The notes beneath the pieces are model-generated. The model was not told the DNA's origin, ran no database searches, and saw only the letters and a list, made by a program, of their open reading frames with translations. A stretch of DNA of 64,000 bases from Candidatus Proruminimicrobium quisquiliarum (lineage in GTDB: Bacteria > Elusimicrobiota > Endomicrobiia > Endomicrobiales > Endomicrobiaceae): the NCBI GenBank assembly GCA_018433245.1, contig JAHDRN010000007.1:62001-126000 (forward strand), written 5' to 3'. Shown here piece after piece: positions 1 to 64,000 of the stretch (its first letter is position 1; each line of letters begins with the position of its first letter). Position numbers and translations under genes: made by a program.

Positions 1-921
1 GTAAAAAACGCCGTAAACCGGCTTTATGTTAATGACAATATAACAAATTATAAAACATACTAATATTGTAATTATTATAAATATCTTATTTGTTTTTGCT
101 TTAAAAAAAGATAAGCCTATAATAAAGCAAACTGATAAAATAAAATATATAAATTTTAAATCTTTCAACATAGTCAATTCCAAATATTCATGATAAGGAG
201 CAAAAGGATATACTATACAAAAAACATTAAAAACAAATGCCTGAATTAAAATTAGAAAACTGGTTATTATTACTATATTATTTTTAAAACAAATATTCTG
301 AGTTTTTAAATATTTTGAAACACCTACATAAATAAAAAATGGTATAAAAATTATAACATTGGGATGACTACTAAATAAAAATATTGAAAAAATTGATAAG
401 CACAATAAATTAAATATCGTTAATTTATTGAAATCAATATAAAAATATATTACAAAAACAATCCATAAAAATAATATGGTTAAAAAACTTTCGCTTAATA
501 CAAAATATTTCATATAAACAAAACATATTAAAAAGGATAATAGAATAATATTAAATATATGTTTTTTGTTTTCAGGAATATTTAAATATAATATAATCAA
601 AAAAATAACAGGCGAACAGTATATTGCAAATGTAAAAATTGTTAATAGTATTTTTACATTTGTAATTCCTATTAAAACACTTAAAAAAATTGAAACCTGT
701 GGTATCATGCTTGGAAAATATCTAACAATATAGACATAATTTCCGATATGTTCTTTACCGTAGAAAACATCATTAACCATTAACGCAGAAAAGAATTGAC
801 GCGGACCATCAATAACCAATCCTATATTAGAAAAAGAATTTATAACAGCAATTATAAACAAAACAATAACCGGCAATAGTATAGAGACATGATTTTTTAA
901 TATTGTAAAAAATTGTTTCAT
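1..921 (-). CDS. Polytopic membrane protein, cut by the left edge
   Basis: An open frame starts at an ATG at 921 and runs to base 1 without a stop, giving 307 codons with the C-terminus outside the window. The protein is almost entirely hydrophobic, with roughly eight or nine predicted membrane spans separated by short Lys/Asn-rich loops. The first span is at about residues 12-30. A polar loop with GPRQFF and later RYFPSM follows it, in the style of the first periplasmic loop of GT-C-like membrane glycosyltransferases or DUF2142-like proteins, but I see no diagnostic motif. It is more AT-rich than its neighbours and has no clear ribosome binding site. It is divergent from thyX. Coding is well supported by the long frame; function is unknown. 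Confidence 0.75.
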   Translation of the reverse strand, partial: MKQFFTILKNHVSILLPVIVLFIIAVINSFSNIGLVIDGPRQFFSALMVNDVFYGKEHIGNYVYIVRYFPSMIPQVSIFLSVLIGITNVKILLTIFTFAIYCSPVIFLIILYLNIPENKKHIFNIILLSFLICFVYMKYFVLSESFLTILFLWIVFVIYFYIDFNKLTIFNLLCLSIFSIFLFSSHPNVIIFIPFFIYVGVSKYLKTQNICFKNNIVIITSFLILIQAFVFNVFCIVYPFAPYHEYLELTMLKDLKFIYFILSVCFIIGLSFFKAKTNKIFIIITILVCFIICYIVINIKPVYGVFY

Positions 922-1071
922 AAATTTTTAATTCATGTAAAAAACTATAAATAAAGTGGGTTTTATGATACAATTTAAAAAACAAAAAGACAATAAATCT
1001 TGTTTTTATTTTATTTTTTCAATAGAATAAACAGAATAAAATGGAATTGAATATTATCAAAAGAGGACATA

Positions 1072-1746
1072 ATGATAGTGAAACTTTTAAAGCATACGAA
1101 AGAACCTGAAAAAACATGCGCTATAGCCGGAAGACTCTGCTATTCGGCTTCAAATATAGAAGAACTTGAAAAAAAACTTGACGAATCTAAAATAAAAGAC
1201 ATTTTATCTAAAATAATAAAATCCGGACATTTGTCAGTTCTTGAACACGCTTCGTTTACTTTTGCAGTTGAAGGCGTTTCAAGGGCATTGCTTGCCCAGC
1301 TCACAAGACACAGAATTGCATCTTTCTCAGTTCAAAGCCAGCGTTATGTTAAATTTAAAAACGGCATAGACTGCGTTGTTCCTCCGACAATTTTAAAAAA
1401 TAAAGCTTTGTATGCCGAATATGCTGATTTTTTAAAAAATACTCAAAAATTATATCTTAAAATGCTTGATGCTGAAATACCGGCCGAAGACGCAAGATAT
1501 GTTTTGCCTAATGCCGCCTCAACAAAAATAGTTATGACTATGAATGCAAGAGAATTAAGACATTTTTTTGCTTTAAGATGCTGTAACAGAGCGCAGTGGG
1601 AAATACGGGATATGGCATGCAGAATGTTAAAACTTGCAAAAGAAGTCGCTCCTGTTCTGTTTGAAACGTCAGGGCCTGATTGTGTTTCCATAGGATGCAC
1701 GGAAACAATGCCGTGCGGAACTCCTTGGAAAAAGAAAATACTGTAA
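1072..1746 (+). CDS. thyX: Flavin-dependent thymidylate synthase ThyX
   Basis: Makes dTMP from dUMP using FAD, NAD(P)H and methylenetetrahydrofolate in the cytoplasm. The 224-residue length is normal for the family. The ThyX signature RHR-x7-S is at residues 79-89 (RHRIASFSVQS), where the arginines and serine bind dUMP and flavin. The C-terminal half carries the conserved block with MNARELRHFF and RAQWEIR. The start has an AGAGG sequence eight bases upstream. ThyX rather than ThyA fits an anaerobe or microaerophile that spares dihydrofolate reductase. The next gene starts 59 bases downstream on the same strand, so they may be co-transcribed. Confidence 0.96.
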   Translation: MIVKLLKHTKEPEKTCAIAGRLCYSASNIEELEKKLDESKIKDILSKIIKSGHLSVLEHASFTFAVEGVSRALLAQLTRHRIASFSVQSQRYVKFKNGIDCVVPPTILKNKALYAEYADFLKNTQKLYLKMLDAEIPAEDARYVLPNAASTKIVMTMNARELRHFFALRCCNRAQWEIRDMACRMLKLAKEVAPVLFETSGPDCVSIGCTETMPCGTPWKKKIL

Positions 1747-1805
1747 ATTATAGATTTTTTTTGATATCATATCGTTGCGGTTTATATCGTTCACAGAGGT
1801 GAAAA

Positions 1806-2651
1806 ATGGCAAAGAAAAATCGTAGAAATGATAAAACTGTTAAAAAAGACGAACAATCCGAAATAAAAAACACCGAATCAACCCAAAAAGACAAACAGCA
1901 AAACAACACCGTAAACATTCATTATTCTGCGCCCGGTTCATCTTTACGTTCGGATAAAAATCTTATAATTGTTATAATATGTTTTGTAATAATTTTTTCA
2001 ATAGTTGTTCTTGAAAAAAAATTTTACAATCAAAATACAAACCAAAACGCGAAAGCAGTTGAAACTATTTACCAATCCGATAATGTTCAAATATCTTCTG
2101 ATCCGGCTGCTCAAAAAAATGCAGAACTTGAGAAAACAACCGAAATAAAAGTGAAAACTGAAAAGACACAAGAACCTGAACAAATAAAAGAAACACTCAA
2201 AACACCAAAAAAAAATATTATTATTACAAACAATGAAAATGAAGAACCGATGTTTACCATAGAACCTTTGGAAGAGGAAGAGTATGCGGCGGATGCGGAT
2301 GAGCCGCATAGCCAAAGCAAGGATGTTTCGGAAAAAGAAATGGATGAAATAATATTAAATTTTGATGCTGATTATAAATTTAATGAACCAAATAAATCTT
2401 ATTTGACAGAAAAGCTTAATATGGCAAAAAAAATGGGGCATTCAAACAATGTTGTCATTTACGGATATGTAAATGATGCAAAAAATGAGGAATCAAACAT
2501 ACAAAAATCATTAAAAATGGCAAACGATGTTGCAGAATATTTAAAAGTCAGCGGTTATATTCCGGTTTCTGTCCAGGGGAAAGGTTCTGAAGATCTGGAG
2601 AACTCCGAATATGTAAGAAAAGTCCAAATTCAGCTGTTTCAATACAGATAA
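1806..2651 (+). CDS. Single-span protein with a degenerate OmpA-like C-terminal domain
   Basis: A 281-residue protein with a Lys/Glu-rich N-terminus of about 50 residues, one membrane helix at about 52-70, a long acidic and Gln/Thr-rich linker to about residue 180, and a folded C-terminal domain. The end of the domain (NIQKSL.MANDVAEYL, GYIPVSVQGKGSEDLEN, VRKVQIQ) follows the order of an OmpA/MotB peptidoglycan-binding domain: N-x2-LS-x2-RA, V-x2-YL, G-x-G, R-RV-I. The usual Asp and Arg that bind diaminopimelate are not clearly kept. It may anchor the inner membrane to murein or have lost binding. The ribosome binding site AGAGGTGA precedes the start. The family call rests on motif order alone. 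Confidence 0.7.
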   Translation: MAKKNRRNDKTVKKDEQSEIKNTESTQKDKQQNNTVNIHYSAPGSSLRSDKNLIIVIICFVIIFSIVVLEKKFYNQNTNQNAKAVETIYQSDNVQISSDPAAQKNAELEKTTEIKVKTEKTQEPEQIKETLKTPKKNIIITNNENEEPMFTIEPLEEEEYAADADEPHSQSKDVSEKEMDEIILNFDADYKFNEPNKSYLTEKLNMAKKMGHSNNVVIYGYVNDAKNEESNIQKSLKMANDVAEYLKVSGYIPVSVQGKGSEDLENSEYVRKVQIQLFQYR

Positions 2652-2656
2652 ACCGA

Positions 2657-4867
2657 TTATTTATTCATTAAAATCTTTTCAAAAACAAATTCCGTTATTG
2701 GTTTTGAAAAATAATATCCTTGTATACTGTCACAGTTTATGGCTTTTAAAAACTTATATTGTTCTTCAGTTTCAACACCCTCGGCAATAACTTCTATTTT
2801 TAAAGAGTGTGCAAGATTTATAGTGTGGTAAACTATTTTATCTGTACGCATATCTCCTATGCTATCTATAAAAGATTTATCAAGCTTTAGAGCATGTATT
2901 CTTGTATCCCTTAGCAACATCATGGACGAATATCCGACTCCAAAATCATCTATGAGTATTTTAAATCCCAGATTGTAGAGCTGGTCTATCGTTTTATTTA
3001 AAAAATCTATATTTTCCAATATGGCAGTTTCTGTTATTTCAAACTGAATATACTGCGGAGGAAGACCTATATTATCTAGAATTTCTTTAAAAATTTTTAC
3101 AAAATTAGGATTATAAAAATTAAGCCTTGATAAATTAATAGAAATTGGCACGGGATTTAGCCCCATATCAAGCCATAATTTTTGTTTTTTACATACGACC
3201 GTGTGTATGTATTTATCAAGTTCGGTAATAAATCTGTTTTTTTCAAACAGAGGTATAAAATTCATAGGAACTATTGTTGTGCCGTCTTCTTTTTTCCAGC
3301 GGACGAGGGCTTCGGCTCCGACTATTTTCTGTTCCAAAGTATTGTATTTCGGCTGTAAATATACGACAAATTCTTCTTTTTCCAAAGCATCTCTCATCTG
3401 ACTTTCAATAATACTGTCATGAAGCTGCTTATTTTCAAATGTATTGTCAAAAAAAGCATAGAAAATATCTTTTCTTTCTTTTATGCTTTTTCTTGCAAGA
3501 TTTGAATAATTTATCATATTGTTTATATCTATGTCCGGATTTTTTATTTCATATATTCCGATATGAGGAGTAAGCATATATTTTTTTGTATCAGAAACGG
3601 CGTAATTCTGCAGTTTTTTATAGAATATCAAAAGTCTGTCAAATAACTGTTTTTTGTCTTCAAAATAGAACAACGCGTAAAAATTATCGGCATAATGATG
3701 CGCATGAAATTCTTTCGTCTGTTTTATGTCATTAAGCGTCGTCCATATAAAACGAATTACCTTATCGCCTTCTTCATATCCGAATATATTGTTAAAAAAT
3801 TTAAATCCGTCTATATTTATATTTAATATTGCCAGATTTTCAGGATTATTTTCAAGAATTTTTCTTACGCTGATGCAAAATTTAGCATACGTATCTCCGC
3901 CGGTAATTTCATCGACATATGCTATTCTTGCAAGTTCTTTTTTTCTTTTGAGCTGAATCATAAATATAAGCATAAACAGCAAAACAATCATACTAAGAAT
4001 TTTGATAAAAAGAACATTGCCTTTCTCAATAACCTCGTTCATCATTTTATCCATAATCTCAACAGGCACTAATACGGATACATACCATTCGTTTATGTTA
4101 AAAGGATAATAGTACATGTAGTATTTATTGAATTTTACAGATCCTGATTTGTAGGCATTGATATTTTTTTTAACAAGAATGACTTTATCTCTTGTATCAT
4201 CATTTATTTGTATTATATCTTCAAATAAGTTTTTTCCGGTGTTGTTTTTACTGCCGTAAGAATTGATTATTATATTCCCGTTTATATCCATTACATAGGC
4301 AATGCCTTGCTTATCAAAAATTGAAACATTAAGAAATCTTTCTAAACCTGCGCTTGAATAAATGGCAAATAAAATTCCTATTATTTGTTTATTTCTGTAT
4401 ATCGGAACCGAAAAAACGTTTATGTTCGTATGATCAAATCTATCATCCAGAATTTTAGAAACTGTTGAAAGTCCCTGCATCCCGCGTTGAAAATATTCTC
4501 TGTCTGTTACATTTATAATGACATTATCCGTACTGTATGATATGCCGTTTTGCAAAGCTATCGCTATTTTCTTAAAACCGTGTCTGTCTACGGTTTTTTG
4601 AAGTCTTTGTAAAACTGTTGAAATATTATTTTGATTTAAATCAGGAGCGATAACAGATGACATTTCAGACAAAACATTAAGTTTATTTTTTATTTCCGTT
4701 TCAATGTTTGTTGCGCTTTGAGTAGTCATTTCATGCAATGTCAAATCAAGCTGCATTTGGAAATTATCTTTTATGGAATTTCTATGTTCTATTCCCAAAT
4801 AAATTATGTAGTATATTGCCAAAAAAAACAACAAAACCACAAAAATAATTTTTATAAGTTTTTTCAT
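2657..4867 (-). CDS. Cache-sensor EAL phosphodiesterase with a degenerate GGDEF domain
   Basis: Probable inner-membrane enzyme that hydrolyses cyclic di-GMP in response to an external ligand. From the N-terminus it has a membrane helix (about 5-25), a periplasmic Cache-like domain (about 30-270), a second helix (about 288-308), a GGDEF-family domain (about 320-470) and an EAL domain (about 485-730). The GGDEF site reads YADNF in place of GGDEF, so cyclase activity is unlikely. The EAL domain keeps EALVRW, FEITETA, DDFGVGYSS, LKLDKSFI and EGVET, so it should be active. It is convergent with the gene before it, the stop codons being five bases apart. No other cyclic di-GMP gene is in the window. 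Confidence 0.92.
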   Translation of the reverse strand: MKKLIKIIFVVLLFFLAIYYIIYLGIEHRNSIKDNFQMQLDLTLHEMTTQSATNIETEIKNKLNVLSEMSSVIAPDLNQNNISTVLQRLQKTVDRHGFKKIAIALQNGISYSTDNVIINVTDREYFQRGMQGLSTVSKILDDRFDHTNINVFSVPIYRNKQIIGILFAIYSSAGLERFLNVSIFDKQGIAYVMDINGNIIINSYGSKNNTGKNLFEDIIQINDDTRDKVILVKKNINAYKSGSVKFNKYYMYYYPFNINEWYVSVLVPVEIMDKMMNEVIEKGNVLFIKILSMIVLLFMLIFMIQLKRKKELARIAYVDEITGGDTYAKFCISVRKILENNPENLAILNINIDGFKFFNNIFGYEEGDKVIRFIWTTLNDIKQTKEFHAHHYADNFYALFYFEDKKQLFDRLLIFYKKLQNYAVSDTKKYMLTPHIGIYEIKNPDIDINNMINYSNLARKSIKERKDIFYAFFDNTFENKQLHDSIIESQMRDALEKEEFVVYLQPKYNTLEQKIVGAEALVRWKKEDGTTIVPMNFIPLFEKNRFITELDKYIHTVVCKKQKLWLDMGLNPVPISINLSRLNFYNPNFVKIFKEILDNIGLPPQYIQFEITETAILENIDFLNKTIDQLYNLGFKILIDDFGVGYSSMMLLRDTRIHALKLDKSFIDSIGDMRTDKIVYHTINLAHSLKIEVIAEGVETEEQYKFLKAINCDSIQGYYFSKPITEFVFEKILMNK

Positions 4868-4878
4868 AGTATACTGAT

Positions 4879-4906
4879 ATTATAACACAAAAAATATATA
4901 AAACAA
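4879..4906 (-). promoter_or_regulatory. Promoter of the EAL gene
   Basis: On the minus strand TTGTTT (4901-4906), a 16-base spacer and TATAAT (4879-4884), with TG one base before the -10 box (extended -10). The ATG lies only 11 bases after the -10 box and has no Shine-Dalgarno sequence, so the message would have a leader of only about four or five bases. Confidence 0.6.
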
Positions 4907-5045
4907 CAGTATTATTTTTAAAATTTAAATTGATATTAAACTGACGTAAAATAATATCTTTTGTAAAAACCGGAGTTGAACTTAAGCCGGCATATTAAGG
5001 CTTTTAAAAGGTTATTTTGAATAAATGATTATCTTATTATTATAG

Positions 5046-5059
5046 CCCGGTTTGGGAAG
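5046..5059 (-). pseudogene. tRNA-Gly remnant, outermost 3' piece
   Basis: Matches only the anticodon loop and the 3' side of the anticodon stem (minus CTTCCCAAACCGGG). The T-arm and acceptor are lost. It borders the left inverted repeat of the outermost nested element and pairs conceptually with the 5' piece at 5941-5965. Confidence 0.55.
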
Positions 5060-5113
5060 TCAGGGTTCGTTAACTGATATAAAACACTTTACGCTGTAGG
5101 TATTTTTTGTAAA

Positions 5114-5155
5114 AGCGGGCGATGGGAATCGAACCCACATCTCCGGTTTGGGAAG
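5114..5155 (-). pseudogene. tRNA-Gly 3' part, middle level
   Basis: Holds the acceptor 3' strand, T-arm, variable region and anticodon loop of tRNA-Gly, ending at the anticodon loop where the left repeat of the middle element begins. It differs from the complete tRNA in the anticodon stem (AAACCGG instead of AAGCTGG). Its missing 5' part is at 5857-5881. Confidence 0.75.
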
Positions 5156-5211
5156 TTTAGGGTTCGTTAATAGCTATAAAACACTTTACGCTGTAGGTAT
5201 TTTTTTGAAAG

Positions 5212-5253
5212 AGCGGGCGATGGGAATCGAACCCACATCTCCAGCTTGGGAAG
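5212..5253 (-). pseudogene. tRNA-Gly 3' part, inner level
   Basis: Matches the complete tRNA from the discriminator through the T-arm to the anticodon loop, then breaks into the left repeat of the inner element. It lies 97-98 bases from the equivalent position of its neighbours on either side. Its 5' part is at 5606-5630. Confidence 0.8.
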
Positions 5254-5255
5254 TA

Positions 5256-5603
5256 AGGGTTCGTTAACAGATATAAAATATTTTACGCTGCAGGTATTTT
5301 TTTGAAAGAGCGGGCGATGGGAATCGAACCCACATCTCCAGCTTGGGAAGCTAGGGTTTTACCACTAGACTACGCCCGCATTTATAATTTTTAATATTTT
5401 ATGAAGACAAATATTACATATATTTGGCAAATAAAATATTGAAAATTATCAAAAAATAACACAGCCCCTTCGGGGTTGTTTAGAAACATCAATCTGCTTC
5501 GTTTGTTTTTCTAACAATAGCAAAAGCTATTGCCTCAAAAAACAGCCTTGCATATTATCCTTTCTAAACAACGTAAATTGTTTTATATCTGTTAAAGAAC
5601 CCT
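5256..5603. mobile_element. Inner inverted-repeat element carrying the complete tRNA-Gly
   Basis: A 348-base segment with 35-base inverted ends: 5256-5290 and 5569-5603 agree at 31 of 35 positions by my count. It splits a tRNA-Gly copy (3' part 5212-5253, 5' part 5606-5630) and itself carries a whole tRNA-Gly at 5309-5379, plus a right arm of about 190 bases with strong hairpins at 5461-5479 and about 5515-5533. It has no coding capacity, so it would need a recombinase or transposase from elsewhere. The ends share the core TAACAGATATAAA with the element at 53781-54050. Confidence 0.75.
5309..5379 (-). tRNA. tRNA-Gly, anticodon CCC
   Basis: Folds as a cloverleaf of 71 bases: acceptor GCGGGCG paired with CGCCCGC, discriminator U, a D-arm with GTCT/AAAC (one C-A mismatch) and loop AGTGGTA, anticodon stem CTAGC/GCTGG with one U-G pair, loop TTCCCAA giving anticodon CCC, and T-loop GTTCGATTC. 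It closely resembles the bacterial glycine tRNA that reads GGG. CCA is not encoded, and the CCA-adding enzyme gene is the next gene. The U-G pair in the anticodon stem sits where all the truncated copies break, so this copy may carry a repair scar. Confidence 0.92.
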
Positions 5604-5605
5604 CA

Positions 5606-5630
5606 GGTTTTACCACTAGACTACGCCCGC
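5606..5630 (-). pseudogene. tRNA-Gly 5' part, inner level
   Basis: Identical to the first 25 bases of the complete tRNA (acceptor 5' strand and D-arm), then broken at the start of the anticodon stem by the right repeat of the inner element. The sequence upstream of it (minus strand) is also a copy of the sequence upstream of the complete tRNA. Confidence 0.8.
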
Positions 5631-5856
5631 ATTTATAATTTTTAATATTTTATGAAGACAAATATTACATATATTTGGCAAAGAAAATATTGTAAATTAT
5701 CAAAAAATAACACAGCCCCTTCGGGGTTGTTTAGAAACATCAATCTGCTTCGTTTGTTTTTCTCACAATAGCAAAAGCTATTGTTTCAAAAAACGGCCTT
5801 GCATATTATCCTTTCTAAACAACGTAAATTGTTTTATATCTGTTAAAGAACCCTCG

Positions 5857-5881
5857 GGTTTTACCGCCAGACTACGCCCGC
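5857..5881 (-). pseudogene. tRNA-Gly 5' part, middle level
   Basis: Acceptor 5' strand and D-arm of tRNA-Gly, with GGCGG in the D-loop where the complete copy has AGTGG. It lies 251 bases from the inner 5' part, exactly the same distance as the inner 5' part lies from the complete tRNA. Confidence 0.78.
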
Positions 5882-5940
5882 ATTTATAATTTTCAATATT
5901 TTATGCAGCAAAATGTTTTATATTTATTAAAGAACCCACG

Positions 5941-5965
5941 GGTTTTGCCGCCAGACTGCACCCGC
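5941..5965 (-). pseudogene. tRNA-Gly 5' part, outermost level
   Basis: The most diverged 5' part (GCGGGTG acceptor, GGCGGCA D-loop). Its position beyond the right repeat of the outermost element and its greater divergence fit it being the oldest target copy. It ends 12 bases from the stop of the CCA-adding enzyme gene. Confidence 0.68.
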
Positions 5966-5976
5966 TTTAAAAGAGT

Positions 5977-7425
5977 TTAAATTCTATATCTTTTTTGTAA
6001 CGCTGTCAATTTTGATTTTGCAAACAGAAGCGCTTCTTTTTCAGTAGTAATTAAGCCTTTATTCTGCTTTTCTTTTATTATTTTTAAAAGTTCGCCTATA
6101 ATTTTACTTGGCTTTAAAGAAAGCTTTTTCATTAAAACATTTCCGTCTATGATTTTAGGTTCTGATATTTTTTTTGAAGTTTCAAAATAATCGTCAATAA
6201 ATTTAGAAACTTTATTCTGCTGCATCTCAAGTATTTTTTTTGAATATACTTTTAAATTTTTATATGAATGCCAGTCGGCAAGAGCCATTATAAGCAAATC
6301 CGGAATATTTTCTGCTATATCTCTGAACAGTCTGAGTTTTGCTCTTTCGGTGGCCGTTCCGGTTTTTAAAAGATTTGACGGTCTCATGTGGCTGCTTACT
6401 ATATTTTTTGCGTATTGTATTTCTTTTTTGCCCATTTTCATTCTTTGCATTATAACTTCTATTTTATCTGCGCCTATATTTTCGTGGTCTAAAAATCTCA
6501 GTTTCCCGTCAACCTTTTTCGCGCAGTCAGGTTTTGCGCAGTCGTGAAAAAGCGCTATAAATTTCAAGAGATTTTTTTTATTTACGTTTTCCGAATAATT
6601 GACGTCAAGATGTTTTAAAAGATCTGCGTTTGACACCTTAAAATATTTCCCGGTGTCGTTTAATATTTTTTCAATAGAATCAAGCGTAAGCATCGTATGC
6701 TGAAATAAGCCTTTGGGATGATAATAAAATTTTCTGGCAGATTTTTTCATTTCTTTTATTATCGGAAAAATATTTTCCAAAAGTCCGTATTCATCCATCA
6801 GTTCAATATATTTTACGGAATTATTTGAAGACAGAACTCTAAAAAATTCATTCTTTATCATCTCGGGAACTGCTTTTTTGATCAATCCGGCATTTTTCTT
6901 TACAAGAGACAATGTCTTTTTGGATATTGTAAAATTCAATTCAGAGGCAATTCTGAAACATCTAAGTATTCTAATCGGATCTTGTTTAAAAACAGCTTCT
7001 GAAACGGCATTGACTGTTTTTATTTTTAGATCGTTATATCCCTTGCACGGGTCAATAATGTTCTTTGTTATATTGCCAAAATCATTTATTGAAACGGCAA
7101 GAGCGTTTAGAGTAAAATCTCTTTTTTTGAGATCCTCTTCAATGTTTTTGCCATGCATCTGAGAAACATCTATATATTTTAAATTTGAACAATTTAAAAG
7201 TGCAACTCTGTAATTTTTATTTTTTTTATCAAGTATTATGAATTTGCCGTCGAGTGCTTTTGCAAGTTTTTTTGCAAAATTTTCAGCGGATTTTGAAACG
7301 CATATATCCATATCAAAAGATTTTTTATTTAACAAAAAATCTCTCATATAACCGCCGACTATAAAAACACCGGTATTCTCATTTTCCGAAATCAGCTGCA
7401 TTTTTTTTATTATTTTTTCCATCAT
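5977..7425 (-). CDS. cca: CCA-adding tRNA nucleotidyltransferase with HD domain
   Basis: Adds or repairs the 3' CCA of tRNAs. The 482-residue protein has the class II polymerase head (GGYMRDFLL at about 24-32, then DMDIC with catalytic aspartates), the flanking RNA-binding region (KRDFTLNAL, DPIRILR) and an HD phosphohydrolase domain with FHDCAKPDCAKK. The tRNA-Gly gene next to it encodes no CCA. The first ATG (7425) overlaps the stop of the upstream ABC gene; a second ATG at 7422 is better spaced from GGAG, so either may be used. A related poly(A) polymerase function cannot be excluded from sequence alone. Confidence 0.9.
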   Translation of the reverse strand: MMEKIIKKMQLISENENTGVFIVGGYMRDFLLNKKSFDMDICVSKSAENFAKKLAKALDGKFIILDKKNKNYRVALLNCSNLKYIDVSQMHGKNIEEDLKKRDFTLNALAVSINDFGNITKNIIDPCKGYNDLKIKTVNAVSEAVFKQDPIRILRCFRIASELNFTISKKTLSLVKKNAGLIKKAVPEMIKNEFFRVLSSNNSVKYIELMDEYGLLENIFPIIKEMKKSARKFYYHPKGLFQHTMLTLDSIEKILNDTGKYFKVSNADLLKHLDVNYSENVNKKNLLKFIALFHDCAKPDCAKKVDGKLRFLDHENIGADKIEVIMQRMKMGKKEIQYAKNIVSSHMRPSNLLKTGTATERAKLRLFRDIAENIPDLLIMALADWHSYKNLKVYSKKILEMQQNKVSKFIDDYFETSKKISEPKIIDGNVLMKKLSLKPSKIIGELLKIIKEKQNKGLITTEKEALLFAKSKLTALQKRYRI

Positions 7426-8171
7426 TGCTCCAAAAGATAATCGGCTTCAATCAATTCGTTGACGTAATCGTTTGTTCTGTCGTTTTTTATATCATCTATT
7501 GTACCATATTTGACTATATTCCCGTTTTTAAGAATTAAAATTTTATCCGATATTTCAAAAGCCGAAGATATGTCGTGCGTTATAAAAACAATATTTGTTT
7601 TTTTATCTTTTTTTATACGTATAAAAATATCGGTTATGATACTCTGCGACACCGCATCAAGCGACGCAAAAGGTTCGTCTGCTATCAATATGTCGGGTTC
7701 TTTAAGCAAAGCCCTTGCTATCGCAAGTCTCTGGCGCTGTCCGCCTGAAAACTGGTGGGGGTACTTATCAAGAATATCCTCGTCAATTCCCACAAGAGCA
7801 AGTTTATTCATTATCAGTTCTTTTTTATTTTTACAGTTTTTTTCCAAAGCTTCTGAAAGAGAATATCCAACGGTAAGTTTCGGGTTAAAGGACGCGTAAG
7901 GATTTTGGAATATCATCTGAACGGTGCGTGAAAATTCTTTTTTGCCAAAACAATATATGTCTTTCCCGTTTATTTCAACCGAGCCGGAATCAAAATTTTC
8001 AAGGCGCGATAATATTCTTACCAGCGTACTTTTGCCTGAGCCGCTTTCTCCTATTATGCCAAGCACCTTCCTTTTTTCAATTTCAAATGAAACGTCTTTT
8101 AAAGCGCCGACCGTTACTTTCCCCGATTCGGTTTTATAATTTTTAGTTAAGTTTTTAACAGATATAAGCAT
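7422..8171 (-). CDS. Peptide/nickel-type ABC transporter ATP-binding protein (second)
   Basis: Cytoplasmic ATPase of the Opp/Dpp importer family (DppF/OppF position). It has Walker A GESGSGKST, the Q-loop in IFQNPYAS, signature FSGGQRQR, Walker B ILIADEP and the H-loop in VFITHD. At 249 residues it lacks the usual C-terminal oligopeptide extension of OppF. The start overlaps the stop of the gene before it by one base, so the operon is translationally coupled. Substrate cannot be read from the sequence. Confidence 0.9.
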   Translation of the reverse strand: MLISVKNLTKNYKTESGKVTVGALKDVSFEIEKRKVLGIIGESGSGKSTLVRILSRLENFDSGSVEINGKDIYCFGKKEFSRTVQMIFQNPYASFNPKLTVGYSLSEALEKNCKNKKELIMNKLALVGIDEDILDKYPHQFSGGQRQRLAIARALLKEPDILIADEPFASLDAVSQSIITDIFIRIKKDKKTNIVFITHDISSAFEISDKILILKNGNIVKYGTIDDIKNDRTNDYVNELIEADYLLEQ

Positions 8172-8965
8172 TATTTATTGTCCAATTTTACATGACGTAA
8201 AAGCATTTTAGTATATTCATGTTCCGGATTTGAAAACAAATTCGCCGTTTTTTTATTTTCAACGATTTCGCCGTTTAACATAACCGCCGCGGCATCCGCG
8301 TATTTTTTTGCAATAAGTATATTATGAGTTATTATGATAAGAGTTAAATTAAGTTTTTGTTTTAATTCCAAAAAAAGCTCAAGAATCTGTTTTTGTATAT
8401 GTACGTCAAGCCCTGAAGTAGGTTCGTCGGCAATTAAAATTTTGGGATTATTTATTACGGCCATGGCGATTAAAACCCTCTGTTTCTGACCGCCCGAAAG
8501 CTGGTGGGGAAAAGAATTATAAATTCTTTCAAAATCAACAAGTCCCACTTTTATAAAAGTATCTTTTACTCTTTCATATATTTCTTCTTTCGTAAGATTG
8601 GGATTATGAATTTCAACGGCCTCATAAACCTGACGTCCGGCTTTTAGAACGGGATTGAGGTACGAATGAGGATCCTGTAAAACTATTGCAATCTCCTTTC
8701 CTCTTATTTTTTCAATGACCGACGATATTTCATCATCATAGAATTTTATTGTTCCTTTTGAAATTTTTCCGTTGTCTATAGGCAAAAGTCCCATTACGGC
8801 CATTGCAAGAGTGCTTTTTCCGGAGCCGGACTGGCCTACAACGGCAAAAGTCTCTCCTTCTTTAATGTTTAAATTTGCATTTTTTACGGCGTCACAATAT
8901 TCTCCGTTTATAAAATATCCCGCCGACAGTCCTGAAATGTTAAGTATATATTTATTTTCTGACAT
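8171..8965 (-). CDS. Peptide/nickel-type ABC transporter ATP-binding protein (first)
   Basis: DppD/OppD-like ATPase with Walker A GQSGSGKST, signature LSGGQKQR, Walker B ILIADEPTSGLD and the C-terminal stretch FSNPEHEYTKMLL typical of this position. I place the start at the ATG at 8965 (264 residues) because AAGGAAG lies just upstream of it. The longer frame to 8989 adds MFLIRRKN and has no ribosome binding site. With this start it overlaps the permease gene by 14 bases. Confidence 0.9.
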   Translation of the reverse strand: MSENKYILNISGLSAGYFINGEYCDAVKNANLNIKEGETFAVVGQSGSGKSTLAMAVMGLLPIDNGKISKGTIKFYDDEISSVIEKIRGKEIAIVLQDPHSYLNPVLKAGRQVYEAVEIHNPNLTKEEIYERVKDTFIKVGLVDFERIYNSFPHQLSGGQKQRVLIAMAVINNPKILIADEPTSGLDVHIQKQILELFLELKQKLNLTLIIITHNILIAKKYADAAAVMLNGEIVENKKTANLFSNPEHEYTKMLLRHVKLDNK

Positions 8966-9779
8966 ATTCTTCCTTCGGATCAAAAACATCTCTTATCGCT
9001 TCGCCTATCAAATTAAAAGCCAAAACCGTAATTAAAATGGCTATTCCCGGAAAAACGGAAAGCCACCATGCAATATATATATAATCTTTGCCTGATGTAA
9101 GAATCTGCCCCCATGACGACATCGGAGGCTGTACTCCAAGACCCAAAAATGATAATGCCGATTCGGTAAGAATCGCTCCGCCTATGGCAAGAGAAGCATA
9201 AACCATAAGAGGGGAAATTATATTAGGCAAAATATGAACAGCAAATATTTTTAAATTATCAATGCCCATCATTTTTGCGACAGATATAAATTCTCTCTCT
9301 TTTAAAGACAAAACTTCAGCTCTAATAAGCCTTGCAAGCCCGGGCCATGAGGTAAGCCCTATTACAATCATAACGTTAAAAATATTAGGTTCTAAAAAAG
9401 CAATTATCAGAAGTATTAAAAAAAATGTCGGAAAACACAGAACTATATCCGTAAATCTCATTATAACCGAATCTGTTTTGCCGCCGAAATATCCGGATAT
9501 TATTCCCAACGATGTTCCTATAAATAAAATAATAAATACCGATATAAACCCCACCGCAAGCGATATTCTTGACCCGTAAATCATTCTGCTGAAAACGTCT
9601 CTTCCTAAATCATCAGTGCCGAAAAAATGCTCCGACGACGGAGGAAGAAGCCTTTGATAAAGATTTTGTTCTGACTGTCCGTATGGAGAAATAACAGGCG
9701 CAAAAAAAGCGGCAAGGATCAATAAAGCTATTATTGATATGCCCAAAACGGCAAATTTATTTTTTAACAGTTTTTTCAT
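8952..9779 (-). CDS. Peptide/nickel-type ABC transporter permease (DppC/OppC-like)
   Basis: Inner-membrane subunit of 275 residues. An N-terminal helix (about 10-30) is followed by the typical segment FFGTDDLGRDVFSRM and five further helices with the EAA-like coupling loop (LSLKEREFISVAKMMG). It pairs with the DppB-like subunit encoded 64 bases upstream. No substrate-binding protein gene is present in this operon, so the binding protein must be encoded elsewhere or supplied by another system. Confidence 0.92.
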   Translation of the reverse strand: MKKLLKNKFAVLGISIIALLILAAFFAPVISPYGQSEQNLYQRLLPPSSEHFFGTDDLGRDVFSRMIYGSRISLAVGFISVFIILFIGTSLGIISGYFGGKTDSVIMRFTDIVLCFPTFFLILLIIAFLEPNIFNVMIVIGLTSWPGLARLIRAEVLSLKEREFISVAKMMGIDNLKIFAVHILPNIISPLMVYASLAIGGAILTESALSFLGLGVQPPMSSWGQILTSGKDYIYIAWWLSVFPGIAILITVLAFNLIGEAIRDVFDPKEEYVRK

Positions 9780-9806
9780 ATTTATTATCTTTCTCTTGTT
9801 TTTATG

Positions 9807-9840
9807 AGTCGTTAAACTTCCAAGCCTTTAAGCTGCCCGG
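9807..9840. repeat. Short degenerate octamer tract between permease genes
   Basis: The sequence after GTCGTTA reads as degenerate repeats of an eight-base unit like CCAAGCCT / TTAAGCTG. It resembles the clearer tracts at 16114-16164 and 47267-47346. All three are intergenic. Confidence 0.5.
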
Positions 9841-9843
9841 CTT

Positions 9844-10812
9844 CTATCTGTATTTTATTCTAGGATCCGCAATTTTATAAGACAGGTCAGCTATAATATT
9901 TCCTAGAAGGGTCAAAACCGCCGAAAGAGTCGCAATTCCCATTACTACCGGATAATCTCTTGACATAACGGCTTCATAGCCAAGTCTTCCTATGCCCGGA
10001 TAAGAAAATATTGTTTCAAATATAAAACTGCCGCCTATAAGAGCGGGAATCGACAATCCTATTATCGTTATCATAGGAAGAAGCGTATTTTTTAAGGCAT
10101 GCCTGAATATAACCTGTTTTTGAGACAGCCCTTTTGCATAAGCTGTTTTTATATAATCCTGCTTTAAAACTTCAAGCATACCGGAACGGGCATATCTTGA
10201 AAGCGTCGCAAGAGAAACTATAACCGATACTGCCACCGGCAAAACAAGATGTTTTGATATATCGGCAATTTGCATAAAAATATTCATATCGTCAAAATTG
10301 AAAGAATATAACCCTGATATCGGAACCAAGCCTAACTGAAGTCCGAATAAAATCATAAACATTAAAGCAAGCCAAAAAGAAGGGATGGAAAAACATACAA
10401 AAAGAATTACCGTCAATCCTTTGTCAATAAAAGTATCTTTTTTGACAGCGCAATAAATCCCTATAGGCACGGCTACAATACAAGTAAAAAACAACGCCGC
10501 AAAATTCAGAAGGATTGTCGCCGGCAGCCTTTCAAATATTTTATCTCTTGCCGGCCTTGAATCTTTAAAAGAAGTTCCGAAATCAAAAAACACGAATCTT
10601 TTAAGCCACTGGGCGTATTGGATGTGTAAAGGTTTATCAAGTCCGTATAATTTCTGAAGCCTGTCTTTTGCCTGAGCCGATACTTTCATATTCATATCGG
10701 TCATTATATCGGTAGGTTTGCCCGGGGTAATATGCATAACTGCAAACGTTAATAAGGTTATGCCTAAAAGTATTGGTATTGATGATATTATTCTTTTTAT
10801 AAAATACCGCAT
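9844..10812 (-). CDS. Peptide/nickel-type ABC transporter permease (DppB/OppB-like)
   Basis: First gene of the transporter operon. It has the N-terminal helix (ILLGITLLTFAVMHITPG), the typical KLYGLDKPLHIQYAQWL stretch, and later helices with the coupling loop (LEVLKQDYIKTAYAKGLS). I choose the ATG at 10812 (322 residues). A TTG at 10839 would add nine residues, but a strong promoter predicts transcription starting at about 10838, which rules that start out. Confidence 0.93.
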   Translation of the reverse strand: MRYFIKRIISSIPILLGITLLTFAVMHITPGKPTDIMTDMNMKVSAQAKDRLQKLYGLDKPLHIQYAQWLKRFVFFDFGTSFKDSRPARDKIFERLPATILLNFAALFFTCIVAVPIGIYCAVKKDTFIDKGLTVILFVCFSIPSFWLALMFMILFGLQLGLVPISGLYSFNFDDMNIFMQIADISKHLVLPVAVSVIVSLATLSRYARSGMLEVLKQDYIKTAYAKGLSQKQVIFRHALKNTLLPMITIIGLSIPALIGGSFIFETIFSYPGIGRLGYEAVMSRDYPVVMGIATLSAVLTLLGNIIADLSYKIADPRIKYR

Positions 10813-10844
10813 TATTATTCCGAAAACATCGTAAATCAACGGTT

Positions 10845-10872
10845 ATTATAGCATTTTACCCCGTCTTTTCAA
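10845..10872 (-). promoter_or_regulatory. Promoter of the peptide transporter operon
   Basis: On the minus strand TTGAAA (10867-10872), a 16-base spacer and TATAAT (10845-10850). The predicted start of transcription is about 26 bases before the ATG at 10812. It decides the start codon of the permease gene. Confidence 0.75.
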
Positions 10873-10953
10873 TTACTTTTAACAATCTCATTTACAAATG
10901 TTTCGTCTATTTATAGAATATATAAAATATTAAAAAACGGGTTGTCATAAAAA

Positions 10954-12720
10954 ATGAAATATTTATCGCAAATTTACGGAAGAATAAAAACAATATCGTC
11001 TTTTGAAGATTTTTTACGGCGTTTTAAAAATCTGTTTATATTGGTTTATAAAATTTTTACGGGAAGATACGGCGAAAAATACTGGGCACGAGAAAAAGAA
11101 AGAAAAATAAATTTATACAAAACAAATCCCGACGGCATAAAAGATGTTAATATTTTAACGGATATTTTTAACATCTACTATAAAATGCGCCGGCACGCAA
11201 AATGCGAAGAGGTTTATAACCGCATTATTACGATTGCGCATGGCGACTCTATTGCCGATGAAGTTTATGTTTCAATGTCAGAAATTTTTTTCTTTCTGAA
11301 AAAATATGCCGAATCCGCAGAATGTCTTTCAAAAATAAAAAACGAAAAAACAAAAAACTATCATATTTTGCTGTTTTATGCGTTTATGTCGGCCGTAAAA
11401 CTTAAAGAGCTTGAAAATGCCGAAAAACTTTATAAAAAACTTTTGAAATTCCGCACTTCGGACGAGATAAAACATTCTGTAAACGGAATTTTTTACGATA
11501 CTTTTTCAACCGATAAACTGTCGGTCATAACATCATCAAAAAAATATGACGCGGATAAATATTCGGAAATTTTCAATACGATACATAACGCCGAAATATA
11601 CAATTGTTCCGACAATACCGATAAGGCCGCCGGGGTTCTGGAAAACTTAAAAGAAAACGCTTTTATTAACGGCGATAAAATGCTGAACAATCTTTTAAAA
11701 AACGAACTTGAAATATCCGAAAAACAAACAGAATTGTCTTCACTGCCGAGAAATTTAACGGTAACCCTTACGAATAAATGTAATTTAAAATGCATAATGT
11801 GTTTTGCAGGCGAAGAAACATTTGAAATCAGCGAAAAAAATCTTGAAGAAATAAAAAACATAATACCTTATCTTGAAAATATATCATGGATGGGAGGGGA
11901 AGTATTTTTATATAAAGATTTTATTGATATTTTAAAATGGGCTTCGCAATATTCCGTAAGACAAGAAATCATAACAAACGGTTTATTGCTGAGCGAATCC
12001 GTTATAAAAACGCTTCTTGAAAAGCATATAGATATTACAATATCTATAGACGGCACGTCAAAAGAAGTTTATGAAAACATAAGGAGAAACGGGTGTTTTG
12101 AAACGCTGCTGAATAATTTGTCTGTTTTAAACAAAATAAAAAAAGAAATCAAAACGACTTCGCGTTTCAGGCTGAATGCGGTAATAATGAAAAATAATTA
12201 CAAAAATATTCCGGATTTTTTGGAACTTGCATACAAATACGGTTTTGATATTCTGGCATTTTCTCCGCTTGTAAGAGACAGCAGGAACAAAGAACTTGAT
12301 ATTTTCGGAAAAGATTTTAATTCCGGCATAATAAAAGAAACCGCTAAAAATATAAATATTTTAAAAGACAAAGCTCTTCTTTACGGAATACAGATAGAGA
12401 ATTCTCTTCCGACGGAAGATTTTGTTGAAAACATAGGAAGCAAAGAATACGTGTTCAATTTTTCGGTTCCGTCTTCAAAATCACTGTCGTGCCATATACC
12501 GTGGAAAAGACTTTTTATCGCTTCAAACGGAGATGTTTATCCGAACTGCTTTTGTAAAAAACCGGTCGGAAATCTCACCGTACACGGGTTAAAAGAACTA
12601 TGGAACTGCAAAACAATGATTGAATACAGGACAAGAATAATAAACGATAAAAGAAAAAATTTTTGCAGTGACGACTGCCTGCACGGCAGAATATCCGATG
12701 ACAGTTTAAAATACGCTTAA
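10954..12720 (+). CDS. TPR-like / radical SAM protein with SPASM-like C-terminus
   Basis: A 588-residue protein. Residues 1-250 are helical with TPR-like pairs (AECLSKI, NAEKLYKKLL). A radical SAM core follows with C276-x3-C280-x2-C283 (CNLKCIMC), the GGE-like segment MGGEVF and SIDG. The C-terminus has CHIPWKRLFIASNGDVYPNC followed by FCKKPVGNL and CSDDC, a SPASM-like auxiliary iron-sulfur site. Family members modify peptides, sugars or cofactors. No peptide substrate or partner gene is adjacent, and it stands alone between the transporter operon and carB. Only a weak ribosome binding site is visible. The reaction is not predictable. Confidence 0.85.
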   Translation: MKYLSQIYGRIKTISSFEDFLRRFKNLFILVYKIFTGRYGEKYWAREKERKINLYKTNPDGIKDVNILTDIFNIYYKMRRHAKCEEVYNRIITIAHGDSIADEVYVSMSEIFFFLKKYAESAECLSKIKNEKTKNYHILLFYAFMSAVKLKELENAEKLYKKLLKFRTSDEIKHSVNGIFYDTFSTDKLSVITSSKKYDADKYSEIFNTIHNAEIYNCSDNTDKAAGVLENLKENAFINGDKMLNNLLKNELEISEKQTELSSLPRNLTVTLTNKCNLKCIMCFAGEETFEISEKNLEEIKNIIPYLENISWMGGEVFLYKDFIDILKWASQYSVRQEIITNGLLLSESVIKTLLEKHIDITISIDGTSKEVYENIRRNGCFETLLNNLSVLNKIKKEIKTTSRFRLNAVIMKNNYKNIPDFLELAYKYGFDILAFSPLVRDSRNKELDIFGKDFNSGIIKETAKNINILKDKALLYGIQIENSLPTEDFVENIGSKEYVFNFSVPSSKSLSCHIPWKRLFIASNGDVYPNCFCKKPVGNLTVHGLKELWNCKTMIEYRTRIINDKRKNFCSDDCLHGRISDDSLKYA

Positions 12721-12758
12721 AAAATAAGTTCCGGCATAAAAATACCGGAACTTATTTT
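12721..12758. terminator. Bidirectional intrinsic terminator
   Basis: A perfect 14-base-pair stem (AAAATAAGTTCCGG and its complement at 12745-12758) around a ten-base loop lies between the converging radical SAM gene and carB. A-rich and T-rich flanks on the two sides let it work in both directions. Confidence 0.9.
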
Positions 12759-12774
12759 AACTTATTTGTTTTAA

Positions 12775-15700
12775 CTATAGATTAATGCATTTTGCTTTCT
12801 GCAGTTTTTCATACTCGTCAAACGCTCTCAGATAAGCCATCGTCTTTTCAATATTTGTAAGCACGGAACATCCGCATTTAATGGCGGTTTTTCTTATTTC
12901 AGCGTTGTCTTTTCTGTCTGTTATGTCAAACGTTTTGTATATATTTATTACAAAATCAACCTTACCGTCTCTTATAATATCAATAGCCCTCGGTTCTTCA
13001 TCCCAGTTTACAATATTTACTTTATAGCCCTTTGAACGCAGATAATTTGCCGTACCCGTAGTCGCGTATACCGGCACGTTAAGTTTATATAAATTGTCAA
13101 CAACTTCCATAAATTTGAGTTTGTCTTTTTCTCTTCCCGAACTTACAAGAACTCCTACTTTGGGTTTTTTAATCTGAGTGGCTTCCATGGAAAGAAGCAT
13201 AGCCTGGTCAATATTATTGCCCAGACATCCTACTTCGCCCGTAGAACCCATTTCAACGCCCGTGACCGGATCTGCTCCGTCAAGCCTCTGATAACTGAAC
13301 ATTGAAGCTTTTATGCCCGTATAAGGTATTTCGCTTTCATCCATAAAAATCTTTTTTACTTTTTCTTTATTCATAACTTTACATGAAACTTCTGCAAGAT
13401 TTATGCCTGAAATTTTAGAAATAAACGGAAACGATCTGGAAGCTCTTGAATTACATTCTATAACTTTTACTTCGTTATCTTTTGCTATAAACTGTATATT
13501 GAAAGGACCGTTTAAATTTAAGCCTTTTGCTATTTTTCTGACTATATCTTTAACTGTGTTTACCGTTTTTATATATATTTTTTCTGCCGGAAAAACAAGC
13601 GTAGCATCGCCGCTGTGGACTCCCGCATTTTCAACATGTTCGCTCACAAAAGAAACCATCACTTCTCCGTCTTTGGCTACTCCGTCGCATTCCAGTTCTT
13701 TTGCGTCAAGAATAAACTTTGATATTACTACGGGATAATCATCTGAAATATCTTTTGTAAGAGAAAGGAAATAATCAAGACTCTGGTCGTCGCTTGCGAC
13801 GTTCATAAGAGTTCCCGATAAAACAAAACTCGGTCTTATCAAAACAGGATATCCTATTCTTTTTATAAAATCCTCTATTTCTTTTCTTGAAGTAGCAGAT
13901 ATCCATTTCGGCTGGTCTATTTCAAGTTTATCTAAAAGAGTTGAAAATTTATTTCTGTCTTCGGCCATATCAACCGTTTTAGCGCTGTGGCCCAGAATCT
14001 TAACGCCTGCCTCACTCAAAGCGGGTATAAGATTATTCGGATTCTGTCCGCCCATAGAAGCAATAACGCCCTTTGGATGTTCAAGATCTACAATATCAAG
14101 AACTCTTTCAAAAGAAAGTTCTTCAAAATACAGCCTGTCGGAAGTTGAAAAGTCAGTGGAAACAGTTTCGGGATTACAGTTTATTATGACGCTGTCAGCT
14201 CTTTTACCTTTAAAATATTTGCTTGTCATAACCGAACACCAGTCAAATTCAAGGCTGCTTCCTATTCTGTAACTTCCGCTTCCCAGAGTTATTATACTGT
14301 TTTTTTTCTTTGTAAGAGTAACGTCGTTAAAATCTCCGTCGTAAGAAAGATACAGATAATTTGAACTTGTAGGATATTCGGCTGAAGTCGTATCAATTCT
14401 TTTTACGACAGGCACTATTTTTAGTTTTTTTCTGAGTTTTCTTATCTGAAGTGAAAGAGTTTTTATATGTTTCTGTGTATATTTTGTTTTAGGATCGGCA
14501 ATATTTAAATAAAACTTAACCAACTGATAATCTGAAAAACCAAGCGATTTTAATTTTCTTATAAAACTCTTGTCAAATTTAGAATATACGTCGTAAATAT
14601 TTCTTGATTTTGATTTTGAAAGAAGTTCGTTCAATTCATTTTCTGCGTCTGCAAGCGTTTTGACGTGCGTTAAAAACCATTTTGATATGGCGGACAATTC
14701 GAATATTTTATCTATAGAATAACCTTTTTTAAATGCTTCATAGATTGCAAAAAGCCTTAAATTGGTAGGATTTTGTATTTCATATTCCAAAGCTGTCTTA
14801 TCGGCATCTTTAAATATTCCTACCGTTATACCCTCTTCGTTTTCATTTACCATCCTTGTAGCTTTCTGAATAATTTCGCAAAAATTTCTGCCGATAGCCA
14901 TTACTTCGCCTACCGATTTCATCTGCGTACCCAGCAGTTTTGAAACTCCGACAAATTTTGTAAGATCCCATCTGGGAACTTTTAAAGTAACATAATCAAG
15001 AGACGGTTCATAAAATGCAGACGTCGTAGCAGTTACGGGATTTTTTAATTCAAGCAATTCAAAACCTAAAACGACTTTTGCCGCTATATAAGCTATAGGG
15101 TAGCCTGTCGCTTTTGAAGCAAGCGCCGACGATCTTGAAAGTCTTGCATTTATTTCTATTACATAATATTCGTATTTATAAGGATTTAAAGCAAACTGCA
15201 CATTGCATTCGCCGATAACTCCAATGCTGTGAACTATTTTTATTGCAGCATCTCTGAGCATATTGTTTTCTATATTATCAATCGTCTGAGAGGGGGCAAT
15301 AACTATCGAATCGCCGGTATGAATACCCATCGGGTCAAAATTTTCCATATTACATATTGTTATACAATTGCCTTGTCTGTCTCTCATTACTTCGTATTCT
15401 ATTTCTTTCCAGCCGTGGAGCGATTTTTCTATTAAAATCTGGGGTACCGACATCAATGCGTCATGGGCAAGTTTTCTTAAAGTGTCTGCGTCTTTTGCAA
15501 GTCCGCTTCCCAGCCCTCCCAAAGCAAACGCAGATCTTGTAATAACGGGATAACCTATTTCTTCCGCTACTCTGAGAGCTTCATCTACGGTTGAAACTGC
15601 TTTGCTCTGAGGTATTGGAATATCTATTTCTTTCATTCTTTTTGCAAATAAATCTCTGTTTTCAGACATTTCAAGTGAAAATACCGGAGTGCCTAGAACT

Positions 15701-16062
15701 TCAACTCCGTGTTTTTTTAATACACCGGATTTTTCAAGTTCTATAACGCAATTTAAAGCTGTTTGTCCTCCAAAACTTGATATGATTCCGACGGGTTTTT
15801 CCTGTTCTATTATTTTTTCAACCCAAAAATGAGTTACCGGATATAAGAATACTTTTTTTGATTCATCGCTGTTAGTCTGGACCGAAGCTATATTTGGATT
15901 GATAACCAAAACTTCAAGTCCTTCTTCCTGCAAAGCTTTCACGGCCTGAGAACCGGAATAATCAAATTCTCCGGCCTGACCTATAGAAAGAGCACCTGAA
16001 CCGAGCAAAATAACTTTTTGTTTTTTATTGCCTTTTGGGTTTAAAAATTTTAAGATGGGCAT
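12775..16062 (-). CDS. carB: Carbamoyl-phosphate synthase large subunit
   Basis: Makes carbamoyl phosphate from bicarbonate, ammonia (from the CarA glutaminase) and two ATP, for pyrimidine and arginine synthesis. The 1095 residues give the normal two-fold architecture. The first half starts LLGSGALSIGQAGEFDYSG, the second restarts ITLGSGSYRIGSSLEFDWC, each followed by an ATP-grasp domain. The C-terminal MGS-like allosteric domain (VGVLVSSG, VYATTGTA) is present. It lies downstream of carA, with 103 bases between them holding a repeat tract. Confidence 0.97.
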   Translation of the reverse strand: MPILKFLNPKGNKKQKVILLGSGALSIGQAGEFDYSGSQAVKALQEEGLEVLVINPNIASVQTNSDESKKVFLYPVTHFWVEKIIEQEKPVGIISSFGGQTALNCVIELEKSGVLKKHGVEVLGTPVFSLEMSENRDLFAKRMKEIDIPIPQSKAVSTVDEALRVAEEIGYPVITRSAFALGGLGSGLAKDADTLRKLAHDALMSVPQILIEKSLHGWKEIEYEVMRDRQGNCITICNMENFDPMGIHTGDSIVIAPSQTIDNIENNMLRDAAIKIVHSIGVIGECNVQFALNPYKYEYYVIEINARLSRSSALASKATGYPIAYIAAKVVLGFELLELKNPVTATTSAFYEPSLDYVTLKVPRWDLTKFVGVSKLLGTQMKSVGEVMAIGRNFCEIIQKATRMVNENEEGITVGIFKDADKTALEYEIQNPTNLRLFAIYEAFKKGYSIDKIFELSAISKWFLTHVKTLADAENELNELLSKSKSRNIYDVYSKFDKSFIRKLKSLGFSDYQLVKFYLNIADPKTKYTQKHIKTLSLQIRKLRKKLKIVPVVKRIDTTSAEYPTSSNYLYLSYDGDFNDVTLTKKKNSIITLGSGSYRIGSSLEFDWCSVMTSKYFKGKRADSVIINCNPETVSTDFSTSDRLYFEELSFERVLDIVDLEHPKGVIASMGGQNPNNLIPALSEAGVKILGHSAKTVDMAEDRNKFSTLLDKLEIDQPKWISATSRKEIEDFIKRIGYPVLIRPSFVLSGTLMNVASDDQSLDYFLSLTKDISDDYPVVISKFILDAKELECDGVAKDGEVMVSFVSEHVENAGVHSGDATLVFPAEKIYIKTVNTVKDIVRKIAKGLNLNGPFNIQFIAKDNEVKVIECNSRASRSFPFISKISGINLAEVSCKVMNKEKVKKIFMDESEIPYTGIKASMFSYQRLDGADPVTGVEMGSTGEVGCLGNNIDQAMLLSMEATQIKKPKVGVLVSSGREKDKLKFMEVVDNLYKLNVPVYATTGTANYLRSKGYKVNIVNWDEEPRAIDIIRDGKVDFVINIYKTFDITDRKDNAEIRKTAIKCGCSVLTNIEKTMAYLRAFDEYEKLQKAKCINL

Positions 16063-16113
16063 TATCTTTTCCTCATATATTTATTTTAATTAATTTTTTT
16101 TGTTATTAGTTTG

Positions 16114-16164
16114 TGTCGTTACCAAGCTGCTAAGCTGCTAAGCTTCCAAGCCTCTAAGCCTCTA
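16114..16164. repeat. Tandem octamer repeats between carA and carB
   Basis: After GTCGTTA the sequence reads as five successive eight-base units: CCAAGCTG, CTAAGCTG, CTAAGCTT, CCAAGCCT, CTAAGCCT, then CTA. It is not coding. Related tracts are at 9807-9840 and, as an inverted pair, at 47267-47346. Confidence 0.75.
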
Positions 16165-16165
16165 T

Positions 16166-17290
16166 TTATAGTTTACTTATAAAATGGTCCATAATCCATC
16201 CGGTATCGTTCGGCCCGCTCGACGCTTCGGGATGAAACTGCACTGACATAAAAGGTTTCTTTTTATGTTTTATGCCTTCAACGGCCTGATCATTTGCATT
16301 TTCAAACCATAATTCCCATTCAGGCTGTATTGAAGAAGGCTCAACGGTATAGCTGTGATTCTGGCTAGTCATAAAAGCCTTATGTTCCGGAACAGTAAAA
16401 ACAGGCTGGTTATGACCTCTGTGTCCGTAAGTCATTTTTTTGATTTTTGCGCCCGAAGCAAGAGATATTATCTGATGTCCCAAACAAATTCCAAGCACAG
16501 GTTTATCACCGTTAAGAAGCCATTTTACTTTTTCAACCAAATCTCCCGTATTTCTGGGGTCTCCCGGACCGTTGCTTATAAGCCAGCCGTCCGCTTCTAC
16601 TTTTGTAAAATCCGTATCCCATGGCAAAAGTTCAATACTGCACCCTTTATTTACAAGCATTCTTAAAATATTCCATTTAATTCCGCAGTCAACAACTGCA
16701 ACTTTTTTACTTCCGGTTCCGTAAACCTTTCTTTCACATGTAGAAACTGTCGGCATAAGATTATATTTTGAAGGATCTACTATTTCATCTTTTTCAAATT
16801 TTTCAAGGAAGGGGAACTTTTTTAACGTATTTTCTCTTTTGCAGCCCTCAGGAACTATCCATCCGAACAGATTTCTTGTGTTTCTTATTACCTGAACAAG
16901 CTGCCTTGTGTCTATCCCGACTATTCCGGGAACATTCTGACTTATCATCCACTGTTCAAGCGATATGCCGTTGCTGTGGTGGTAGCACTCTTCAAAAATC
17001 TCAGAAGCGACAATCGCCTGAGTCTTAATTGAACCGCTTTCATGGCCGTAAGCCATAAAAAAATCCCCGCCATTTAAGGAAGGGACGCCATAATTGCCGA
17101 TAAGACAGAAACTAAATACCAGTATCTGTCCTATATAAGACGGATCCGACATTGACTCGCTGTAGCCGAGCATACCTGTGTTAAAAACCATTTCGCCGCT
17201 TACGCAGACATCTGATCCGATGAGTCTGCCTTCAAACTTCATTCCGTTTGACAGTTCAAGAGTTGCTTTTTTTCTCTGTTTTTTTAACAT
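16166..17290 (-). CDS. carA: Carbamoyl-phosphate synthase small (glutaminase) subunit
   Basis: Class I glutamine amidotransferase subunit that feeds ammonia to CarB. It has the N-terminal CarA domain (FEGRLIGSDVCVSGEMVFNTGM) and a C-terminal glutaminase domain with the nucleophile in LGICLGHQ and the His/Glu pair in QFHPEAS. I use the ATG at 17290 (374 residues): AGGTGA lies six bases before it and covers the GTG at 17299 that would give a longer form. The leader carries an intrinsic terminator hairpin, so expression is probably attenuated. Confidence 0.96.
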   Translation of the reverse strand: MLKKQRKKATLELSNGMKFEGRLIGSDVCVSGEMVFNTGMLGYSESMSDPSYIGQILVFSFCLIGNYGVPSLNGGDFFMAYGHESGSIKTQAIVASEIFEECYHHSNGISLEQWMISQNVPGIVGIDTRQLVQVIRNTRNLFGWIVPEGCKRENTLKKFPFLEKFEKDEIVDPSKYNLMPTVSTCERKVYGTGSKKVAVVDCGIKWNILRMLVNKGCSIELLPWDTDFTKVEADGWLISNGPGDPRNTGDLVEKVKWLLNGDKPVLGICLGHQIISLASGAKIKKMTYGHRGHNQPVFTVPEHKAFMTSQNHSYTVEPSSIQPEWELWFENANDQAVEGIKHKKKPFMSVQFHPEASSGPNDTGWIMDHFISKL

Positions 17291-17321
17291 AAAACTCACC
17301 TATATTTCAAAATTTATTTGC

Positions 17322-17358
17322 ACAAAAAAATAGATATGCATCGCAGCCATATGCACAC
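17322..17358 (-). terminator. Attenuator-like terminator in the carA leader
   Basis: On the minus strand GTGTGCAT pairs with ATGCATAT (17351-17358 with 17334-17341, including G-U pairs), followed by CTATTTTTTT. It lies between the probable -10 box at 17404-17409 and the carA start. An AAAGAT six-base motif lies upstream of it, at about 17371-17376, but forms only a weak stem. Confidence 0.65.
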
Positions 17359-17403
17359 TTCCAAAAACAGAATCTTTTATATATCGATTTTCAAATTCCG
17401 GGC

Positions 17404-17409
17404 ATTATA
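17404..17409 (-). promoter_or_regulatory. Probable -10 box of carAB
   Basis: TATAAT on the minus strand, about 114 bases before the carA start and upstream of the leader terminator. I do not see a convincing -35 box (best is TTTTCA with an 18-base spacer). Confidence 0.45.
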
Positions 17410-17437
17410 GCATATTTTTATAAGCATTGAAAAAATT

Positions 17438-18034
17438 TTATTTATTATCTATAAACTCAAACATCTTTATAATCGTTTTTGCTATTTCATTTATTGTTCT
17501 GCCCGAATCCATGGCTTTCTTTTGAAGATTTCTGTATGCCTGCGCCTCGTCAAGATTAAATTTTTTCATAAGAATGCCGCGCGCTATATCCACATTTTTT
17601 CTTTCTTCAAGTTTATTTTCAAGAGAATGAACCTGCTTTTGTATTGAGTAAAATTTATGCGAAAGTTTAACGGCAAGTTCAACAGTATGAGTCAAAACAA
17701 GATTATGAAGAGGTCTTGTAATGCAGAATATATTTATTGAATCTTTTTTAAGATCATCTATAAAATCACTCTGCGACTGATTTGATGTTAAAACTATAGC
17801 CGGGCATATATTCAGTTCTTCAATTTTACCGGCTATTTCAAAGCCCGTCATATCCGTAAGCATATAATCAGCTACGACAACATCCGGAGACAAAGAATTT
17901 ATTTTTCTGATAGCATCGTTGCCTGAACGGCAAACGTCAATAATTTTAAAATTATTTAAGCTTGAAGAAAAAATATTTTTTATCTCTTTCTCAACGGATT
18001 CCGAACCGACAATTAAAATTTTAGCCGTATCCAT
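17438..18034 (-). CDS. ANTAR-domain antitermination regulator (NasT/AmiR-like)
   Basis: A 198-residue protein with an N-terminal receiver-like domain (1-120), a coiled-coil (about 125-150) and a C-terminal ANTAR domain (IARGILMKKFNLDEAQAYRNLQ, then INEIAKTI). ANTAR domains bind paired RNA hairpins with six-base loops and prevent termination. The receiver keeps the phosphoacceptor position (D56), but SES replaces the usual acidic pair and R replaces the conserved lysine (CITRP). It may therefore be controlled by ligand or partner rather than phosphorylation. It is the last gene after the glnA-glutamate synthase cluster, 36 bases downstream. Matching hairpins occur in several leaders nearby. 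Confidence 0.88.
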   Translation of the reverse strand: MDTAKILIVGSESVEKEIKNIFSSSLNNFKIIDVCRSGNDAIRKINSLSPDVVVADYMLTDMTGFEIAGKIEELNICPAIVLTSNQSQSDFIDDLKKDSINIFCITRPLHNLVLTHTVELAVKLSHKFYSIQKQVHSLENKLEERKNVDIARGILMKKFNLDEAQAYRNLQKKAMDSGRTINEIAKTIIKMFEFIDNK

Positions 18035-18070
18035 AACAAATATCCTTTACAGTATATAAAAACTTATAGG

Positions 18071-18811
18071 TTAGTATTTAATGTACATTTTTTTATACGG
18101 ATTTGTATCAACAGCCATATATTTTGAAAATTTATCAGTTTTAATTTCATCTTCATATTTAAAATATTTTCTGTATTGTTTAATATAATTTTCAATGAGA
18201 GATATATCTTTCTGTTCCATTTTTACAGGTTTAAGCTCTTTGCCGAGCTTATGCGATTCTATCGTCCCGTTAACATAAATGGCGCCGCCGTGTATTCCGG
18301 TTCCGCAGAATTTTCCGGTAAGAGGCTGTTTTTTTGAAGCATTCAGCCCCAAAAGTATTATTACTCCGCCTGCCATATATTCGCCTAAGAAATCGCCTGC
18401 AGTACCTCCTATTACTATAGCCGGTTTCATATCAAGATATTCTTTCATATGTATTCCGACTCTGTATCCGACGTTTTCCTTAATAAAAATTTCGCCGCCT
18501 CTCATGGCATAACCGGCCGTATCTCCGCAACTGCCGTGAACTATGATGCTTCCTTTGTTCATAGTATTTCCTATGGCATCCTGAACGTTTGAAAAAACTT
18601 CTATTTCAGGACCGTCCATGTAAGCGCCCAAATCATTGCCGGGCACTCCGTATATCTTTATTTTTATCTCTTTGCTTATGCCCGACCCGATAAATCTCTG
18701 GCCTAATACGTTTTTTAAAGTTATCGTATCGTTGCTTTCTGCGGCTTTTTTCATTTCTTTATTAATGTCGTAAGCGGTTCTTAATCCGACTTCTATGTTT
18801 ATATTTTTCAT
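18071..18811 (-). CDS. Glutamate synthase GXGXG (C-terminal) domain protein
   Basis: Stand-alone version of the beta-helix domain that ends the large subunit of glutamate synthase. The repeated GG-x-G pattern is clear (IVHGSCGDTAGYAMRGG, IVIGGTAGDFLGEYMAGG, GTGIHGGAIYVNG). At 246 residues it matches the split, archaeal-type enzyme in which the GltB regions are separate genes. It overlaps the oxidoreductase gene upstream by four bases. Structural role in the complex; no catalytic residues expected. Confidence 0.92.
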   Translation of the reverse strand: MKNINIEVGLRTAYDINKEMKKAAESNDTITLKNVLGQRFIGSGISKEIKIKIYGVPGNDLGAYMDGPEIEVFSNVQDAIGNTMNKGSIIVHGSCGDTAGYAMRGGEIFIKENVGYRVGIHMKEYLDMKPAIVIGGTAGDFLGEYMAGGVIILLGLNASKKQPLTGKFCGTGIHGGAIYVNGTIESHKLGKELKPVKMEQKDISLIENYIKQYRKYFKYEDEIKTDKFSKYMAVDTNPYKKMYIKY

Positions 18812-20064
18812 TTATTGTTACCTCTGAACAGTTTATTATGGCGTATATCCTGAGGAAAAACGTTTAATCCTATGTCTTTTTTCGTTATATCGTAATTTAG
18901 CGAATCAAGTTTTACGTCATCATTTATTAAAGATGTGTAAATGCCGGCTCTGTCCGGAAGATTAAGCAATGCAAAACCTATAAGTTTATTGTTCAGCGTC
19001 AACAGTTTTTTATACGTTATTTCCTTTTCATTTTCTTCTATGTAAATACTTACTTTTTCATCTTTAGGGTCAACTATGCCTGCCGATATCAGCTGTATGC
19101 CGAAAAATCCTATCGCGTTCATTGCAAAAGAACCGGCAAACTTGTTTTCAACGCCCGACATATTTGAACCTGCCGTTTCACCCTGCATATAAGCGTTCGG
19201 CCACAATGCCAAAACTTTATTTTGGTTTGAAAGAATATCAAGACTTTCCACGCAGTCGCCTGCGGCATAGATGTTCTTTACCGACGTTTCCATATATTCG
19301 TTTACGACTATTCCTCTGTTTACTTTTATGCCTGCCGTCAAAGCGGCTTCGGTATTAGGTTTAACGCCTACGGCCATTATTAAAATGTCGCATGGAAGTT
19401 TCTCTCCGTTTTTTAAAACAACGGAGTCTTTGCCGACTTCGGCAACTGTATTTGAAAGATAAAACTTAACGTCGCGTTTTTCAATATATTTCTGTATTCT
19501 CAAAGCCGTTTGGCTGTCAAGAACTGAAGCCATAAGCCTGTCAGCCAAATCAACTACTGAAATAGAAGCGACTTTTCCCGCCAGAGCTTCAGCTGCCTTA
19601 AGTCCTATAAGACCTGCTCCGACTATAATTACGTTTGATTTATCCGTTATTATTTTTTCTATTTTTTTTGCATCTTCAAGTTTCAAAAAAGTGAAAGTAT
19701 TTTTTTGATTTTCAATTCCTTTAACGGGGGGAACAAAAGGAACGCTTCCCGTGGCTATCAAAAGTTTATCATAAGAATATTCTTTGCCGTTTGAGCCTTT
19801 AACTTTTTTATTTTTTGAGTCTATATTCAAAGCTTTGCAATTCAAGACCACGTTTATTTTATTTTCCCGGTAAAAATCATCGTTTCTATACTGTATTAGA
19901 TTTGAATCTACCTTGCCTGCAAGATAATATGAAATTAACGGTCTTCCGTAAGCGGGAAAACTCTCTTCGGAAAGTATCGTTATCTGTCCTTTTTTATCGT
20001 TAAATCTTATTTTTTGCGCACAGCTTGTTCCGGCGACACTGTTTCCAATTATCAAATATTCCAT
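18808..20064 (-). CDS. FAD/NAD-dependent oxidoreductase of the split glutamate synthase cluster
   Basis: A 418-residue pyridine-nucleotide disulphide-type reductase: N-terminal FAD site (IIGNSVAGTSCAQKI), NAD site (IIVGAGLIGLKAAEAL) and the second FAD motif (NIYAAGDCVE). It resembles NADH oxidase / rubredoxin or ferredoxin reductases and has no redox-active CxxxxC pair. Its place between the ferredoxin and GXGXG genes, overlapping both, suggests it supplies electrons from NAD(P)H through the ferredoxin to the glutamate synthase core. That is inference from context. Confidence 0.88.
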   Translation of the reverse strand: MEYLIIGNSVAGTSCAQKIRFNDKKGQITILSEESFPAYGRPLISYYLAGKVDSNLIQYRNDDFYRENKINVVLNCKALNIDSKNKKVKGSNGKEYSYDKLLIATGSVPFVPPVKGIENQKNTFTFLKLEDAKKIEKIITDKSNVIIVGAGLIGLKAAEALAGKVASISVVDLADRLMASVLDSQTALRIQKYIEKRDVKFYLSNTVAEVGKDSVVLKNGEKLPCDILIMAVGVKPNTEAALTAGIKVNRGIVVNEYMETSVKNIYAAGDCVESLDILSNQNKVLALWPNAYMQGETAGSNMSGVENKFAGSFAMNAIGFFGIQLISAGIVDPKDEKVSIYIEENEKEITYKKLLTLNNKLIGFALLNLPDRAGIYTSLINDDVKLDSLNYDITKKDIGLNVFPQDIRHNKLFRGNNK

Positions 20065-20522
20065 TATTTTACCTCTTCTTCATCCATAAGTTTCAACGCG
20101 TTATTTGGACAATTCTCTACGCAGGCCGGAGTGCCTGTTTCTATGCACAAATCGCATTTTGATATGATTTTTCTTTCCTTATCTTTATTTCTTTTTACGG
20201 CTCCGAAAGGACATACCAAAACACATGATAAACAGCCGACGCATTTTTCTTTAATATTTTTTACAATGCCGTTCTGATCTTTGTACATAGCTCCTGATAT
20301 ACAGGCTTTTACGCATTTTGGATCAGCACAATGTCTGCACTGCAGCGCAAAATACGTTTTTGCCTTAGGCGAAAGAATTTCTTCAATGACTATAGCCGAA
20401 GTAATATTTTCTTTCCTATATGTTTTTATAATATCTTTAGATTTGGAATGAGCTGTTTTGCAGTAAACTTCACAAAGTCCGCAGCCAAGACAATTTTTTT
20501 CAAAAGCATAAACTTTTTTCAT
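20064..20522 (-). CDS. Polyferredoxin-like iron-sulfur protein
   Basis: A 152-residue protein with four cysteine clusters: CLGCGLCEVYC, CRHCADPKC, CVGCLSCVLVCPFGAV and CDLCIETGTPAC...C. This is the arrangement of four [4Fe-4S] sites seen in the CooF/HycB/DMSO-reductase electron-transfer subunits. It overlaps the reductase gene and precedes the FMN domain gene of glutamate synthase, so it is probably the electron carrier of that complex. Confidence 0.9.
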   Translation of the reverse strand: MKKVYAFEKNCLGCGLCEVYCKTAHSKSKDIIKTYRKENITSAIVIEEILSPKAKTYFALQCRHCADPKCVKACISGAMYKDQNGIVKNIKEKCVGCLSCVLVCPFGAVKRNKDKERKIISKCDLCIETGTPACVENCPNNALKLMDEEEVK

Positions 20523-20537
20523 CTTAATTATACCATC

Positions 20538-22043
20538 CTATTCTCCGGCATGTTTTATGCCGAGGATATCCAATTCTTTCTGGTTAAGTCCGACACCTCT
20601 TAACATCAATCTGTTGCCTCTCAGGCTGTCTATTGCGTTAATGCCCATACCGCCGAGCATTTCTTTTATTTCATGGTTCCACGCGCTTAATAAATTTACA
20701 AGTTTCTGGTAAGCCAAGTCAGGATTTAATCTTTTTACAAGTTCTGCTTCCTGTGTCGCTATACCCCAATTGCATTTTCCGGTAGAGCAGCTGTGACACA
20801 TATGACAGCCTATCGCTATAAGAGCCGCGCTTCCTATATAAACGGCATCTGCCCCCAAAGCTATGGCTTTCACTATATCCGAACTGTTTCTTACAGAACC
20901 TGCGCATACTATTGAAACTTCGTTGCGGATTCCCTCGTCTCTAAGCCTCTGGTCTACAGCCGCAAGAGCCAGTTCTATCGGTATTCCGACATTGTCTCTT
21001 ACTCTTGTAGGAGCCGCGCCTGTTCCGCCTCTGAATCCGTCAATAATAATCGCATCTGCTCCGGCTCTTGCGATACCTGAAGCAATTGCCGCGACGTTAT
21101 TTACGGCAGCTATTTTTACAAGCACCGGTTTTTTATAATTTGTAGCTTCTTTTAAAGAAAATATAAGCTGGCTTAAATCTTCTATTGAATAAATGTCATG
21201 ATGGGGAGCGGGGGAAATAGCATCGGCGCCGACAGGAATCATTCTTGTAGCCGATACGTCTTCTCCTACTTTAATTCCGGGCAAATGTCCGCCTATTCCC
21301 GGTTTTGCGCCCTGTCCCATTTTTATTTCTATTGCAACGCCCGCCTCAAGATAATTCAGATGCACTCCGAATCTTCCGGAAGCTACCTGCACTATTGTAT
21401 TTTTTCCGTATTTATAAAAATCTTTATGAAGTCCGCCTTCGCCGGTATTGTAAACTATTCCTAATTTTTCGGCGGCTCTGGCAAGCGCTTCATGAGCGTT
21501 TTTTGAAATTGAACCGTAGCTCATAGCCGAAAACATTATCGGCATATTTAGTTCTATCTGCGGAGGTATTTCGGTTATTAGTTTTCCTTTTTTGTCAAAT
21601 TCAAGTTTTTTCGGTTTTCTTCCGATCATAACTTTTGTTTCCATCGGTTCTCTTAGAGGATCGATGGAAGGATTTGTAACCTGACTGGCGTTTAAAAGCA
21701 TCTTGTCCCAGTAAATGGGAAAAGGTTTAGGATTGCCCATGCTGGACAACAATATTCCGCCCGTTTCGGCCTGTATAAAAATTTCATTTATAGCTTTTCC
21801 GTTCCAGTTTGCATTGTCTCTGAATTCAAGACTGTTGTTTCTTATCTTCAAAGCTTTTGTAGGACATAAAACAACGCATCTGTGACAGTTTACGCATTTT
21901 GCGTCATCAGCCAAAACTACATTATCTTCCTCGTCATATCTGTGCACTTCATTTGCGCACTGTTTAACGCATACTTTACACTGTATGCATTTTTTTTCGT
22001 CTCTTAAAACTTCAAATTGAGGTGTTATTAAACTTATGCTCAT
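20538..22043 (-). CDS. Glutamate synthase FMN-binding domain with N-terminal ferredoxin
   Basis: Catalytic core that condenses ammonia and 2-oxoglutarate to glutamate. Residues 12-60 carry two [4Fe-4S] motifs (CIQCKVCVKQC, CVNCHRCVVLC). The FMN barrel follows with MSYGSISKNAHEALA, TGEGGLHKDF, KMGQGAKPGIGGHLPG and the [3Fe-4S] cysteines (HMCHSCSTGKCNWGIATQ). At 501 residues it is the archaeal-type stand-alone domain. It overlaps the amidotransferase gene upstream by four bases, consistent with one complex. Confidence 0.95.
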   Translation of the reverse strand: MSISLITPQFEVLRDEKKCIQCKVCVKQCANEVHRYDEEDNVVLADDAKCVNCHRCVVLCPTKALKIRNNSLEFRDNANWNGKAINEIFIQAETGGILLSSMGNPKPFPIYWDKMLLNASQVTNPSIDPLREPMETKVMIGRKPKKLEFDKKGKLITEIPPQIELNMPIMFSAMSYGSISKNAHEALARAAEKLGIVYNTGEGGLHKDFYKYGKNTIVQVASGRFGVHLNYLEAGVAIEIKMGQGAKPGIGGHLPGIKVGEDVSATRMIPVGADAISPAPHHDIYSIEDLSQLIFSLKEATNYKKPVLVKIAAVNNVAAIASGIARAGADAIIIDGFRGGTGAAPTRVRDNVGIPIELALAAVDQRLRDEGIRNEVSIVCAGSVRNSSDIVKAIALGADAVYIGSAALIAIGCHMCHSCSTGKCNWGIATQEAELVKRLNPDLAYQKLVNLLSAWNHEIKEMLGGMGINAIDSLRGNRLMLRGVGLNQKELDILGIKHAGE

Positions 22044-23131
22044 ATTTTCGCCTCCAGCTTTACCACAATCGGTTCGCCGCCCGCGGGATGATATATATTT
22101 TCCGGTTCAGGACAAATTACTCTTATCGCGCTTTCTTCGCTGGCAAAAAAAGTTTTATTTCCTTTTTCGGCCATTACCATTGATCTTAATTTTATTCTGT
22201 CGTTAAGAGCTATCAGACCGTCTTCGTAACCGACAAGTATAGAAAAAGGCCCGTTTATCAAAGCGCTTGCATAAACGGTTCTCAACGCCTTCAATTCTTT
22301 TGCTTTTTCAGGATTTTCTTTTTCTATTTCATTCCAGAAAGGAGCTACTAAAATCTGTAAAGCTTTTTCTATAGGCAGATTATGCTTTCTTACAAGCAAA
22401 TCCAAAAGATACGTTATTACTTCCGTATCTGTCTGCAAAGCGCAGTTGTACCCGTACATTTCAACAAATCTTCTGTTTGCATCGTATGACGAAATCTCAC
22501 CGTTATGAACTATTGACCAGTCAAGCATCGTAAACGGATGCGCTCCGCCCCACCAGCCGGGAGTATTTGTCGGAAATCTTCCGTGCGCCGTCCAAATATA
22601 TCCTTCATAATTTTCAAGCATGAAAAAATCACCGATATCTTCCGGATAGCCGACTCCTTTGAAAGCACCCATATTTTTACCGCTTGAAAAAACATAAGCT
22701 CCGTCAAATTCTCGGTTTATTCTTATGACGCATCTTGCGGTAAATTCTTTTTCATCCATGCATAAATCTTTCACCTTATAAATTCTGGGTTGGACAAAAT
22801 ATCTCCAGATTAAGGGTTTATTTGCAATGCTTGACACTTTCCTTGTAGGGATATTGCCCGCGCTTTCTATTTCAAAATGCGCGTTTAAAAAATCTTCAGT
22901 TTTATGTTTTATGGTTTCATTATCATAAAAAATATGAAGCGCAAAAAAATCTTTATACTGAGGATAAATCCCGTATCCGGCAAAACCGCCGCCTAATCCG
23001 TTAGATCTGTCGTGCATTAATGCAATGGATTTAATGATATCGCTTCCGTTAAATCTGTTTCTTTTTTTATCAATAATTCCGCTTATGGCACAGCCGGACG
23101 GTATTCTTATTTCGCCTTCTTTTTTTAGCAT
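22040..23131 (-). CDS. Glutamate synthase amidotransferase (class II) domain protein
   Basis: Releases ammonia from glutamine for the FMN domain. It is a 363-residue Ntn-type glutaminase domain with probable catalytic Cys in IPSGCAISGI near residue 14, implying N-terminal processing. Class II landmarks include GRFPTNTPGWWGGAHPF, HNGEI and LQTDTEV. It follows glnA by 37 bases with no terminator, so glnA and this split glutamate synthase form one GS-GOGAT operon. Confidence 0.93.
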   Translation of the reverse strand: MLKKEGEIRIPSGCAISGIIDKKRNRFNGSDIIKSIALMHDRSNGLGGGFAGYGIYPQYKDFFALHIFYDNETIKHKTEDFLNAHFEIESAGNIPTRKVSSIANKPLIWRYFVQPRIYKVKDLCMDEKEFTARCVIRINREFDGAYVFSSGKNMGAFKGVGYPEDIGDFFMLENYEGYIWTAHGRFPTNTPGWWGGAHPFTMLDWSIVHNGEISSYDANRRFVEMYGYNCALQTDTEVITYLLDLLVRKHNLPIEKALQILVAPFWNEIEKENPEKAKELKALRTVYASALINGPFSILVGYEDGLIALNDRIKLRSMVMAEKGNKTFFASEESAIRVICPEPENIYHPAGGEPIVVKLEAKI

Positions 23132-23168
23132 CGTTATCTCCTACAAGGTAATGTCATTTATCGTAAAA

Positions 23169-24500
23169 TTAATAATTAGTTAAATATTCATCTATTTCCC
23201 ATTGATGGACTTTTGTTCTGTAAGCGTCCCATTCGTCGATTTTAGCCTGAGTATATAATTCAAAAACATGATCTCCCAAAGTTTTTTTCATCAACTCGCT
23301 TTTTTCAAGAGCCTTAACGGCATTTATAAGATTGTGAGGTAAATTTGCAATACCGGCTTTATCTTTTTCTTCCTGCGTCATTTCAAATATGTTTCTGTCG
23401 GTTGAAGGTCTCACTTTCATTTTCTTATTTATTCCGTCAAGACCTGCAGCCAAACATGCCGACAATACAAAATAAGGATTTGCCGAAGGATCCGGGCATC
23501 TCAATTCAACTCTTGTAGAATTGCCTCTTGCTGCCGGAATTCTTATAAGCGGGCTTCTGTTTCTTGCAGACCATGCAATATAAACAGGAGCTTCATATCC
23601 GGGAACAAGTCTCTTGTAAGAGTTTACAAGAGGATTTGTGATTGCTGCCATTGACTGTATGTGAGTCATCACACCTTCAATATAGCTGTAAGCTTCCTGT
23701 GAAAGCTGCAATTTATCTTTTTCATCAAAGAAAACATTTCTGCCGTCTTTAAACAATGACATGTTCGTATGCATACCGGAACCGTTTATTCCGAATATCG
23801 GCTTTGGCATAAACGTGGCATGAAGTCCGTGTTTCTGCGCTATTGTTTTTACAACAAGTTTAAAAGTATTTATATTATCAGCCGTTTTTAAAGCATCGCC
23901 ATATTTAAAATCTATTTCGTGCTGACCTCTTGCAACTTCATGGTGGGAAGCTTCTATTTCAAAACCCATTGCTTCAAGAGTAAGACACATATCTCTTCTG
24001 GCGCTTTCGCCCAAATCTATAGGAGCCAAATCAAAATATCCGGCATCGTCATGAGTCTGCGTGGTGGGTTTTCCTTTTTCATCGGTAAGAAACAAGAAAA
24101 ATTCCAATTCTGGTCCTACGTTGAATGAATAGCCACCCAAGTCGCTTGCGGCTTTCAAATTTCTTTTAAGTATATTTCTAGGACATCCGGTAAAAGGTTT
24201 GCCGTCGGGAGTATATATATCGCATATAAGTCTTGCAACTTTTCCGTCTTGCGGTCTCCACGGGAATATTACAAACGTATCGGGATCAGGATAAAGATAC
24301 ATGTCGCTTTCTTCTATTCTTGTAAAACCTTCAATTGAAGAACCGTCAAACATGCATTTGTTATCCATTGCCTTTTCAATCTGGCTTGCGGTAATCGCAA
24401 CGTTTTTAAGCATTCCGAAGATATCAGTAAACTGCAAACGAATAAATTTCACATCCTGTTCTTTTACCATCTTGATAACTTGTTCTTTTGTGTATCCCAT
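23169..24500 (-). CDS. glnA: Glutamine synthetase type I
   Basis: ATP-dependent synthesis of glutamine from glutamate and ammonia. I use the ATG at 24500 (443 residues) because GGAGGG lies just before it; a longer frame to 24545 adds 15 residues with no ribosome binding site and lies inside the leader hairpin. Signature segments are [41 protein letters not shown] and [24 protein letters not shown]. The adenylylation tyrosine position reads NIFEM, so adenylylation is unlikely (GSI-alpha type). The leader has a terminator hairpin overlapping an ANTAR-like loop. Confidence 0.97.
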
Positions 24501-24540
24501 AATCCCTCCGTTATATTTTTGTTTTTTACTTTTTATATAA

Positions 24541-24588
24541 AACAAAGATGCATAAAGGTTTGTTCAAAACCTCCAGCATCTTTGTTGC
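24541..24588 (-). promoter_or_regulatory. glnA leader: terminator hairpin overlapping a six-base-loop hairpin
   Basis: A perfect 11-base-pair stem (AACAAAGATGC with GCATCTTTGTT; 24576-24586 with 24541-24551) encloses a smaller stem and is followed by TTTTATAT. The 5' arm contains AAAGAT (A at 1, G at 4), which could instead be the loop of a short stem, CAAC/GCTG with one A-C mismatch. The two folds exclude each other. The terminator tail is only moderately U-rich and the alternative stem is weak, so this is the least clear member of the set. Confidence 0.6.
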
Positions 24589-24616
24589 ATTTTAAACACC
24601 CTCATTTATATCGAGA

Positions 24617-24645
24617 ATGGTACATAATTTTTCATGGTTTGTCAA
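24617..24645 (-). promoter_or_regulatory. glnA promoter
   Basis: TTGACA (24640-24645), a 17-base spacer and TACCAT (24617-24622) on the minus strand. The predicted leader of about 110 bases holds the hairpin at 24541-24588. Confidence 0.75.
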
Positions 24646-24684
24646 TTTCATAATCGAGCCTTGTAAAATGATATTTTTTTGTCT

Positions 24685-25023
24685 TTAAAGCGCATCATTT
24701 CCTTCCTCGCCGGTTCTTATTCTTATAGCTCTTTCAATCGGAGATACAAAAATTTTCCCGTCGCCTATTTCGCCGGTTCTTGCATTCTTTATTATAACTT
24801 TAATTACTTTATCGACCATTTCATCAGAAACAACTACTTCAATCTTCGTTTTGCATACAAAAGCGACGTTATACTCCTGACTTCTGTATATTTCTTTGTG
24901 CCCTCCCTGTTTGCCGAAGCCTTCAACATTAGATTTCGTCAGCCCGGTAACTCCGATTTCTTTTAAAGCATTTTTTACATCATCAATTTTGTAAGGTTTT
25001 ATTATTGCTGATATCATTTTCAT
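24685..25023 (-). CDS. glnB: Nitrogen regulatory protein PII (GlnK type)
   Basis: A 112-residue PII protein that senses 2-oxoglutarate, ATP and ADP and controls the ammonium channel encoded next to it. It begins MKMISAIIKPYKIDDVK and keeps the T-loop with the uridylylatable tyrosine position (RSQEYNV), the B-loop TGEIGDGKIFV and the C-terminal R-x-RTGE. It lies 15 bases after amtB, the usual glnK partner, and has a strong AAAGGAG ribosome binding site. Confidence 0.96.
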   Translation of the reverse strand: MKMISAIIKPYKIDDVKNALKEIGVTGLTKSNVEGFGKQGGHKEIYRSQEYNVAFVCKTKIEVVVSDEMVDKVIKVIIKNARTGEIGDGKIFVSPIERAIRIRTGEEGNDAL

Positions 25024-25038
25024 TTTTTTCTCCTTTAA

Positions 25039-26403
25039 TTAAAATCTGTACCCGCTTTCACCGTGCTGCGTCAAATCCAGACCCTGCTGTTCTTCAACGT
25101 CTTCAACTCTTAATCCAAAGAGCTTGTCTATTATCTTTAAAATAATAAACGTTGATAAGCTCGCGTAAATGATAACGGAAACAGAGCTCAAAAATTGAGT
25201 TTTCAACAAATGCAAGCTACCGTCGGCACCTGCCGGATTGACAAGAACAGAAGCAAAAACACCGGTCAGCATGGCGCCTACAAAACCGCCTACGCCGTGA
25301 ACACCGACCACATCAAGCGAATCATCATAACCGATTTTTTCTTTCATATTAACAGCCATATAACAAACAACTCCGCCGGCTAAACCTATAATTATTGCAG
25401 ACATCGGCGATACAAATCCGCTTGCAGGAGTTATTGCAACAAGCCCCGCAACACCGCCCGATAAAGCTCCAAGCATGGTAGGCTTTCCTTTCTGTATCCA
25501 TTCTATAAACATCCAGCCTAAAACAGCAGCACCGGCTCCTACCTGCGTTACGACAAAAGCAGATGAAGCTAACGCTCCTGCCGACAAAGCGCTTCCTGCA
25601 TTAAATCCAAACCATCCGAACCACAGCAAAGCCGTACCGATCAAAGTCAAAGGAAGGCTGTGGGGGGGCATAATTTCCTTCTGATATCCTTTTCTCTTAC
25701 CGATAACCAAAATTGTAATTAATGCCGATGTACCTGAAGCTATGTGAACAACAAGTCCTCCGGCAAAGTCCAACCCGCCGAGATTTCTTATCCAACCGTC
25801 TACGCCCCATACCCAGTGCGCTACGGGACAATAAACAACCGTGAGCCACACAGCCAAAAATATCAAATAAGATTTGAATTTAAATCTTTCGGCAAATGCC
25901 CCTGTTATAAGAGCAGGCGTCAAAATAGCAAACATCATCTGAAATACCATAAACAGCTGGTGGGGGATAGTGCCGGAATAATCAGGATTAGGATCAAGCC
26001 CTACTCCTTTTAAAAACGCCCAGTCAAGATTTCCTATAATATGTCCCACATCTTTACCGAAAGCCAAACTGTATCCGTAAACTATCCATATTATAGTTAT
26101 AAGTCCCAGAGCAACAAAACTATGCATCATTGTTCCCAGAACATTTTTACGTCTTACCATGCCTCCGTAAAACAAGGCAAGTCCCGGTGTCATAACCATA
26201 ACAAGCGCAGAACAAATAAGCATAAATGCCGTGTCCCCTGTATCTATCTTCGGCGCAGGAGCAGATGTTTCTGCCGGCGTCTCAACAACCGGGGCTGCAA
26301 CAGCAACAGACGTTGTATCTGCAACAACAGCATCGTCTGCAATCAAAACTCCTGATGAAACTATTAAAAAACCTAATATAAATAACAATAAAAATTTTTT
26401 CAT
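25039..26403 (-). CDS. amtB: Ammonium channel AmtB
   Basis: Inner-membrane ammonium channel of 454 residues with a cleavable signal peptide (about 1-22), a Thr/Ala/Pro-rich stretch, then eleven helices. Family motifs include ALVMVMTPGLALFYGGMVRRKNVL, DFAGGLVVHIASGTSALI and the pore-lining GVHGVGG. Members with a signal peptide put the N-terminus outside. It is encoded between an outer-membrane porin and glnB, so the three form an ammonium uptake and control unit. Confidence 0.96.
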   Translation of the reverse strand: MKKFLLLFILGFLIVSSGVLIADDAVVADTTSVAVAAPVVETPAETSAPAPKIDTGDTAFMLICSALVMVMTPGLALFYGGMVRRKNVLGTMMHSFVALGLITIIWIVYGYSLAFGKDVGHIIGNLDWAFLKGVGLDPNPDYSGTIPHQLFMVFQMMFAILTPALITGAFAERFKFKSYLIFLAVWLTVVYCPVAHWVWGVDGWIRNLGGLDFAGGLVVHIASGTSALITILVIGKRKGYQKEIMPPHSLPLTLIGTALLWFGWFGFNAGSALSAGALASSAFVVTQVGAGAAVLGWMFIEWIQKGKPTMLGALSGGVAGLVAITPASGFVSPMSAIIIGLAGGVVCYMAVNMKEKIGYDDSLDVVGVHGVGGFVGAMLTGVFASVLVNPAGADGSLHLLKTQFLSSVSVIIYASLSTFIILKIIDKLFGLRVEDVEEQQGLDLTQHGESGYRF

Positions 26404-26415
26404 TTTAGCCTCCCG

Positions 26416-27417
26416 TTAAAATGTCACTGTAAGCATAAGACCTGCTTCCGAATCTTTGCCTTCGTCAATATTTGATTTAAACTGAACTCTTGCCAAAACA
26501 TTGTTGTACAAATAAGAGCCTACAACCCCGCTCAGATATCTGTTTATTACTTTGTCGTATGACGTATAAGGTTCCACGTAATCAAGCCTTGAACCTACGT
26601 AAAGTTTCCTGGCAGAAAGAAGATTTACGGTAACCTGAGAATAGAATCCGAGTCTGTTTACAGATTCTGTTCCTGAACCGAAATCTGTTTCTCTGTTTGC
26701 AAAGACAAGTTCTGTTCTGAAATCAAGCAAATCATTCTGGAATTTTATATCCGGACCAAAATAAGATACTCCGTCAGATTGAGTAGCGCTGTCCGGTCCT
26801 TTTGCAAATAATCCGTTTACTCCCAATGTTAAAGAACCCAATGCCTTGCTTACTCTGGCATAATAAGACTTTCCGTTGATTGAATTATCGGTCGGAATAT
26901 TCATATATGCCGCATTTACGTCTACTACCGAATTCCTTACGACCAATCCAACTCCGTCTCCTCTTAAAACATAACCGCCGAAATAAGAAAGCGACATTGC
27001 CGGAAGCATCGCGAATTTTTCATCAATTATACATATAGGATTTTCATATCCGTAATTTATAATTTCTCTACCTACATGTACGCTTAAAACATCATTTAAT
27101 GCATAAGATAAAAATGCCGTATCAACTAATACTGTAGTTTCGTAATTGTTCTGGTCATTATTGTATTCCTTATTGTTTACGACCAAAGACAAATAAACCG
27201 TCATGTCTTTTTGAATCTGCTTTTCTGCATAAAATTGCATATAAGAAAAATTCAATTTTGAATCGGCAGTTCTTTCTTCAGCTTTAAAAGAAGCAAATGC
27301 CGTAGCGTCTCCGCTTAACTTCCACCCTGAAAGAATATTTGCTTCTTCCGCTTTTATTGTACCCGCCGATAAAAATAAACACATTGTTGATAAGGCTAAT
27401 AAATATACCTTGTTCAT
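26416..27417 (-). CDS. Outer-membrane beta-barrel protein (porin-like)
   Basis: A 333-residue protein with a signal peptide (about 1-23, cleavage after KAE or similar), alternating amphipathic strands throughout and a C-terminal phenylalanine (MLTVTF) as required for outer-membrane assembly. It is first in an operon with amtB and glnB, 12 bases upstream of amtB. I infer a general or ammonium-supplying porin under nitrogen control. No specific family motif is recognised. Its presence argues for a Gram-negative envelope. Confidence 0.85.
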   Translation of the reverse strand: MNKVYLLALSTMCLFLSAGTIKAEEANILSGWKLSGDATAFASFKAEERTADSKLNFSYMQFYAEKQIQKDMTVYLSLVVNNKEYNNDQNNYETTVLVDTAFLSYALNDVLSVHVGREIINYGYENPICIIDEKFAMLPAMSLSYFGGYVLRGDGVGLVVRNSVVDVNAAYMNIPTDNSINGKSYYARVSKALGSLTLGVNGLFAKGPDSATQSDGVSYFGPDIKFQNDLLDFRTELVFANRETDFGSGTESVNRLGFYSQVTVNLLSARKLYVGSRLDYVEPYTSYDKVINRYLSGVVGSYLYNNVLARVQFKSNIDEGKDSEAGLMLTVTF

Positions 27418-27533
27418 AACTGCCTCCCTTTTTTTTACAAAAACATAAAAAATCCGAAAACTACAAAAAACGTATCACCACCTCCGGTAATCTTTTACGC
27501 CTTTGTAAAATTATTTGGGTTAATTTTTTACGA

Positions 27534-27592
27534 ACAAAAAAAAGCCCAAAAGAATTTTCTAAAAAAAATTTCTTTTGGGCTTCATTGTCCAA
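27534..27592 (-). promoter_or_regulatory. Leader attenuator of the porin-amtB-glnB operon with ANTAR-type hairpin
   Basis: A perfect 13-base-pair terminator stem (AAGCCCAAAAGAA at 27542-27554 with 27570-27582) is followed on the minus strand by eight U. Overlapping its 5' arm is a second hairpin at 27575-27592: TTGGAC / GCCCAA with one A-C mismatch and the six-base loop AATGAA (A at 1, G at 4). The two structures cannot form together. This is the ANTAR antiterminator layout. The promoter is at 27637-27665 and the start codon is 117 bases further on. Confidence 0.78.
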
Positions 27593-27636
27593 TATATTAA
27601 GTTGTTAAAAAGAACTCACTTTCCTACTGTGCAAAA

Positions 27637-27665
27637 AGTATACAAAAATTTTTATAAAAAGTCAA
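27637..27665 (-). promoter_or_regulatory. Promoter of the porin-amtB-glnB operon
   Basis: TTGACT (27660-27665), a 17-base spacer and TATACT (27637-27642) on the minus strand. The -35 box overlaps the last codons of the upstream amidotransferase gene. Confidence 0.78.
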
Positions 27666-28806
27666 AATATTTTTTATAAGTAATTGACGGAACCAAATTC
27701 ATAGACGACAAAATCTTTATGGGATACTTGCATAATTTTATTGTATTATAACTTGTGTCATAATCTTTAAACGATTTTACGGGCCACCTCATAATGCTTT
27801 CAAATTCATGCCGGCTCATCCCTATTCTTTTTATGCATTCCTCTATTACATCCTGTTTTTCTATATGATAAATTTCTTTTGTTCTTTTTAACGCCGTTTC
27901 TCTGTCCATCTGTCCTGACCTTACCAAAGCGGAATCGCTGTTCATATTAAGATCAACGTTAAATTTAACTCTGTGAACGTACTTTATTAAACTGTGATAC
28001 AAATCGTCAAAATAATGAGCTCCTGTGTAAACCCAATCCAGTTCATTTTTAATTATTTCTTCCGCGTCTTTTCTTACATAATTGAAATTATAATTAGGCA
28101 ATATTGTTTTTATTCGTTTGATTACGGTGTAATAAAATAATTCTTTCAACCCTAAATTATAACCCGGATCTTCAGGAGTCCATTTGCCGAGGGGGATGCT
28201 TCCAAAAATATTATGCACTGATTTCAGATATTTCCCGTCAAAAAATGACCACGGCAGCGGTTTTATTCCTTCGGTGCGAAAGGATTGGCCTATTAATATA
28301 GCTTTAATGTCGTATTTAACGGCAGTTCCGTAAAGAGAAGTTGCTATTGCAATGTCGGTTCCCATGTTTAAATCCGGAACCGAAGCTTTCAAAAAATCTC
28401 TTTTTAACTCCATCGCAAGTTCTTTCGGATATCTGACGCTTATAAATTTCACTTTCAGCTTTTCAACGGTTTTTTTCATATTTTCAGTCGCTATCGGATT
28501 ATCAAACCAATCGTCCGAATGTACCGCCAGAACTCTCAGTTTCCATGTTTTTACGGCATTATAAAGAAGATATGTGCTGTCTCTTCCGCCGCTGATTCCT
28601 ACGATACAGTCAAATTCTTTATTTTTTGCTTTGGCTTTTATATCACTGAATATATTTTCTAATCGCTTCCGTCCCGTTTCGTCATTCGGATAGATTTTGC
28701 ATAATTCGTCGTGCAGATGACAAAAATTACAAACGCCGTTTGCGTCAAACTTTATTCCCGGAACAGTCTCGTTTTGCACGCATCTGGTACAAATCTGGGT
28801 ATTCAT
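27652..28806 (-). CDS. N-acetyl sugar amidotransferase (WbpG/PseA-like)
   Basis: A 384-residue ATP-pyrophosphatase-type enzyme. It has the N-terminal zinc-like motif (CTRCVQNETVPGIKFDANGVCNFC) and the PP-loop SGGRDST at about residues 83-89. The family uses ammonia or glutamine-derived nitrogen to build amidino sugars of surface polysaccharides, normally with HisH- and HisF-like partners; neither is adjacent. I choose the ATG at 28806, preceded by AAGGAGG; the longer frame to 28848 lacks one. It lies downstream of purF behind an attenuator, so its nitrogen dependence seems to be controlled too. Confidence 0.85.
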   Translation of the reverse strand: MNTQICTRCVQNETVPGIKFDANGVCNFCHLHDELCKIYPNDETGRKRLENIFSDIKAKAKNKEFDCIVGISGGRDSTYLLYNAVKTWKLRVLAVHSDDWFDNPIATENMKKTVEKLKVKFISVRYPKELAMELKRDFLKASVPDLNMGTDIAIATSLYGTAVKYDIKAILIGQSFRTEGIKPLPWSFFDGKYLKSVHNIFGSIPLGKWTPEDPGYNLGLKELFYYTVIKRIKTILPNYNFNYVRKDAEEIIKNELDWVYTGAHYFDDLYHSLIKYVHRVKFNVDLNMNSDSALVRSGQMDRETALKRTKEIYHIEKQDVIEECIKRIGMSRHEFESIMRWPVKSFKDYDTSYNTIKLCKYPIKILSSMNLVPSITYKKYFDFL

Positions 28807-28983
28807 AAATTTTTCCTCCTTGCAGTATTTTATTCTTATAATTTTCATTTGTCCATCTATTAAAGAATAAATCTTTTAATTTTTATCCTATCGCATTTGC
28901 GCCTGGTTTCTGTGGCATTTGGATTCTCAAGAAGCTAAACAAATCTCATTAAAATATAATTTATTTCTAAGTTTTTTTTATAA

Positions 28984-29051
28984 ACAAAAAAAGAAGCCAA
29001 AATAATATAAGCGGTATATGCGCCTTTACATCATTTTGGACTTCTTTGTCC
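28984..29051 (-). promoter_or_regulatory. purF-distal terminator with ANTAR-type hairpin, before the amidotransferase gene
   Basis: A long imperfect stem (AAGAAG(T)CCAAAAT region at 29033-29046 with 28991-29003) followed by seven U ends purF transcription. Its 5' arm overlaps a clean small hairpin at 29038-29051: GGAC / GTCC with the loop AAAGAA (A at 1, G at 4). If the small hairpin is stabilised, transcription would continue into the amidotransferase gene 178 bases downstream. Confidence 0.75.
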
Positions 29052-29061
29052 TATTTTATTT

Positions 29062-30432
29062 TTACGCCAGTAATTTTTTTCTGTCTATCGGCGACGGATA
29101 TTTGCCGTCAAAACAAGCCGAACAGAAATGATTAACATCGCCGTTTCCGCAGGCTTTTTTCATATTGTTAATATCAAGAAAAGTAAGAGTGTCTACGTTT
29201 AAAAACTCTCTTATTTCTTCAACTGATTTTACTGCGGCGATAAGTTTGCTTTTATTCGGAGTATCTATGCCGTAAAAACAGGGGGAAATAACGGCGGGAG
29301 ACGACAATGCAAAATGTATTTCTTTTGCTCCTGCATTTCTTAAAGTAATGACTATTTTTTGGGCAGTAGTTCCTCTTACCAGAGAGTCGTCTATCAAAAC
29401 GATTCTTTTGCCGTTTATAACGTCCCTAATCGGGAACAATTTAAGTTTAGCCGTAATTTCTCTCATTTTCTGGGAAGGTTTTATAAAAGATCTTCCGACA
29501 TAATGATTTCTTATAAATCCCGTCTGCATAACTATTCCGGAATGCATTGAAAAACCTTTAGCCGAAAATATGCCTGTATCGGGAACCGGAACTACTATAT
29601 CCGCCTTTATATGTTTCATCTGACGGGCAAGATATTTGCCCATTTCAACTCTTGCGTCTCTTATACTTCTGTCTCTCAAAATACTGTCCGGCCTTGAAAA
29701 ATACACCTGCTCAAAAATACAGAGTTTTTCTTTTTCTTTTTGCGCCAGCTGCAACGATTCTATTATCTTTCCTTTTTCAATCACAATAATTTCACCCGGC
29801 TTTACGTCTCTTATAAAGTTGCCGCCTACAGCATATATAGCGCTTGTTTCTGACGAGAGAACATATGATTTGCCGACTTTACCCAGAACCAAAGGCCTGA
29901 ATCCGAACGAATCTCTTGCGCCTATAAGTTTATTTCCCTGAATAAGAACAAGAGAAAAAGCGCCCTGCAGACATTGAACGGCTTTTTTCATAATCTGCCC
30001 GAAAGTTTTTCCGGTATTCTCAGCCAAAAGATGCGCGACTATTTCAGTATCGGACGTATGATTAAAAATAGAACCGCTTTTTGCGAGTCTGTTTTTAATC
30101 TGTTCAAAATTTGTAATATTTCCGTTATGGGCAACCGCTATTGTTCCGTGTATGCAATTGTAAACGAAAGGCTGCGCGTTAATAATAGTGCTTTCAGAAT
30201 GAGTGCTGTACCTGACGTGTCCTATAGCGACTTTGCCTGATAGAATATTAAGAATTCTTTCTTTAAATATATGCGCAACAAGGCCCATTGATCTGTATGT
30301 GTTATACGTTGTTCCGTCTCCGTTGGCTGATATTCCTGCCGATTCTTCACCCCTGTGCTGTAAAGTTATAAGGCCGGCAAAAGCCATTACAGCCGCATTT
30401 TCATTGTTTTCTATTCCAAATACACCGCACAT
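29062..30432 (-). CDS. purF: Amidophosphoribosyltransferase
   Basis: First step of purine synthesis: PRPP plus glutamine gives phosphoribosylamine. It has 456 residues with the catalytic Cys2 (MCGVFGIEN), so the start is certain. The class II glutaminase domain includes GHVRYST, HNGNI and HTSDTE. The phosphoribosyltransferase half has the PRPP loop VLIDDSLVRGTT. Cysteines near the C-terminus (CFYGI, CGNGDVNHFCSACF) fit the [4Fe-4S] type found in Bacillus. The leader contains a strong intrinsic terminator, so expression is attenuated. Confidence 0.97.
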   Translation of the reverse strand: MCGVFGIENNENAAVMAFAGLITLQHRGEESAGISANGDGTTYNTYRSMGLVAHIFKERILNILSGKVAIGHVRYSTHSESTIINAQPFVYNCIHGTIAVAHNGNITNFEQIKNRLAKSGSIFNHTSDTEIVAHLLAENTGKTFGQIMKKAVQCLQGAFSLVLIQGNKLIGARDSFGFRPLVLGKVGKSYVLSSETSAIYAVGGNFIRDVKPGEIIVIEKGKIIESLQLAQKEKEKLCIFEQVYFSRPDSILRDRSIRDARVEMGKYLARQMKHIKADIVVPVPDTGIFSAKGFSMHSGIVMQTGFIRNHYVGRSFIKPSQKMREITAKLKLFPIRDVINGKRIVLIDDSLVRGTTAQKIVITLRNAGAKEIHFALSSPAVISPCFYGIDTPNKSKLIAAVKSVEEIREFLNVDTLTFLDINNMKKACGNGDVNHFCSACFDGKYPSPIDRKKLLA

Positions 30433-30450
30433 AATATATTATCTCCATTA

Positions 30451-30508
30451 AAAAAAATAAAAAAATGCCAAAGGTAAAATTTAATACCTTTAAGCATCTT
30501 TGCTCAAA
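30451..30508 (-). promoter_or_regulatory. purF leader attenuator with ANTAR-type hairpin
   Basis: The terminator ATGCTTAAAGGTA...TACCTTTGGCAT (30465-30497) is followed by UUUUUUAUUUUUUU and ends about 20 bases before the start codon. Its 5' arm overlaps a seven-base-pair hairpin at 30489-30508: TTTGAGC / GCTTAAA with the loop AAAGAT (A at 1, G at 4). CAATAGGTATTTG lies just upstream and recurs in the pyrG leader. This is the clearest ANTAR-like antiterminator in the window. Confidence 0.8.
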
Positions 30509-30534
30509 TACCTATTGAAGTTTTATTTTTTAGT

Positions 30535-30563
30535 ATTCTATATATTTATTATTCTTTTGTCAA
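30535..30563 (-). promoter_or_regulatory. purF promoter
   Basis: TTGACA (30558-30563), a 17-base spacer and TAGAAT (30535-30540) on the minus strand, about 100 bases upstream of the start codon. Confidence 0.75.
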
Positions 30564-30640
30564 TTACATAAATTTTTGTCGGAAGATAAAAGTTTTTTAC
30601 CTGTTTTAAAATAAATTTATTTTAATAACAAACAAAAAAC

Positions 30641-30664
30641 GCCTGCGTTTCAAAAACCGCAGGC
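30641..30664. terminator. Terminator after gdhA
   Basis: GCCTGCG at 30641-30647 pairs with CGCAGGC at 30658-30664; on the minus strand it is followed by GTTTTTTG. It lies 22 bases beyond the gdhA stop and separates the nfn-gdh operon from the purF promoter. Confidence 0.88.
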
Positions 30665-30686
30665 ATTTTTTTTATTGATGTAAAAA

Positions 30687-32048
<1,362 letters not shown>

Positions 32049-32079
32049 TTATTGATATTAAGTGTGAATTATTTTTGTA

Positions 32080-33486
32080 TTAACCTTCGGCAGAGTCATC
32101 AGGCGGATGATGAATATGTTCTTTTAAAAAGGCATGCATGTTTTTTGCGGCTTGTTTGCCCATTCCCATTGCTTCTATAACGGTGCTGCCTCCGGCGATA
32201 TCGCCTCCGGCAAACACTCCGTTTAATTTTGTCATAAATTTTTCGTCTATTATCAAATATCCGTGGCTGTCCGTCTCCAAAGATTTTACAAGAGAAGGAA
32301 GAACCGGATTAGGATGCAATCCCAAAGCAAGAATAACTACATCTGCATCTATTAAAAAATTGGACCCTGAAATTTCAACAGGTTTTCTTCTTCCGGAAGC
32401 ATCAGGCGCCCCCAATTCCATTTTAACGCATTCCATCGCTTTAACAAAGCCTTTTTCATCGGCCAAAAATTTTACCGGAGCCGTAAGTTCTATAAATTCT
32501 ATTCCTTCTTCAAGGGCATGTTTTCTTTCTTCAAGACGGGCAGGCATTTCCTGCTGCGTTCTTCTGTAAACAAGTTTTACGGACTGAGCGCCCAGTCTTT
32601 TGGCGGTTCTTGCCGAATCCATAGCGGTATTTCCGCCGCCGATTACGACGACATTTTTACCTCTGTGGATGGGGGTGTCAAAATCGGGAAATTTAAAAGC
32701 TGACATAAGATTGACTCTTGAAAGAAATTCATTTGCGGAATAAATATTATTATAATTTTCGCCTTCTATATTTAGAAAAGAAGGCAGTCCCGCTCCCGCT
32801 CCTATAAAAACAGATTTAAACCCTTCATCAAACAAATCCTGAATCGTTTTTGTTCTGCCTATTAAACAATTAAAAACAAATTTTATGCCCAGAGCCTTCA
32901 AAGTATTTATTTCAGCATCCAATACGTCGCAAGGCAGCCTGAATTCAGGAATACCGTATCTTAATACTCCGCCGCTGTCATGCAAAGATTCAAAAACGGT
33001 AATATCATAGCCTAATTTTGCAAGATCTCCTGCACATGTAAGACCGGCAGGACCCGAGCCGACTACGGCTATTTTTATTCCGTTTGATTTTATTGTATTT
33101 TTTTCGTCTTTTATATTTGAGGCGGCCCAATCTGCTGTAAATCTTTCAAGATTTCCAATTGCTATAGGTTCGCTTTTTTTGCCCAAAATACAAAATTTTT
33201 CACACTGATTTTCCTGAGGGCATACTCTTCCGCACACGGCGGGAAGATTATTTTTTTCTTTTAAAACGGTGATTGCTTTATTGAAATTTTTGTCAGCTAT
33301 TTGTTTGATAAATCCGGGAATGTTTATTTCAACGGGACATCCCTGAACGCAAAGAGGTTTTTTACACTGCAAACATCTTCGCGCCTCAGTTTCCGCTTGT
33401 TCTTGCGTATATCCTGTATTAACCTGTTTGAAATCTTGATTTCTTTCTTCAGGATGCCTTTCAGGCATTTTTATTCTTTGTGGCAT
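32080..33486 (-). CDS. nfnB: NADPH-dependent reductase subunit B (NfnB/SudA; GltD-like)
   Basis: Large subunit of the electron-bifurcating NADH-dependent ferredoxin:NADP oxidoreductase or a close relative. It has two [4Fe-4S] binding regions near the N-terminus (CLQCKKPLCVQGCP, CGRVCPQENQCEKFC), an FAD site (AVVGSGPAGLTCAGDL), an NADP site (VVIGGGNTAMDSARTAKRLG) and the terminal VFAGGDIAGG. I use the ATG at 33486 (468 residues), preceded by GGAG; GTG at 33492 would add two residues. It overlaps nfnA by 16 bases. A role as the small subunit of glutamate synthase is less likely, given the Nfn-type partner. Confidence 0.9.
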   Translation of the reverse strand: MPQRIKMPERHPEERNQDFKQVNTGYTQEQAETEARRCLQCKKPLCVQGCPVEINIPGFIKQIADKNFNKAITVLKEKNNLPAVCGRVCPQENQCEKFCILGKKSEPIAIGNLERFTADWAASNIKDEKNTIKSNGIKIAVVGSGPAGLTCAGDLAKLGYDITVFESLHDSGGVLRYGIPEFRLPCDVLDAEINTLKALGIKFVFNCLIGRTKTIQDLFDEGFKSVFIGAGAGLPSFLNIEGENYNNIYSANEFLSRVNLMSAFKFPDFDTPIHRGKNVVVIGGGNTAMDSARTAKRLGAQSVKLVYRRTQQEMPARLEERKHALEEGIEFIELTAPVKFLADEKGFVKAMECVKMELGAPDASGRRKPVEISGSNFLIDADVVILALGLHPNPVLPSLVKSLETDSHGYLIIDEKFMTKLNGVFAGGDIAGGSTVIEAMGMGKQAAKNMHAFLKEHIHHPPDDSAEG

Positions 33487-34316
33487 TTGCACTCCGGATT
33501 ATGTTTGAAATTTTCAAAAGACTCAGCCTCATATTTCTTAAACAGCGACAATCTTGACACAAGTTCATCCCAATTTACTTTATGAGCGTCAAATTCAGGT
33601 CCGTCAACGCAGGCAAATTTTATTTTTCCGTTTACTCTTACCCTGCAAGCACCGCACATTCCTGTGCCGTCAACCATTATCGGATTTAAAGAAACCAATG
33701 TTTCTATATTATGTTCTTTTGTCATATTTGAAACAGCTTTCATCATAGGCACAGGCCCTATGGCATAAACAATATTAATTTTTTCTTTTGATATTACATC
33801 GGCCAAAATATTTGTGACAAAACCTTTAACACCGTAAGAACCGTCATCGGTTGCTATTAAAAGCTGTGAGGAATTTTCTTTTAATTCATCTTCAAGGATT
33901 AATAAATCTTTATTTCTTGCTCCTACAATGGTTATAACTTTATTGCCTGCTTTAAGAAGACTTTTAATAACAGGCAAAACTTCCGCAGTTCCTACTCCTC
34001 CGGCAACGGCAACGATTGTTCCGCAATTTTTAATTTCGGTAGGATGACCTAAAGGTCCAAGAACATCCCTTATATACTGGCCTTCATTCAAAGTGCCAAG
34101 CTCAGTTGTAGTCTTTCCCGCTTCCTGAAAAATAATTCTGATTGTTCCATTTACAGCGTCAGTACCGGCTATTGTCAAAGGAATTCTCTCGCCTTTTTCG
34201 TGCAGTCTTAAAATAACAAACTGCCCGGCTTTTGCATTTTTGGCAATATCGGGAGCACTAATTTCAAAGCTCTTTATATTGGATGATAAAATCTTTTTTG
34301 AAATAATTTTAAACAT
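33471..34316 (-). CDS. nfnA: NfnA/SudB-type ferredoxin-NADP reductase subunit
   Basis: Small subunit with FAD- and NAD-binding domains and a [2Fe-2S] site near the C-terminus (CGACRVRVNGKIKFACVDGPEFDAH). RIPLTIAG and the NAD motif VAGGVGTAEVLPV are clear. I use the ATG at 34316 (281 residues). A TTG at 34346 would add ten residues, but it would leave a 5' end only about six bases upstream of that codon and neither has a strong ribosome binding site. First gene of nfnA-nfnB-gdhA. Confidence 0.9.
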   Translation of the reverse strand: MFKIISKKILSSNIKSFEISAPDIAKNAKAGQFVILRLHEKGERIPLTIAGTDAVNGTIRIIFQEAGKTTTELGTLNEGQYIRDVLGPLGHPTEIKNCGTIVAVAGGVGTAEVLPVIKSLLKAGNKVITIVGARNKDLLILEDELKENSSQLLIATDDGSYGVKGFVTNILADVISKEKINIVYAIGPVPMMKAVSNMTKEHNIETLVSLNPIMVDGTGMCGACRVRVNGKIKFACVDGPEFDAHKVNWDELVSRLSLFKKYEAESFENFKHNPECKCHKE

Positions 34317-34358
34317 ATTATAATCCGTAAAAATAATAAAAAACAAAACAGTTTAGAG

Positions 34359-34387
34359 AGTATATAAATTTTAAATAAAATATTCAA
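34359..34387 (-). promoter_or_regulatory. Promoter of nfnA-nfnB-gdhA
   Basis: TTGAAT (34382-34387), a 17-base spacer and TATACT (34359-34364) on the minus strand. No terminator hairpin lies between it and nfnA, unlike the other nitrogen operons here. Confidence 0.6.
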
Positions 34388-34471
34388 ATCGGCAACTATT
34401 AGACGGCAAAAACATATAATTAAACTGAATGTGCCGTTATAATTTATTCTACAACGGTTTATGTTAAAGTT

Positions 34472-36064
34472 TTACTTACACGCGCTTTTTTTAAATTTTC
34501 TGCATGCCTGAACAAATCCCATAAATATAGGATGCTGCTTTGCAGGCCTTGCTCCGAATTCGGGATGAAACTGCACTGCTATGAAGAAAGGATGATTTTT
34601 AAGTTCTATTATTTCGGGCAAAATATCTTTATGAAATGCTGAAACTTCAAAACCTACTTTCTTAAAATCTTCAATATATTTCGGATTCATTTCATATCTG
34701 TGTCTGTGTCTTTCCACTATTTTATCTGATTTATATAATTTATGAACAAGAGAGCCTTTCACAAGATCTGCTTCATAATTTCCGAGTCTCATTGTAGCGC
34801 CTAAATTTTTTATGCTTTTTTGTTCCTCAAGCATTTCAACTACGGGTTCTGTCGTTTTCGGATCTATTTCGGTTGAATTTGCGTCTTTCAAACCGAGCAG
34901 ATTTCTTGCCGATTCAATAATAGCGCACTGCATTCCCAGACATATTCCGAAGAAAGGAACTTTATTTTCTCTAGCAAATTTGATTGCGGCAATCTTACCG
35001 TCAACGCCTCTTATTCCGAAACCGCCGGGAACAAGAATACCGTGAAGCTGTTTTAATTTCTTTATTAAATTTTTATCTTCCGAAGAGATATATTTAATAT
35101 CCAAATCAAGATTTTCATCCATCGCCGAAATTTTTAATGATTCGTCTATAGATTTATAAGCATCTTTTAAATCTGCATATTTGCCGATTATGCCTATGCT
35201 TATGCTATCCTTAAAATTTTTTCCTCTTTTTACATATTTGAACCATTCTTTTGAAAAAGTTTTTTTGTTTTTTAGACCAAGTCTTTCGAGTACAAAAGCA
35301 TCTACTCCCTGTTTGTGAAGAGATTCGGGTATGTGGTAAATTGAAGAACAGCTTTTAGCTTCAACAACAGCTTCCTTTGAAACGTTGCAGAATAAAGATA
35401 TTTTTGCTTTCATTGAATCCGAAAGAGAATGTTCCGTTCTGCATATAATCATATCCGGAACGATACCCACTTCCCTCAGTTTGTTTACCGAGTGCTGCGT
35501 AGGTTTTGTTTTTAATTCGTTGGCGCCGGCTATATAAGGAACAAGCGTAAGGTGTATGCTCATTACGTCTTCTCTTTTTTGCTCAAGCATAAACTGTCTG
35601 GTCGCTTCAATAAAAGGAAGTCCTTCAATATCTCCTATAGTTCCGCCTATTTCTATTATCGTTATGTCCACTTTATTTTCAAACGCGGTAAATCTTCTTT
35701 TGATTTCGTCAGTTATGTGGGGGATTACCTGAACCGTGCCTCCGTTGTAATCGCCTCTTCTTTCATTGTTTATAACTGTCTGGTATATGTGTCCTGCGGT
35801 GTTTGTGTTTGCTTTGGTTGTAACCATATCAAGAAATCTCTCGTAGGTTCCTAAATCAAGGTCGGCTTCGGCTCCGTCGGCGGTAACATACACTTCGCCG
35901 TGCTGGAAAGGATTCATAGTACCGGGATCAACGTTTATATAAGGGTCCATTTTGATCATTGTAACCTTATATCCGTGCAACTGAAGAAGTTTGCCGATGC
36001 TTGCTCCGGTAATTCCTTTTCCCAAAGAACTTACAACGCCGCCTGTCATAAAAATATATTTCAT
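34472..36064 (-). CDS. pyrG: CTP synthase
   Basis: Converts UTP to CTP with glutamine as amino donor. The 530-residue protein starts MKYIFMTGGVVSSLGKGITGASIG (synthetase P-loop), followed by MDPYINVDPGTMNPFQHGEVYV. The C-terminal class I glutaminase domain has GGFGIRG, FFGICLGMQ with the nucleophile Cys, and VQFHPEF. A leader with a terminator and ANTAR-type hairpin precedes it. It is divergent from the phosphate-regulated porin gene. Confidence 0.97.
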   Translation of the reverse strand: MKYIFMTGGVVSSLGKGITGASIGKLLQLHGYKVTMIKMDPYINVDPGTMNPFQHGEVYVTADGAEADLDLGTYERFLDMVTTKANTNTAGHIYQTVINNERRGDYNGGTVQVIPHITDEIKRRFTAFENKVDITIIEIGGTIGDIEGLPFIEATRQFMLEQKREDVMSIHLTLVPYIAGANELKTKPTQHSVNKLREVGIVPDMIICRTEHSLSDSMKAKISLFCNVSKEAVVEAKSCSSIYHIPESLHKQGVDAFVLERLGLKNKKTFSKEWFKYVKRGKNFKDSISIGIIGKYADLKDAYKSIDESLKISAMDENLDLDIKYISSEDKNLIKKLKQLHGILVPGGFGIRGVDGKIAAIKFARENKVPFFGICLGMQCAIIESARNLLGLKDANSTEIDPKTTEPVVEMLEEQKSIKNLGATMRLGNYEADLVKGSLVHKLYKSDKIVERHRHRYEMNPKYIEDFKKVGFEVSAFHKDILPEIIELKNHPFFIAVQFHPEFGARPAKQHPIFMGFVQACRKFKKSACK

Positions 36065-36111
36065 TGATAGCTCCCTATACAGTTCATATATTATAGTTAT
36101 AGTTGATTTAA

Positions 36112-36171
36112 AAAATAAAAAAGAATGCGCAAAGGCACATACATTAAAAACCTTTAAGCATCCGTATTTAA
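36112..36171 (-). promoter_or_regulatory. pyrG leader attenuator with ANTAR-type hairpin
   Basis: The terminator pairs ATGC...AAAGG with CCTTT...GCAT (36151-36161 with 36125-36135), followed by UCUUUUUUAUUUUUU. Overlapping its 5' arm is a hairpin at 36154-36171: TTAAAT / GCTTAA with one mismatch and the loop ACGGAT (A at 1, G at 4). CAATAGATATTTG lies just upstream, matching the purF leader at 12 of 13 positions. Confidence 0.75.
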
Positions 36172-36193
36172 CAAATATCTATTGGTACGCGAA

Positions 36194-36222
36194 ATATTAC
36201 ATAATAAATTTATATTTGTCAA
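36194..36222 (-). promoter_or_regulatory. pyrG promoter
   Basis: TTGACA (36217-36222), a 17-base spacer and TAATAT (36194-36199) on the minus strand. It lies back to back with the phosphate-regulated promoter at 36256-36309. Confidence 0.75.
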
Positions 36223-36255
36223 ACGCCGTTTTTCATAAAAATAACATATTTTCAT

Positions 36256-36309
36256 TTAACAAATAATTAACATTTTATTTATTTTATCTTAATTGCCATT
36301 TTGTATTAT
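36256..36309 (+). promoter_or_regulatory. Pho-box promoter of the porin-pstS operon
   Basis: Four half-sites start at 36256, 36267, 36278 and 36289 (TTAACA, TTAACA, TTTATT, TTAATT), exactly 11 bases apart. This is the TTAACA-N5 repeat pattern of PhoB/PhoP boxes. A -10 box TATTAT begins at 36304, 15 bases after the start of the fourth half-site. No -35 box is needed for this class of activated promoter. Confidence 0.82.
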
Positions 36310-36375
36310 TTTGCCAACAACAAAAGATTGTTGTAAAAAAATAGCACGGAAAAGTGCAAAAAGGAGAGAAAAAAG

Positions 36376-37599
36376 ATGTTAAAAAAAACATTGTTGTTGG
36401 TCGTAGGTTTTGCAGTAACGGCTTCGGCTTCCGCATTTGCCGATATAAGCAGTCTTGCAAATTTACTTGCCGAAAAGAGGCTTATTTCTTACGGTGAAGC
36501 GCAGACAATTTCAACTGAATCAAAAGAAGAAGAAAGAATGAAACTGGCTTCGGGAAAGTCGGAACTTGTGCCTTTATGGGTACAAAACATGACATTTAAA
36601 GGCGATGTAAGAATCAGAACACAGTATGACTGGGATGCAAGCAATCAGGCAAGATTAAGAGAAAGATTAAGACTGAGAATGGGAATTGAAACAAGACCGG
36701 TTGAAAAAATCACATTGGGATTCGGACTTGCCACAGGTTCATTGAGTTCTTCTACCGGAAAAGACGCCGAACCGAGTTCAACAAATCATACTTTTGAATA
36801 TATGAATAAATCGCCGTTATTTGTTGATTACGCATATATACAATATGACCCGATTGAATGGCTCGTAGTAAGAGGCGGTAAAGTAAAAGGAAAAACACAA
36901 GTATGGAATACAAGCGATTTAATATGGGACGGTGACTATAATCCCGACGGCTTAAACGCAACGGCAAAAACAGAATTATCAGAAAATACAAAATTATCCG
37001 CAAATGCAGGATGGTATACTTTCGGTGAAGGAAAACAAGGTAAAATGCTTGCGGATTTATACATAATACAACCGGTTGTTGAATTTAAAGAATCAAATAT
37101 AAAAGTAAAAGCAGGATTGGCATACCAGCAGTTTAACTTTGCAGGAAGAACAAATGCGGGTACAGGGTTAATAAAAAATTACGATTTTAAAGTTGTAAAC
37201 CCGAGCGTATCCGTTGATGTTGCAGATGTTGTAAATTCTTTGAGTTTGGGCATATACGGCGACTACGCGCAAAATATTCAGAAAGACCTGCCTCAGGTAG
37301 GCGGTAAAGATGCAGTTACAGGTTATTTGATAGGAGCAAAATTCGGACATGCAAAAACTGAAAAACTCGGTACTTGGAATATAAATGCAATGTACAGATA
37401 TCTTGAATTATATGCGATACCTGAAGGTTTGGGTGATTCGGACGCATACGGCGGAAAAGCAGGCAAAGGTTATGAAGTTATATTGACTTTCGGATTGACA
37501 AAAGCTCTTTCGTTCGGCATAGATTATTACCAGATGACAGATATTAACGGAAATGCTCCGAAAAGTCTGTGCCAGTTTGATTTTGTTTGTAAATTTTAA
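36376..37599 (+). CDS. Putative porin (Porin_5-like), phosphate-regulated
   Basis: A 407-residue outer-membrane protein: signal peptide (about 1-22, AFA cleavage), a short helical segment (SLANLLAEKRLISYGEAQTIS), then a beta-barrel starting FKGDVRIRTQYDW with the Arg-rich strands RLRERLRLRMGIE typical of this porin family. It ends in phenylalanine. It lies 25 bases before pstS and behind a Pho-box promoter, so it probably brings phosphate across the outer membrane. AAGGAGAG precedes the start. Confidence 0.85.
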   Translation: MLKKTLLLVVGFAVTASASAFADISSLANLLAEKRLISYGEAQTISTESKEEERMKLASGKSELVPLWVQNMTFKGDVRIRTQYDWDASNQARLRERLRLRMGIETRPVEKITLGFGLATGSLSSSTGKDAEPSSTNHTFEYMNKSPLFVDYAYIQYDPIEWLVVRGGKVKGKTQVWNTSDLIWDGDYNPDGLNATAKTELSENTKLSANAGWYTFGEGKQGKMLADLYIIQPVVEFKESNIKVKAGLAYQQFNFAGRTNAGTGLIKNYDFKVVNPSVSVDVADVVNSLSLGIYGDYAQNIQKDLPQVGGKDAVTGYLIGAKFGHAKTEKLGTWNINAMYRYLELYAIPEGLGDSDAYGGKAGKGYEVILTFGLTKALSFGIDYYQMTDINGNAPKSLCQFDFVCKF

Positions 37600-37624
37600 T
37601 TAAAAATAAAAAGGGGGAAATAAA

Positions 37625-38431
37625 ATGAATTTAGTAAAAAAGTTGTTTATGACGGCTATTGCCGTAACATGTATAAGTTCTGTCTCTTTTGCAAAAATAA
37701 CACTTGAAGGTTCAACAACAGTGCTTCCGATAGCTCAAAGAGCAGCCGAAGAGATGATGGATGCCAACGATAAAATTGAAATAAGCGTAAGAGGCGGCGG
37801 GTCCGGCGTAGGAATAAATTCTCTTATAGCAAAAAAATGCGATATCGCAATGGCTTCAAGATCAATAAAAGATTCGGAACTGCAGAAAGCGGCTTCAAAC
37901 GGAGTACAGCCTAAAGCTCATGTTGTTGCAATGGACGGAATAGCAGTTGTGGTAAATGATGCAAATCCGGTCAGAAAACTTTCAAAAGCGCAGGTAAGAG
38001 ATATTTACACAGGTAAAATTTCAAACTGGAGCGAAGTCGGCGGAAATAATGAAAAAATCGTAGTCGTTTCAAGAGACAGCGCCAGCGGAACTTTTGAAGC
38101 TTTCGGAGAATTGGCTCTTAATAAAGCTAAAGTAAGAGCTGACGCGCTCATGCAGGCGTCAAACCAAGCCGTTGCCACAACCGTAAAAAATACTAAAAGC
38201 GCAATCGGATATGTCGGTATAGGTTACTTGAAAGGTTTGGCTGATGTTTCAATAGACGGAGTAAATGCAAGCGTTGAAACAGTTCTTTCCGGTAAATATC
38301 CTTATTCAAGGCCGTTATTCATGTATACAAACGGTCTCGCTAAAGGAGAAGCTAAAGAGTATATAGATTTTGTATTAAGCCAAGACGGTCAGGCTTTAGT
38401 TACAAGAGAAGGTTTTGTTGGATTAAAGTAA
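37625..38431 (+). CDS. pstS: Phosphate-binding protein PstS
   Basis: Periplasmic phosphate receptor of 268 residues with a signal peptide (about 1-23). Phosphate-binding segments are EGSTTVLPIAQ, RGGGSGVGINSL and SRDSASGTFEAF. It is at the short end of the family. The following terminator separates it from pstC, so it can be made in excess over the membrane subunits. Confidence 0.95.
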   Translation: MNLVKKLFMTAIAVTCISSVSFAKITLEGSTTVLPIAQRAAEEMMDANDKIEISVRGGGSGVGINSLIAKKCDIAMASRSIKDSELQKAASNGVQPKAHVVAMDGIAVVVNDANPVRKLSKAQVRDIYTGKISNWSEVGGNNEKIVVVSRDSASGTFEAFGELALNKAKVRADALMQASNQAVATTVKNTKSAIGYVGIGYLKGLADVSIDGVNASVETVLSGKYPYSRPLFMYTNGLAKGEAKEYIDFVLSQDGQALVTREGFVGLK

Positions 38432-38457
38432 TCATACCTCTCCCCAACAAAACAGAG

Positions 38458-38488
38458 TCCCCCGTGTTCTGCACGGGGGATTTCTTTT
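38458..38488 (+). terminator. Intrinsic terminator after pstS
   Basis: TCCCCCGTG pairs with CACGGGGGA across a five-base loop and is followed by TTTCTTTT. It ends the porin-pstS transcript before the second Pho promoter. Confidence 0.92.
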
Positions 38489-38518
38489 AAAAACATTGTT
38501 TTTTCAACCATAAAAATC

Positions 38519-38572
38519 TTAACACTTTCTTAACAATTAGTTTATTTTTTTTTAACTTACAATTTATATAAT
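38519..38572 (+). promoter_or_regulatory. Pho-box promoter of pstC-pstA-pstB-phoU-phoB-phoR
   Basis: Half-sites TTAACA, TTAACA, TTTATT and TTAACT start at 38519, 38530, 38541 and 38552, 11 bases apart. TATAAT begins at 38567, again 15 bases after the start of the fourth half-site, as in the promoter at 36256. The ATG of pstC begins six bases after the -10 box. Confidence 0.85.
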
Positions 38573-38578
38573 TTTGCC

Positions 38579-39463
38579 ATGTATAACGGAAAAGAAAAAT
38601 TTATCAAATTAATTTTCACGGTGCTGGCATTCTCTTCCCTGCTTTTTTTGTTGGGAATAATAGTAGTATTATTTAAAGAAAGTTTTCCCATATTAAAAAA
38701 CATAAAAATTTTTGATTTTATTTTCGGTATTCACTGGTATCCTACCCACGAACCGCCGGAATACGGAATATTGCCTCTTATAACCGCTTCTTTCTGGGTA
38801 ACTCTCGGAGCAATGATTGTGTGCATCCCTTTAGGAATAGGAAGCGCCCTTTACATAAATGAACTTGCCTCCCCAAGACAAAAGCAAATATTAAAACCGA
38901 CTATAGAAATTCTTGCGGGTATTCCTTCAATAGTATTCGGTTTTTTCGGAATGCTTATAGTAGCCCCGTTTTTACAAAACCTTTTTAATATTCCTACAGG
39001 GCTTTGCGCATTTACGGCAAGTCTTGTTTTGGGAATAATGGCAATACCGACGGTCACAAGCCTTGCCGAAGATGCTTTAAGTTTTGTTCCTAAAAGTTTT
39101 AAAGAAGCTTCTTATGCTCTGGGAGCAAACAGATGGCAGACTCTTGTCAAAGTCATAATTCCTGCTTCAATGTCGGGCATATCGACTTCAATTATTTTAG
39201 GCATGAGCAGAATCGTCGGAGAAACTATGACAGTTCTTATGGTCTCAGGAGGCTCTGCAATCATACCGAAATCAATTTTTGATCCTGTAAGACCTATGAC
39301 TTCAACGATAGCAGCTGAAATGGGAGAAAGCGCAGTAGGCTCAGAGCATTACCATGCTCTTTTTGCAATCGGACTAATATTGTTTTTGATAACTCTTATT
39401 TTTAACGTAATTGCCGAACATATAAGCAAAAAACACAGAGTAAAGCTGGGGTTGAACAGATGA
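38579..39463 (+). CDS. pstC: Phosphate ABC transporter permease PstC
   Basis: Inner-membrane subunit of 294 residues with six helices and the family segments PLGIGSALYINELASPR and EILAGIPSIVFGFFG, plus a coupling loop (EASYALGANRWQTLVKV). The -10 box ends six bases before the ATG and there is no ribosome binding site, so the message is probably leaderless. Its stop overlaps the pstA start by four bases. Confidence 0.95.
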   Translation: MYNGKEKFIKLIFTVLAFSSLLFLLGIIVVLFKESFPILKNIKIFDFIFGIHWYPTHEPPEYGILPLITASFWVTLGAMIVCIPLGIGSALYINELASPRQKQILKPTIEILAGIPSIVFGFFGMLIVAPFLQNLFNIPTGLCAFTASLVLGIMAIPTVTSLAEDALSFVPKSFKEASYALGANRWQTLVKVIIPASMSGISTSIILGMSRIVGETMTVLMVSGGSAIIPKSIFDPVRPMTSTIAAEMGESAVGSEHYHALFAIGLILFLITLIFNVIAEHISKKHRVKLGLNR

Positions 39464-40311
39464 AACAGAAAATATACCAAATTTTAGGATTTTCAATTAT
39501 AACCGCATGCGTAGTTATTACGCTGTTTTTTCTCGCAAGCATCATATATCTGATAACCGTTAAAGGTTTTCATTCCATATCTTGGGAATTTTTAACCTCA
39601 ATCCCGAGAAAATCTATGACGGAAGGCGGAGTCGCTCCGGCGATACTCGGAACGTTTTATCTCGTTATAGGTTCAATATTAATAGCTCTTCCTCTGGGTG
39701 TGGCATGTGCTATTTATCTTAACGAATACAGCCCTACCGGCTATATGGTTAATATTATCAGAATGAGCATAAACAATCTGGCAGGCGTTCCGTCGGTTGT
39801 TTTCGGGTTATTCGGGCTTGCCGTGTTTGTAAACCTTTTCGGTTTCGGAGTTTCCATATTATCGGGAAGTTTAACCCTTGCAATGCTGATTTTACCCAGC
39901 ATAATATCTGCCTCTCAGGAAGCGCTGATGGCTGTCCCGTATTCAATAAGAGAGGCGTCTCTTGCATTGGGCGCTACCCACTGGCAGACTATCAAAAAAA
40001 CTGTTCTGCCGACTGCTATGCCGGGCATTATGACAGGCGTAATTTTAAGCATAGGAAGAGCGGCCGGAGAAACCGCGCCTATTCTTTTTACGGCGGCGAC
40101 TTTTTACAGAAGAAGTTATCCGTCTTCAATACTTGACGAAACAATGGCTTTGCCGTATCACATATACGCGCTTATGACTGAAGGAACTCATCCCGATAAA
40201 CAGGTTGCAATTGCGTACGGATGCGCTTTAATACTTCTTGTTCTGGTGCTTCTTGTGTCGGCTTTTGCGATAATAATAAGAAATAAATACAGGAGCGGCT
40301 ATGTCCACTGA
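39460..40311 (+). CDS. pstA: Phosphate ABC transporter permease PstA
   Basis: Second inner-membrane subunit, 283 residues and six helices, with [32 protein letters not shown] and the coupling loop [17 protein letters not shown]. It forms the channel with PstC. The start overlaps pstC, and the end overlaps pstB by 11 bases. Confidence 0.95.
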
Positions 40312-41074
40312 TATTAAAAATAAAATTAAAATACAGGCTGAAAACGTTAATTTTTATTACGGCAAACATCACGCCATAAAAAATCTTAACATAAACATTT
40401 ACGACAATAAGGTCACGGCGTTTATCGGCCCGTCGGGCTGCGGCAAATCAACATTTTTAAGAATGCTTAACAAAATGAACGATCTTGTTCCCAATACAAG
40501 AGCCGAAGGAAGCCTTATATTTGAAGGGCAAAACATTCTTGAAAAAAAAATAGACGTAGTAAGCATAAGAAAAAAAGTCGGAATGGTATTTCAAAAACCT
40601 AATCCTTTTCCGAAATCAATTTACCAGAACATAGCCTACGGGCTTGAAGTAAACGGGATAAAAGACAAAAATTTCATAAGAGAAAAAGTTGAAGATTCTC
40701 TTAAAAAAGCGGCTCTCTGGAATGAAGTAAAAGAAAGGCTGCACACAAGCGCTTTAATGCTTTCAGGAGGTCAGCAGCAGAGACTCTGTATAGCAAGATG
40801 TCTGGCGGTTGAACCGCACGTAATTTTATTTGATGAACCGTGCGCAAGCCTTGACCCCATATCAACGGCAAAAGTGGAAGAGCTTATTCTTGAATTAAAA
40901 AAATATTACACGATAGTAATCGTAACGCATAATATGCAGCAGGCGGCAAGAGTATCCGATTACACGGCGTTTATGTATCTTGGAGAACTTATAGAATGCG
41001 ATAAAACGGAAGTGATATTTACAATTCCGAAAGAAGAAAAAACGGAGCAGTATCTGTCGGGGAAATTCGGTTAA
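40301..41074 (+). CDS. pstB: Phosphate ABC transporter ATPase PstB
   Basis: Cytoplasmic ATPase of 257 residues: Walker [11 protein letters not shown]-loop VFQKPNPFP (typical of PstB), signature [15 protein letters not shown], Walker [13 protein letters not shown] and H-loop [15 protein letters not shown] lies just before the ATG, inside the end of pstA. Confidence 0.97.
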
Positions 41075-41095
41075 TCTGATATACGGAGAGATAAA

Positions 41096-41749
41096 ATGTT
41101 AGACGAAAAAATTTTAAATTTAAAAAAAAGGCTGATAACATATTCAACCCATGTTGAAATCATGCTTGAAAAAAGCATATCCGGCCTTCTTGAAAGAAAC
41201 GAAGAAAAACTCAAAGAAGTTCTTGAAGTTCTTGAACCGGCGGCAAACAAATACGAACTTGAATTTGACGAAAACTGCATAAACGCGATCGCGCAATACC
41301 AGCCGGTGTCAAAAAATTTAAGAATTCTAATAAGCATTATCAAAATAAGCAACGACCTTGAAAGAGTAGCCGATCACGCCGTAAATATAGCGGGACACGG
41401 GCTTCCTCTTATAATGAAGCCACAGGTTAAAGAGCTCATAGACATACCTAAAATGACAAAAATCGTGCGGGAGATGATGAAAGAAGCCATCGAATCTTTT
41501 GTAGACGAAAATGTTGAGCTTGCGGAAAAAGTATGCAAACAAGACGATATTGTAGACGAGCTTAACATAACTATAAAAAAAGATCTGGCCGCTCTTATGA
41601 GAAGCGATTCCAACGTGGTAAACAGGTCTCTGAGGCTTATTTCAATTTCGGCAAATCTGGAAAGGGTGGCAGATCTTGCCACAAACATATGCGAAGACGT
41701 CATTTATCTTGCAAAGGGAATAAACATAAAGCACGGAAGTGGCATATAA
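41096..41749 (+). CDS. phoU: Phosphate signalling protein PhoU
   Basis: A 217-residue all-helical protein with the two PhoU repeats, each with the metal-binding E/DxxxD-type helix (NDLERVADHAVNIAG and ANLERVADLATNICED). It links transporter state to PhoR activity. It lies 21 bases after pstB with a GGAGA ribosome binding site, in the usual place in a pst-pho operon. Confidence 0.94.
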   Translation: MLDEKILNLKKRLITYSTHVEIMLEKSISGLLERNEEKLKEVLEVLEPAANKYELEFDENCINAIAQYQPVSKNLRILISIIKISNDLERVADHAVNIAGHGLPLIMKPQVKELIDIPKMTKIVREMMKEAIESFVDENVELAEKVCKQDDIVDELNITIKKDLAALMRSDSNVVNRSLRLISISANLERVADLATNICEDVIYLAKGINIKHGSGI

Positions 41750-41800
41750 AAAATATTTTTGCTAACATAATTGCGGAGATTTTGTCCGCGGGAGCACTAA

Positions 41801-42484
41801 ATGACAAAACTTATAAGCATTGTAGACGATGAAGAAGATATTCTTGAAGCTCTTTCTGTTTTTTTAAAGAAAAACGGCTACGACGTGATTACGGCGCCAA
41901 ACGCCGCTGATTTTTTTAAACAGCTGAAAAAGAAAACGCCGGATTTATTCATACTTGACCTTATGCTTCCCGACATGGACGGATACGATATATGCAAGAA
42001 GCTGAAAAACGATCCCAAATACTCGTCAATTCCGGTAATAATGCTCAGCGCAAAATCGGAAGAATCGGATAAAATCATAGGTTTGGAACTCGGCGCCGAC
42101 GACTACGTTACAAAACCTTTTTCGCAGAAGGAACTGCTTGCCAGAATAAAAGTGATTCACAGAAGAAATATTTTAAAAACCGATATGACGTCAGCAGAAC
42201 TTTTTGACGGAAAAATAAAACTCAGCAAAGAAAATTTTGAACTTATCATTGACAATAAAAAAATAACCCTTACAACCACCGAATTTAAACTCCTTGAACT
42301 TCTCATATCAAAAAAAGGCAACGTATTGTCAAGAGACAAAATTCTTGATTATATATGGGGAGAAGATAAAATAGTAATAGACAGAACAGTTGACGTCCAT
42401 ATAAGGCATTTGAGAAAAAAACTCGGCAAATACGGCGACGCGATAAAAAATATACACGGAGTCGGATATAAAATTGAAGATTAA
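41801..42484 (+). CDS. phoB: Phosphate response regulator PhoB
   Basis: A 227-residue OmpR-family regulator. The receiver has the acidic pair (VDDEEDI), the phosphoacceptor in FILDLMLPDMDG and the lysine in VTKPF. The winged-helix domain has LTTTEFKLLELL and VDVHIRHLRKKLG. Its likely targets in the window are the two promoters with 11-base-spaced TTAACA half-sites. It overlaps phoR by 11 bases. Confidence 0.94.
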   Translation: MTKLISIVDDEEDILEALSVFLKKNGYDVITAPNAADFFKQLKKKTPDLFILDLMLPDMDGYDICKKLKNDPKYSSIPVIMLSAKSEESDKIIGLELGADDYVTKPFSQKELLARIKVIHRRNILKTDMTSAELFDGKIKLSKENFELIIDNKKITLTTTEFKLLELLISKKGNVLSRDKILDYIWGEDKIVIDRTVDVHIRHLRKKLGKYGDAIKNIHGVGYKIED

Positions 42485-44207
42485 CAAAATTTTCATAAAA
42501 ATATTTTTATCCGTATTTCTGACTGTTCTGGGCCTGTCGGCCGTATTTTTTATAACAGCCAATAATTACGTAGACCGGAAGTACAAAACGCTTTTCACAT
42601 ACGAACTCATTTCAAATAAAAATATAGTAGCGCACGCCCTTATACCTTTATATCTTTCCGGAAATACAAATTCTGTTCAGAATACCGTTGACGAATACGG
42701 GCGTTTGATAAACAGAAGAATTACCGTAATAGCGCCAAACGGCCGGGTTCTTGCAGACTCGCAGTCCAAAGCCGAGGATATGCCAAACCACGGCGACAGA
42801 AAAGAAGTCAGAGAAGCGCTTATCGGAAAAGAAGCGACAAACATACGATACAGTTCAACGCTTAACAAAGAAATGCTTTACACGGCTTCGCTTATAGAAA
42901 TAAACGGCAAGCCGGCTGCCGTTCTGCGTTTGAGCATGCCGTTGGAAACGATAAACATATTCGCAAATGAAATGAGAGTAACGATACTTATAATCATTCT
43001 TATAGTTCTATGCATATCTCTGATAGTGGCTTCCGTTATCGCGTTTAAAATATCCGATAAAATAACTCATTTGAAAGATGCTTCTGCAAAACTTGCCGAA
43101 GGCGATTTTTCCGTAAAAATCAATTCCGAATCAAATGACGAACTTGACCAGTTGTGCAACAGTTTCAATTCAATGGCCGAACAGATAGAGGCTTTGTTTG
43201 CAAAAACAAGCGAAGAAAAAGACAAAATTGACAAAATAATGGAATCCGTAACGGATACGATTTTGGTAACCGACAAGACCGGCAGAATAATAATGCATAA
43301 CGGCGCTTTTGAAAAACATTTTAAAAATATAAATCCTGACAACAGATTTTTCTGGGAAATATTCCGTGATAAAAAACTTGAGGAAGCCTTTAAGGAATTG
43401 TCTTCCGGCGCAACAAACGCCGTATCTTCGGAAGCCGAATACGAAAATAAAATATATTCTTTTTCGGCGGCTAAAATCAAAACAAACGAGAATATCGTTT
43501 TGACGTTTCACGACATAACCGCCATAAAGCAGATGGCTTTAATGAAAAAAGAATTCGTAACAAACGCTTCCCACGAATTAAAAACTCCTCTTACGGCGAT
43601 TTCATGTTTTGTGGAAAATATTGAAAGCGAAGACGACATAAACACGGTCAAACATTACATATCAATAATAAAAAAACATTCCGAAAGATTGACGAAAATA
43701 GTAACCGATCTTCTTGCTTTGTCGGAACTTGAAAACAACAAAAACATTGAATTTACAAAAACGGATCTTTCAAAAATAACGGATTCGCTTATTGACTTTT
43801 ATAAAAACAGAACAGGACAAAAAAATTTGAAATTTGAATTTATAAAAAACGAAGGGCCGTTTATGATAAACGCCAACGAATTTTATATTGAGCAAATGTT
43901 TATGAATCTTATAGACAACGCGATAAGATACACCGAAAAAGGACAAATTACGGTAAAACTTGAAAGACAAAACGATAAAATAAATCTTACCGTTGAAGAT
44001 ACCGGCATCGGCATAGCGGCGGAACATCTTCCGCGTCTTTTTGAAAGATTTTACGTCGTTGACAAGGCGCGAAGCAGAAAGTCCGGCGGAACCGGACTCG
44101 GCCTTTCAATAGTTAAATATATAACAAACATACACGGCGCGACGATAACGGTTGACAGCAAAGTCAATTCCGGAACTTCTTTTACGGTTAAATTCAACGC
44201 GGTCTGA
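42474..44207 (+). CDS. phoR: Phosphate sensor histidine kinase PhoR
   Basis: A 577-residue membrane kinase: first helix (about 8-28), a periplasmic region (about 30-165), second helix (about 168-190), HAMP, a PAS-like domain (about 255-360), HisKA with NASHELKTPLTAI and a HATPase with DNAIRY, DTGIGI and GGTGLGLSI. It starts with TTG inside the end of phoB, with GGAG 11 bases upstream; no closer ATG exists. Unlike E. coli PhoR it has a large extracytoplasmic domain, as in the Gram-positive type. It may sense something besides transporter state. Confidence 0.92.
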   Translation: MKINKIFIKIFLSVFLTVLGLSAVFFITANNYVDRKYKTLFTYELISNKNIVAHALIPLYLSGNTNSVQNTVDEYGRLINRRITVIAPNGRVLADSQSKAEDMPNHGDRKEVREALIGKEATNIRYSSTLNKEMLYTASLIEINGKPAAVLRLSMPLETINIFANEMRVTILIIILIVLCISLIVASVIAFKISDKITHLKDASAKLAEGDFSVKINSESNDELDQLCNSFNSMAEQIEALFAKTSEEKDKIDKIMESVTDTILVTDKTGRIIMHNGAFEKHFKNINPDNRFFWEIFRDKKLEEAFKELSSGATNAVSSEAEYENKIYSFSAAKIKTNENIVLTFHDITAIKQMALMKKEFVTNASHELKTPLTAISCFVENIESEDDINTVKHYISIIKKHSERLTKIVTDLLALSELENNKNIEFTKTDLSKITDSLIDFYKNRTGQKNLKFEFIKNEGPFMINANEFYIEQMFMNLIDNAIRYTEKGQITVKLERQNDKINLTVEDTGIGIAAEHLPRLFERFYVVDKARSRKSGGTGLGLSIVKYITNIHGATITVDSKVNSGTSFTVKFNAV

Positions 44208-44254
44208 CCTCATTTCTTTTCCAAAAATAATATCTTTATTGTTTTAAAATTTGG

Positions 44255-44260
44255 TATAAT
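44255..44260 (+). promoter_or_regulatory. Probable extended -10 box for queF-feoB
   Basis: TTGGTATAAT 31 bases before queF has TG one base ahead of TATAAT (extended -10). No good -35 box is seen. Confidence 0.45.
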
Positions 44261-44290
44261 CTGCCAAACAAACAAAAAAAGGAATTATCT

Positions 44291-44671
44291 ATGAAAAATA
44301 TGCCTGAATTTAATAAAGTTTCCAAATCTCTTTTGCAGGTAATGCCTTACCAATATCCCGGGAAAAAAATCAACGTATGCATAGAAACCGAAGAATTTAC
44401 GTGCTTATGCCCTTGGACCGGACTTCCGGACTTTGCCTGTCTTACGATAAATTACACGCCTGCCAAGACGGTAGTTGAACTTAAATCGCTTAAAATGTAT
44501 CTGCAGTCTTACAGAATGGTCGGTATGGTGCATGAAAGCGTAGTAAACAGCATTCTTGCAGATTTAACTTCCGTATTAAAAACAAAAGATATATCGGTTG
44601 AATTAAAATTCAAAATACGGGGCGGCATCGCTACAACAGTGTCGGCTTCGGCATCTTCAAAGGGAAAATGA
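44291..44671 (+). CDS. queF: NADPH-dependent preQ0 reductase QueF
   Basis: Reduces 7-cyano-7-deazaguanine to preQ1 for queuosine. At 126 residues it is the short unimodular (YkvM) type. The active Cys lies in TCLCPWTGLPDF and the NADPH-binding family motif is ELKSLKMYLQSYR, followed by HES. No other queuosine gene is nearby. It is 3 bases upstream of feoB. Confidence 0.95.
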   Translation: MKNMPEFNKVSKSLLQVMPYQYPGKKINVCIETEEFTCLCPWTGLPDFACLTINYTPAKTVVELKSLKMYLQSYRMVGMVHESVVNSILADLTSVLKTKDISVELKFKIRGGIATTVSASASSKGK

Positions 44672-44674
44672 CAA

Positions 44675-46591
44675 ATGGCAAATAAGCTTATTGCGTTTGT
44701 CGGAAATCCCAACGTAGGAAAATCCGTACTGTTTAATAAACTAACCGGACAGTATTCAGTAGTTTCAAATTATTCCGGCACAAGCGTAGACGTAACAAGA
44801 GGAACGATAAAAATTGACGGAACAGATTATCAGGCCGTTGATACTCCCGGCGTTTATTCGTTAATGCCGCTTTCCGAAGACGAACAAGTCACAAGAGATT
44901 TAATAATAAGAGAAAAACCTTCCGTAATCGTTCAGGTATGCGACATAAAAAATATTGAGAGATCTTTGCATCTTTTTTTTGAACTGGCTATGTTTAAAAT
45001 TCCGATGATTATGGTTTTAAATATGTATGACGAAGCCGTGCATTCGGGAATAAAAATAAACGGATACCAGCTTGAAAAAATACTGCAGGTGCCTGTTATT
45101 ATGACGGCTGCGACTCTCGGTTACGGACTGGAAAAGATAATAAAAAAAATCCCTCAGGCGGCTACAACCCCGTTTGACATCGTTTATTCGGAAGAAAAAG
45201 CCGTATCATGCGTTGACGAAGTTTTAAAAGATAAAATTCCTTATTCAAGGGCGATATCTGTTTATCTTCTGTGCGGAGACAAAGGAATTTCAAATTATAT
45301 ACCCGACAATTTAAAAAACTTTATACAAACCGACTGCTTAAAAAAAATAAATATAAACGCCGACAGTTTCAACTCGCGCCTTTTTAACGACAGAAACAAC
45401 GCCATAAAAAGAATAACCGGCAACGCTAAAATAGTAAAACATAAAAACAAATTTGAATTTCTGCAGTTTATCGGCAACGCAGCCTTAAATCCTTTTATCG
45501 GAACGCTTCTGCTTTTGTGCATACTTTATTTAATGTACGAATTTGTCGGCGTTTTCATGGCAGGCACCGTAGTAGATTTCATACAAACGTCTGTTTTTGA
45601 AAATTTTTTAAATCCGATCGTTGTAAATATTCTTGATTATATTAAAACGCCTGATATAGTAAAAGATTTTTTAACCGGCGAGTACGGTTTGTGGACCGTA
45701 GCCGTAACATACGCTTTTGCGATAATATTTCCGATAATAACGGGTTTTTTTCTTTTTTTGGGTCTGCTTGAAGACTCGGGATATCTTCCTAGACTTTCCG
45801 TTATGCTTGACAGAATTTTTTCTTTTATAGGCTTAAACGGAAAAGCCGTTTTGCCCATGATACTGGGACTGGGCTGCGGAACGATGGCTGTGCTGAGCGC
45901 AAGAGTTCTTGAAACAAGAAAAGAACGCATGATTATTCTGGTGCTTTTGTCTCTGGCGGTTCCCTGTTCGGCGCAGCTTGGAATAATACTTGCAATGCTG
46001 TCGGCGATATCTTACAAAGCCACAATAATATGGTTCTGCTGTATTTTGGTTTCAATTCTCGGAATCGGAAAACTTTTGGCTTATTTTATAAAAGGCGAAC
46101 CTAACAATCTGATTATAGAACTTCCGAATATAAGGATACCGTCTCTTTTAAATATTTTTTCAAAAATAAAAATGAGGCTTGAATGGTATTTAAAAGAAAT
46201 TGTGCCTCTTTTTGTTATTGCAACGGCATTTTTATTTTTTATAGACAAAATACATCTGCTTGAAAAAATTGAAAAACTGTTGTCGCCGGTAATTGTATAT
46301 TTTCTGGGACTTCCCATAGAAACGACAAGCACTTTCATAATGGGTTTTTTAAGAAGAGATTACGGAGCTTCGGGTATTTACGTAATGGCGCAAAACGGAC
46401 TTTTGACTCATACGCAGGTTCTTATAACGGCGGTGGTTATAACTCTTTTTATTCCGTGTTTGGCACAAAGTCTTATAGTAATTAAAGAATACGGCGTTAG
46501 AATAGCAGCCGTTGTTTTTGCAGCCGTTACGGCATACGCCGTTTTATTCGGCGGGTTATTGAAGTTTTTATTAAAGTTTGTAAACATTTAG
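44675..46591 (+). CDS. feoB: Ferrous iron transporter FeoB
   Basis: Inner-membrane Fe(II) transporter of 638 residues. The N-terminal G domain has GNPNVGKS (8-15), a G3 segment DTPG, and NMYD at G4. The membrane part has the two Gate motifs (GLGCGTMAVLSAR and related) and about eight helices. No separate feoA gene is present; a FeoA-type domain is found at the end of the next gene. Expression may be controlled by that regulator. Confidence 0.95.
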   Translation: MANKLIAFVGNPNVGKSVLFNKLTGQYSVVSNYSGTSVDVTRGTIKIDGTDYQAVDTPGVYSLMPLSEDEQVTRDLIIREKPSVIVQVCDIKNIERSLHLFFELAMFKIPMIMVLNMYDEAVHSGIKINGYQLEKILQVPVIMTAATLGYGLEKIIKKIPQAATTPFDIVYSEEKAVSCVDEVLKDKIPYSRAISVYLLCGDKGISNYIPDNLKNFIQTDCLKKININADSFNSRLFNDRNNAIKRITGNAKIVKHKNKFEFLQFIGNAALNPFIGTLLLLCILYLMYEFVGVFMAGTVVDFIQTSVFENFLNPIVVNILDYIKTPDIVKDFLTGEYGLWTVAVTYAFAIIFPIITGFFLFLGLLEDSGYLPRLSVMLDRIFSFIGLNGKAVLPMILGLGCGTMAVLSARVLETRKERMIILVLLSLAVPCSAQLGIILAMLSAISYKATIIWFCCILVSILGIGKLLAYFIKGEPNNLIIELPNIRIPSLLNIFSKIKMRLEWYLKEIVPLFVIATAFLFFIDKIHLLEKIEKLLSPVIVYFLGLPIETTSTFIMGFLRRDYGASGIYVMAQNGLLTHTQVLITAVVITLFIPCLAQSLIVIKEYGVRIAAVVFAAVTAYAVLFGGLLKFLLKFVNI

Positions 46592-46602
46592 AGGTGTGAA
46601 AA

Positions 46603-47256
46603 ATGAAAACCAAAGAAAATTTAGACGTTGAAGAATCGCTAAGCTTGATATGGACGTCAATACAGAGAGGGGACACAAATTTCAATAAAATAGACGCCGT
46701 TGTAAAAAAAGGAGTATGCGAAAACGTAATGAACCAGCTTATAGCCGAGGGGTACGTCTTAAAAGACAACGAAACAATAAAACTTACGGCAAAAGGCGAG
46801 GAAATCGGAAGAGAAATAACAAGAAGGCACAGGCTGACCGAAAGACTGCTTGCCGACGTTCTTGAATTTGACAAAACGGCAATAGATGAAATAGCATGCG
46901 ATTTGGAACATAACATATCAACGGAATTGGCCGATTCAATATGCACATTGCTCGGACATCCGACGGAATGTCCGCACGGAGCGCCGATACCGAGCGGAAA
47001 ATGTTGTCAAAAATCTGAAAATAAAATAAAATCTATAGTGTTCCCTTTATCGCAGCTTGATCCCGGGGAAGAAGTAAAACTTGCTTATATTGTAACGACA
47101 AATCACGGTTATTTGCATAAATTGCTGTCTCTGGGATTAATTCCCGGCGTTAAAATTATATTGCACCAAAAATTTCCGAGTTTTATAATAAAAGTAAACG
47201 AAACTCAGATAGCCGTTGACGAAGAAGTGGCAAATTTAATTTACGTGAGAAAATAA
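46603..47256 (+). CDS. DtxR-family iron-dependent regulator with C-terminal FeoA domain
   Basis: A 217-residue protein with an N-terminal winged helix (about 5-65), a DtxR dimerisation domain with the metal ligands (RRHRLTERLL, then DLEHNIS and LGHPTECPHG) and a C-terminal FeoA/SH3-like domain (about 145-217: LSQLDPGEEVKLAYI, LLSLGLIPGVKI, ALxx-type end IAVDEEVANLIYV). It lies 11 bases after feoB. It is probably an Fe(II)-responsive repressor of its own operon, and its FeoA-like domain could also contact FeoB. Confidence 0.88.
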   Translation: MKTKENLDVEESLSLIWTSIQRGDTNFNKIDAVVKKGVCENVMNQLIAEGYVLKDNETIKLTAKGEEIGREITRRHRLTERLLADVLEFDKTAIDEIACDLEHNISTELADSICTLLGHPTECPHGAPIPSGKCCQKSENKIKSIVFPLSQLDPGEEVKLAYIVTTNHGYLHKLLSLGLIPGVKIILHQKFPSFIIKVNETQIAVDEEVANLIYVRK

Positions 47257-47266
47257 TTTTAGAAGA

Positions 47267-47346
47267 TTGGATGCTTAGAAGTTTAGAGGCTCGGTAACTA
47301 ATCGTTTGCTCTGTTTCCAAATCTCCAAGTTTCTAGGTTTCTGATT
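47267..47346. repeat. Inverted pair of degenerate octamer tracts upstream of murC
   Basis: The left part read on the minus strand gives CTAAACTT, CTAAGCAT, CCAATCTT, preceded by GTTACCGAGCCT. The right part read on the plus strand gives CCAAATCT, CCAAGTTT, CTAGGTTT. Both use the eight-base unit seen at 16114-16164, in opposite orientations around a spacer, and could form an imperfect hairpin. Confidence 0.6.
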
Positions 47347-47363
47347 ACAAAGAGGACATCATC

Positions 47364-48710
47364 GTGTTTAACAAAAAACAAAAAATTCATTTTGTCGGTA
47401 TCGGCGGTTCGGGAATGTCGGGAATAGCGGAAGTGCTTTTAAATCTCGGGCATCATGTATCCGGCTCTGACATAAAAAAAACAGACGTCACTCAGAGATT
47501 AAAACATCTGGGCGCAAAGATATACATAGGGCACAACGCTAAAAACGTAAAAAAAGTAGACGTTGTCGTAACTTCAACGGCGATACCCAAAGACAATCCC
47601 GAAGTCATACAGGCGGTAAAAAATAAAATAATAATAATTCCCAGGGTTGAAATGCTCATTGAGCTTGCAAGGCTTAAATACACTATTACGATTGCCGGCA
47701 CTCACGGCAAAACCACAACAACGTCAATGGCTTCAATGGTTCTGGGCGGACTTGATCCGACAATAGTAATAGGCGGAAAATTAAAACATTTAAAAAGCGG
47801 AGCGAAACTCGGAAAAGGGGATTATCTTATCGCCGAAGCAGACGAATCGGACGGTTCTTTTTTAAAACTTTCTCCCGTAACAACCATCGTCACCAATATA
47901 GATAACGACCATCTTGACTATTACGGCAATATGGAAAATTTAAAAGAGGCGTTTGTCCGCCATATCAACAGCGTGCCGTTTTACGGATGCGCTATTATAT
48001 GCACTGATAACCCTTTAATAAGGGAAATTATACCCAAACTTACAAGAAAATATGTAACTTACGGATTAACCGGAAAACCGGATTTAACCGCCGGTGATAT
48101 AAAAATCATAAACGGCAACACGGAATTTAATCTTATTTCCAAAGGTAAAAAAATCGGAAGAATGATTTTAAAAGTGCCGGGACGCCATAATATATTAAAC
48201 GCCCTTGCTTCAATTTCAGCCGGACTTCAATACAATATTCCTTTTGCAAAAATAAAGGAAGCTTTATTTAATTACGGCGGAGTCGGCAGAAGATTAGAAC
48301 TTAAAGGCAAAAAAAACGGCGTAACCGTTATAGACGATTACGGACATCATCCTACCGAAATAGACGCGACTTTATCGGCGATAAAACATAACTGGAAAAA
48401 CAAACGGCTTACAGTAATATTCCAGCCTCACAGATATACGAGAACGCAGAATTTGTATAAGGAATTCGGCAAAGCTTTAAAAAAGGCCGACGCCGTTTAT
48501 GTTATGGATATTTATCCCGCAAGCGAAAAACCGATTAAAGGCGTAACATCGAATCTTATTATCAAAAGCGCCCGAGAAAATAAATGCAATGTTTATAAAT
48601 TTAAAAATATAAAAGCCGTAGCGGATACTCTTAAAAAAAACGATATTTTACTGACGATAGGCGCGGGTAACGTATGGCAAAAAGGAGAGGAACTATTAAC
48701 TCTGATATAG
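47364..48710 (+). CDS. murC: UDP-N-acetylmuramate-L-alanine ligase
   Basis: First amino acid addition in murein precursor synthesis. 448 residues: N-terminal VGIGGSGMSGIAEVL, ATP loop GTHGKTTT, and central DDYGHHPTEI. It starts with GTG, with AGAGGA 9 bases upstream. First gene of a murC-murB-ddl-ftsQ-ftsA-ftsZ cluster, the distal half of a dcw cluster; murG, ftsW and the upstream genes are not here. Confidence 0.96.
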   Translation: MFNKKQKIHFVGIGGSGMSGIAEVLLNLGHHVSGSDIKKTDVTQRLKHLGAKIYIGHNAKNVKKVDVVVTSTAIPKDNPEVIQAVKNKIIIIPRVEMLIELARLKYTITIAGTHGKTTTTSMASMVLGGLDPTIVIGGKLKHLKSGAKLGKGDYLIAEADESDGSFLKLSPVTTIVTNIDNDHLDYYGNMENLKEAFVRHINSVPFYGCAIICTDNPLIREIIPKLTRKYVTYGLTGKPDLTAGDIKIINGNTEFNLISKGKKIGRMILKVPGRHNILNALASISAGLQYNIPFAKIKEALFNYGGVGRRLELKGKKNGVTVIDDYGHHPTEIDATLSAIKHNWKNKRLTVIFQPHRYTRTQNLYKEFGKALKKADAVYVMDIYPASEKPIKGVTSNLIIKSARENKCNVYKFKNIKAVADTLKKNDILLTIGAGNVWQKGEELLTLI

Positions 48711-49588
48711 CAAACCAACTTAGAGAGTATGCTTTAGATTTTATTGAAAACGAACCTTTGTCGGAACACACTACGCTGTGTCTCGGCGGAAACGCGGATT
48801 TTTTCGTAAAAGTAAAGACGTATGAAGAACTTAAAAATCTGCTTGCCGTAATAAAACGCAATAACGCCCCCTATTTCATAATAGGAGGAGGTTCAAATTT
48901 GCTGTTTGGCGATGAAGGATTCAGAGGCATTGTTTTAAAATTAAACGGCGAATTTGAAAAAATTTCAATATTCGGAAATATCGTAACGGTAGGCGCGGCC
49001 GCAAACCTCGGCAGCGTTATTAAGCAATCAGCGGAACAGTCTCTGCACGGATTTGAACATTTTATAGGAATACCGGGAACTATCGGCGGAGCTGTTTTCG
49101 GAAATGCAGGCCTTGAAAACAGCTGGATAGGATCTTTTGTTGATACTGTTGAAACGATGGATTTTAACGGCAACATTCAAAAATACGCCGCAAACGACAT
49201 TAACTTTTCATACAGGTCATGCGGACTAAAAAACTGCGTCATAACAAAAGCGGTATTTATCTTGAAAAACGGCGATAAAAATGATATTTTGAAAACTGTG
49301 TCGGCCGATATTGAAAAAAGAATCTTCTCGCAGCCTCTGGGGACTAAAAACGCAGGATGCGTTTTTAAAAATCCTGAAGGACAAAACGCGGGCTACCTTA
49401 TTGATATTTTAGGATTTAAAGGATTCGGCATAGGCGGAATAAAAGTTTCTGAAATACACGCAAATTTTCTTATAAATACGGGAAGCGGGACAGCTTCCGA
49501 AATGATTGAACTTATAGAAACTATAAAAGAAAAGGTCAGAGAAAAATTTAAACTGGAACTTGAAACGGAAATAAAAATAATAAAATGA
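48674..49588 (+). CDS. murB: UDP-N-acetylenolpyruvoylglucosamine reductase
   Basis: NADPH/FAD reductase forming UDP-MurNAc. It has the FAD segment YFIIGGGSNLLFGDEGF, the catalytic region GIPGTIGGAV and the Ser/Glu region NPEGQNAGYLID (type II MurB lacking the extra loop). The ATG at 48674 overlaps murC by 37 bases. A very strong AAGGAGAGG sits inside the first codons (48682-48690), so an unusual ATT start at 48695 is possible and would remove seven residues. I cannot decide between them. Confidence 0.94.
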   Translation: MAKRRGTINSDIANQLREYALDFIENEPLSEHTTLCLGGNADFFVKVKTYEELKNLLAVIKRNNAPYFIIGGGSNLLFGDEGFRGIVLKLNGEFEKISIFGNIVTVGAAANLGSVIKQSAEQSLHGFEHFIGIPGTIGGAVFGNAGLENSWIGSFVDTVETMDFNGNIQKYAANDINFSYRSCGLKNCVITKAVFILKNGDKNDILKTVSADIEKRIFSQPLGTKNAGCVFKNPEGQNAGYLIDILGFKGFGIGGIKVSEIHANFLINTGSGTASEMIELIETIKEKVREKFKLELETEIKIIK

Positions 49589-50484
49589 AAAACTTAAAAA
49601 ATAAAAAAATAGGCGTATTATGCGGCGGAACTTCTTCCGAAAGGGAGATTTCGCTTAAATCCGGAAAAGCGGTTTTTAACGCAATTAAAAAACTCGGGTT
49701 AAAAGCAGTTTTCATAGACGTTGATAAAAACATAGCGCAAAAACTTTCAAAAGAAAAAATAGACATAGCCTACGTGACTCTTCACGGTCCGATGGGAGAA
49801 GACGGAACGATACAGGGAATGCTTGAAATCATGAAAATACCTTATACCGGATGCGGAGTTTTTTCAAGTTCGGCAAGCATGGATAAAATTATTTCAAAAA
49901 AAATGTTTGAATACGCAAATATACCTACACCAAAATGGCTTGCGGTTGATAAAAAAACAAAAAACAAAATGGCTTTATCATATCCGGTCGTCGTAAAACC
50001 TGCGACACAGGGTTCGGCAATAGGCATTTCAATAGCTAAAAATAAAAATGAATATGAAAAAGCGCTGAAACTCGCTTTTAAATACGATGACAGAGTTTTG
50101 GTTGAAAAATACGTAAAAGGAACCGAAATTACCGTAAGCGTTTTAAACGGCAAAGCACTTCCGGTAATTGAAATAGTGCCCGACGGCAAATTCTACGATT
50201 TTAAATCAAAATATACGGTAGGAAAATCTAAACATCTGATTCCTCCGAGGCTTCCTAAAAATATAATACTGCAAACTCAAAAAATAGGCGAAAAAGTATT
50301 TTCGGAATTTTTATGCAAAGGCACTTGCAGAGTTGATATGATAGCCGATAAAAACGGCAAAATATGGGTTCTTGAAACAAACACTCTTCCGGGAATGACA
50401 GAAACGTCTCTTTTTCCGGATGCGGCTCGGGCGGTCGGAATGAGTTTTGAAAAACTAGTTTTGGAAATTTTAAAATCCGTTTAA
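49585..50484 (+). CDS. ddl: D-alanine-D-alanine ligase
   Basis: ATP-grasp ligase of 299 residues making D-Ala-D-Ala. Segments: VLCGGTSSEREISLKSG, LHGPMGEDGTIQG, KPATQGSAIGIS and the metal-binding ETNTLPGMTE. It overlaps murB by four bases (ATGA). Confidence 0.96.
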   Translation: MKNLKNKKIGVLCGGTSSEREISLKSGKAVFNAIKKLGLKAVFIDVDKNIAQKLSKEKIDIAYVTLHGPMGEDGTIQGMLEIMKIPYTGCGVFSSSASMDKIISKKMFEYANIPTPKWLAVDKKTKNKMALSYPVVVKPATQGSAIGISIAKNKNEYEKALKLAFKYDDRVLVEKYVKGTEITVSVLNGKALPVIEIVPDGKFYDFKSKYTVGKSKHLIPPRLPKNIILQTQKIGEKVFSEFLCKGTCRVDMIADKNGKIWVLETNTLPGMTETSLFPDAARAVGMSFEKLVLEILKSV

Positions 50485-50490
50485 ACAAAT

Positions 50491-51315
50491 ATGAGAAATT
50501 TAAAAAAAAGAAAAAGCATCTTTAATAAAAATATATCGTTTTCAAATAGAAACAGCAGCGTAAACTATAAAAAAATTATACGGTTGATTTTAATACTTGT
50601 TATAATAATTTTTTTGGCCGTTCTGTTTAATAAGTGCAAAAATTATGTATACAGCTGCGACAAATTTGAAATTGAAACGATAGAAATAACGGGCGGCAAA
50701 AACGTAACGCAGGTTGAAATAATAGAGCTTGTTCCGTTTAAAACCGGTGACAATCTGTTTAGAGTTGATCTTTCCGACGCCGAAGAAAAAATTAAAGTTT
50801 TAAAACCGGAATTAAAAGATATAACAATGCTGCGCAGATGGAAAAAAGTTTTAATAAAACTAAAAGAAAGGCAGCCTGAAGTTTTTATACCTCAGGGAGA
50901 GACTCTTGTAGGATTGGATTTTGACAACATTTCATTCGGACTCAGAGGGCATATGTTTGAAATGAAAATTCCGATTTTAAGATGTTCTTCAAAGGAAGAA
51001 AGACTTGCTCTTTTGGAATTTGTAAAGCTTTTAAAACCGCATATAAAAGATTTCATTCACAGAATAACCGAAATAAAATACGGCGAAGTGAACGACATTA
51101 TTTTCAGTATAGACGGAAAAACAACGGTTTACTGGGGCGATTTTTATAAAAATGAAATAAAAAACAAAGCAAAAAGAATGCTTATCGTTTTTGAAGACGC
51201 ATCGCAAAAATACACAAATATAGAATACATTGATTTAAGATTTTTAGAAAAAGATAAAGTTATCGTAAAACCCGCGGCGCCTGACGCCGGAGTTATACCT
51301 GAAGGGAGTGTGTGA
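50491..51315 (+). CDS. ftsQ: Cell division protein FtsQ
   Basis: Single-span divisome protein: basic cytoplasmic tail (1-30), one helix (about 30-48), POTRA domain (FEIETIEITGGKNVTQVEIIELV) and the FtsQ beta domain. 274 residues, near the family length. It lies between ddl and ftsA and overlaps the latter by one base with the chosen ftsA start. The sequence is weakly conserved, so the call leans on topology and position. Confidence 0.88.
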   Translation: MRNLKKRKSIFNKNISFSNRNSSVNYKKIIRLILILVIIIFLAVLFNKCKNYVYSCDKFEIETIEITGGKNVTQVEIIELVPFKTGDNLFRVDLSDAEEKIKVLKPELKDITMLRRWKKVLIKLKERQPEVFIPQGETLVGLDFDNISFGLRGHMFEMKIPILRCSSKEERLALLEFVKLLKPHIKDFIHRITEIKYGEVNDIIFSIDGKTTVYWGDFYKNEIKNKAKRMLIVFEDASQKYTNIEYIDLRFLEKDKVIVKPAAPDAGVIPEGSV

Positions 51316-52577
51316 TGGCAAAAAAAGATTTGATACTAATTCTTGATATCGGCAGTTCTTCGGTGCACGGAATCATAGCCGCTTTTAACGCCGACGAAAA
51401 AAAGATGGAAATTCTGGACGCGCGGACAGAACCGTGTCCTGACGGCATAAAAGACGGCGCCGTAGTGGGAATAAGGGAATCGGCAAGAGCTATAGAAACT
51501 CTTATCCGCAACCTTGAAGAAAACCAGAATTCACAGGCAAACGGAATAATCGTTTCGGTAAGAGGCTCTCTTATAGAAGCGCACAATACTACCGGAAACT
51601 TAAGAATATCCGAAACGGGATCTCAGAAAATAAACGATGACAATATGAGCGCCGTAACCGAAGCGGTAAAAAACGCGACAATGCTTGATTACCGCCATGA
51701 AATAATACAGATAATACCAAAAGAATATATAGTTGACAATCTGCCCGGCATACAGGATCCGATAGGTTTGGAATGTTCGCACCTGCAGATGAAAGCGCTT
51801 GTCATAGTCGCTTCAAAAAGCAATATGGAAAACATTAAAAACGCGGTAAATATTGAAGGTCTGCAGCTTTCTTACGGATATAACGCGCTCGGCGACACTT
51901 TGGTTGAAACATCCGATAAAGAACTCGGCTGCATTTTGGTTGACATCGGCGGAATGACGACGGGCATTGCGGTTTATATAAATAAAATCATACAGGATAT
52001 TTTTGAACTTCCGGTCGGTTCGGATCTTCTTACCAAAGATATCACAAAAAAATTCAGAACAACGCAGGCCGAATCAAAAAGAATCAAAGAAACCTACGGA
52101 GCGGTTTTGGAAGAAGTTCTTGCAAATCCCGAAGAAGAATTTGAATTTATAGTCAATTCAAAAACAAAAAAAGCGACCAGACAGGAACTTGTTGACGTAA
52201 TAAAACCGGCGATTGACAAACAGCTTGAATTCATTTTGTATAATCTTGAAAAAAGAAACATTGACATATCGGCTCTTTCAGGCGGCGTAATTCTTACCGG
52301 AGCGGGAACAAAAATATCGGGAATGCTTGAAGCGTTTGAAAAAGCTTTTGACTGCGGCGTAAAAATAGCAAACGTCAATACAGATAAAATAATAGTGCCG
52401 CAAAACATACTTGAAACCCAGATTTATACGACGGCAATCACAACTTTATACAGCGAATACAAGGATCACCTTGTAATGCAGGAAAATAATTATACAAAAG
52501 TCGTCCGCGGCAAAAAACCGCAGCTTACCGACAGCGTAACATCTTGGTTTAAACAAATATTTGAAAAAGTAGTCTGA
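51315..52577 (+). CDS. ftsA: Cell division protein FtsA
   Basis: Actin-like protein that tethers FtsZ to the membrane. 420 residues, with LILDIGSSSVHGIIA (phosphate 1), the 1C domain, LVDIGGMTTGIAVY (phosphate 2) and VILTGAGTKISGM (adenosine). The C-terminus VTSWFKQIFEKVV fits the amphipathic membrane-targeting helix. I use the ATG at 51315, six bases after AGGGAG, instead of the GTG three bases earlier. Confidence 0.94.
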   Translation: MAKKDLILILDIGSSSVHGIIAAFNADEKKMEILDARTEPCPDGIKDGAVVGIRESARAIETLIRNLEENQNSQANGIIVSVRGSLIEAHNTTGNLRISETGSQKINDDNMSAVTEAVKNATMLDYRHEIIQIIPKEYIVDNLPGIQDPIGLECSHLQMKALVIVASKSNMENIKNAVNIEGLQLSYGYNALGDTLVETSDKELGCILVDIGGMTTGIAVYINKIIQDIFELPVGSDLLTKDITKKFRTTQAESKRIKETYGAVLEEVLANPEEEFEFIVNSKTKKATRQELVDVIKPAIDKQLEFILYNLEKRNIDISALSGGVILTGAGTKISGMLEAFEKAFDCGVKIANVNTDKIIVPQNILETQIYTTAITTLYSEYKDHLVMQENNYTKVVRGKKPQLTDSVTSWFKQIFEKVV

Positions 52578-52593
52578 CAGCAGAAGGATAAAA

Positions 52594-53688
52594 ATGACAG
52601 TAACAATAAAACTCCCTGCAAACGGGAATAATAATATGACTCCCAGAAAAGCCGTAATAAAAGTTATCGGAGTGGGCGGAGGCGGCAATAACGCGGTTGA
52701 CAGAATGATAGCCGCAAACATTACCGACGTTCAGTTTACCGTCGTTAATACTGATGCTTCCGTATTAAGGCGTTCTGTTGCGGAAGATAAAATACAAATA
52801 GGCATAGACGGGCTTGGCGTAGGCGGAGATCCGCAGAAAGGCGAAACGGCGGCTCTTGAAAGCGAAGAAATTTTAAAAGACACCATAATGGGCGCCAATA
52901 TGGTTTTTGTAACTACCGGAATGGGCGGAGGAACGGGAACGGGCGCGGCTCCCGTAATTGCAAAAATAGCACGAGAACTCGGAATATTAACCGTAGGCGT
53001 TGTTACAAAACCTTTTACGCTTGAAGGTAAAAAAAGAATTGAAAACGCAAACACCGGCATAGAAAAAATAAAAGAATATACCGACGCTTTAATAGTAATC
53101 CCGAACGATAAAATATTCGCCGTCGTAGATTTAAAAACTCCGATTGAAGAAATGTATAAAAGAGTGGACGACGTTTTAAGAATTTCAATACAGTCTATAA
53201 CCGACACAATAACAAAAACCGGTCTTATCAACATAGACTTTGCCGACGTTCAGGCAATACTGGGAAATGCCAGCAACGCGATTATAGGCCTTGGAGAAGG
53301 CGAAACGATTGAAGAGGCGTTCACAAGAGCGATGACAAACGTATTTGTTGAAGGTCCGAATATAAAAATAGCAAACAGAATGTTAATCAACATATCAAGC
53401 TCGCGGACAAATCCTTTTACCGTAGGCGACGAAAAATGGATAGACGATTTTGTAAAAAAAGAATTTAAACAATGCGACGAACTTAAAAAAGGACATATCG
53501 TCGGCGACGTTCTTGACACAAAAATCAAAGTTTCAATAATAGCCTCTTTTAACAAAACCGCAAAAACGACGCGTTCGGCAGGCGTCAGTATTTCAAAAGT
53601 AAAAAAACAGACAGAGCCTTCGCAGGAAGGGGAAGACTGGGACTGGAATTCGGCGGCATACGAGACATGGAAGACGAAGAGACTTTAA
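52594..53688 (+). CDS. ftsZ: Cell division protein FtsZ
   Basis: Tubulin-like GTPase of 364 residues, with GVGGGGNNAV, the GTP loop GMGGGTGTGAAPVIA and the synergy-loop region (NIDFADVQAI). The core ends at about residue 320, followed by a linker of only about 25 residues. The C-terminus (WDWNSAAYETWKTKRL) does not match the usual DIPAFLR-type peptide that binds FtsA or ZipA, although a basic end is kept. Last gene of the cluster. Confidence 0.96.
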   Translation: MTVTIKLPANGNNNMTPRKAVIKVIGVGGGGNNAVDRMIAANITDVQFTVVNTDASVLRRSVAEDKIQIGIDGLGVGGDPQKGETAALESEEILKDTIMGANMVFVTTGMGGGTGTGAAPVIAKIARELGILTVGVVTKPFTLEGKKRIENANTGIEKIKEYTDALIVIPNDKIFAVVDLKTPIEEMYKRVDDVLRISIQSITDTITKTGLINIDFADVQAILGNASNAIIGLGEGETIEEAFTRAMTNVFVEGPNIKIANRMLINISSSRTNPFTVGDEKWIDDFVKKEFKQCDELKKGHIVGDVLDTKIKVSIIASFNKTAKTTRSAGVSISKVKKQTEPSQEGEDWDWNSAAYETWKTKRL

Positions 53689-53780
53689 GATATTTTTTTT
53701 AAAAAAGATTTCTTTAAAATAAAAAAATACAGGTGGTTGACCTGTTGCAAGTTACTTTTTATCACGAGTCTAAAAAGTTC

Positions 53781-54050
53781 AGGACAGGCTAACAGATATA
53801 AAGCAATTGTGTTAGCTGTCAAAACAGATGATGTGCAAAGCAGAGTGACGAAGTAATAGCGAGTCTATTACGAGGAAGTCTAACGAAGCAGAGCGCTGTT
53901 TGGGCGCTAACCCTTCGGGCTGCGTTACTTTTTGATAAATTTGTATATTTTGTTTGTAAAGTAGTGAAAACTACTCTCCTGCACAAAATATACAAATTGA
54001 TTTTCAAAAATTTTAGCAGCACAAATGTTTTATATCTATTAGACTGTCCT
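53781..54050. mobile_element. 270-base inverted-repeat element, relative of the tRNA-Gly element
   Basis: The left end (53781-53811) and inverted right end (54020-54050) are 31 bases long and agree at 27 positions by my count, starting AGGACAG and sharing TAA(C/T)AGATATAAA(A/G)CA. That core is also in the ends of the nested elements at 5062-5938. Inside are a hairpin of TAATAG...CTATTA, one of AGCGC...GCGCT, and a perfect 16-base-pair palindromic stem at about 53939-53999 (AATTTGTATATTTTGT and complement) holding a smaller AGTAGT-GAAA-ACTACT stem. There is no open frame. It looks like a non-autonomous transposable element. Confidence 0.7.
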
Positions 54051-54102
54051 CAAAAAAGACCCGCCACTGGGTCGCACATTCGTTTGTGTTTTTTACTGCA
54101 CA

Positions 54103-54163
54103 ACTCACAACTTGAAAAATCCTTACTGCATAATGAAACGGATTTTTCTTCAAACAAGTGAGT
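54103..54163. repeat. Hairpin-forming sequence upstream of pgeF
   Basis: ACTCA..CTTG..AAAAATCC pairs with GGATTTTT..CAAG..TGAGT around a central loop. It lies within the 617-base stretch between ftsZ and pgeF, which otherwise holds the element at 53781-54050 and no believable gene. Confidence 0.5.
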
Positions 54164-54305
54164 TTAAAAACTTATCTGTTTTAAGTTTTTACAGTAAAAA
54201 ACACCGCACTCATAGACGTGCTAAACGTGGCAAAACGACAATGCTTTTAGGCGAAACTACTAGATGCAAAACGACGAAACAACAACAGAAAGGAAAGGCT
54301 TAACA

Positions 54306-54980
54306 ATGTTAGTGAATTTGAAAGAGATTTCATATATTAAAGAAAATATGTTGAAAATTCCGCATTTAACAACCGTTAAATCGTGCGGAAATATGAAAGA
54401 CGAACAGCAGCGTATTAAATTCTGCCAAGCTAACAATATAAATCACAAAGAGATAGTATTTGCCCAACAGGTGCACGGAACGTTCGTAAAAAAAGTTTCA
54501 AAACAAGATTGCGGAACTTTTATTGCCGAATGCGACGGCCTCATCACAAACGAAAAAAATATCACGCTTGCCGTATTTACGGCAGACTGTATGCCCGTCT
54601 TTATGACATCGCGCGATTATTCCGTTATAGCGCTTGTACACGCCGGCTGGAGAGGTTTGGCAGGGGGAATACTTGAAAGCGCTCTGACTTCTTTTAAAAA
54701 AGATTTCGGGATACTTCCTCAGGATGTTTTTACCTATATCGGTCCTCATATATCAAAATGCTGTTATGAAGTAGGTTCTGACGTTAAAAAGGCGTTTGAC
54801 GTACCGGAATCTGAAAAATATCTTTCGCTTTCAGAACAGGCGGAGAAGCAGCTTAGGTCGTTTGGAGTTAAGAGGGTTTATGTGAATGGCAATTGCACTT
54901 GTCATGAGGATCAGTTCTTTTTTTCTTATCGGAGAGAGCCGACGGAGTCGAGAATGCTTTCTCTCATTAGTTCTTTATAA
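54306..54980 (+). CDS. pgeF: Peptidoglycan editing factor / multi-copper-oxidase-like protein PgeF (YfiH)
   Basis: A 224-residue protein of the YfiH/LACC1 family, reported to clean up mis-incorporated murein precursors and to have purine nucleoside-cleaving activity. The zinc-site residues are present: QVHG, TADCMPV and HAGWRG. GPHISKCCYEVG and the terminal NCTCHEDQFFFSYRRE also match. I use the ATG at 54306 with GAAAGGAAAGG upstream; the longer frame to 54264 has no ribosome binding site. It follows the division cluster in sense orientation but is separated by repeats. Confidence 0.92.
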   Translation: MLVNLKEISYIKENMLKIPHLTTVKSCGNMKDEQQRIKFCQANNINHKEIVFAQQVHGTFVKKVSKQDCGTFIAECDGLITNEKNITLAVFTADCMPVFMTSRDYSVIALVHAGWRGLAGGILESALTSFKKDFGILPQDVFTYIGPHISKCCYEVGSDVKKAFDVPESEKYLSLSEQAEKQLRSFGVKRVYVNGNCTCHEDQFFFSYRREPTESRMLSLISSL

Positions 54981-54981
54981 C

Positions 54982-55097
54982 GGCTTTACATTTCAGGCTA
55001 CAGCATTGTAATTTCAAGTCTTATGTACCGCCCGCTCCGCTTGACTTACGTACACCGCAACTTGAAATTACTTCACTTCGCTCTGAACTCTAAAGCC
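54982..55097. repeat. Nested inverted repeat between pgeF and the defence island
   Basis: GGCTTTA at 54982-54988 pairs with TAAAGCC at 55091-55097. Inside, GTAATTTCAAGT (55008-55019) pairs with ACTTGAAATTAC (55060-55071). The loop is GC-richer than the surroundings. It sits between convergent genes and could end transcription or be a small mobile remnant at the island edge. Confidence 0.6.
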
Positions 55098-55137
55098 TAA
55101 CTACAAAAAAACAAAGAACTTTAAGTATAAAAACAAA

Positions 55138-56325
55138 TTAAAACGGATACTCCTCTTCCTTTACATCTTTATTTTCTATTGGAGTTTCTACTTTAATTTT
55201 TCCCGTTAATAAATTAATTAAAAAATCTATTTTCATTAATAGTTCATCAAATGTTATTATGTTTATATTACTTAAGCTATTTCTAAAATCTTCAAAAACA
55301 TCTTTCTGGTTTGTGTCAAGCTTGTTCATTGTTCCTATAACAATAAAACATTTTGGAGATAATACTTTAAAATTTTGTCCAGATTTTGTTGATATTGAAT
55401 AATAGTCTTTTGTTATAGAATTTTTATAACTAAGTATTTGGTTAATAGAACCACTTAAATCTACAGACAATGAATATACTTGTCTATATTTACTTCCTAT
55501 TATATTAGTTGTTGGTGTTTTTATTTCAATTAACGAGATATTATCCGATAAGTTATTTTTAAAAATAAAATCACACAAATTTCCTCCACAATTACTTATA
55601 TCTTTTCCTCCAACATATCCTTTATTTGCAAAAATTGTCATTGGAGTACTTGCTACTTGTGATATCACCCATTGATTATTTGTAAATAATTTTTGCCAAA
55701 ATTCTTCATCAGAATTATTCATATTACTAGATATTTCTTTCTGAATATTTAATAAATTTGTAATATCAACAGCATTTTTGATTTGTTCAATATTAACACT
55801 ATCTCTTTGAAGTAATTGAAGTCCACTTATAAGATTTTTTTGAGAATTTTCCTTTGTGAGTGCTTCCAAAAATAATTTTATAGCTTCTAGATTATTTTTA
55901 TCTCCTATAAAATTAGAATTTTCTTTTAGTCTTTTAATGAGTGGTTCTAATGATTTATCTAATTTAACAAAAGTATTGCTACCATAGGGGATCTGTTTAA
56001 TTTCTTTATATAATTCATAACGTTCTTTTAACCCTTCAAAAAGATAATAAGTCTCACTAGTACTAAGAGGTATACTCATATATTCACCTGTTTTCAATGA
56101 GCCTCTGGTAACAGTAGAACTGGGGAAATTTGCATCTTTTTTTCTTTTTCTTTCATAAACTAATTTGCCACTAACAGATTTTTTCCCATCTTTAGAATTA
56201 TTGATTATTTCAGATTCAAACTTCAATAAAATCATGTCTGTTTGATTTAAAATAATTGAATCTGTTTTTGCTGTATTTTTAGATGTAGCAGTTAGTGTTA
56301 TTTTTTCTTCTTCAATATTTGCCAT
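55138..56325 (-). CDS. sduA: Shedu-type anti-phage nuclease SduA (DUF4263)
   Basis: A 395-residue protein whose C-terminal third matches the Shedu nuclease domain. It has EEFWQKLF with NQWVISQV, GGKDISNCGGNLCDFIFKN (catalytic Asp), LIEIKTPTT (ExK of the PD-(D/E)XK fold), YRQVYSLSVDLSGSINQI and CFIVIG. Shedu proteins are single-gene phage defence nucleases with variable N-termini; here the N-terminal 150 residues are unlike anything I know. I use the ATG at 56325, preceded by GGAG; GTG at 56340 is less likely. It is third in an operon with a zinc-ribbon/HEPN gene and a restriction enzyme. Confidence 0.82.
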   Translation of the reverse strand: MANIEEEKITLTATSKNTAKTDSIILNQTDMILLKFESEIINNSKDGKKSVSGKLVYERKRKKDANFPSSTVTRGSLKTGEYMSIPLSTSETYYLFEGLKERYELYKEIKQIPYGSNTFVKLDKSLEPLIKRLKENSNFIGDKNNLEAIKLFLEALTKENSQKNLISGLQLLQRDSVNIEQIKNAVDITNLLNIQKEISSNMNNSDEEFWQKLFTNNQWVISQVASTPMTIFANKGYVGGKDISNCGGNLCDFIFKNNLSDNISLIEIKTPTTNIIGSKYRQVYSLSVDLSGSINQILSYKNSITKDYYSISTKSGQNFKVLSPKCFIVIGTMNKLDTNQKDVFEDFRNSLSNINIITFDELLMKIDFLINLLTGKIKVETPIENKDVKEEEYPF

Positions 56326-56346
56326 GATTATTAACTCCACAATTTA

Positions 56347-57312
56347 TCAAATTTTATTAATGTAAGAATGTAATCCTGTACATAATTTTCTAATGATATT
56401 AAGTAGTTTAATCACTTCATTTGGTTTAATTATCAATCGTTGTCCTAATATATAATTTGTATCCCCTGATTTGAGTATATATCTATCATCTACAATGCCA
56501 CCATTGTGTTCCAATATATGCCTTCGTTGAAATTGTAAATTCATATAATTAATTTCATTATCATTTAACCATTGTGAGTAATCATATCCTATTGACTCTT
56601 TAAATAATAAACTTCCTTTCTCAAGAATTTGAAAATCATTAGCATTTATATTTATTTTTTTACTAGTATGTTTGTATTGTTCCGCCATATATTTTTGAAA
56701 TGTTGATACTAATTCATTTAGAGAACTTTCTATTAATTTTTGAATCATTGACTCTGATATTTCTACTCCGTATAAATTACTATATAATTTTTTAAGTTCA
56801 TCTATTGAATTTAGTTTGCGTTCAATTAAATTCAAAGCATCAGTTAACATATATTCAATTGAATTATGTCCACATAAAGGACAAAAAAATGCACTTCCTA
56901 TAACACTATATCTTGTATTACATTTTTCACAAATTATTTCTAAACTCCATTCAGGCCTTTGTTCAATTGGCTTGTTTTCAATATATGAGATAGGAGATTT
57001 TTTATATGTTATTGTAACATTTTTAGTGTTATTTACAATTTTGCCAAAAGTTTGATCTAATATATTTGAAATATATTGTTTAGCATATTGTTGTGCAATT
57101 TTATTGATTTCCCTGACCTGTTCATGGGTATACCATCTATCTGAGGTATCTTTATAACCGCAACGCGGACAATAAACAAAATCATCTATAATTTTATTTT
57201 TCCAATCTTCAATCATCACTTTAAAAACAAATTCACATTCTTTATTCGGACATTGTCTATCAAAATATCCTTTATTATCAGATTTAAGAGTAATATTAAA
57301 TGATTTATCCAT
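56347..57312 (-). CDS. Zinc-ribbon protein with HEPN-like C-terminus
   Basis: A 321-residue protein of unknown function. Zinc ribbon 1 is at about residues 21-53 (CPNKEC, CPRCGY), and zinc ribbon 2 at about 125-150 (CEKC, CPLCG). Helices follow, then RRHILEHNGGIVDDRY at about 265-280, which resembles the R-x4-H active site of HEPN ribonucleases. The ATG at 57312 shares a base with the restriction gene stop (TGATG), and sduA follows 21 bases after this gene. Context and the HEPN-like motif suggest a toxin or effector in defence. The HEPN call needs structural confirmation. Confidence 0.7.
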   Translation of the reverse strand: MDKSFNITLKSDNKGYFDRQCPNKECEFVFKVMIEDWKNKIIDDFVYCPRCGYKDTSDRWYTHEQVREINKIAQQYAKQYISNILDQTFGKIVNNTKNVTITYKKSPISYIENKPIEQRPEWSLEIICEKCNTRYSVIGSAFFCPLCGHNSIEYMLTDALNLIERKLNSIDELKKLYSNLYGVEISESMIQKLIESSLNELVSTFQKYMAEQYKHTSKKININANDFQILEKGSLLFKESIGYDYSQWLNDNEINYMNLQFQRRHILEHNGGIVDDRYILKSGDTNYILGQRLIIKPNEVIKLLNIIRKLCTGLHSYINKI

Positions 57313-60215
57313 CAATTCCCTTCAACAATTTTTATTTCTTCGGCGGTTAGTCCGTAAAGTTCATATACAAGAGTATCAATTTGTTTGTCTATGATATCGG
57401 CTTTCTTTTGGTAGAATTGTTTATCGGATTCGGTTTTTGCGGAATGTAATTGTTTTTGAATTTCTAACATCTGGGATACAAGTTCAACAATCTTATCATG
57501 TTGTTTTTTATCTACATCATTAGATAAATTCATCTTTTTTATAGGTATTTGAGATGTATATATTTTTTTAAATTGCAAATAATTGCCACCAACATGAGCC
57601 TCTTCAAACATAATTCTAAAGTAAAATGACAGTATTTTAGAATTTAATATCCCTAATAAAAAAAGATATGAATATTTAACGTTCGGAAATAATTGAATTG
57701 AATATAATTTATTTAGTGTATAATATTTCTCATCATCAAAAACACATTCAATATTAAAAGCTATCTCTCTCATTAATATTTTTGGATTTTCAAAATATTT
57801 TTCGTTACACAGATTAGCATATTCTTTATTAGCTTTATTAATTAATGATTTATCATATTTAATATATCGTCCCATCCACTTTAAATTATATCTATGTACA
57901 TCTTTACCAGCTAAAAGTTTTTTACATAATTTATTTTCATAATTATCAGTTATCAACTTCTCTCTTATATTTCCTGTATGAATTGTTTCCTTTATTGTAG
58001 CAATATCTCCTAATTTATCTGATATTTTTTCTATTTTAGCAAAGAATTGAGGAATTTCTTTGATTATAAAATTTTTATTTATATCAGCCATGAAACAATC
58101 TTGCTCCATATATTTAAATTCTTTGTTTAGTAAATCTAAAGAGTTATTAATTTTTTTATATTTTATAACATGATTTGTGCTATTTTTATTTTTTTCAAGC
58201 AAAAATATATACGGATATGTTGAAGCTTTTGCAAAAACATTTATATTAGATACATCTACAATTTGACTAATTTTACACTGTTCTAGTATAAACTCCCTCA
58301 ATTTTTTGCCATAACCTGCAATTGTAAATTTATTTGATGTTATAAAACCTAAAATATTTTTATTACCTAAAATATTTACAGATTTTTCATAAAACAATTG
58401 ATACAAATCATATTGTCCATTTGTAGATACATAAATATTTTCAAAATATTTTTTTTGTTCAATATCTAAATCTCTATTTCTAACATAGGGGGGATTGCCG
58501 ATGACACAATCAAAACCGCCGGTTTTGAATATTTCAGGAAATTCTTTGTCCCAGTCAAAAGCGTTGATTTTGTTATAATCGTCTTTTTCAAACAATTCCA
58601 TATTTATAGTTTTATAATAATCTGTACCAATTAAACTGTTTCCGCATTTTATATTGTCGGATAAATTAGGTAATATTTTAATAGTATTATATACTAAGCC
58701 TTCTTGCTGAAAATCACCTTGATACCCTATTTCGCCGGATGATAAAATTCTTGTTTCTATCTCTCTGCTTTCAGATTCCATTAGTTTTAATAACAACGAG
58801 AACTTTGCAACTTCTACTGCCTGTTGGTCTATATCAACACCGAAAATATTATTTGTAAGTATTCGTTGTTTTTCCTGTATAGATAAAATATAGCCGTCTT
58901 TTGTTTCTCTTATAAGTTTATCTTTTTTGGATTTTTGCAGATGTTTTTCTTGAGTGTAATAATCTATATGATAATCAATTAAATACTGGTAAGCGCCAAT
59001 AAGAAAGCTACCGCTTCCGCAGGCTGGGTCAAGTATTTTAATTTTTTCTATTTCTTTCGGCGTTAAATCTTTTATTTTTTCACCTACTGTATTTTTTACG
59101 ATATAGTTTACTATGTATTCAGGAGTATAATATACTCCGCCTGCTTTTTTAACTTCGGGTTTTTCTTCTATCTTTACATGTCCGCCGTCTGTAATTCTTA
59201 TTGTTTTGCCTAAAAACTGCTCATACATACTGCCAAGTATTGATACAGGTATCTGAGAAAATTCATAAATACATTCAGGCGTATATAAATTAACAATGAT
59301 TTCTTTTAAGATTTTATCGTCAATTACAAGTCCGTCAATATCTTTAAAATATTTAAACAGTTCGGAATTGTATCTTCTGTCAGCTTCTTTAAATATTTTT
59401 TTAAGATTATCGTATATATACGGCTGATTTGTTATATTAAATAAAGTTTTATATGGTTCAACTTCTTTATCTTCGGCTATTCTTAAAAAGAAAAGCCTGT
59501 CTATAATTTTAATGACCGCTTTATTAAGTGTGGGAACATCTATATCTTCATTATTTTTAACTATATTTTTTGCAAGAATTTCTCTGAAAGCATCTACTAA
59601 ATCTAAAATGCCTTCGTCTATACTCTCGTTGCCTTTTCTGTGTTTATCGTCTTTTTCAAACTGTTCAAAACTGCCCTGTTTTATTGCAGACTTTGAAAAT
59701 AAATTATATATCTCGTCAAACTTTTCTATATAGTCGGTATATTTATAATAAAATATTCTGTCTTTTGTGGGTTTATCTTTTTTATTAGGTTTTTTTCTTG
59801 TGTCATATACGGATAATTCTTCAAAATCAGTTAATATTGAAAGACAAAGCCCTGCGCTGTGTCCGTATCTTTTCAACTGAAAGGCAGGTTCAAAAGCGTC
59901 TTTAATATCAATGGAAGGTTTTTTAGCCTCAACAAAAAACTTTTTTGTTCCGCCTATTCTGAAAGTATAATCGGGTGCTTTTTTATTATCAGAACCGTAA
60001 ACATTTATACGCTCTTCCACTACTACATCTTTATAGTTTATATGGCTGTTTTCTTCGTTGCGGACATCCCAGTCCAAAAGTTCAAAAAAAGGATTCAAAA
60101 ATTCCAGTCTTAAATCTGATTCGTTATATGAAGGTTTTTTATAGTCGTTAATAAATTTAGTAAATTTATCAACGAGGCGGGTAAGTTTTTCTATTTTCTG
60201 TTCTCTGGTCTGCAT
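57312..60215 (-). CDS. Type IIG restriction-modification enzyme (Eco57I-like)
   Basis: A single 967-residue polypeptide for cutting and adenine methylation. The N-terminal nuclease domain has NESDLRLEFLNPFFELLDWDV, PDYTF and FFVEAKKP (PD-(D/E)XK). The methylase has motif I ILDPACGSGSFLIGAY and motif IV VIGNPPYVRN (N6-adenine type). A target-recognition region follows (about 600-930). TATAAT stands exactly six bases before the ATG with no ribosome binding site, so the message is probably leaderless. First gene of the operon with the zinc-ribbon/HEPN and Shedu genes. It seems intact. Confidence 0.92.
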   Translation of the reverse strand: MQTREQKIEKLTRLVDKFTKFINDYKKPSYNESDLRLEFLNPFFELLDWDVRNEENSHINYKDVVVEERINVYGSDNKKAPDYTFRIGGTKKFFVEAKKPSIDIKDAFEPAFQLKRYGHSAGLCLSILTDFEELSVYDTRKKPNKKDKPTKDRIFYYKYTDYIEKFDEIYNLFSKSAIKQGSFEQFEKDDKHRKGNESIDEGILDLVDAFREILAKNIVKNNEDIDVPTLNKAVIKIIDRLFFLRIAEDKEVEPYKTLFNITNQPYIYDNLKKIFKEADRRYNSELFKYFKDIDGLVIDDKILKEIIVNLYTPECIYEFSQIPVSILGSMYEQFLGKTIRITDGGHVKIEEKPEVKKAGGVYYTPEYIVNYIVKNTVGEKIKDLTPKEIEKIKILDPACGSGSFLIGAYQYLIDYHIDYYTQEKHLQKSKKDKLIRETKDGYILSIQEKQRILTNNIFGVDIDQQAVEVAKFSLLLKLMESESREIETRILSSGEIGYQGDFQQEGLVYNTIKILPNLSDNIKCGNSLIGTDYYKTINMELFEKDDYNKINAFDWDKEFPEIFKTGGFDCVIGNPPYVRNRDLDIEQKKYFENIYVSTNGQYDLYQLFYEKSVNILGNKNILGFITSNKFTIAGYGKKLREFILEQCKISQIVDVSNINVFAKASTYPYIFLLEKNKNSTNHVIKYKKINNSLDLLNKEFKYMEQDCFMADINKNFIIKEIPQFFAKIEKISDKLGDIATIKETIHTGNIREKLITDNYENKLCKKLLAGKDVHRYNLKWMGRYIKYDKSLINKANKEYANLCNEKYFENPKILMREIAFNIECVFDDEKYYTLNKLYSIQLFPNVKYSYLFLLGILNSKILSFYFRIMFEEAHVGGNYLQFKKIYTSQIPIKKMNLSNDVDKKQHDKIVELVSQMLEIQKQLHSAKTESDKQFYQKKADIIDKQIDTLVYELYGLTAEEIKIVEGN

Positions 60216-60221
60216 TGCAAT

Positions 60222-60227
60222 ATTATA
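60222..60227 (-). promoter_or_regulatory. Extended -10 box of the type IIG operon
   Basis: TGGTATAAT on the minus strand, six bases before the ATG at 60215. Transcription should start at or within a base or so of the start codon. Confidence 0.65.
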
Positions 60228-60240
60228 CCAAAATAAATTT
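60222..60240. repeat. Direct repeat copy 1 flanking the TcmP cassette
   Basis: The 19 bases here are identical to 62420-62438 in the same orientation. This copy holds the extended -10 box (TGGTATAAT on the minus strand, 60222-60230) of the restriction enzyme gene. Confidence 0.75.
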
Positions 60241-60282
60241 TATATAAAACAAAGTTAACCGTGGGGAAATGTTTTGCAAATT

Positions 60283-60453
60283 TCAAATATTCAATTTGGA
60301 ATATTTTTTTACAATTTTTGAAACAGCTGTCTCAAAAGACTGTTTTCCCTGTAAACAACTTTTAATGCGTTTTTTATCGGCACTTGTGATAGGCATATCA
60401 GCCATGCTCATAGTTGCATTTACATTTTTGATAATTCTGTCTATACGTGTCAT
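60283..60453 (-). CDS. Small VbhA-like (antitoxin-type) protein
   Basis: A 56-residue frame with the pattern of VbhA-type antitoxin domains: SADKKRIKSCLQGKQSFETAV followed by a basic helix KIVKKYSKL. The family shows T-x-EDK-x-RIxxCLxG-x-SFxEAVxxLV. In VbhA such domains inhibit Fic toxins, but no Fic gene is visible here. It starts 10 bases after the stop of the three-Cys radical SAM gene and AGAGA precedes its ATG, so it is co-transcribed with tcmP and that gene. It may be an antitoxin-like or accessory subunit of the cassette. Confidence 0.72.
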   Translation of the reverse strand: MTRIDRIIKNVNATMSMADMPITSADKKRIKSCLQGKQSFETAVSKIVKKYSKLNI

Positions 60454-60463
60454 TTTTATCTCT

Positions 60464-61294
60464 TTATTTTTTCAAACCTCTAAAAACATTTGTTGCATTT
60501 GTGTTTATCGGCATAACAATATTTTTTGAATGAGATTCTGTTATGGTGCCTTCTTTTATGTAGTACTGTTTCCTATTTGTTTTTGCAAATGCAATAACGG
60601 TTTGAGCCGTTTCATTAAAGAAATTTTTATAATCTTTATATTCGCTTACTTGAGAATTGTAATTCAGTCTGCCAAAAATAATTTTATCTACAAAGTCTAA
60701 TTTTTTTAAGATATCGTTCATATCTTGCTTTATTATATTAGGTGTTGGATAAGGTTCTATACTAACCCAAGTTTTAATTCCTTTTTTGTGTAAATTATAA
60801 AGACTTTTTATTCTATCTTTCATAGGCGATGCAAAAGGTTCAAAATTCTGACGATAATTATCATCAATAGTTATTAAAGTTATACCAAATTCATTATTTT
60901 TATTTAAGCCTGCAAGTTGTATCGGTAAGATTCCTTTTGTAAGAGCTGTACATTTAATGTCATCTTCGTTTAATCTTTTTATTATTTTATAACTCATTTC
61001 CGATATTTCAGGATAATTATACATGAAAGGGTCGGTAGTAAAAGATAACTGAACGAATTTAATTTTATCTTTATATTTGGGGATTTCTTTTTCTAATAGC
61101 TCTAAAGAGTTCTCAACTATTTTAGGCTGTATCCATTCTTTATAAGTTTTAACTTTGCCAAATCTTTTTGCCATTAAAAAAGCATAACACGGATACAAAC
61201 AACCATGAGCACAACCTTCCACATGGTTAATTGTATAATCGCCGTATTCAACAGCCGTTTTGTACAAAAGAGATTTCCTATTCATACAATTCAT
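60464..61294 (-). CDS. Three-Cys-motif radical SAM-like protein (Gp37/Gp68-like)
   Basis: A 276-residue protein with C28-x3-C32-x3-C36 (CAHGCLYPC), one residue longer than the canonical radical SAM CxxxCxxC. The barrel follows, with FVQLSFTTDPF, CTALTKG and VSIEPYPTP typical of spore-photoproduct-lyase-like / DUF5131 proteins. I choose the ATG at 61294 because GGAG is eight bases upstream and the start overlaps the tcmP stop (TAATG); the longer frame to 61324 lies inside tcmP. Proteins with this motif regularly accompany TcmP. The reaction is unknown. Confidence 0.85.
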   Translation of the reverse strand: MNCMNRKSLLYKTAVEYGDYTINHVEGCAHGCLYPCYAFLMAKRFGKVKTYKEWIQPKIVENSLELLEKEIPKYKDKIKFVQLSFTTDPFMYNYPEISEMSYKIIKRLNEDDIKCTALTKGILPIQLAGLNKNNEFGITLITIDDNYRQNFEPFASPMKDRIKSLYNLHKKGIKTWVSIEPYPTPNIIKQDMNDILKKLDFVDKIIFGRLNYNSQVSEYKDYKNFFNETAQTVIAFAKTNRKQYYIKEGTITESHSKNIVMPINTNATNVFRGLKK

Positions 61295-62358
61295 TATTTT
61301 TTCTCCGTATTTGGCATAATACAAATTCTTTCTTCTTGTTTATTAAAATTATCATAAGTTGTATAAAAACAACCGGGTCTTCTCTTTTTAGTACCAATTG
61401 ATTGTACCAAAATTCTATTACTTATTTCTAAATTATCTAATATTTTCTGTTGTCTTGACGAAGAAAAACCCAACCGAATACCAATTTTATATATCTGACA
61501 ATTTGTTAATTTATTGGAATTCATAATATATTTAATTAGAATGTCATCTATGTCGCTGATTATTCCACTGACAAAAAACAAATCCGGATTATCTTTTTCT
61601 ATTCTATCAATGGTTTCAATAAATTTGTCTGCTCCGTATATATGTTTTGAAATAAAAAACAGATGGTATGTGCTATTGTATATTTCATTTCTTATTTGTT
61701 TTTTATATACAAAAGCTGATTCTGTTTTAATACTTATACATTTTCTTATTTCTTCTGCAAACTCCGTATCACTTTTGGCTTTTTTTGCAATGTTTTTATC
61801 AATATCAAAGTACGATAAGAAATCAGCTATCGGTTTATAGTTAGGATCCGCATCGTCCCCATTTAAAAAACGATATATAAAATAAGTTGGAATAAAAATT
61901 AATATGTCTACATTGCGAGCATTAAATAATTTTGTATAAGTATCCTTGCTTATTTGTGTATATCCGAACGGGTCTATAAAAAAGAAACGATGAGTTTTAT
62001 AATTTGTTTTATTTAATATGCCATCAATAAAATCATTAGCCGGTTTATTTGATATTTCTATCGGTAAACTACCGGGATTTATATTTTTATTTAAATCTTC
62101 ATAATTATCTTTGTCATTTAAATACAATTTTATTTTATTAAAATTTTTATCCGAACTAAAATTTAAAAGAACTTCTTTTGCCAAAACGGCACTTCCTTTG
62201 TTGCCGTCAGATGCGATACCTTTTCCTGCAAACGGTTCAATTATGGCAATGTTATCATATGGACTATTTAACATTACTGAAAGGTATCTTTCTAAATATT
62301 TTTTATAAACTTCCAACTTCTCCTTGCTGTGATAATTAATTTTATTGTTCTTATCCAT
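61294..62358 (-). CDS. tcmP: Three-Cys-motif partner protein TcmP
   Basis: A 354-residue protein of the TcmP family. It has HSKEKLEVYKKYLERYL near the N-terminus, IIEPFAGKGIASDGNKGSAVLA, which resembles a methyltransferase-type nucleotide fold, then FFFIDPFGYTQIS and a C-terminal winged-helix-like region. The family is defined by its neighbour, a radical SAM-like three-Cys protein, which follows here with a one-base overlap. I use the ATG at 62358. The longer TTG frame begins on the -35 box of the promoter and cannot be transcribed. TATAAT is six bases before the ATG, so it is probably leaderless. Confidence 0.85.
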   Translation of the reverse strand: MDKNNKINYHSKEKLEVYKKYLERYLSVMLNSPYDNIAIIEPFAGKGIASDGNKGSAVLAKEVLLNFSSDKNFNKIKLYLNDKDNYEDLNKNINPGSLPIEISNKPANDFIDGILNKTNYKTHRFFFIDPFGYTQISKDTYTKLFNARNVDILIFIPTYFIYRFLNGDDADPNYKPIADFLSYFDIDKNIAKKAKSDTEFAEEIRKCISIKTESAFVYKKQIRNEIYNSTYHLFFISKHIYGADKFIETIDRIEKDNPDLFFVSGIISDIDDILIKYIMNSNKLTNCQIYKIGIRLGFSSSRQQKILDNLEISNRILVQSIGTKKRRPGCFYTTYDNFNKQEERICIMPNTEKK

Positions 62359-62364
62359 TTTTTG

Positions 62365-62394
62365 ATTATACCATACAAATGTATATTTTGTCAA
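62365..62394 (-). promoter_or_regulatory. Promoter of the tcmP cassette
   Basis: TTGACA (62389-62394), an 18-base spacer and TATAAT (62365-62370) with TG one base ahead, on the minus strand. The ATG follows six bases later. Confidence 0.82.
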
Positions 62395-62419
62395 TATGTT
62401 TTTTAATTACACATAAAGC

Positions 62420-62438
62420 ATTATACCAAAATAAATTT
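62420..62438. repeat. Direct repeat copy 2 flanking the TcmP cassette
   Basis: Identical over 19 bases to 60222-60240. The two copies enclose tcmP, the three-Cys gene and the VbhA-like gene (about 2.2 kb). This copy also contains TGGTATAAT on the minus strand, but no gene starts near it. Confidence 0.75.
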
Positions 62439-62442
62439 CATA

Positions 62443-62473
62443 TTGAATAAAAGATTTATTTTTTTTGTATAAT
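62443..62473 (+). promoter_or_regulatory. Promoter of the M48 lipoprotein gene
   Basis: TTGAAT (62443-62448), a long 19-base spacer and TATAAT (62468-62473). The start of transcription at about 62480 leaves a 24-base leader with GGGGGAG before the ATG at 62504, which supports that start. Confidence 0.55.
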
Positions 62474-62503
62474 CCTTATATGCAGATTATTATGGGGGAG
62501 AAA

Positions 62504-63304
62504 ATGTTAAAAATTTTAAGTCTTTTTGCTGTTATAGGTTTATTCTTAAGCGCCTGTACAACTGTTCCGATGACGGGCAGAAAACAAGTATCTTTAATTT
62601 CAAATTCAGAGTTAACTTCGCTAAGCGATCAGGAATACAAACAGATTATCAGTACATCCCAAATTGAAAAAGGCACGAAAAATGCACAGATGGTAACTGA
62701 AGTAGGGCAAAAAATAGCAAAAGCCGTTGAAGAATTTTTTACGGAAACAAATCAAGCGGATAAAATATCTGAATTTGCATGGGAATTTAATCTGATAAAA
62801 GACGATAAAACTGTAAACGCTTTTTGTATGCCGGGCGGCAAAATAGTAGTTTATACGGGTATTCTTCCTGTTACTAAAAACAAAGAAGGGCTTGCCGTAG
62901 TTATGGGACACGAAGTTGCCCATGCTATTGCAAACCACGGTGCGGAACGAATGAGCCAGCAGATGCTTGCAGGAGCAGGACAAACGGCTCTCGGATATGC
63001 CACTCAGGAACAATCTGAACAAACAAAAATGCTTATCAATACAGCTTACGGCGTAGGCGCACAGGTAGGGCTTTTACTCCCTTATTCAAGACTGCATGAA
63101 TCGGAAGCAGACCACATAGGGCTTATTCTTATGGCAAAGGCAGGTTATGACCCAAAATATGCCGTAACTTTTTGGACCGATATGAGTAAACTGAGTGCCG
63201 GAAATAAACCTATGGCTCTTTTATCAACTCATCCATCTGATGACAAAAGAATAGAAGATATCAAAAAACTTTTGCCGGACGCTTTAAAATACTACAAAAA
63301 ATAA
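62504..63304 (+). CDS. M48-family metallopeptidase lipoprotein (LoiP/YcaL-like)
   Basis: A 266-residue envelope protease. It has a lipoprotein signal with lipobox LSAC (cysteine about residue 19), TTVPMTGRKQV as in bacterial M48 lipoproteins, zinc motif HEVAH (GHEVAHAIANHG), the third ligand in ESEADHIG, and a C-terminal STHPSDDKRI. It probably trims or quality-controls outer-membrane proteins. GGGGGAG precedes the ATG; the frame could extend to 62465 but would begin before the promoter -10 box. Confidence 0.93.
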   Translation: MLKILSLFAVIGLFLSACTTVPMTGRKQVSLISNSELTSLSDQEYKQIISTSQIEKGTKNAQMVTEVGQKIAKAVEEFFTETNQADKISEFAWEFNLIKDDKTVNAFCMPGGKIVVYTGILPVTKNKEGLAVVMGHEVAHAIANHGAERMSQQMLAGAGQTALGYATQEQSEQTKMLINTAYGVGAQVGLLLPYSRLHESEADHIGLILMAKAGYDPKYAVTFWTDMSKLSAGNKPMALLSTHPSDDKRIEDIKKLLPDALKYYKK

Positions 63305-63340
63305 ACTAATACAATTGTCTGCTGCACTGATTTTTTTGAT

Positions 63341-63380
63341 TTGACTTTTTTATTTCATTGTTCTATAATTCCAGAACAAT
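63341..63380 (+). promoter_or_regulatory. Promoter and ArsR-type operator of the arsR-permease operon
   Basis: TTGACT (63341-63346), a 17-base spacer and TATAAT (63364-63369). An inverted repeat ATTGTTCT-N8-AGAACAAT (63357-63380) covers the -10 box. This is where an ArsR repressor would block transcription, so the gene is probably autoregulated. Confidence 0.82.
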
Positions 63381-63404
63381 AGAATTATAAAGGAGTTAAA
63401 AAGC

Positions 63405-63689
63405 ATGAACGAAAATCAGATAACAGCCGTTTTTGACGCCCTGTCGCAAACAACAAGGCTTAAAGTGTTTAAACTTCTTATAGATAACAGCATAGAAGGC
63501 ATTTGCCCCTGCAACATTGCCGAAAAACTAAAAATACCGAGAAATACCCTTTCCTTTCATTTGTCTTTATTGACAAAGGTCGGTCTATGCGAATATAAAA
63601 AAACAGGAAAAACGCTGATATACAAACCCAAATGCGAAGTTATAAAACAAATATCATGTTATTTGTTGCAAAATTGCTGTTCAAAATAA
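63405..63689 (+). CDS. ArsR-family metal(loid)-responsive repressor
   Basis: A 94-residue winged-helix repressor: LSQTTRLKVFKLLI, then CPCNIAEKLKIPRNTLSFHLSLL (recognition helix) and a wing GKTLIYKP. The cysteines in CPCN and the terminal CC motif are candidates for binding arsenic or another thiophilic metal. TTATAAAGGAG precedes the ATG. A permease gene follows after 12 bases. Confidence 0.93.
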   Translation: MNENQITAVFDALSQTTRLKVFKLLIDNSIEGICPCNIAEKLKIPRNTLSFHLSLLTKVGLCEYKKTGKTLIYKPKCEVIKQISCYLLQNCCSK

Positions 63690-63701
63690 GGAGCATTTTT
63701 T

Positions 63702-64000
63702 ATGTTTAAAGTATTTACATATTTTGCCGACTGGTGTATTTTAAAAATGGGGCTTGATATAAACTCGCATCTTGGAGCATCAGTTCATTTTTTTATTGAA
63801 GACATAACAAAAATATTTTTACTTATATATATATTGATATTTATAATATCGCTGTTCCGCTCGCAGATATCGCCCGAAAAAGCAAGAGAGTATCTGTCCG
63901 GAAAAAAAAGATGGTACGGTTATTTTTTGGCTGTATTTCTCGGAATTATAACGCCTTTCTGTTCATGTTCGTCAATTCCGTTGTTTATAGGATTTCTTTC
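63702..64000 (+). CDS. Predicted permease, UPF0718/DUF318 (ArsP-like), cut by the right edge
   Basis: An open frame from an ATG at 63702 with AAGGAG upstream runs to the window end (99 codons and two bases). It has a first helix at about 32-50, then RSQISPEKAREYLSGKK and the family hallmark TPFCSCSSIPLFIGFL. Members export organoarsenicals or other metals. The ArsR gene 12 bases upstream supports a metal or metalloid role. The C-terminal part is outside the window. Confidence 0.9.
   Translation, partial: MFKVFTYFADWCILKMGLDINSHLGASVHFFIEDITKIFLLIYILIFIISLFRSQISPEKAREYLSGKKRWYGYFLAVFLGIITPFCSCSSIPLFIGFL

Follow-up and report, generated by a model that had tools for sequence, protein, structure and literature searches.

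One tRNA gene was detected in the window (the whole 64-kb stretch of DNA analyzed here), a tRNA-Gly(CCC) at 5308-5379 on the minus strand, identified with ARAGORN and Rfam. It scores as a full tRNA and is the sole intact CCC gene found. The bacterium is a termite-gut inhabitant; its genome is coded G000 and that of its sister G001, and other G numbers denote relatives. On the plus strand the intact gene is preceded by three 3' fragments of the same tRNA (5046-5060, 5114-5157 and 5212-5254) and followed by three 5' fragments (5606-5630, 5857-5881 and 5941-5965), all six recognized by sequence comparison and lying in the minus orientation. Outside the tRNA, 68 12-mers matching tRNA-Gly were counted in the array region and 0 in the remaining 64-kb window, and chance matches were excluded for the fragments on this basis. 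A preliminary description had reported the same arrangement, with three 3' parts on the left and three 5' parts on the right of a whole gene, and this arrangement is confirmed. The outermost 5' fragment, the start of the original gene, adjoins a minus-strand gene at 5977-7425 of the CCA-adding enzyme / poly(A) polymerase family (ORF; Pfam PolyA_pol, 1.3e-19). This gene lies upstream of the array, encodes a CCA-adding-enzyme type nucleotidyltransferase and is kept as a neighbor in relatives. A scan of genome contigs with the CCA-adding enzyme gave no match.

Between the fragments lie parts of an element, for which U denotes the element body and V the element tail. In the orientation of the tRNA (minus strand throughout), the array reads outer 5' half, U1, middle 5' half, U2, inner 5' half, U3, tRNA, V3, inner 3' half, V2, middle 3' half, V1, outer 3' half. 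The complete innermost element spans 5255-5605 and consists of V3 with its left inverted end (5255-5307), the intact tRNA as cargo and U3 (5380-5605), in which a structured module, a hairpin and the right inverted end were delimited from the inverted repeat and by alignment. Around it lie V2 with its left inverted end (5158-5211) and U2 (5631-5856; 96.9% identical to U3, both being equally distant from G001), and outermost V1 with its left inverted end (5061-5113; inverted repeat I1/I2) and U1 (5882-5940). All six fragments abut an inverted end, the left ends starting at 5061, 5158 and 5255 and the right ends stopping at 5605, 5856 and 5940, with arms of 28-36 nt that are 82-89% complementary. 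The bases at the junctions do not reproduce the tRNA site cleanly. From inner to outer, identity to the intact tRNA falls from 25/25 through 23/25 to 20/25 for the 5' fragments and from 43/43 through 40/42 to 11/14 for the 3' fragments, so that divergence grows outward as originally described. The outermost level is decayed on both sides, its 3' fragment being reduced to 15 nt and its right arm carrying a large internal deletion.

A search of the same genome found the tRNA-bearing form at this locus alone, and it was seen nowhere but inside tRNA-Gly. Cargo-free relatives with matching ends and no tRNA were located on the plus strand of the window at 53779-54052 and on contig C31. The larger repeat that surrounds cargo-free copies (in the window about 53732-54235) has at least 15 paralogous copies without the insert in this and related genomes. 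The family, named B, is widespread in Endomicrobiaceae (Elusimicrobiota), with many copies for example in genomes recorded as Candidatus Endomicrobium neocapritermitis. Its copies are 185-313 bp long, none of which could hold a transposase gene, and nearly all have terminal inverted repeats of 22-39 bp; the tRNA-carrying element of the array measures ~350 bp with ~35-bp inverted ends. Copies in G026, G029, G030, G021 and G019 have inverted ends of 33-38 bp, mostly with TA on both sides; in other Endomicrobiaceae, where copies measure 185-301 bp, the boundaries read TA-GGGTGTGT...ACACACCC-TA in most copies. TA flanks are not clean at the tRNA array or in the surrounding repeat of G000. At the site of one B copy of G029, G025 is empty, and the lengths fit a 2-bp duplication.

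Assignment of the array ends to a mobile-type element is supported by the cargo-free relatives with the same ends elsewhere, the many paralogous sites without them and the one empty orthologous site. B is best regarded as a MITE-like family, being short, protein-free and dispersed, with inverted ends and sites without copies. The preliminary description had proposed that the same ends be sought in related genomes, together with empty sites, and both were found: the former as cargo-free B copies across Endomicrobiaceae, the latter in G025 and in the uninterrupted paralogous repeats.

Several further repeats were recorded beside B. The dispersed repeat at 53732-54235 of the window (also L107-L126) consists of a GTTACTTTTT..AAAAAGTAAC hairpin followed by about 180 bp with apparently covarying stems; it has many copies in G000, G001, G011 and G020, and some of these hold B at one fixed position. 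In G030 (L134:150-830), a tRNA-Ala is followed by direct repeats ending in its 3' part, one of which is interrupted by B and adjoins a paralogous empty unit. In the same genome (L131:279-650, minus-strand reading), a B copy whose 33-bp inverted ends match perfectly is placed exactly between tRNA-Glu and tRNA-Lys.

To describe the structure of B, 16 full-length copies were aligned, the tRNA being removed from the two that carry it. The inverted ends pair into a long terminal stem in the consensus fold, which further comprises a second long stem, a small CCC..GGG hairpin and a third stem. In this fold 94.9% of cells are paired, compared with 82% in shuffles and < 48% when the pairing is slid, and the observed pairing was reached in 0/500 shuffles. 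Changes on both sides were seen in 48/83 pairs; the pairing is, as judged from the alignment, conserved by compensatory changes. It follows that the ends of B diverge between subfamilies yet stay paired. The same 35-base end had been thought to recur at each break, and this held in so far as every fragment abuts an inverted end, but a fixed 35-base sequence was ruled out. In both G000 and G019 the tRNA occupies one and the same position, within the 3' arm of the third stem. One B copy in G026 (L138:226-497) has the inner hairpin inverted relative to the others, with the outer stems unchanged.

Strong compensatory changes throughout the element, and ends that would lengthen the anticodon arm, also suit a spliced structured non-coding RNA locus, intron-like or a permuted tRNA, in place of the remains of a mobile element. 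This reading is very improbable, as copies of this structure that lack a tRNA and are flanked by TA are scattered over unrelated sites, the outer tRNA halves are decayed, and no Rfam family corresponds to it. Rfam searches with B at gathering and relaxed thresholds gave nothing except chance-level matches, and models of group I and II introns had no match in two regions even at the relaxed threshold. Neither an intron nor a permuted tRNA found support.

A transposase or recombinase gene bounded by the same ends, which the preliminary description had suggested looking for, was not found at the loci examined. No transposase lay between B ends at the examined loci with unpaired ends (a non-exhaustive search), and among the ORFs beside unpaired B ends in G026, G029 and G030, read by eye, none was recognized as a transposase. 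The IS630-type DDE_3 transposase (PF13358) was absent from 8/8 genomes. Y1_Tnp (RAYT-like) genes occurred only in G026, G029 and G030 among nine genomes tested (L279-L284), and were rejected as movers of B, being bounded by TGTCA-type inverted ends and not by B ends. These are also the three genomes with the best-preserved B ends; no direct link was found. The 350-bp element has no open frame for a site-specific integrase, and phages, plasmids and viral contigs gave no match.

The locus was then compared among relatives. A plain tRNA-Gly stands beside the CCA-adding-enzyme gene in G010, G011, G020, G025, G026 and others. G019, of another genus, has exactly one level, in which an intact tRNA, preceded by a B body and followed by a B tail, lies between a 5' half and a 3' half; its split site is about 15 bases from that in G000. 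G029 retains two tails and two 3' halves with no 5' halves left, G032 of a third genus reads tRNA, tail, 3' half, tail, and G001 reads body, 5' half, body with a run of N at the tRNA. That run of N raises the question of an assembly artefact, which we regard as the least probable explanation of all: the G000 copies are diverged and contiguous, G001 independently has a second element body and 5' fragment beyond its gap, and the same architecture recurs in G019 and G032. Insertion sites in the tRNA lie near 27-30 in G000 and near 43-44 in G019, G029 and G032; at least two sites argue for at least two events, which would be too many for random landing.

The inner tRNA of G019 is identical to the tRNA of G032 (71/71) and differs from those of its congeners at 6-8 positions, while the outer 5' half of G019 is nearest to G010 and G026. 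An inner tRNA of another lineage than the split one fits a carried, foreign replacement, and the earlier proposal that the element brings a replacement tRNA was thereby seen again in a second genome. Taken together, the comparisons of the split gene, of B with and without the tRNA, of its conserved pairing, of the B-free sites and of the one-level version in another genus give good support to an element that lies within the gene it targets and carries a replacement tRNA. The cell would keep a working tRNA though the original gene is destroyed, and a replacement role is predicted for the inner copy.

G019 and G032, although of different genera, also share the same break and a near-identical tail (23/23 nt), exact copies of which occur only at this locus among 77 genomes. 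Such sharing, and an inner tRNA in G019 that is foreign to its genus, would be expected of homing by homologous recombination, in which incoming or sister DNA with the split gene, its two halves acting as homology arms, converts an intact allele, from strain to strain as well as in the inner tRNA of an existing array. The middle fragments of G000 are hybrid-like in the manner that homing would produce, their junction-proximal parts resembling the outer copy and their distal parts the working tRNA. Identical tRNA-Gly genes are, however, also found between other genera (e.g., G025 and G002), which weakens the G019-G032 identity as a sign of transfer and removes it as proof; the homology arms are just 25-43 nt; and homing predicts one history for the left and right arms, which disagree. 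It is thus a tentative possibility, and could explain spread once a split allele existed, not the origin of that allele.

How three levels arose in G000 was judged from changes within the arms. A14G and T16C are common to the middle and outer 5' fragments, and G38A and T40C to the middle and outer 3' fragments; all four are absent from the functional tRNA and from near relatives. A14 is invariant in functional tRNAs, and the changes are of pseudogene type. The right arm groups levels 2 and 3 and the left arm levels 1 and 2, and V2 has in common with V1 a derived base where the 16 aligned B copies show no variation. The preliminary description had proposed three concentric, successive insertions; the shared changes and the discordant arms do not support it. 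If three or more elements had inserted in turn, each at the same anticodon-arm site of the tRNA brought by its predecessor, the concentric order, the outward divergence and the equal counts would be accounted for, and two levels with very different inverted ends do occur in G032 and G029. The functional tRNA moreover has CTAG at the break, the tetranucleotide preferred by IS630-type elements. Successive insertions predict that each half-pair records the working tRNA of its time, but the changes common to the middle and outer fragments, including that at A14, are absent from the functional tRNA. TA is missing from the break position of near relatives (CCAGC), and the genome has no tRNA-carrying copy elsewhere. 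The innermost halves are 68/68 identical to the tRNA, whereas at the junctions 4/6 bases do not match what a TA duplication of the present tRNA would give (p about 1e-5); some of these bases may be element ends, and since the exact end bases of the G000 subfamily are uncertain, the mismatch was given less weight and does not serve as proof of copying. We consider repeated insertion unlikely.

Discordant arms and shared fragment changes favor a single insertion followed by amplification by recombination. On this evidence, a B-family palindrome with a tRNA-Gly(CCC) was probably inserted once in the host tRNA-Gly(CCC) and then amplified. On either side the tRNA and its halves form direct repeats, at distances of 251 and 97 bp, because of which the units could be multiplied by recombination, and the simplest reading would be a single insertion after which the tRNA and its halves underwent unequal exchange or gene conversion with one another. 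The one-sided loss in G029 and G032 may be the reverse of the same process. Against a single insertion with later amplification, equal counts of 3 + 3 are expected from nesting and are a coincidence under independent tandem duplication; the fragments are short (25 and 43 nt), so that shared changes could also come from gene conversion after true nesting; the inner fragments are identical to the tRNA, which requires crossovers near the junctions; and the ends of the G000 subfamily are not clean TA.

The proposed course of events is as follows. A protein-free B palindrome holding a complete tRNA-Gly(CCC) would enter the host tRNA-Gly(CCC) downstream of the CCA-adding-enzyme gene, cutting the host gene in two and leaving the tRNA of the element as the surviving working copy. 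Recombination would then multiply the units (5' half + body) and (tail + 3' half) to three per side, and the same recombination would shorten one side in other genomes. The working tRNA would be cut from a transcript running through the array from the upstream side. A bolder version, for which we would claim little confidence, is a minimal protein-free 'self-replacing' structured palindrome that never comes without a functional copy of the gene it disrupts, the halves of that gene serving as homology arms for further transmission from strain to strain and for nesting within the cargo itself. If true, such a homing-like unit would rely on host recombination alone and restore its target each time.

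The nearest known principle is the tRNA-dependent lysogeny of phages, in which mycobacteriophages disrupt a tRNA gene and carry a complete replacement (Guerrero-Bustamante and Hatfull, 2024; PMC10865867). As there, integration destroys a host tRNA gene, which is not rebuilt, and the element brings a complete tRNA of the same kind; the phage system has a phage genome, a tyrosine integrase and an att core (PMC10865867), whereas the element here has about 350 bp and no protein genes, and differs further in its inverted ends, in a tRNA placed within its own structure and in fragments repeated on both sides. No element with this habit had been thought to be described; the principle is in fact published for phages (PMC10865867), but the statement stands for a protein-free palindromic element carrying a replacement tRNA, of which no description was found in open-access literature. 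An Endomicrobia comparative genomics study (PMC11257099) mentions transposons and IS prediction, and a keyword search of its text showed neither a MITE nor such an element. Widespread, too, are tRNA fragments that stem from integrating elements (PMC9897764). Phages, islands and ICEs that integrate in tRNA genes likewise use the gene as a site and have a complete tRNA with fragments of it, but they rebuild the tRNA end and leave a direct repeat of one half with a large element between (PMC9897764), unlike the array, which keeps both halves on opposite sides of the element, where they meet its inverted ends.

Comparison with mobile DNA of other kinds gave partial likenesses. In contrast to the array element, DNA transposons targeting small RNA genes are larger, encode a transposase, depend on targets present in many copies and bring no replacement. 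The likeness to the array element lies in an insertion specificity for genes of small RNAs, as described for a DNA transposon superfamily targeting multicopy small RNA genes (PMC3706591). The disruption of tRNA-Thr in Caldiarchaeum is similar in its intact and fragmentary tRNA copies around a mobile element and in the recombination invoked; unlike the array, it is archaeal, involves a 1.8-kb recombinase-coding element and has spliced introns (PMC3293823). With the TA-duplicating Tc1/mariner-IS630 MITEs, B shares a short, protein-free and dispersed form, inverted ends, TA flanks in recent copies and several TTAA/CTAG-like flanks; it departs from them in the lack of DDE_3 in the eight genomes, in its long conserved internal structure and in the subset that carries a tRNA.

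The strategy by which phages break a tRNA gene and bring a spare is thus open to an element that is a few hundred bases long and has no protein gene. One locus in related bacteria gives a natural series of a plain gene, one, two and three levels and collapsed forms, which allows tests of how tRNA genes become duplicated, are replaced and come to be surrounded by fragments, and the array suggests where puzzling tRNA fragments of genomes could come from.

Two further observations concern tRNA-Gly(CCC) itself. Its CCA end is unencoded in most relatives, whereas G019, G032 and G006 (L250:393-466, L142 and L253) encode it despite the CCA-adding-enzyme neighbor. In other families of the order (L055:1574-1960 and L059:1573-1745), 127-bp units come after tRNA-Gly(CCC); every unit has the final 17 nt of the tRNA (GATTCCCATCGCCCGCT) at its end, and a GAAGCCGACC...GAGAAG hairpin lies between. 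These units may be another small element tied to tRNA-Gly.
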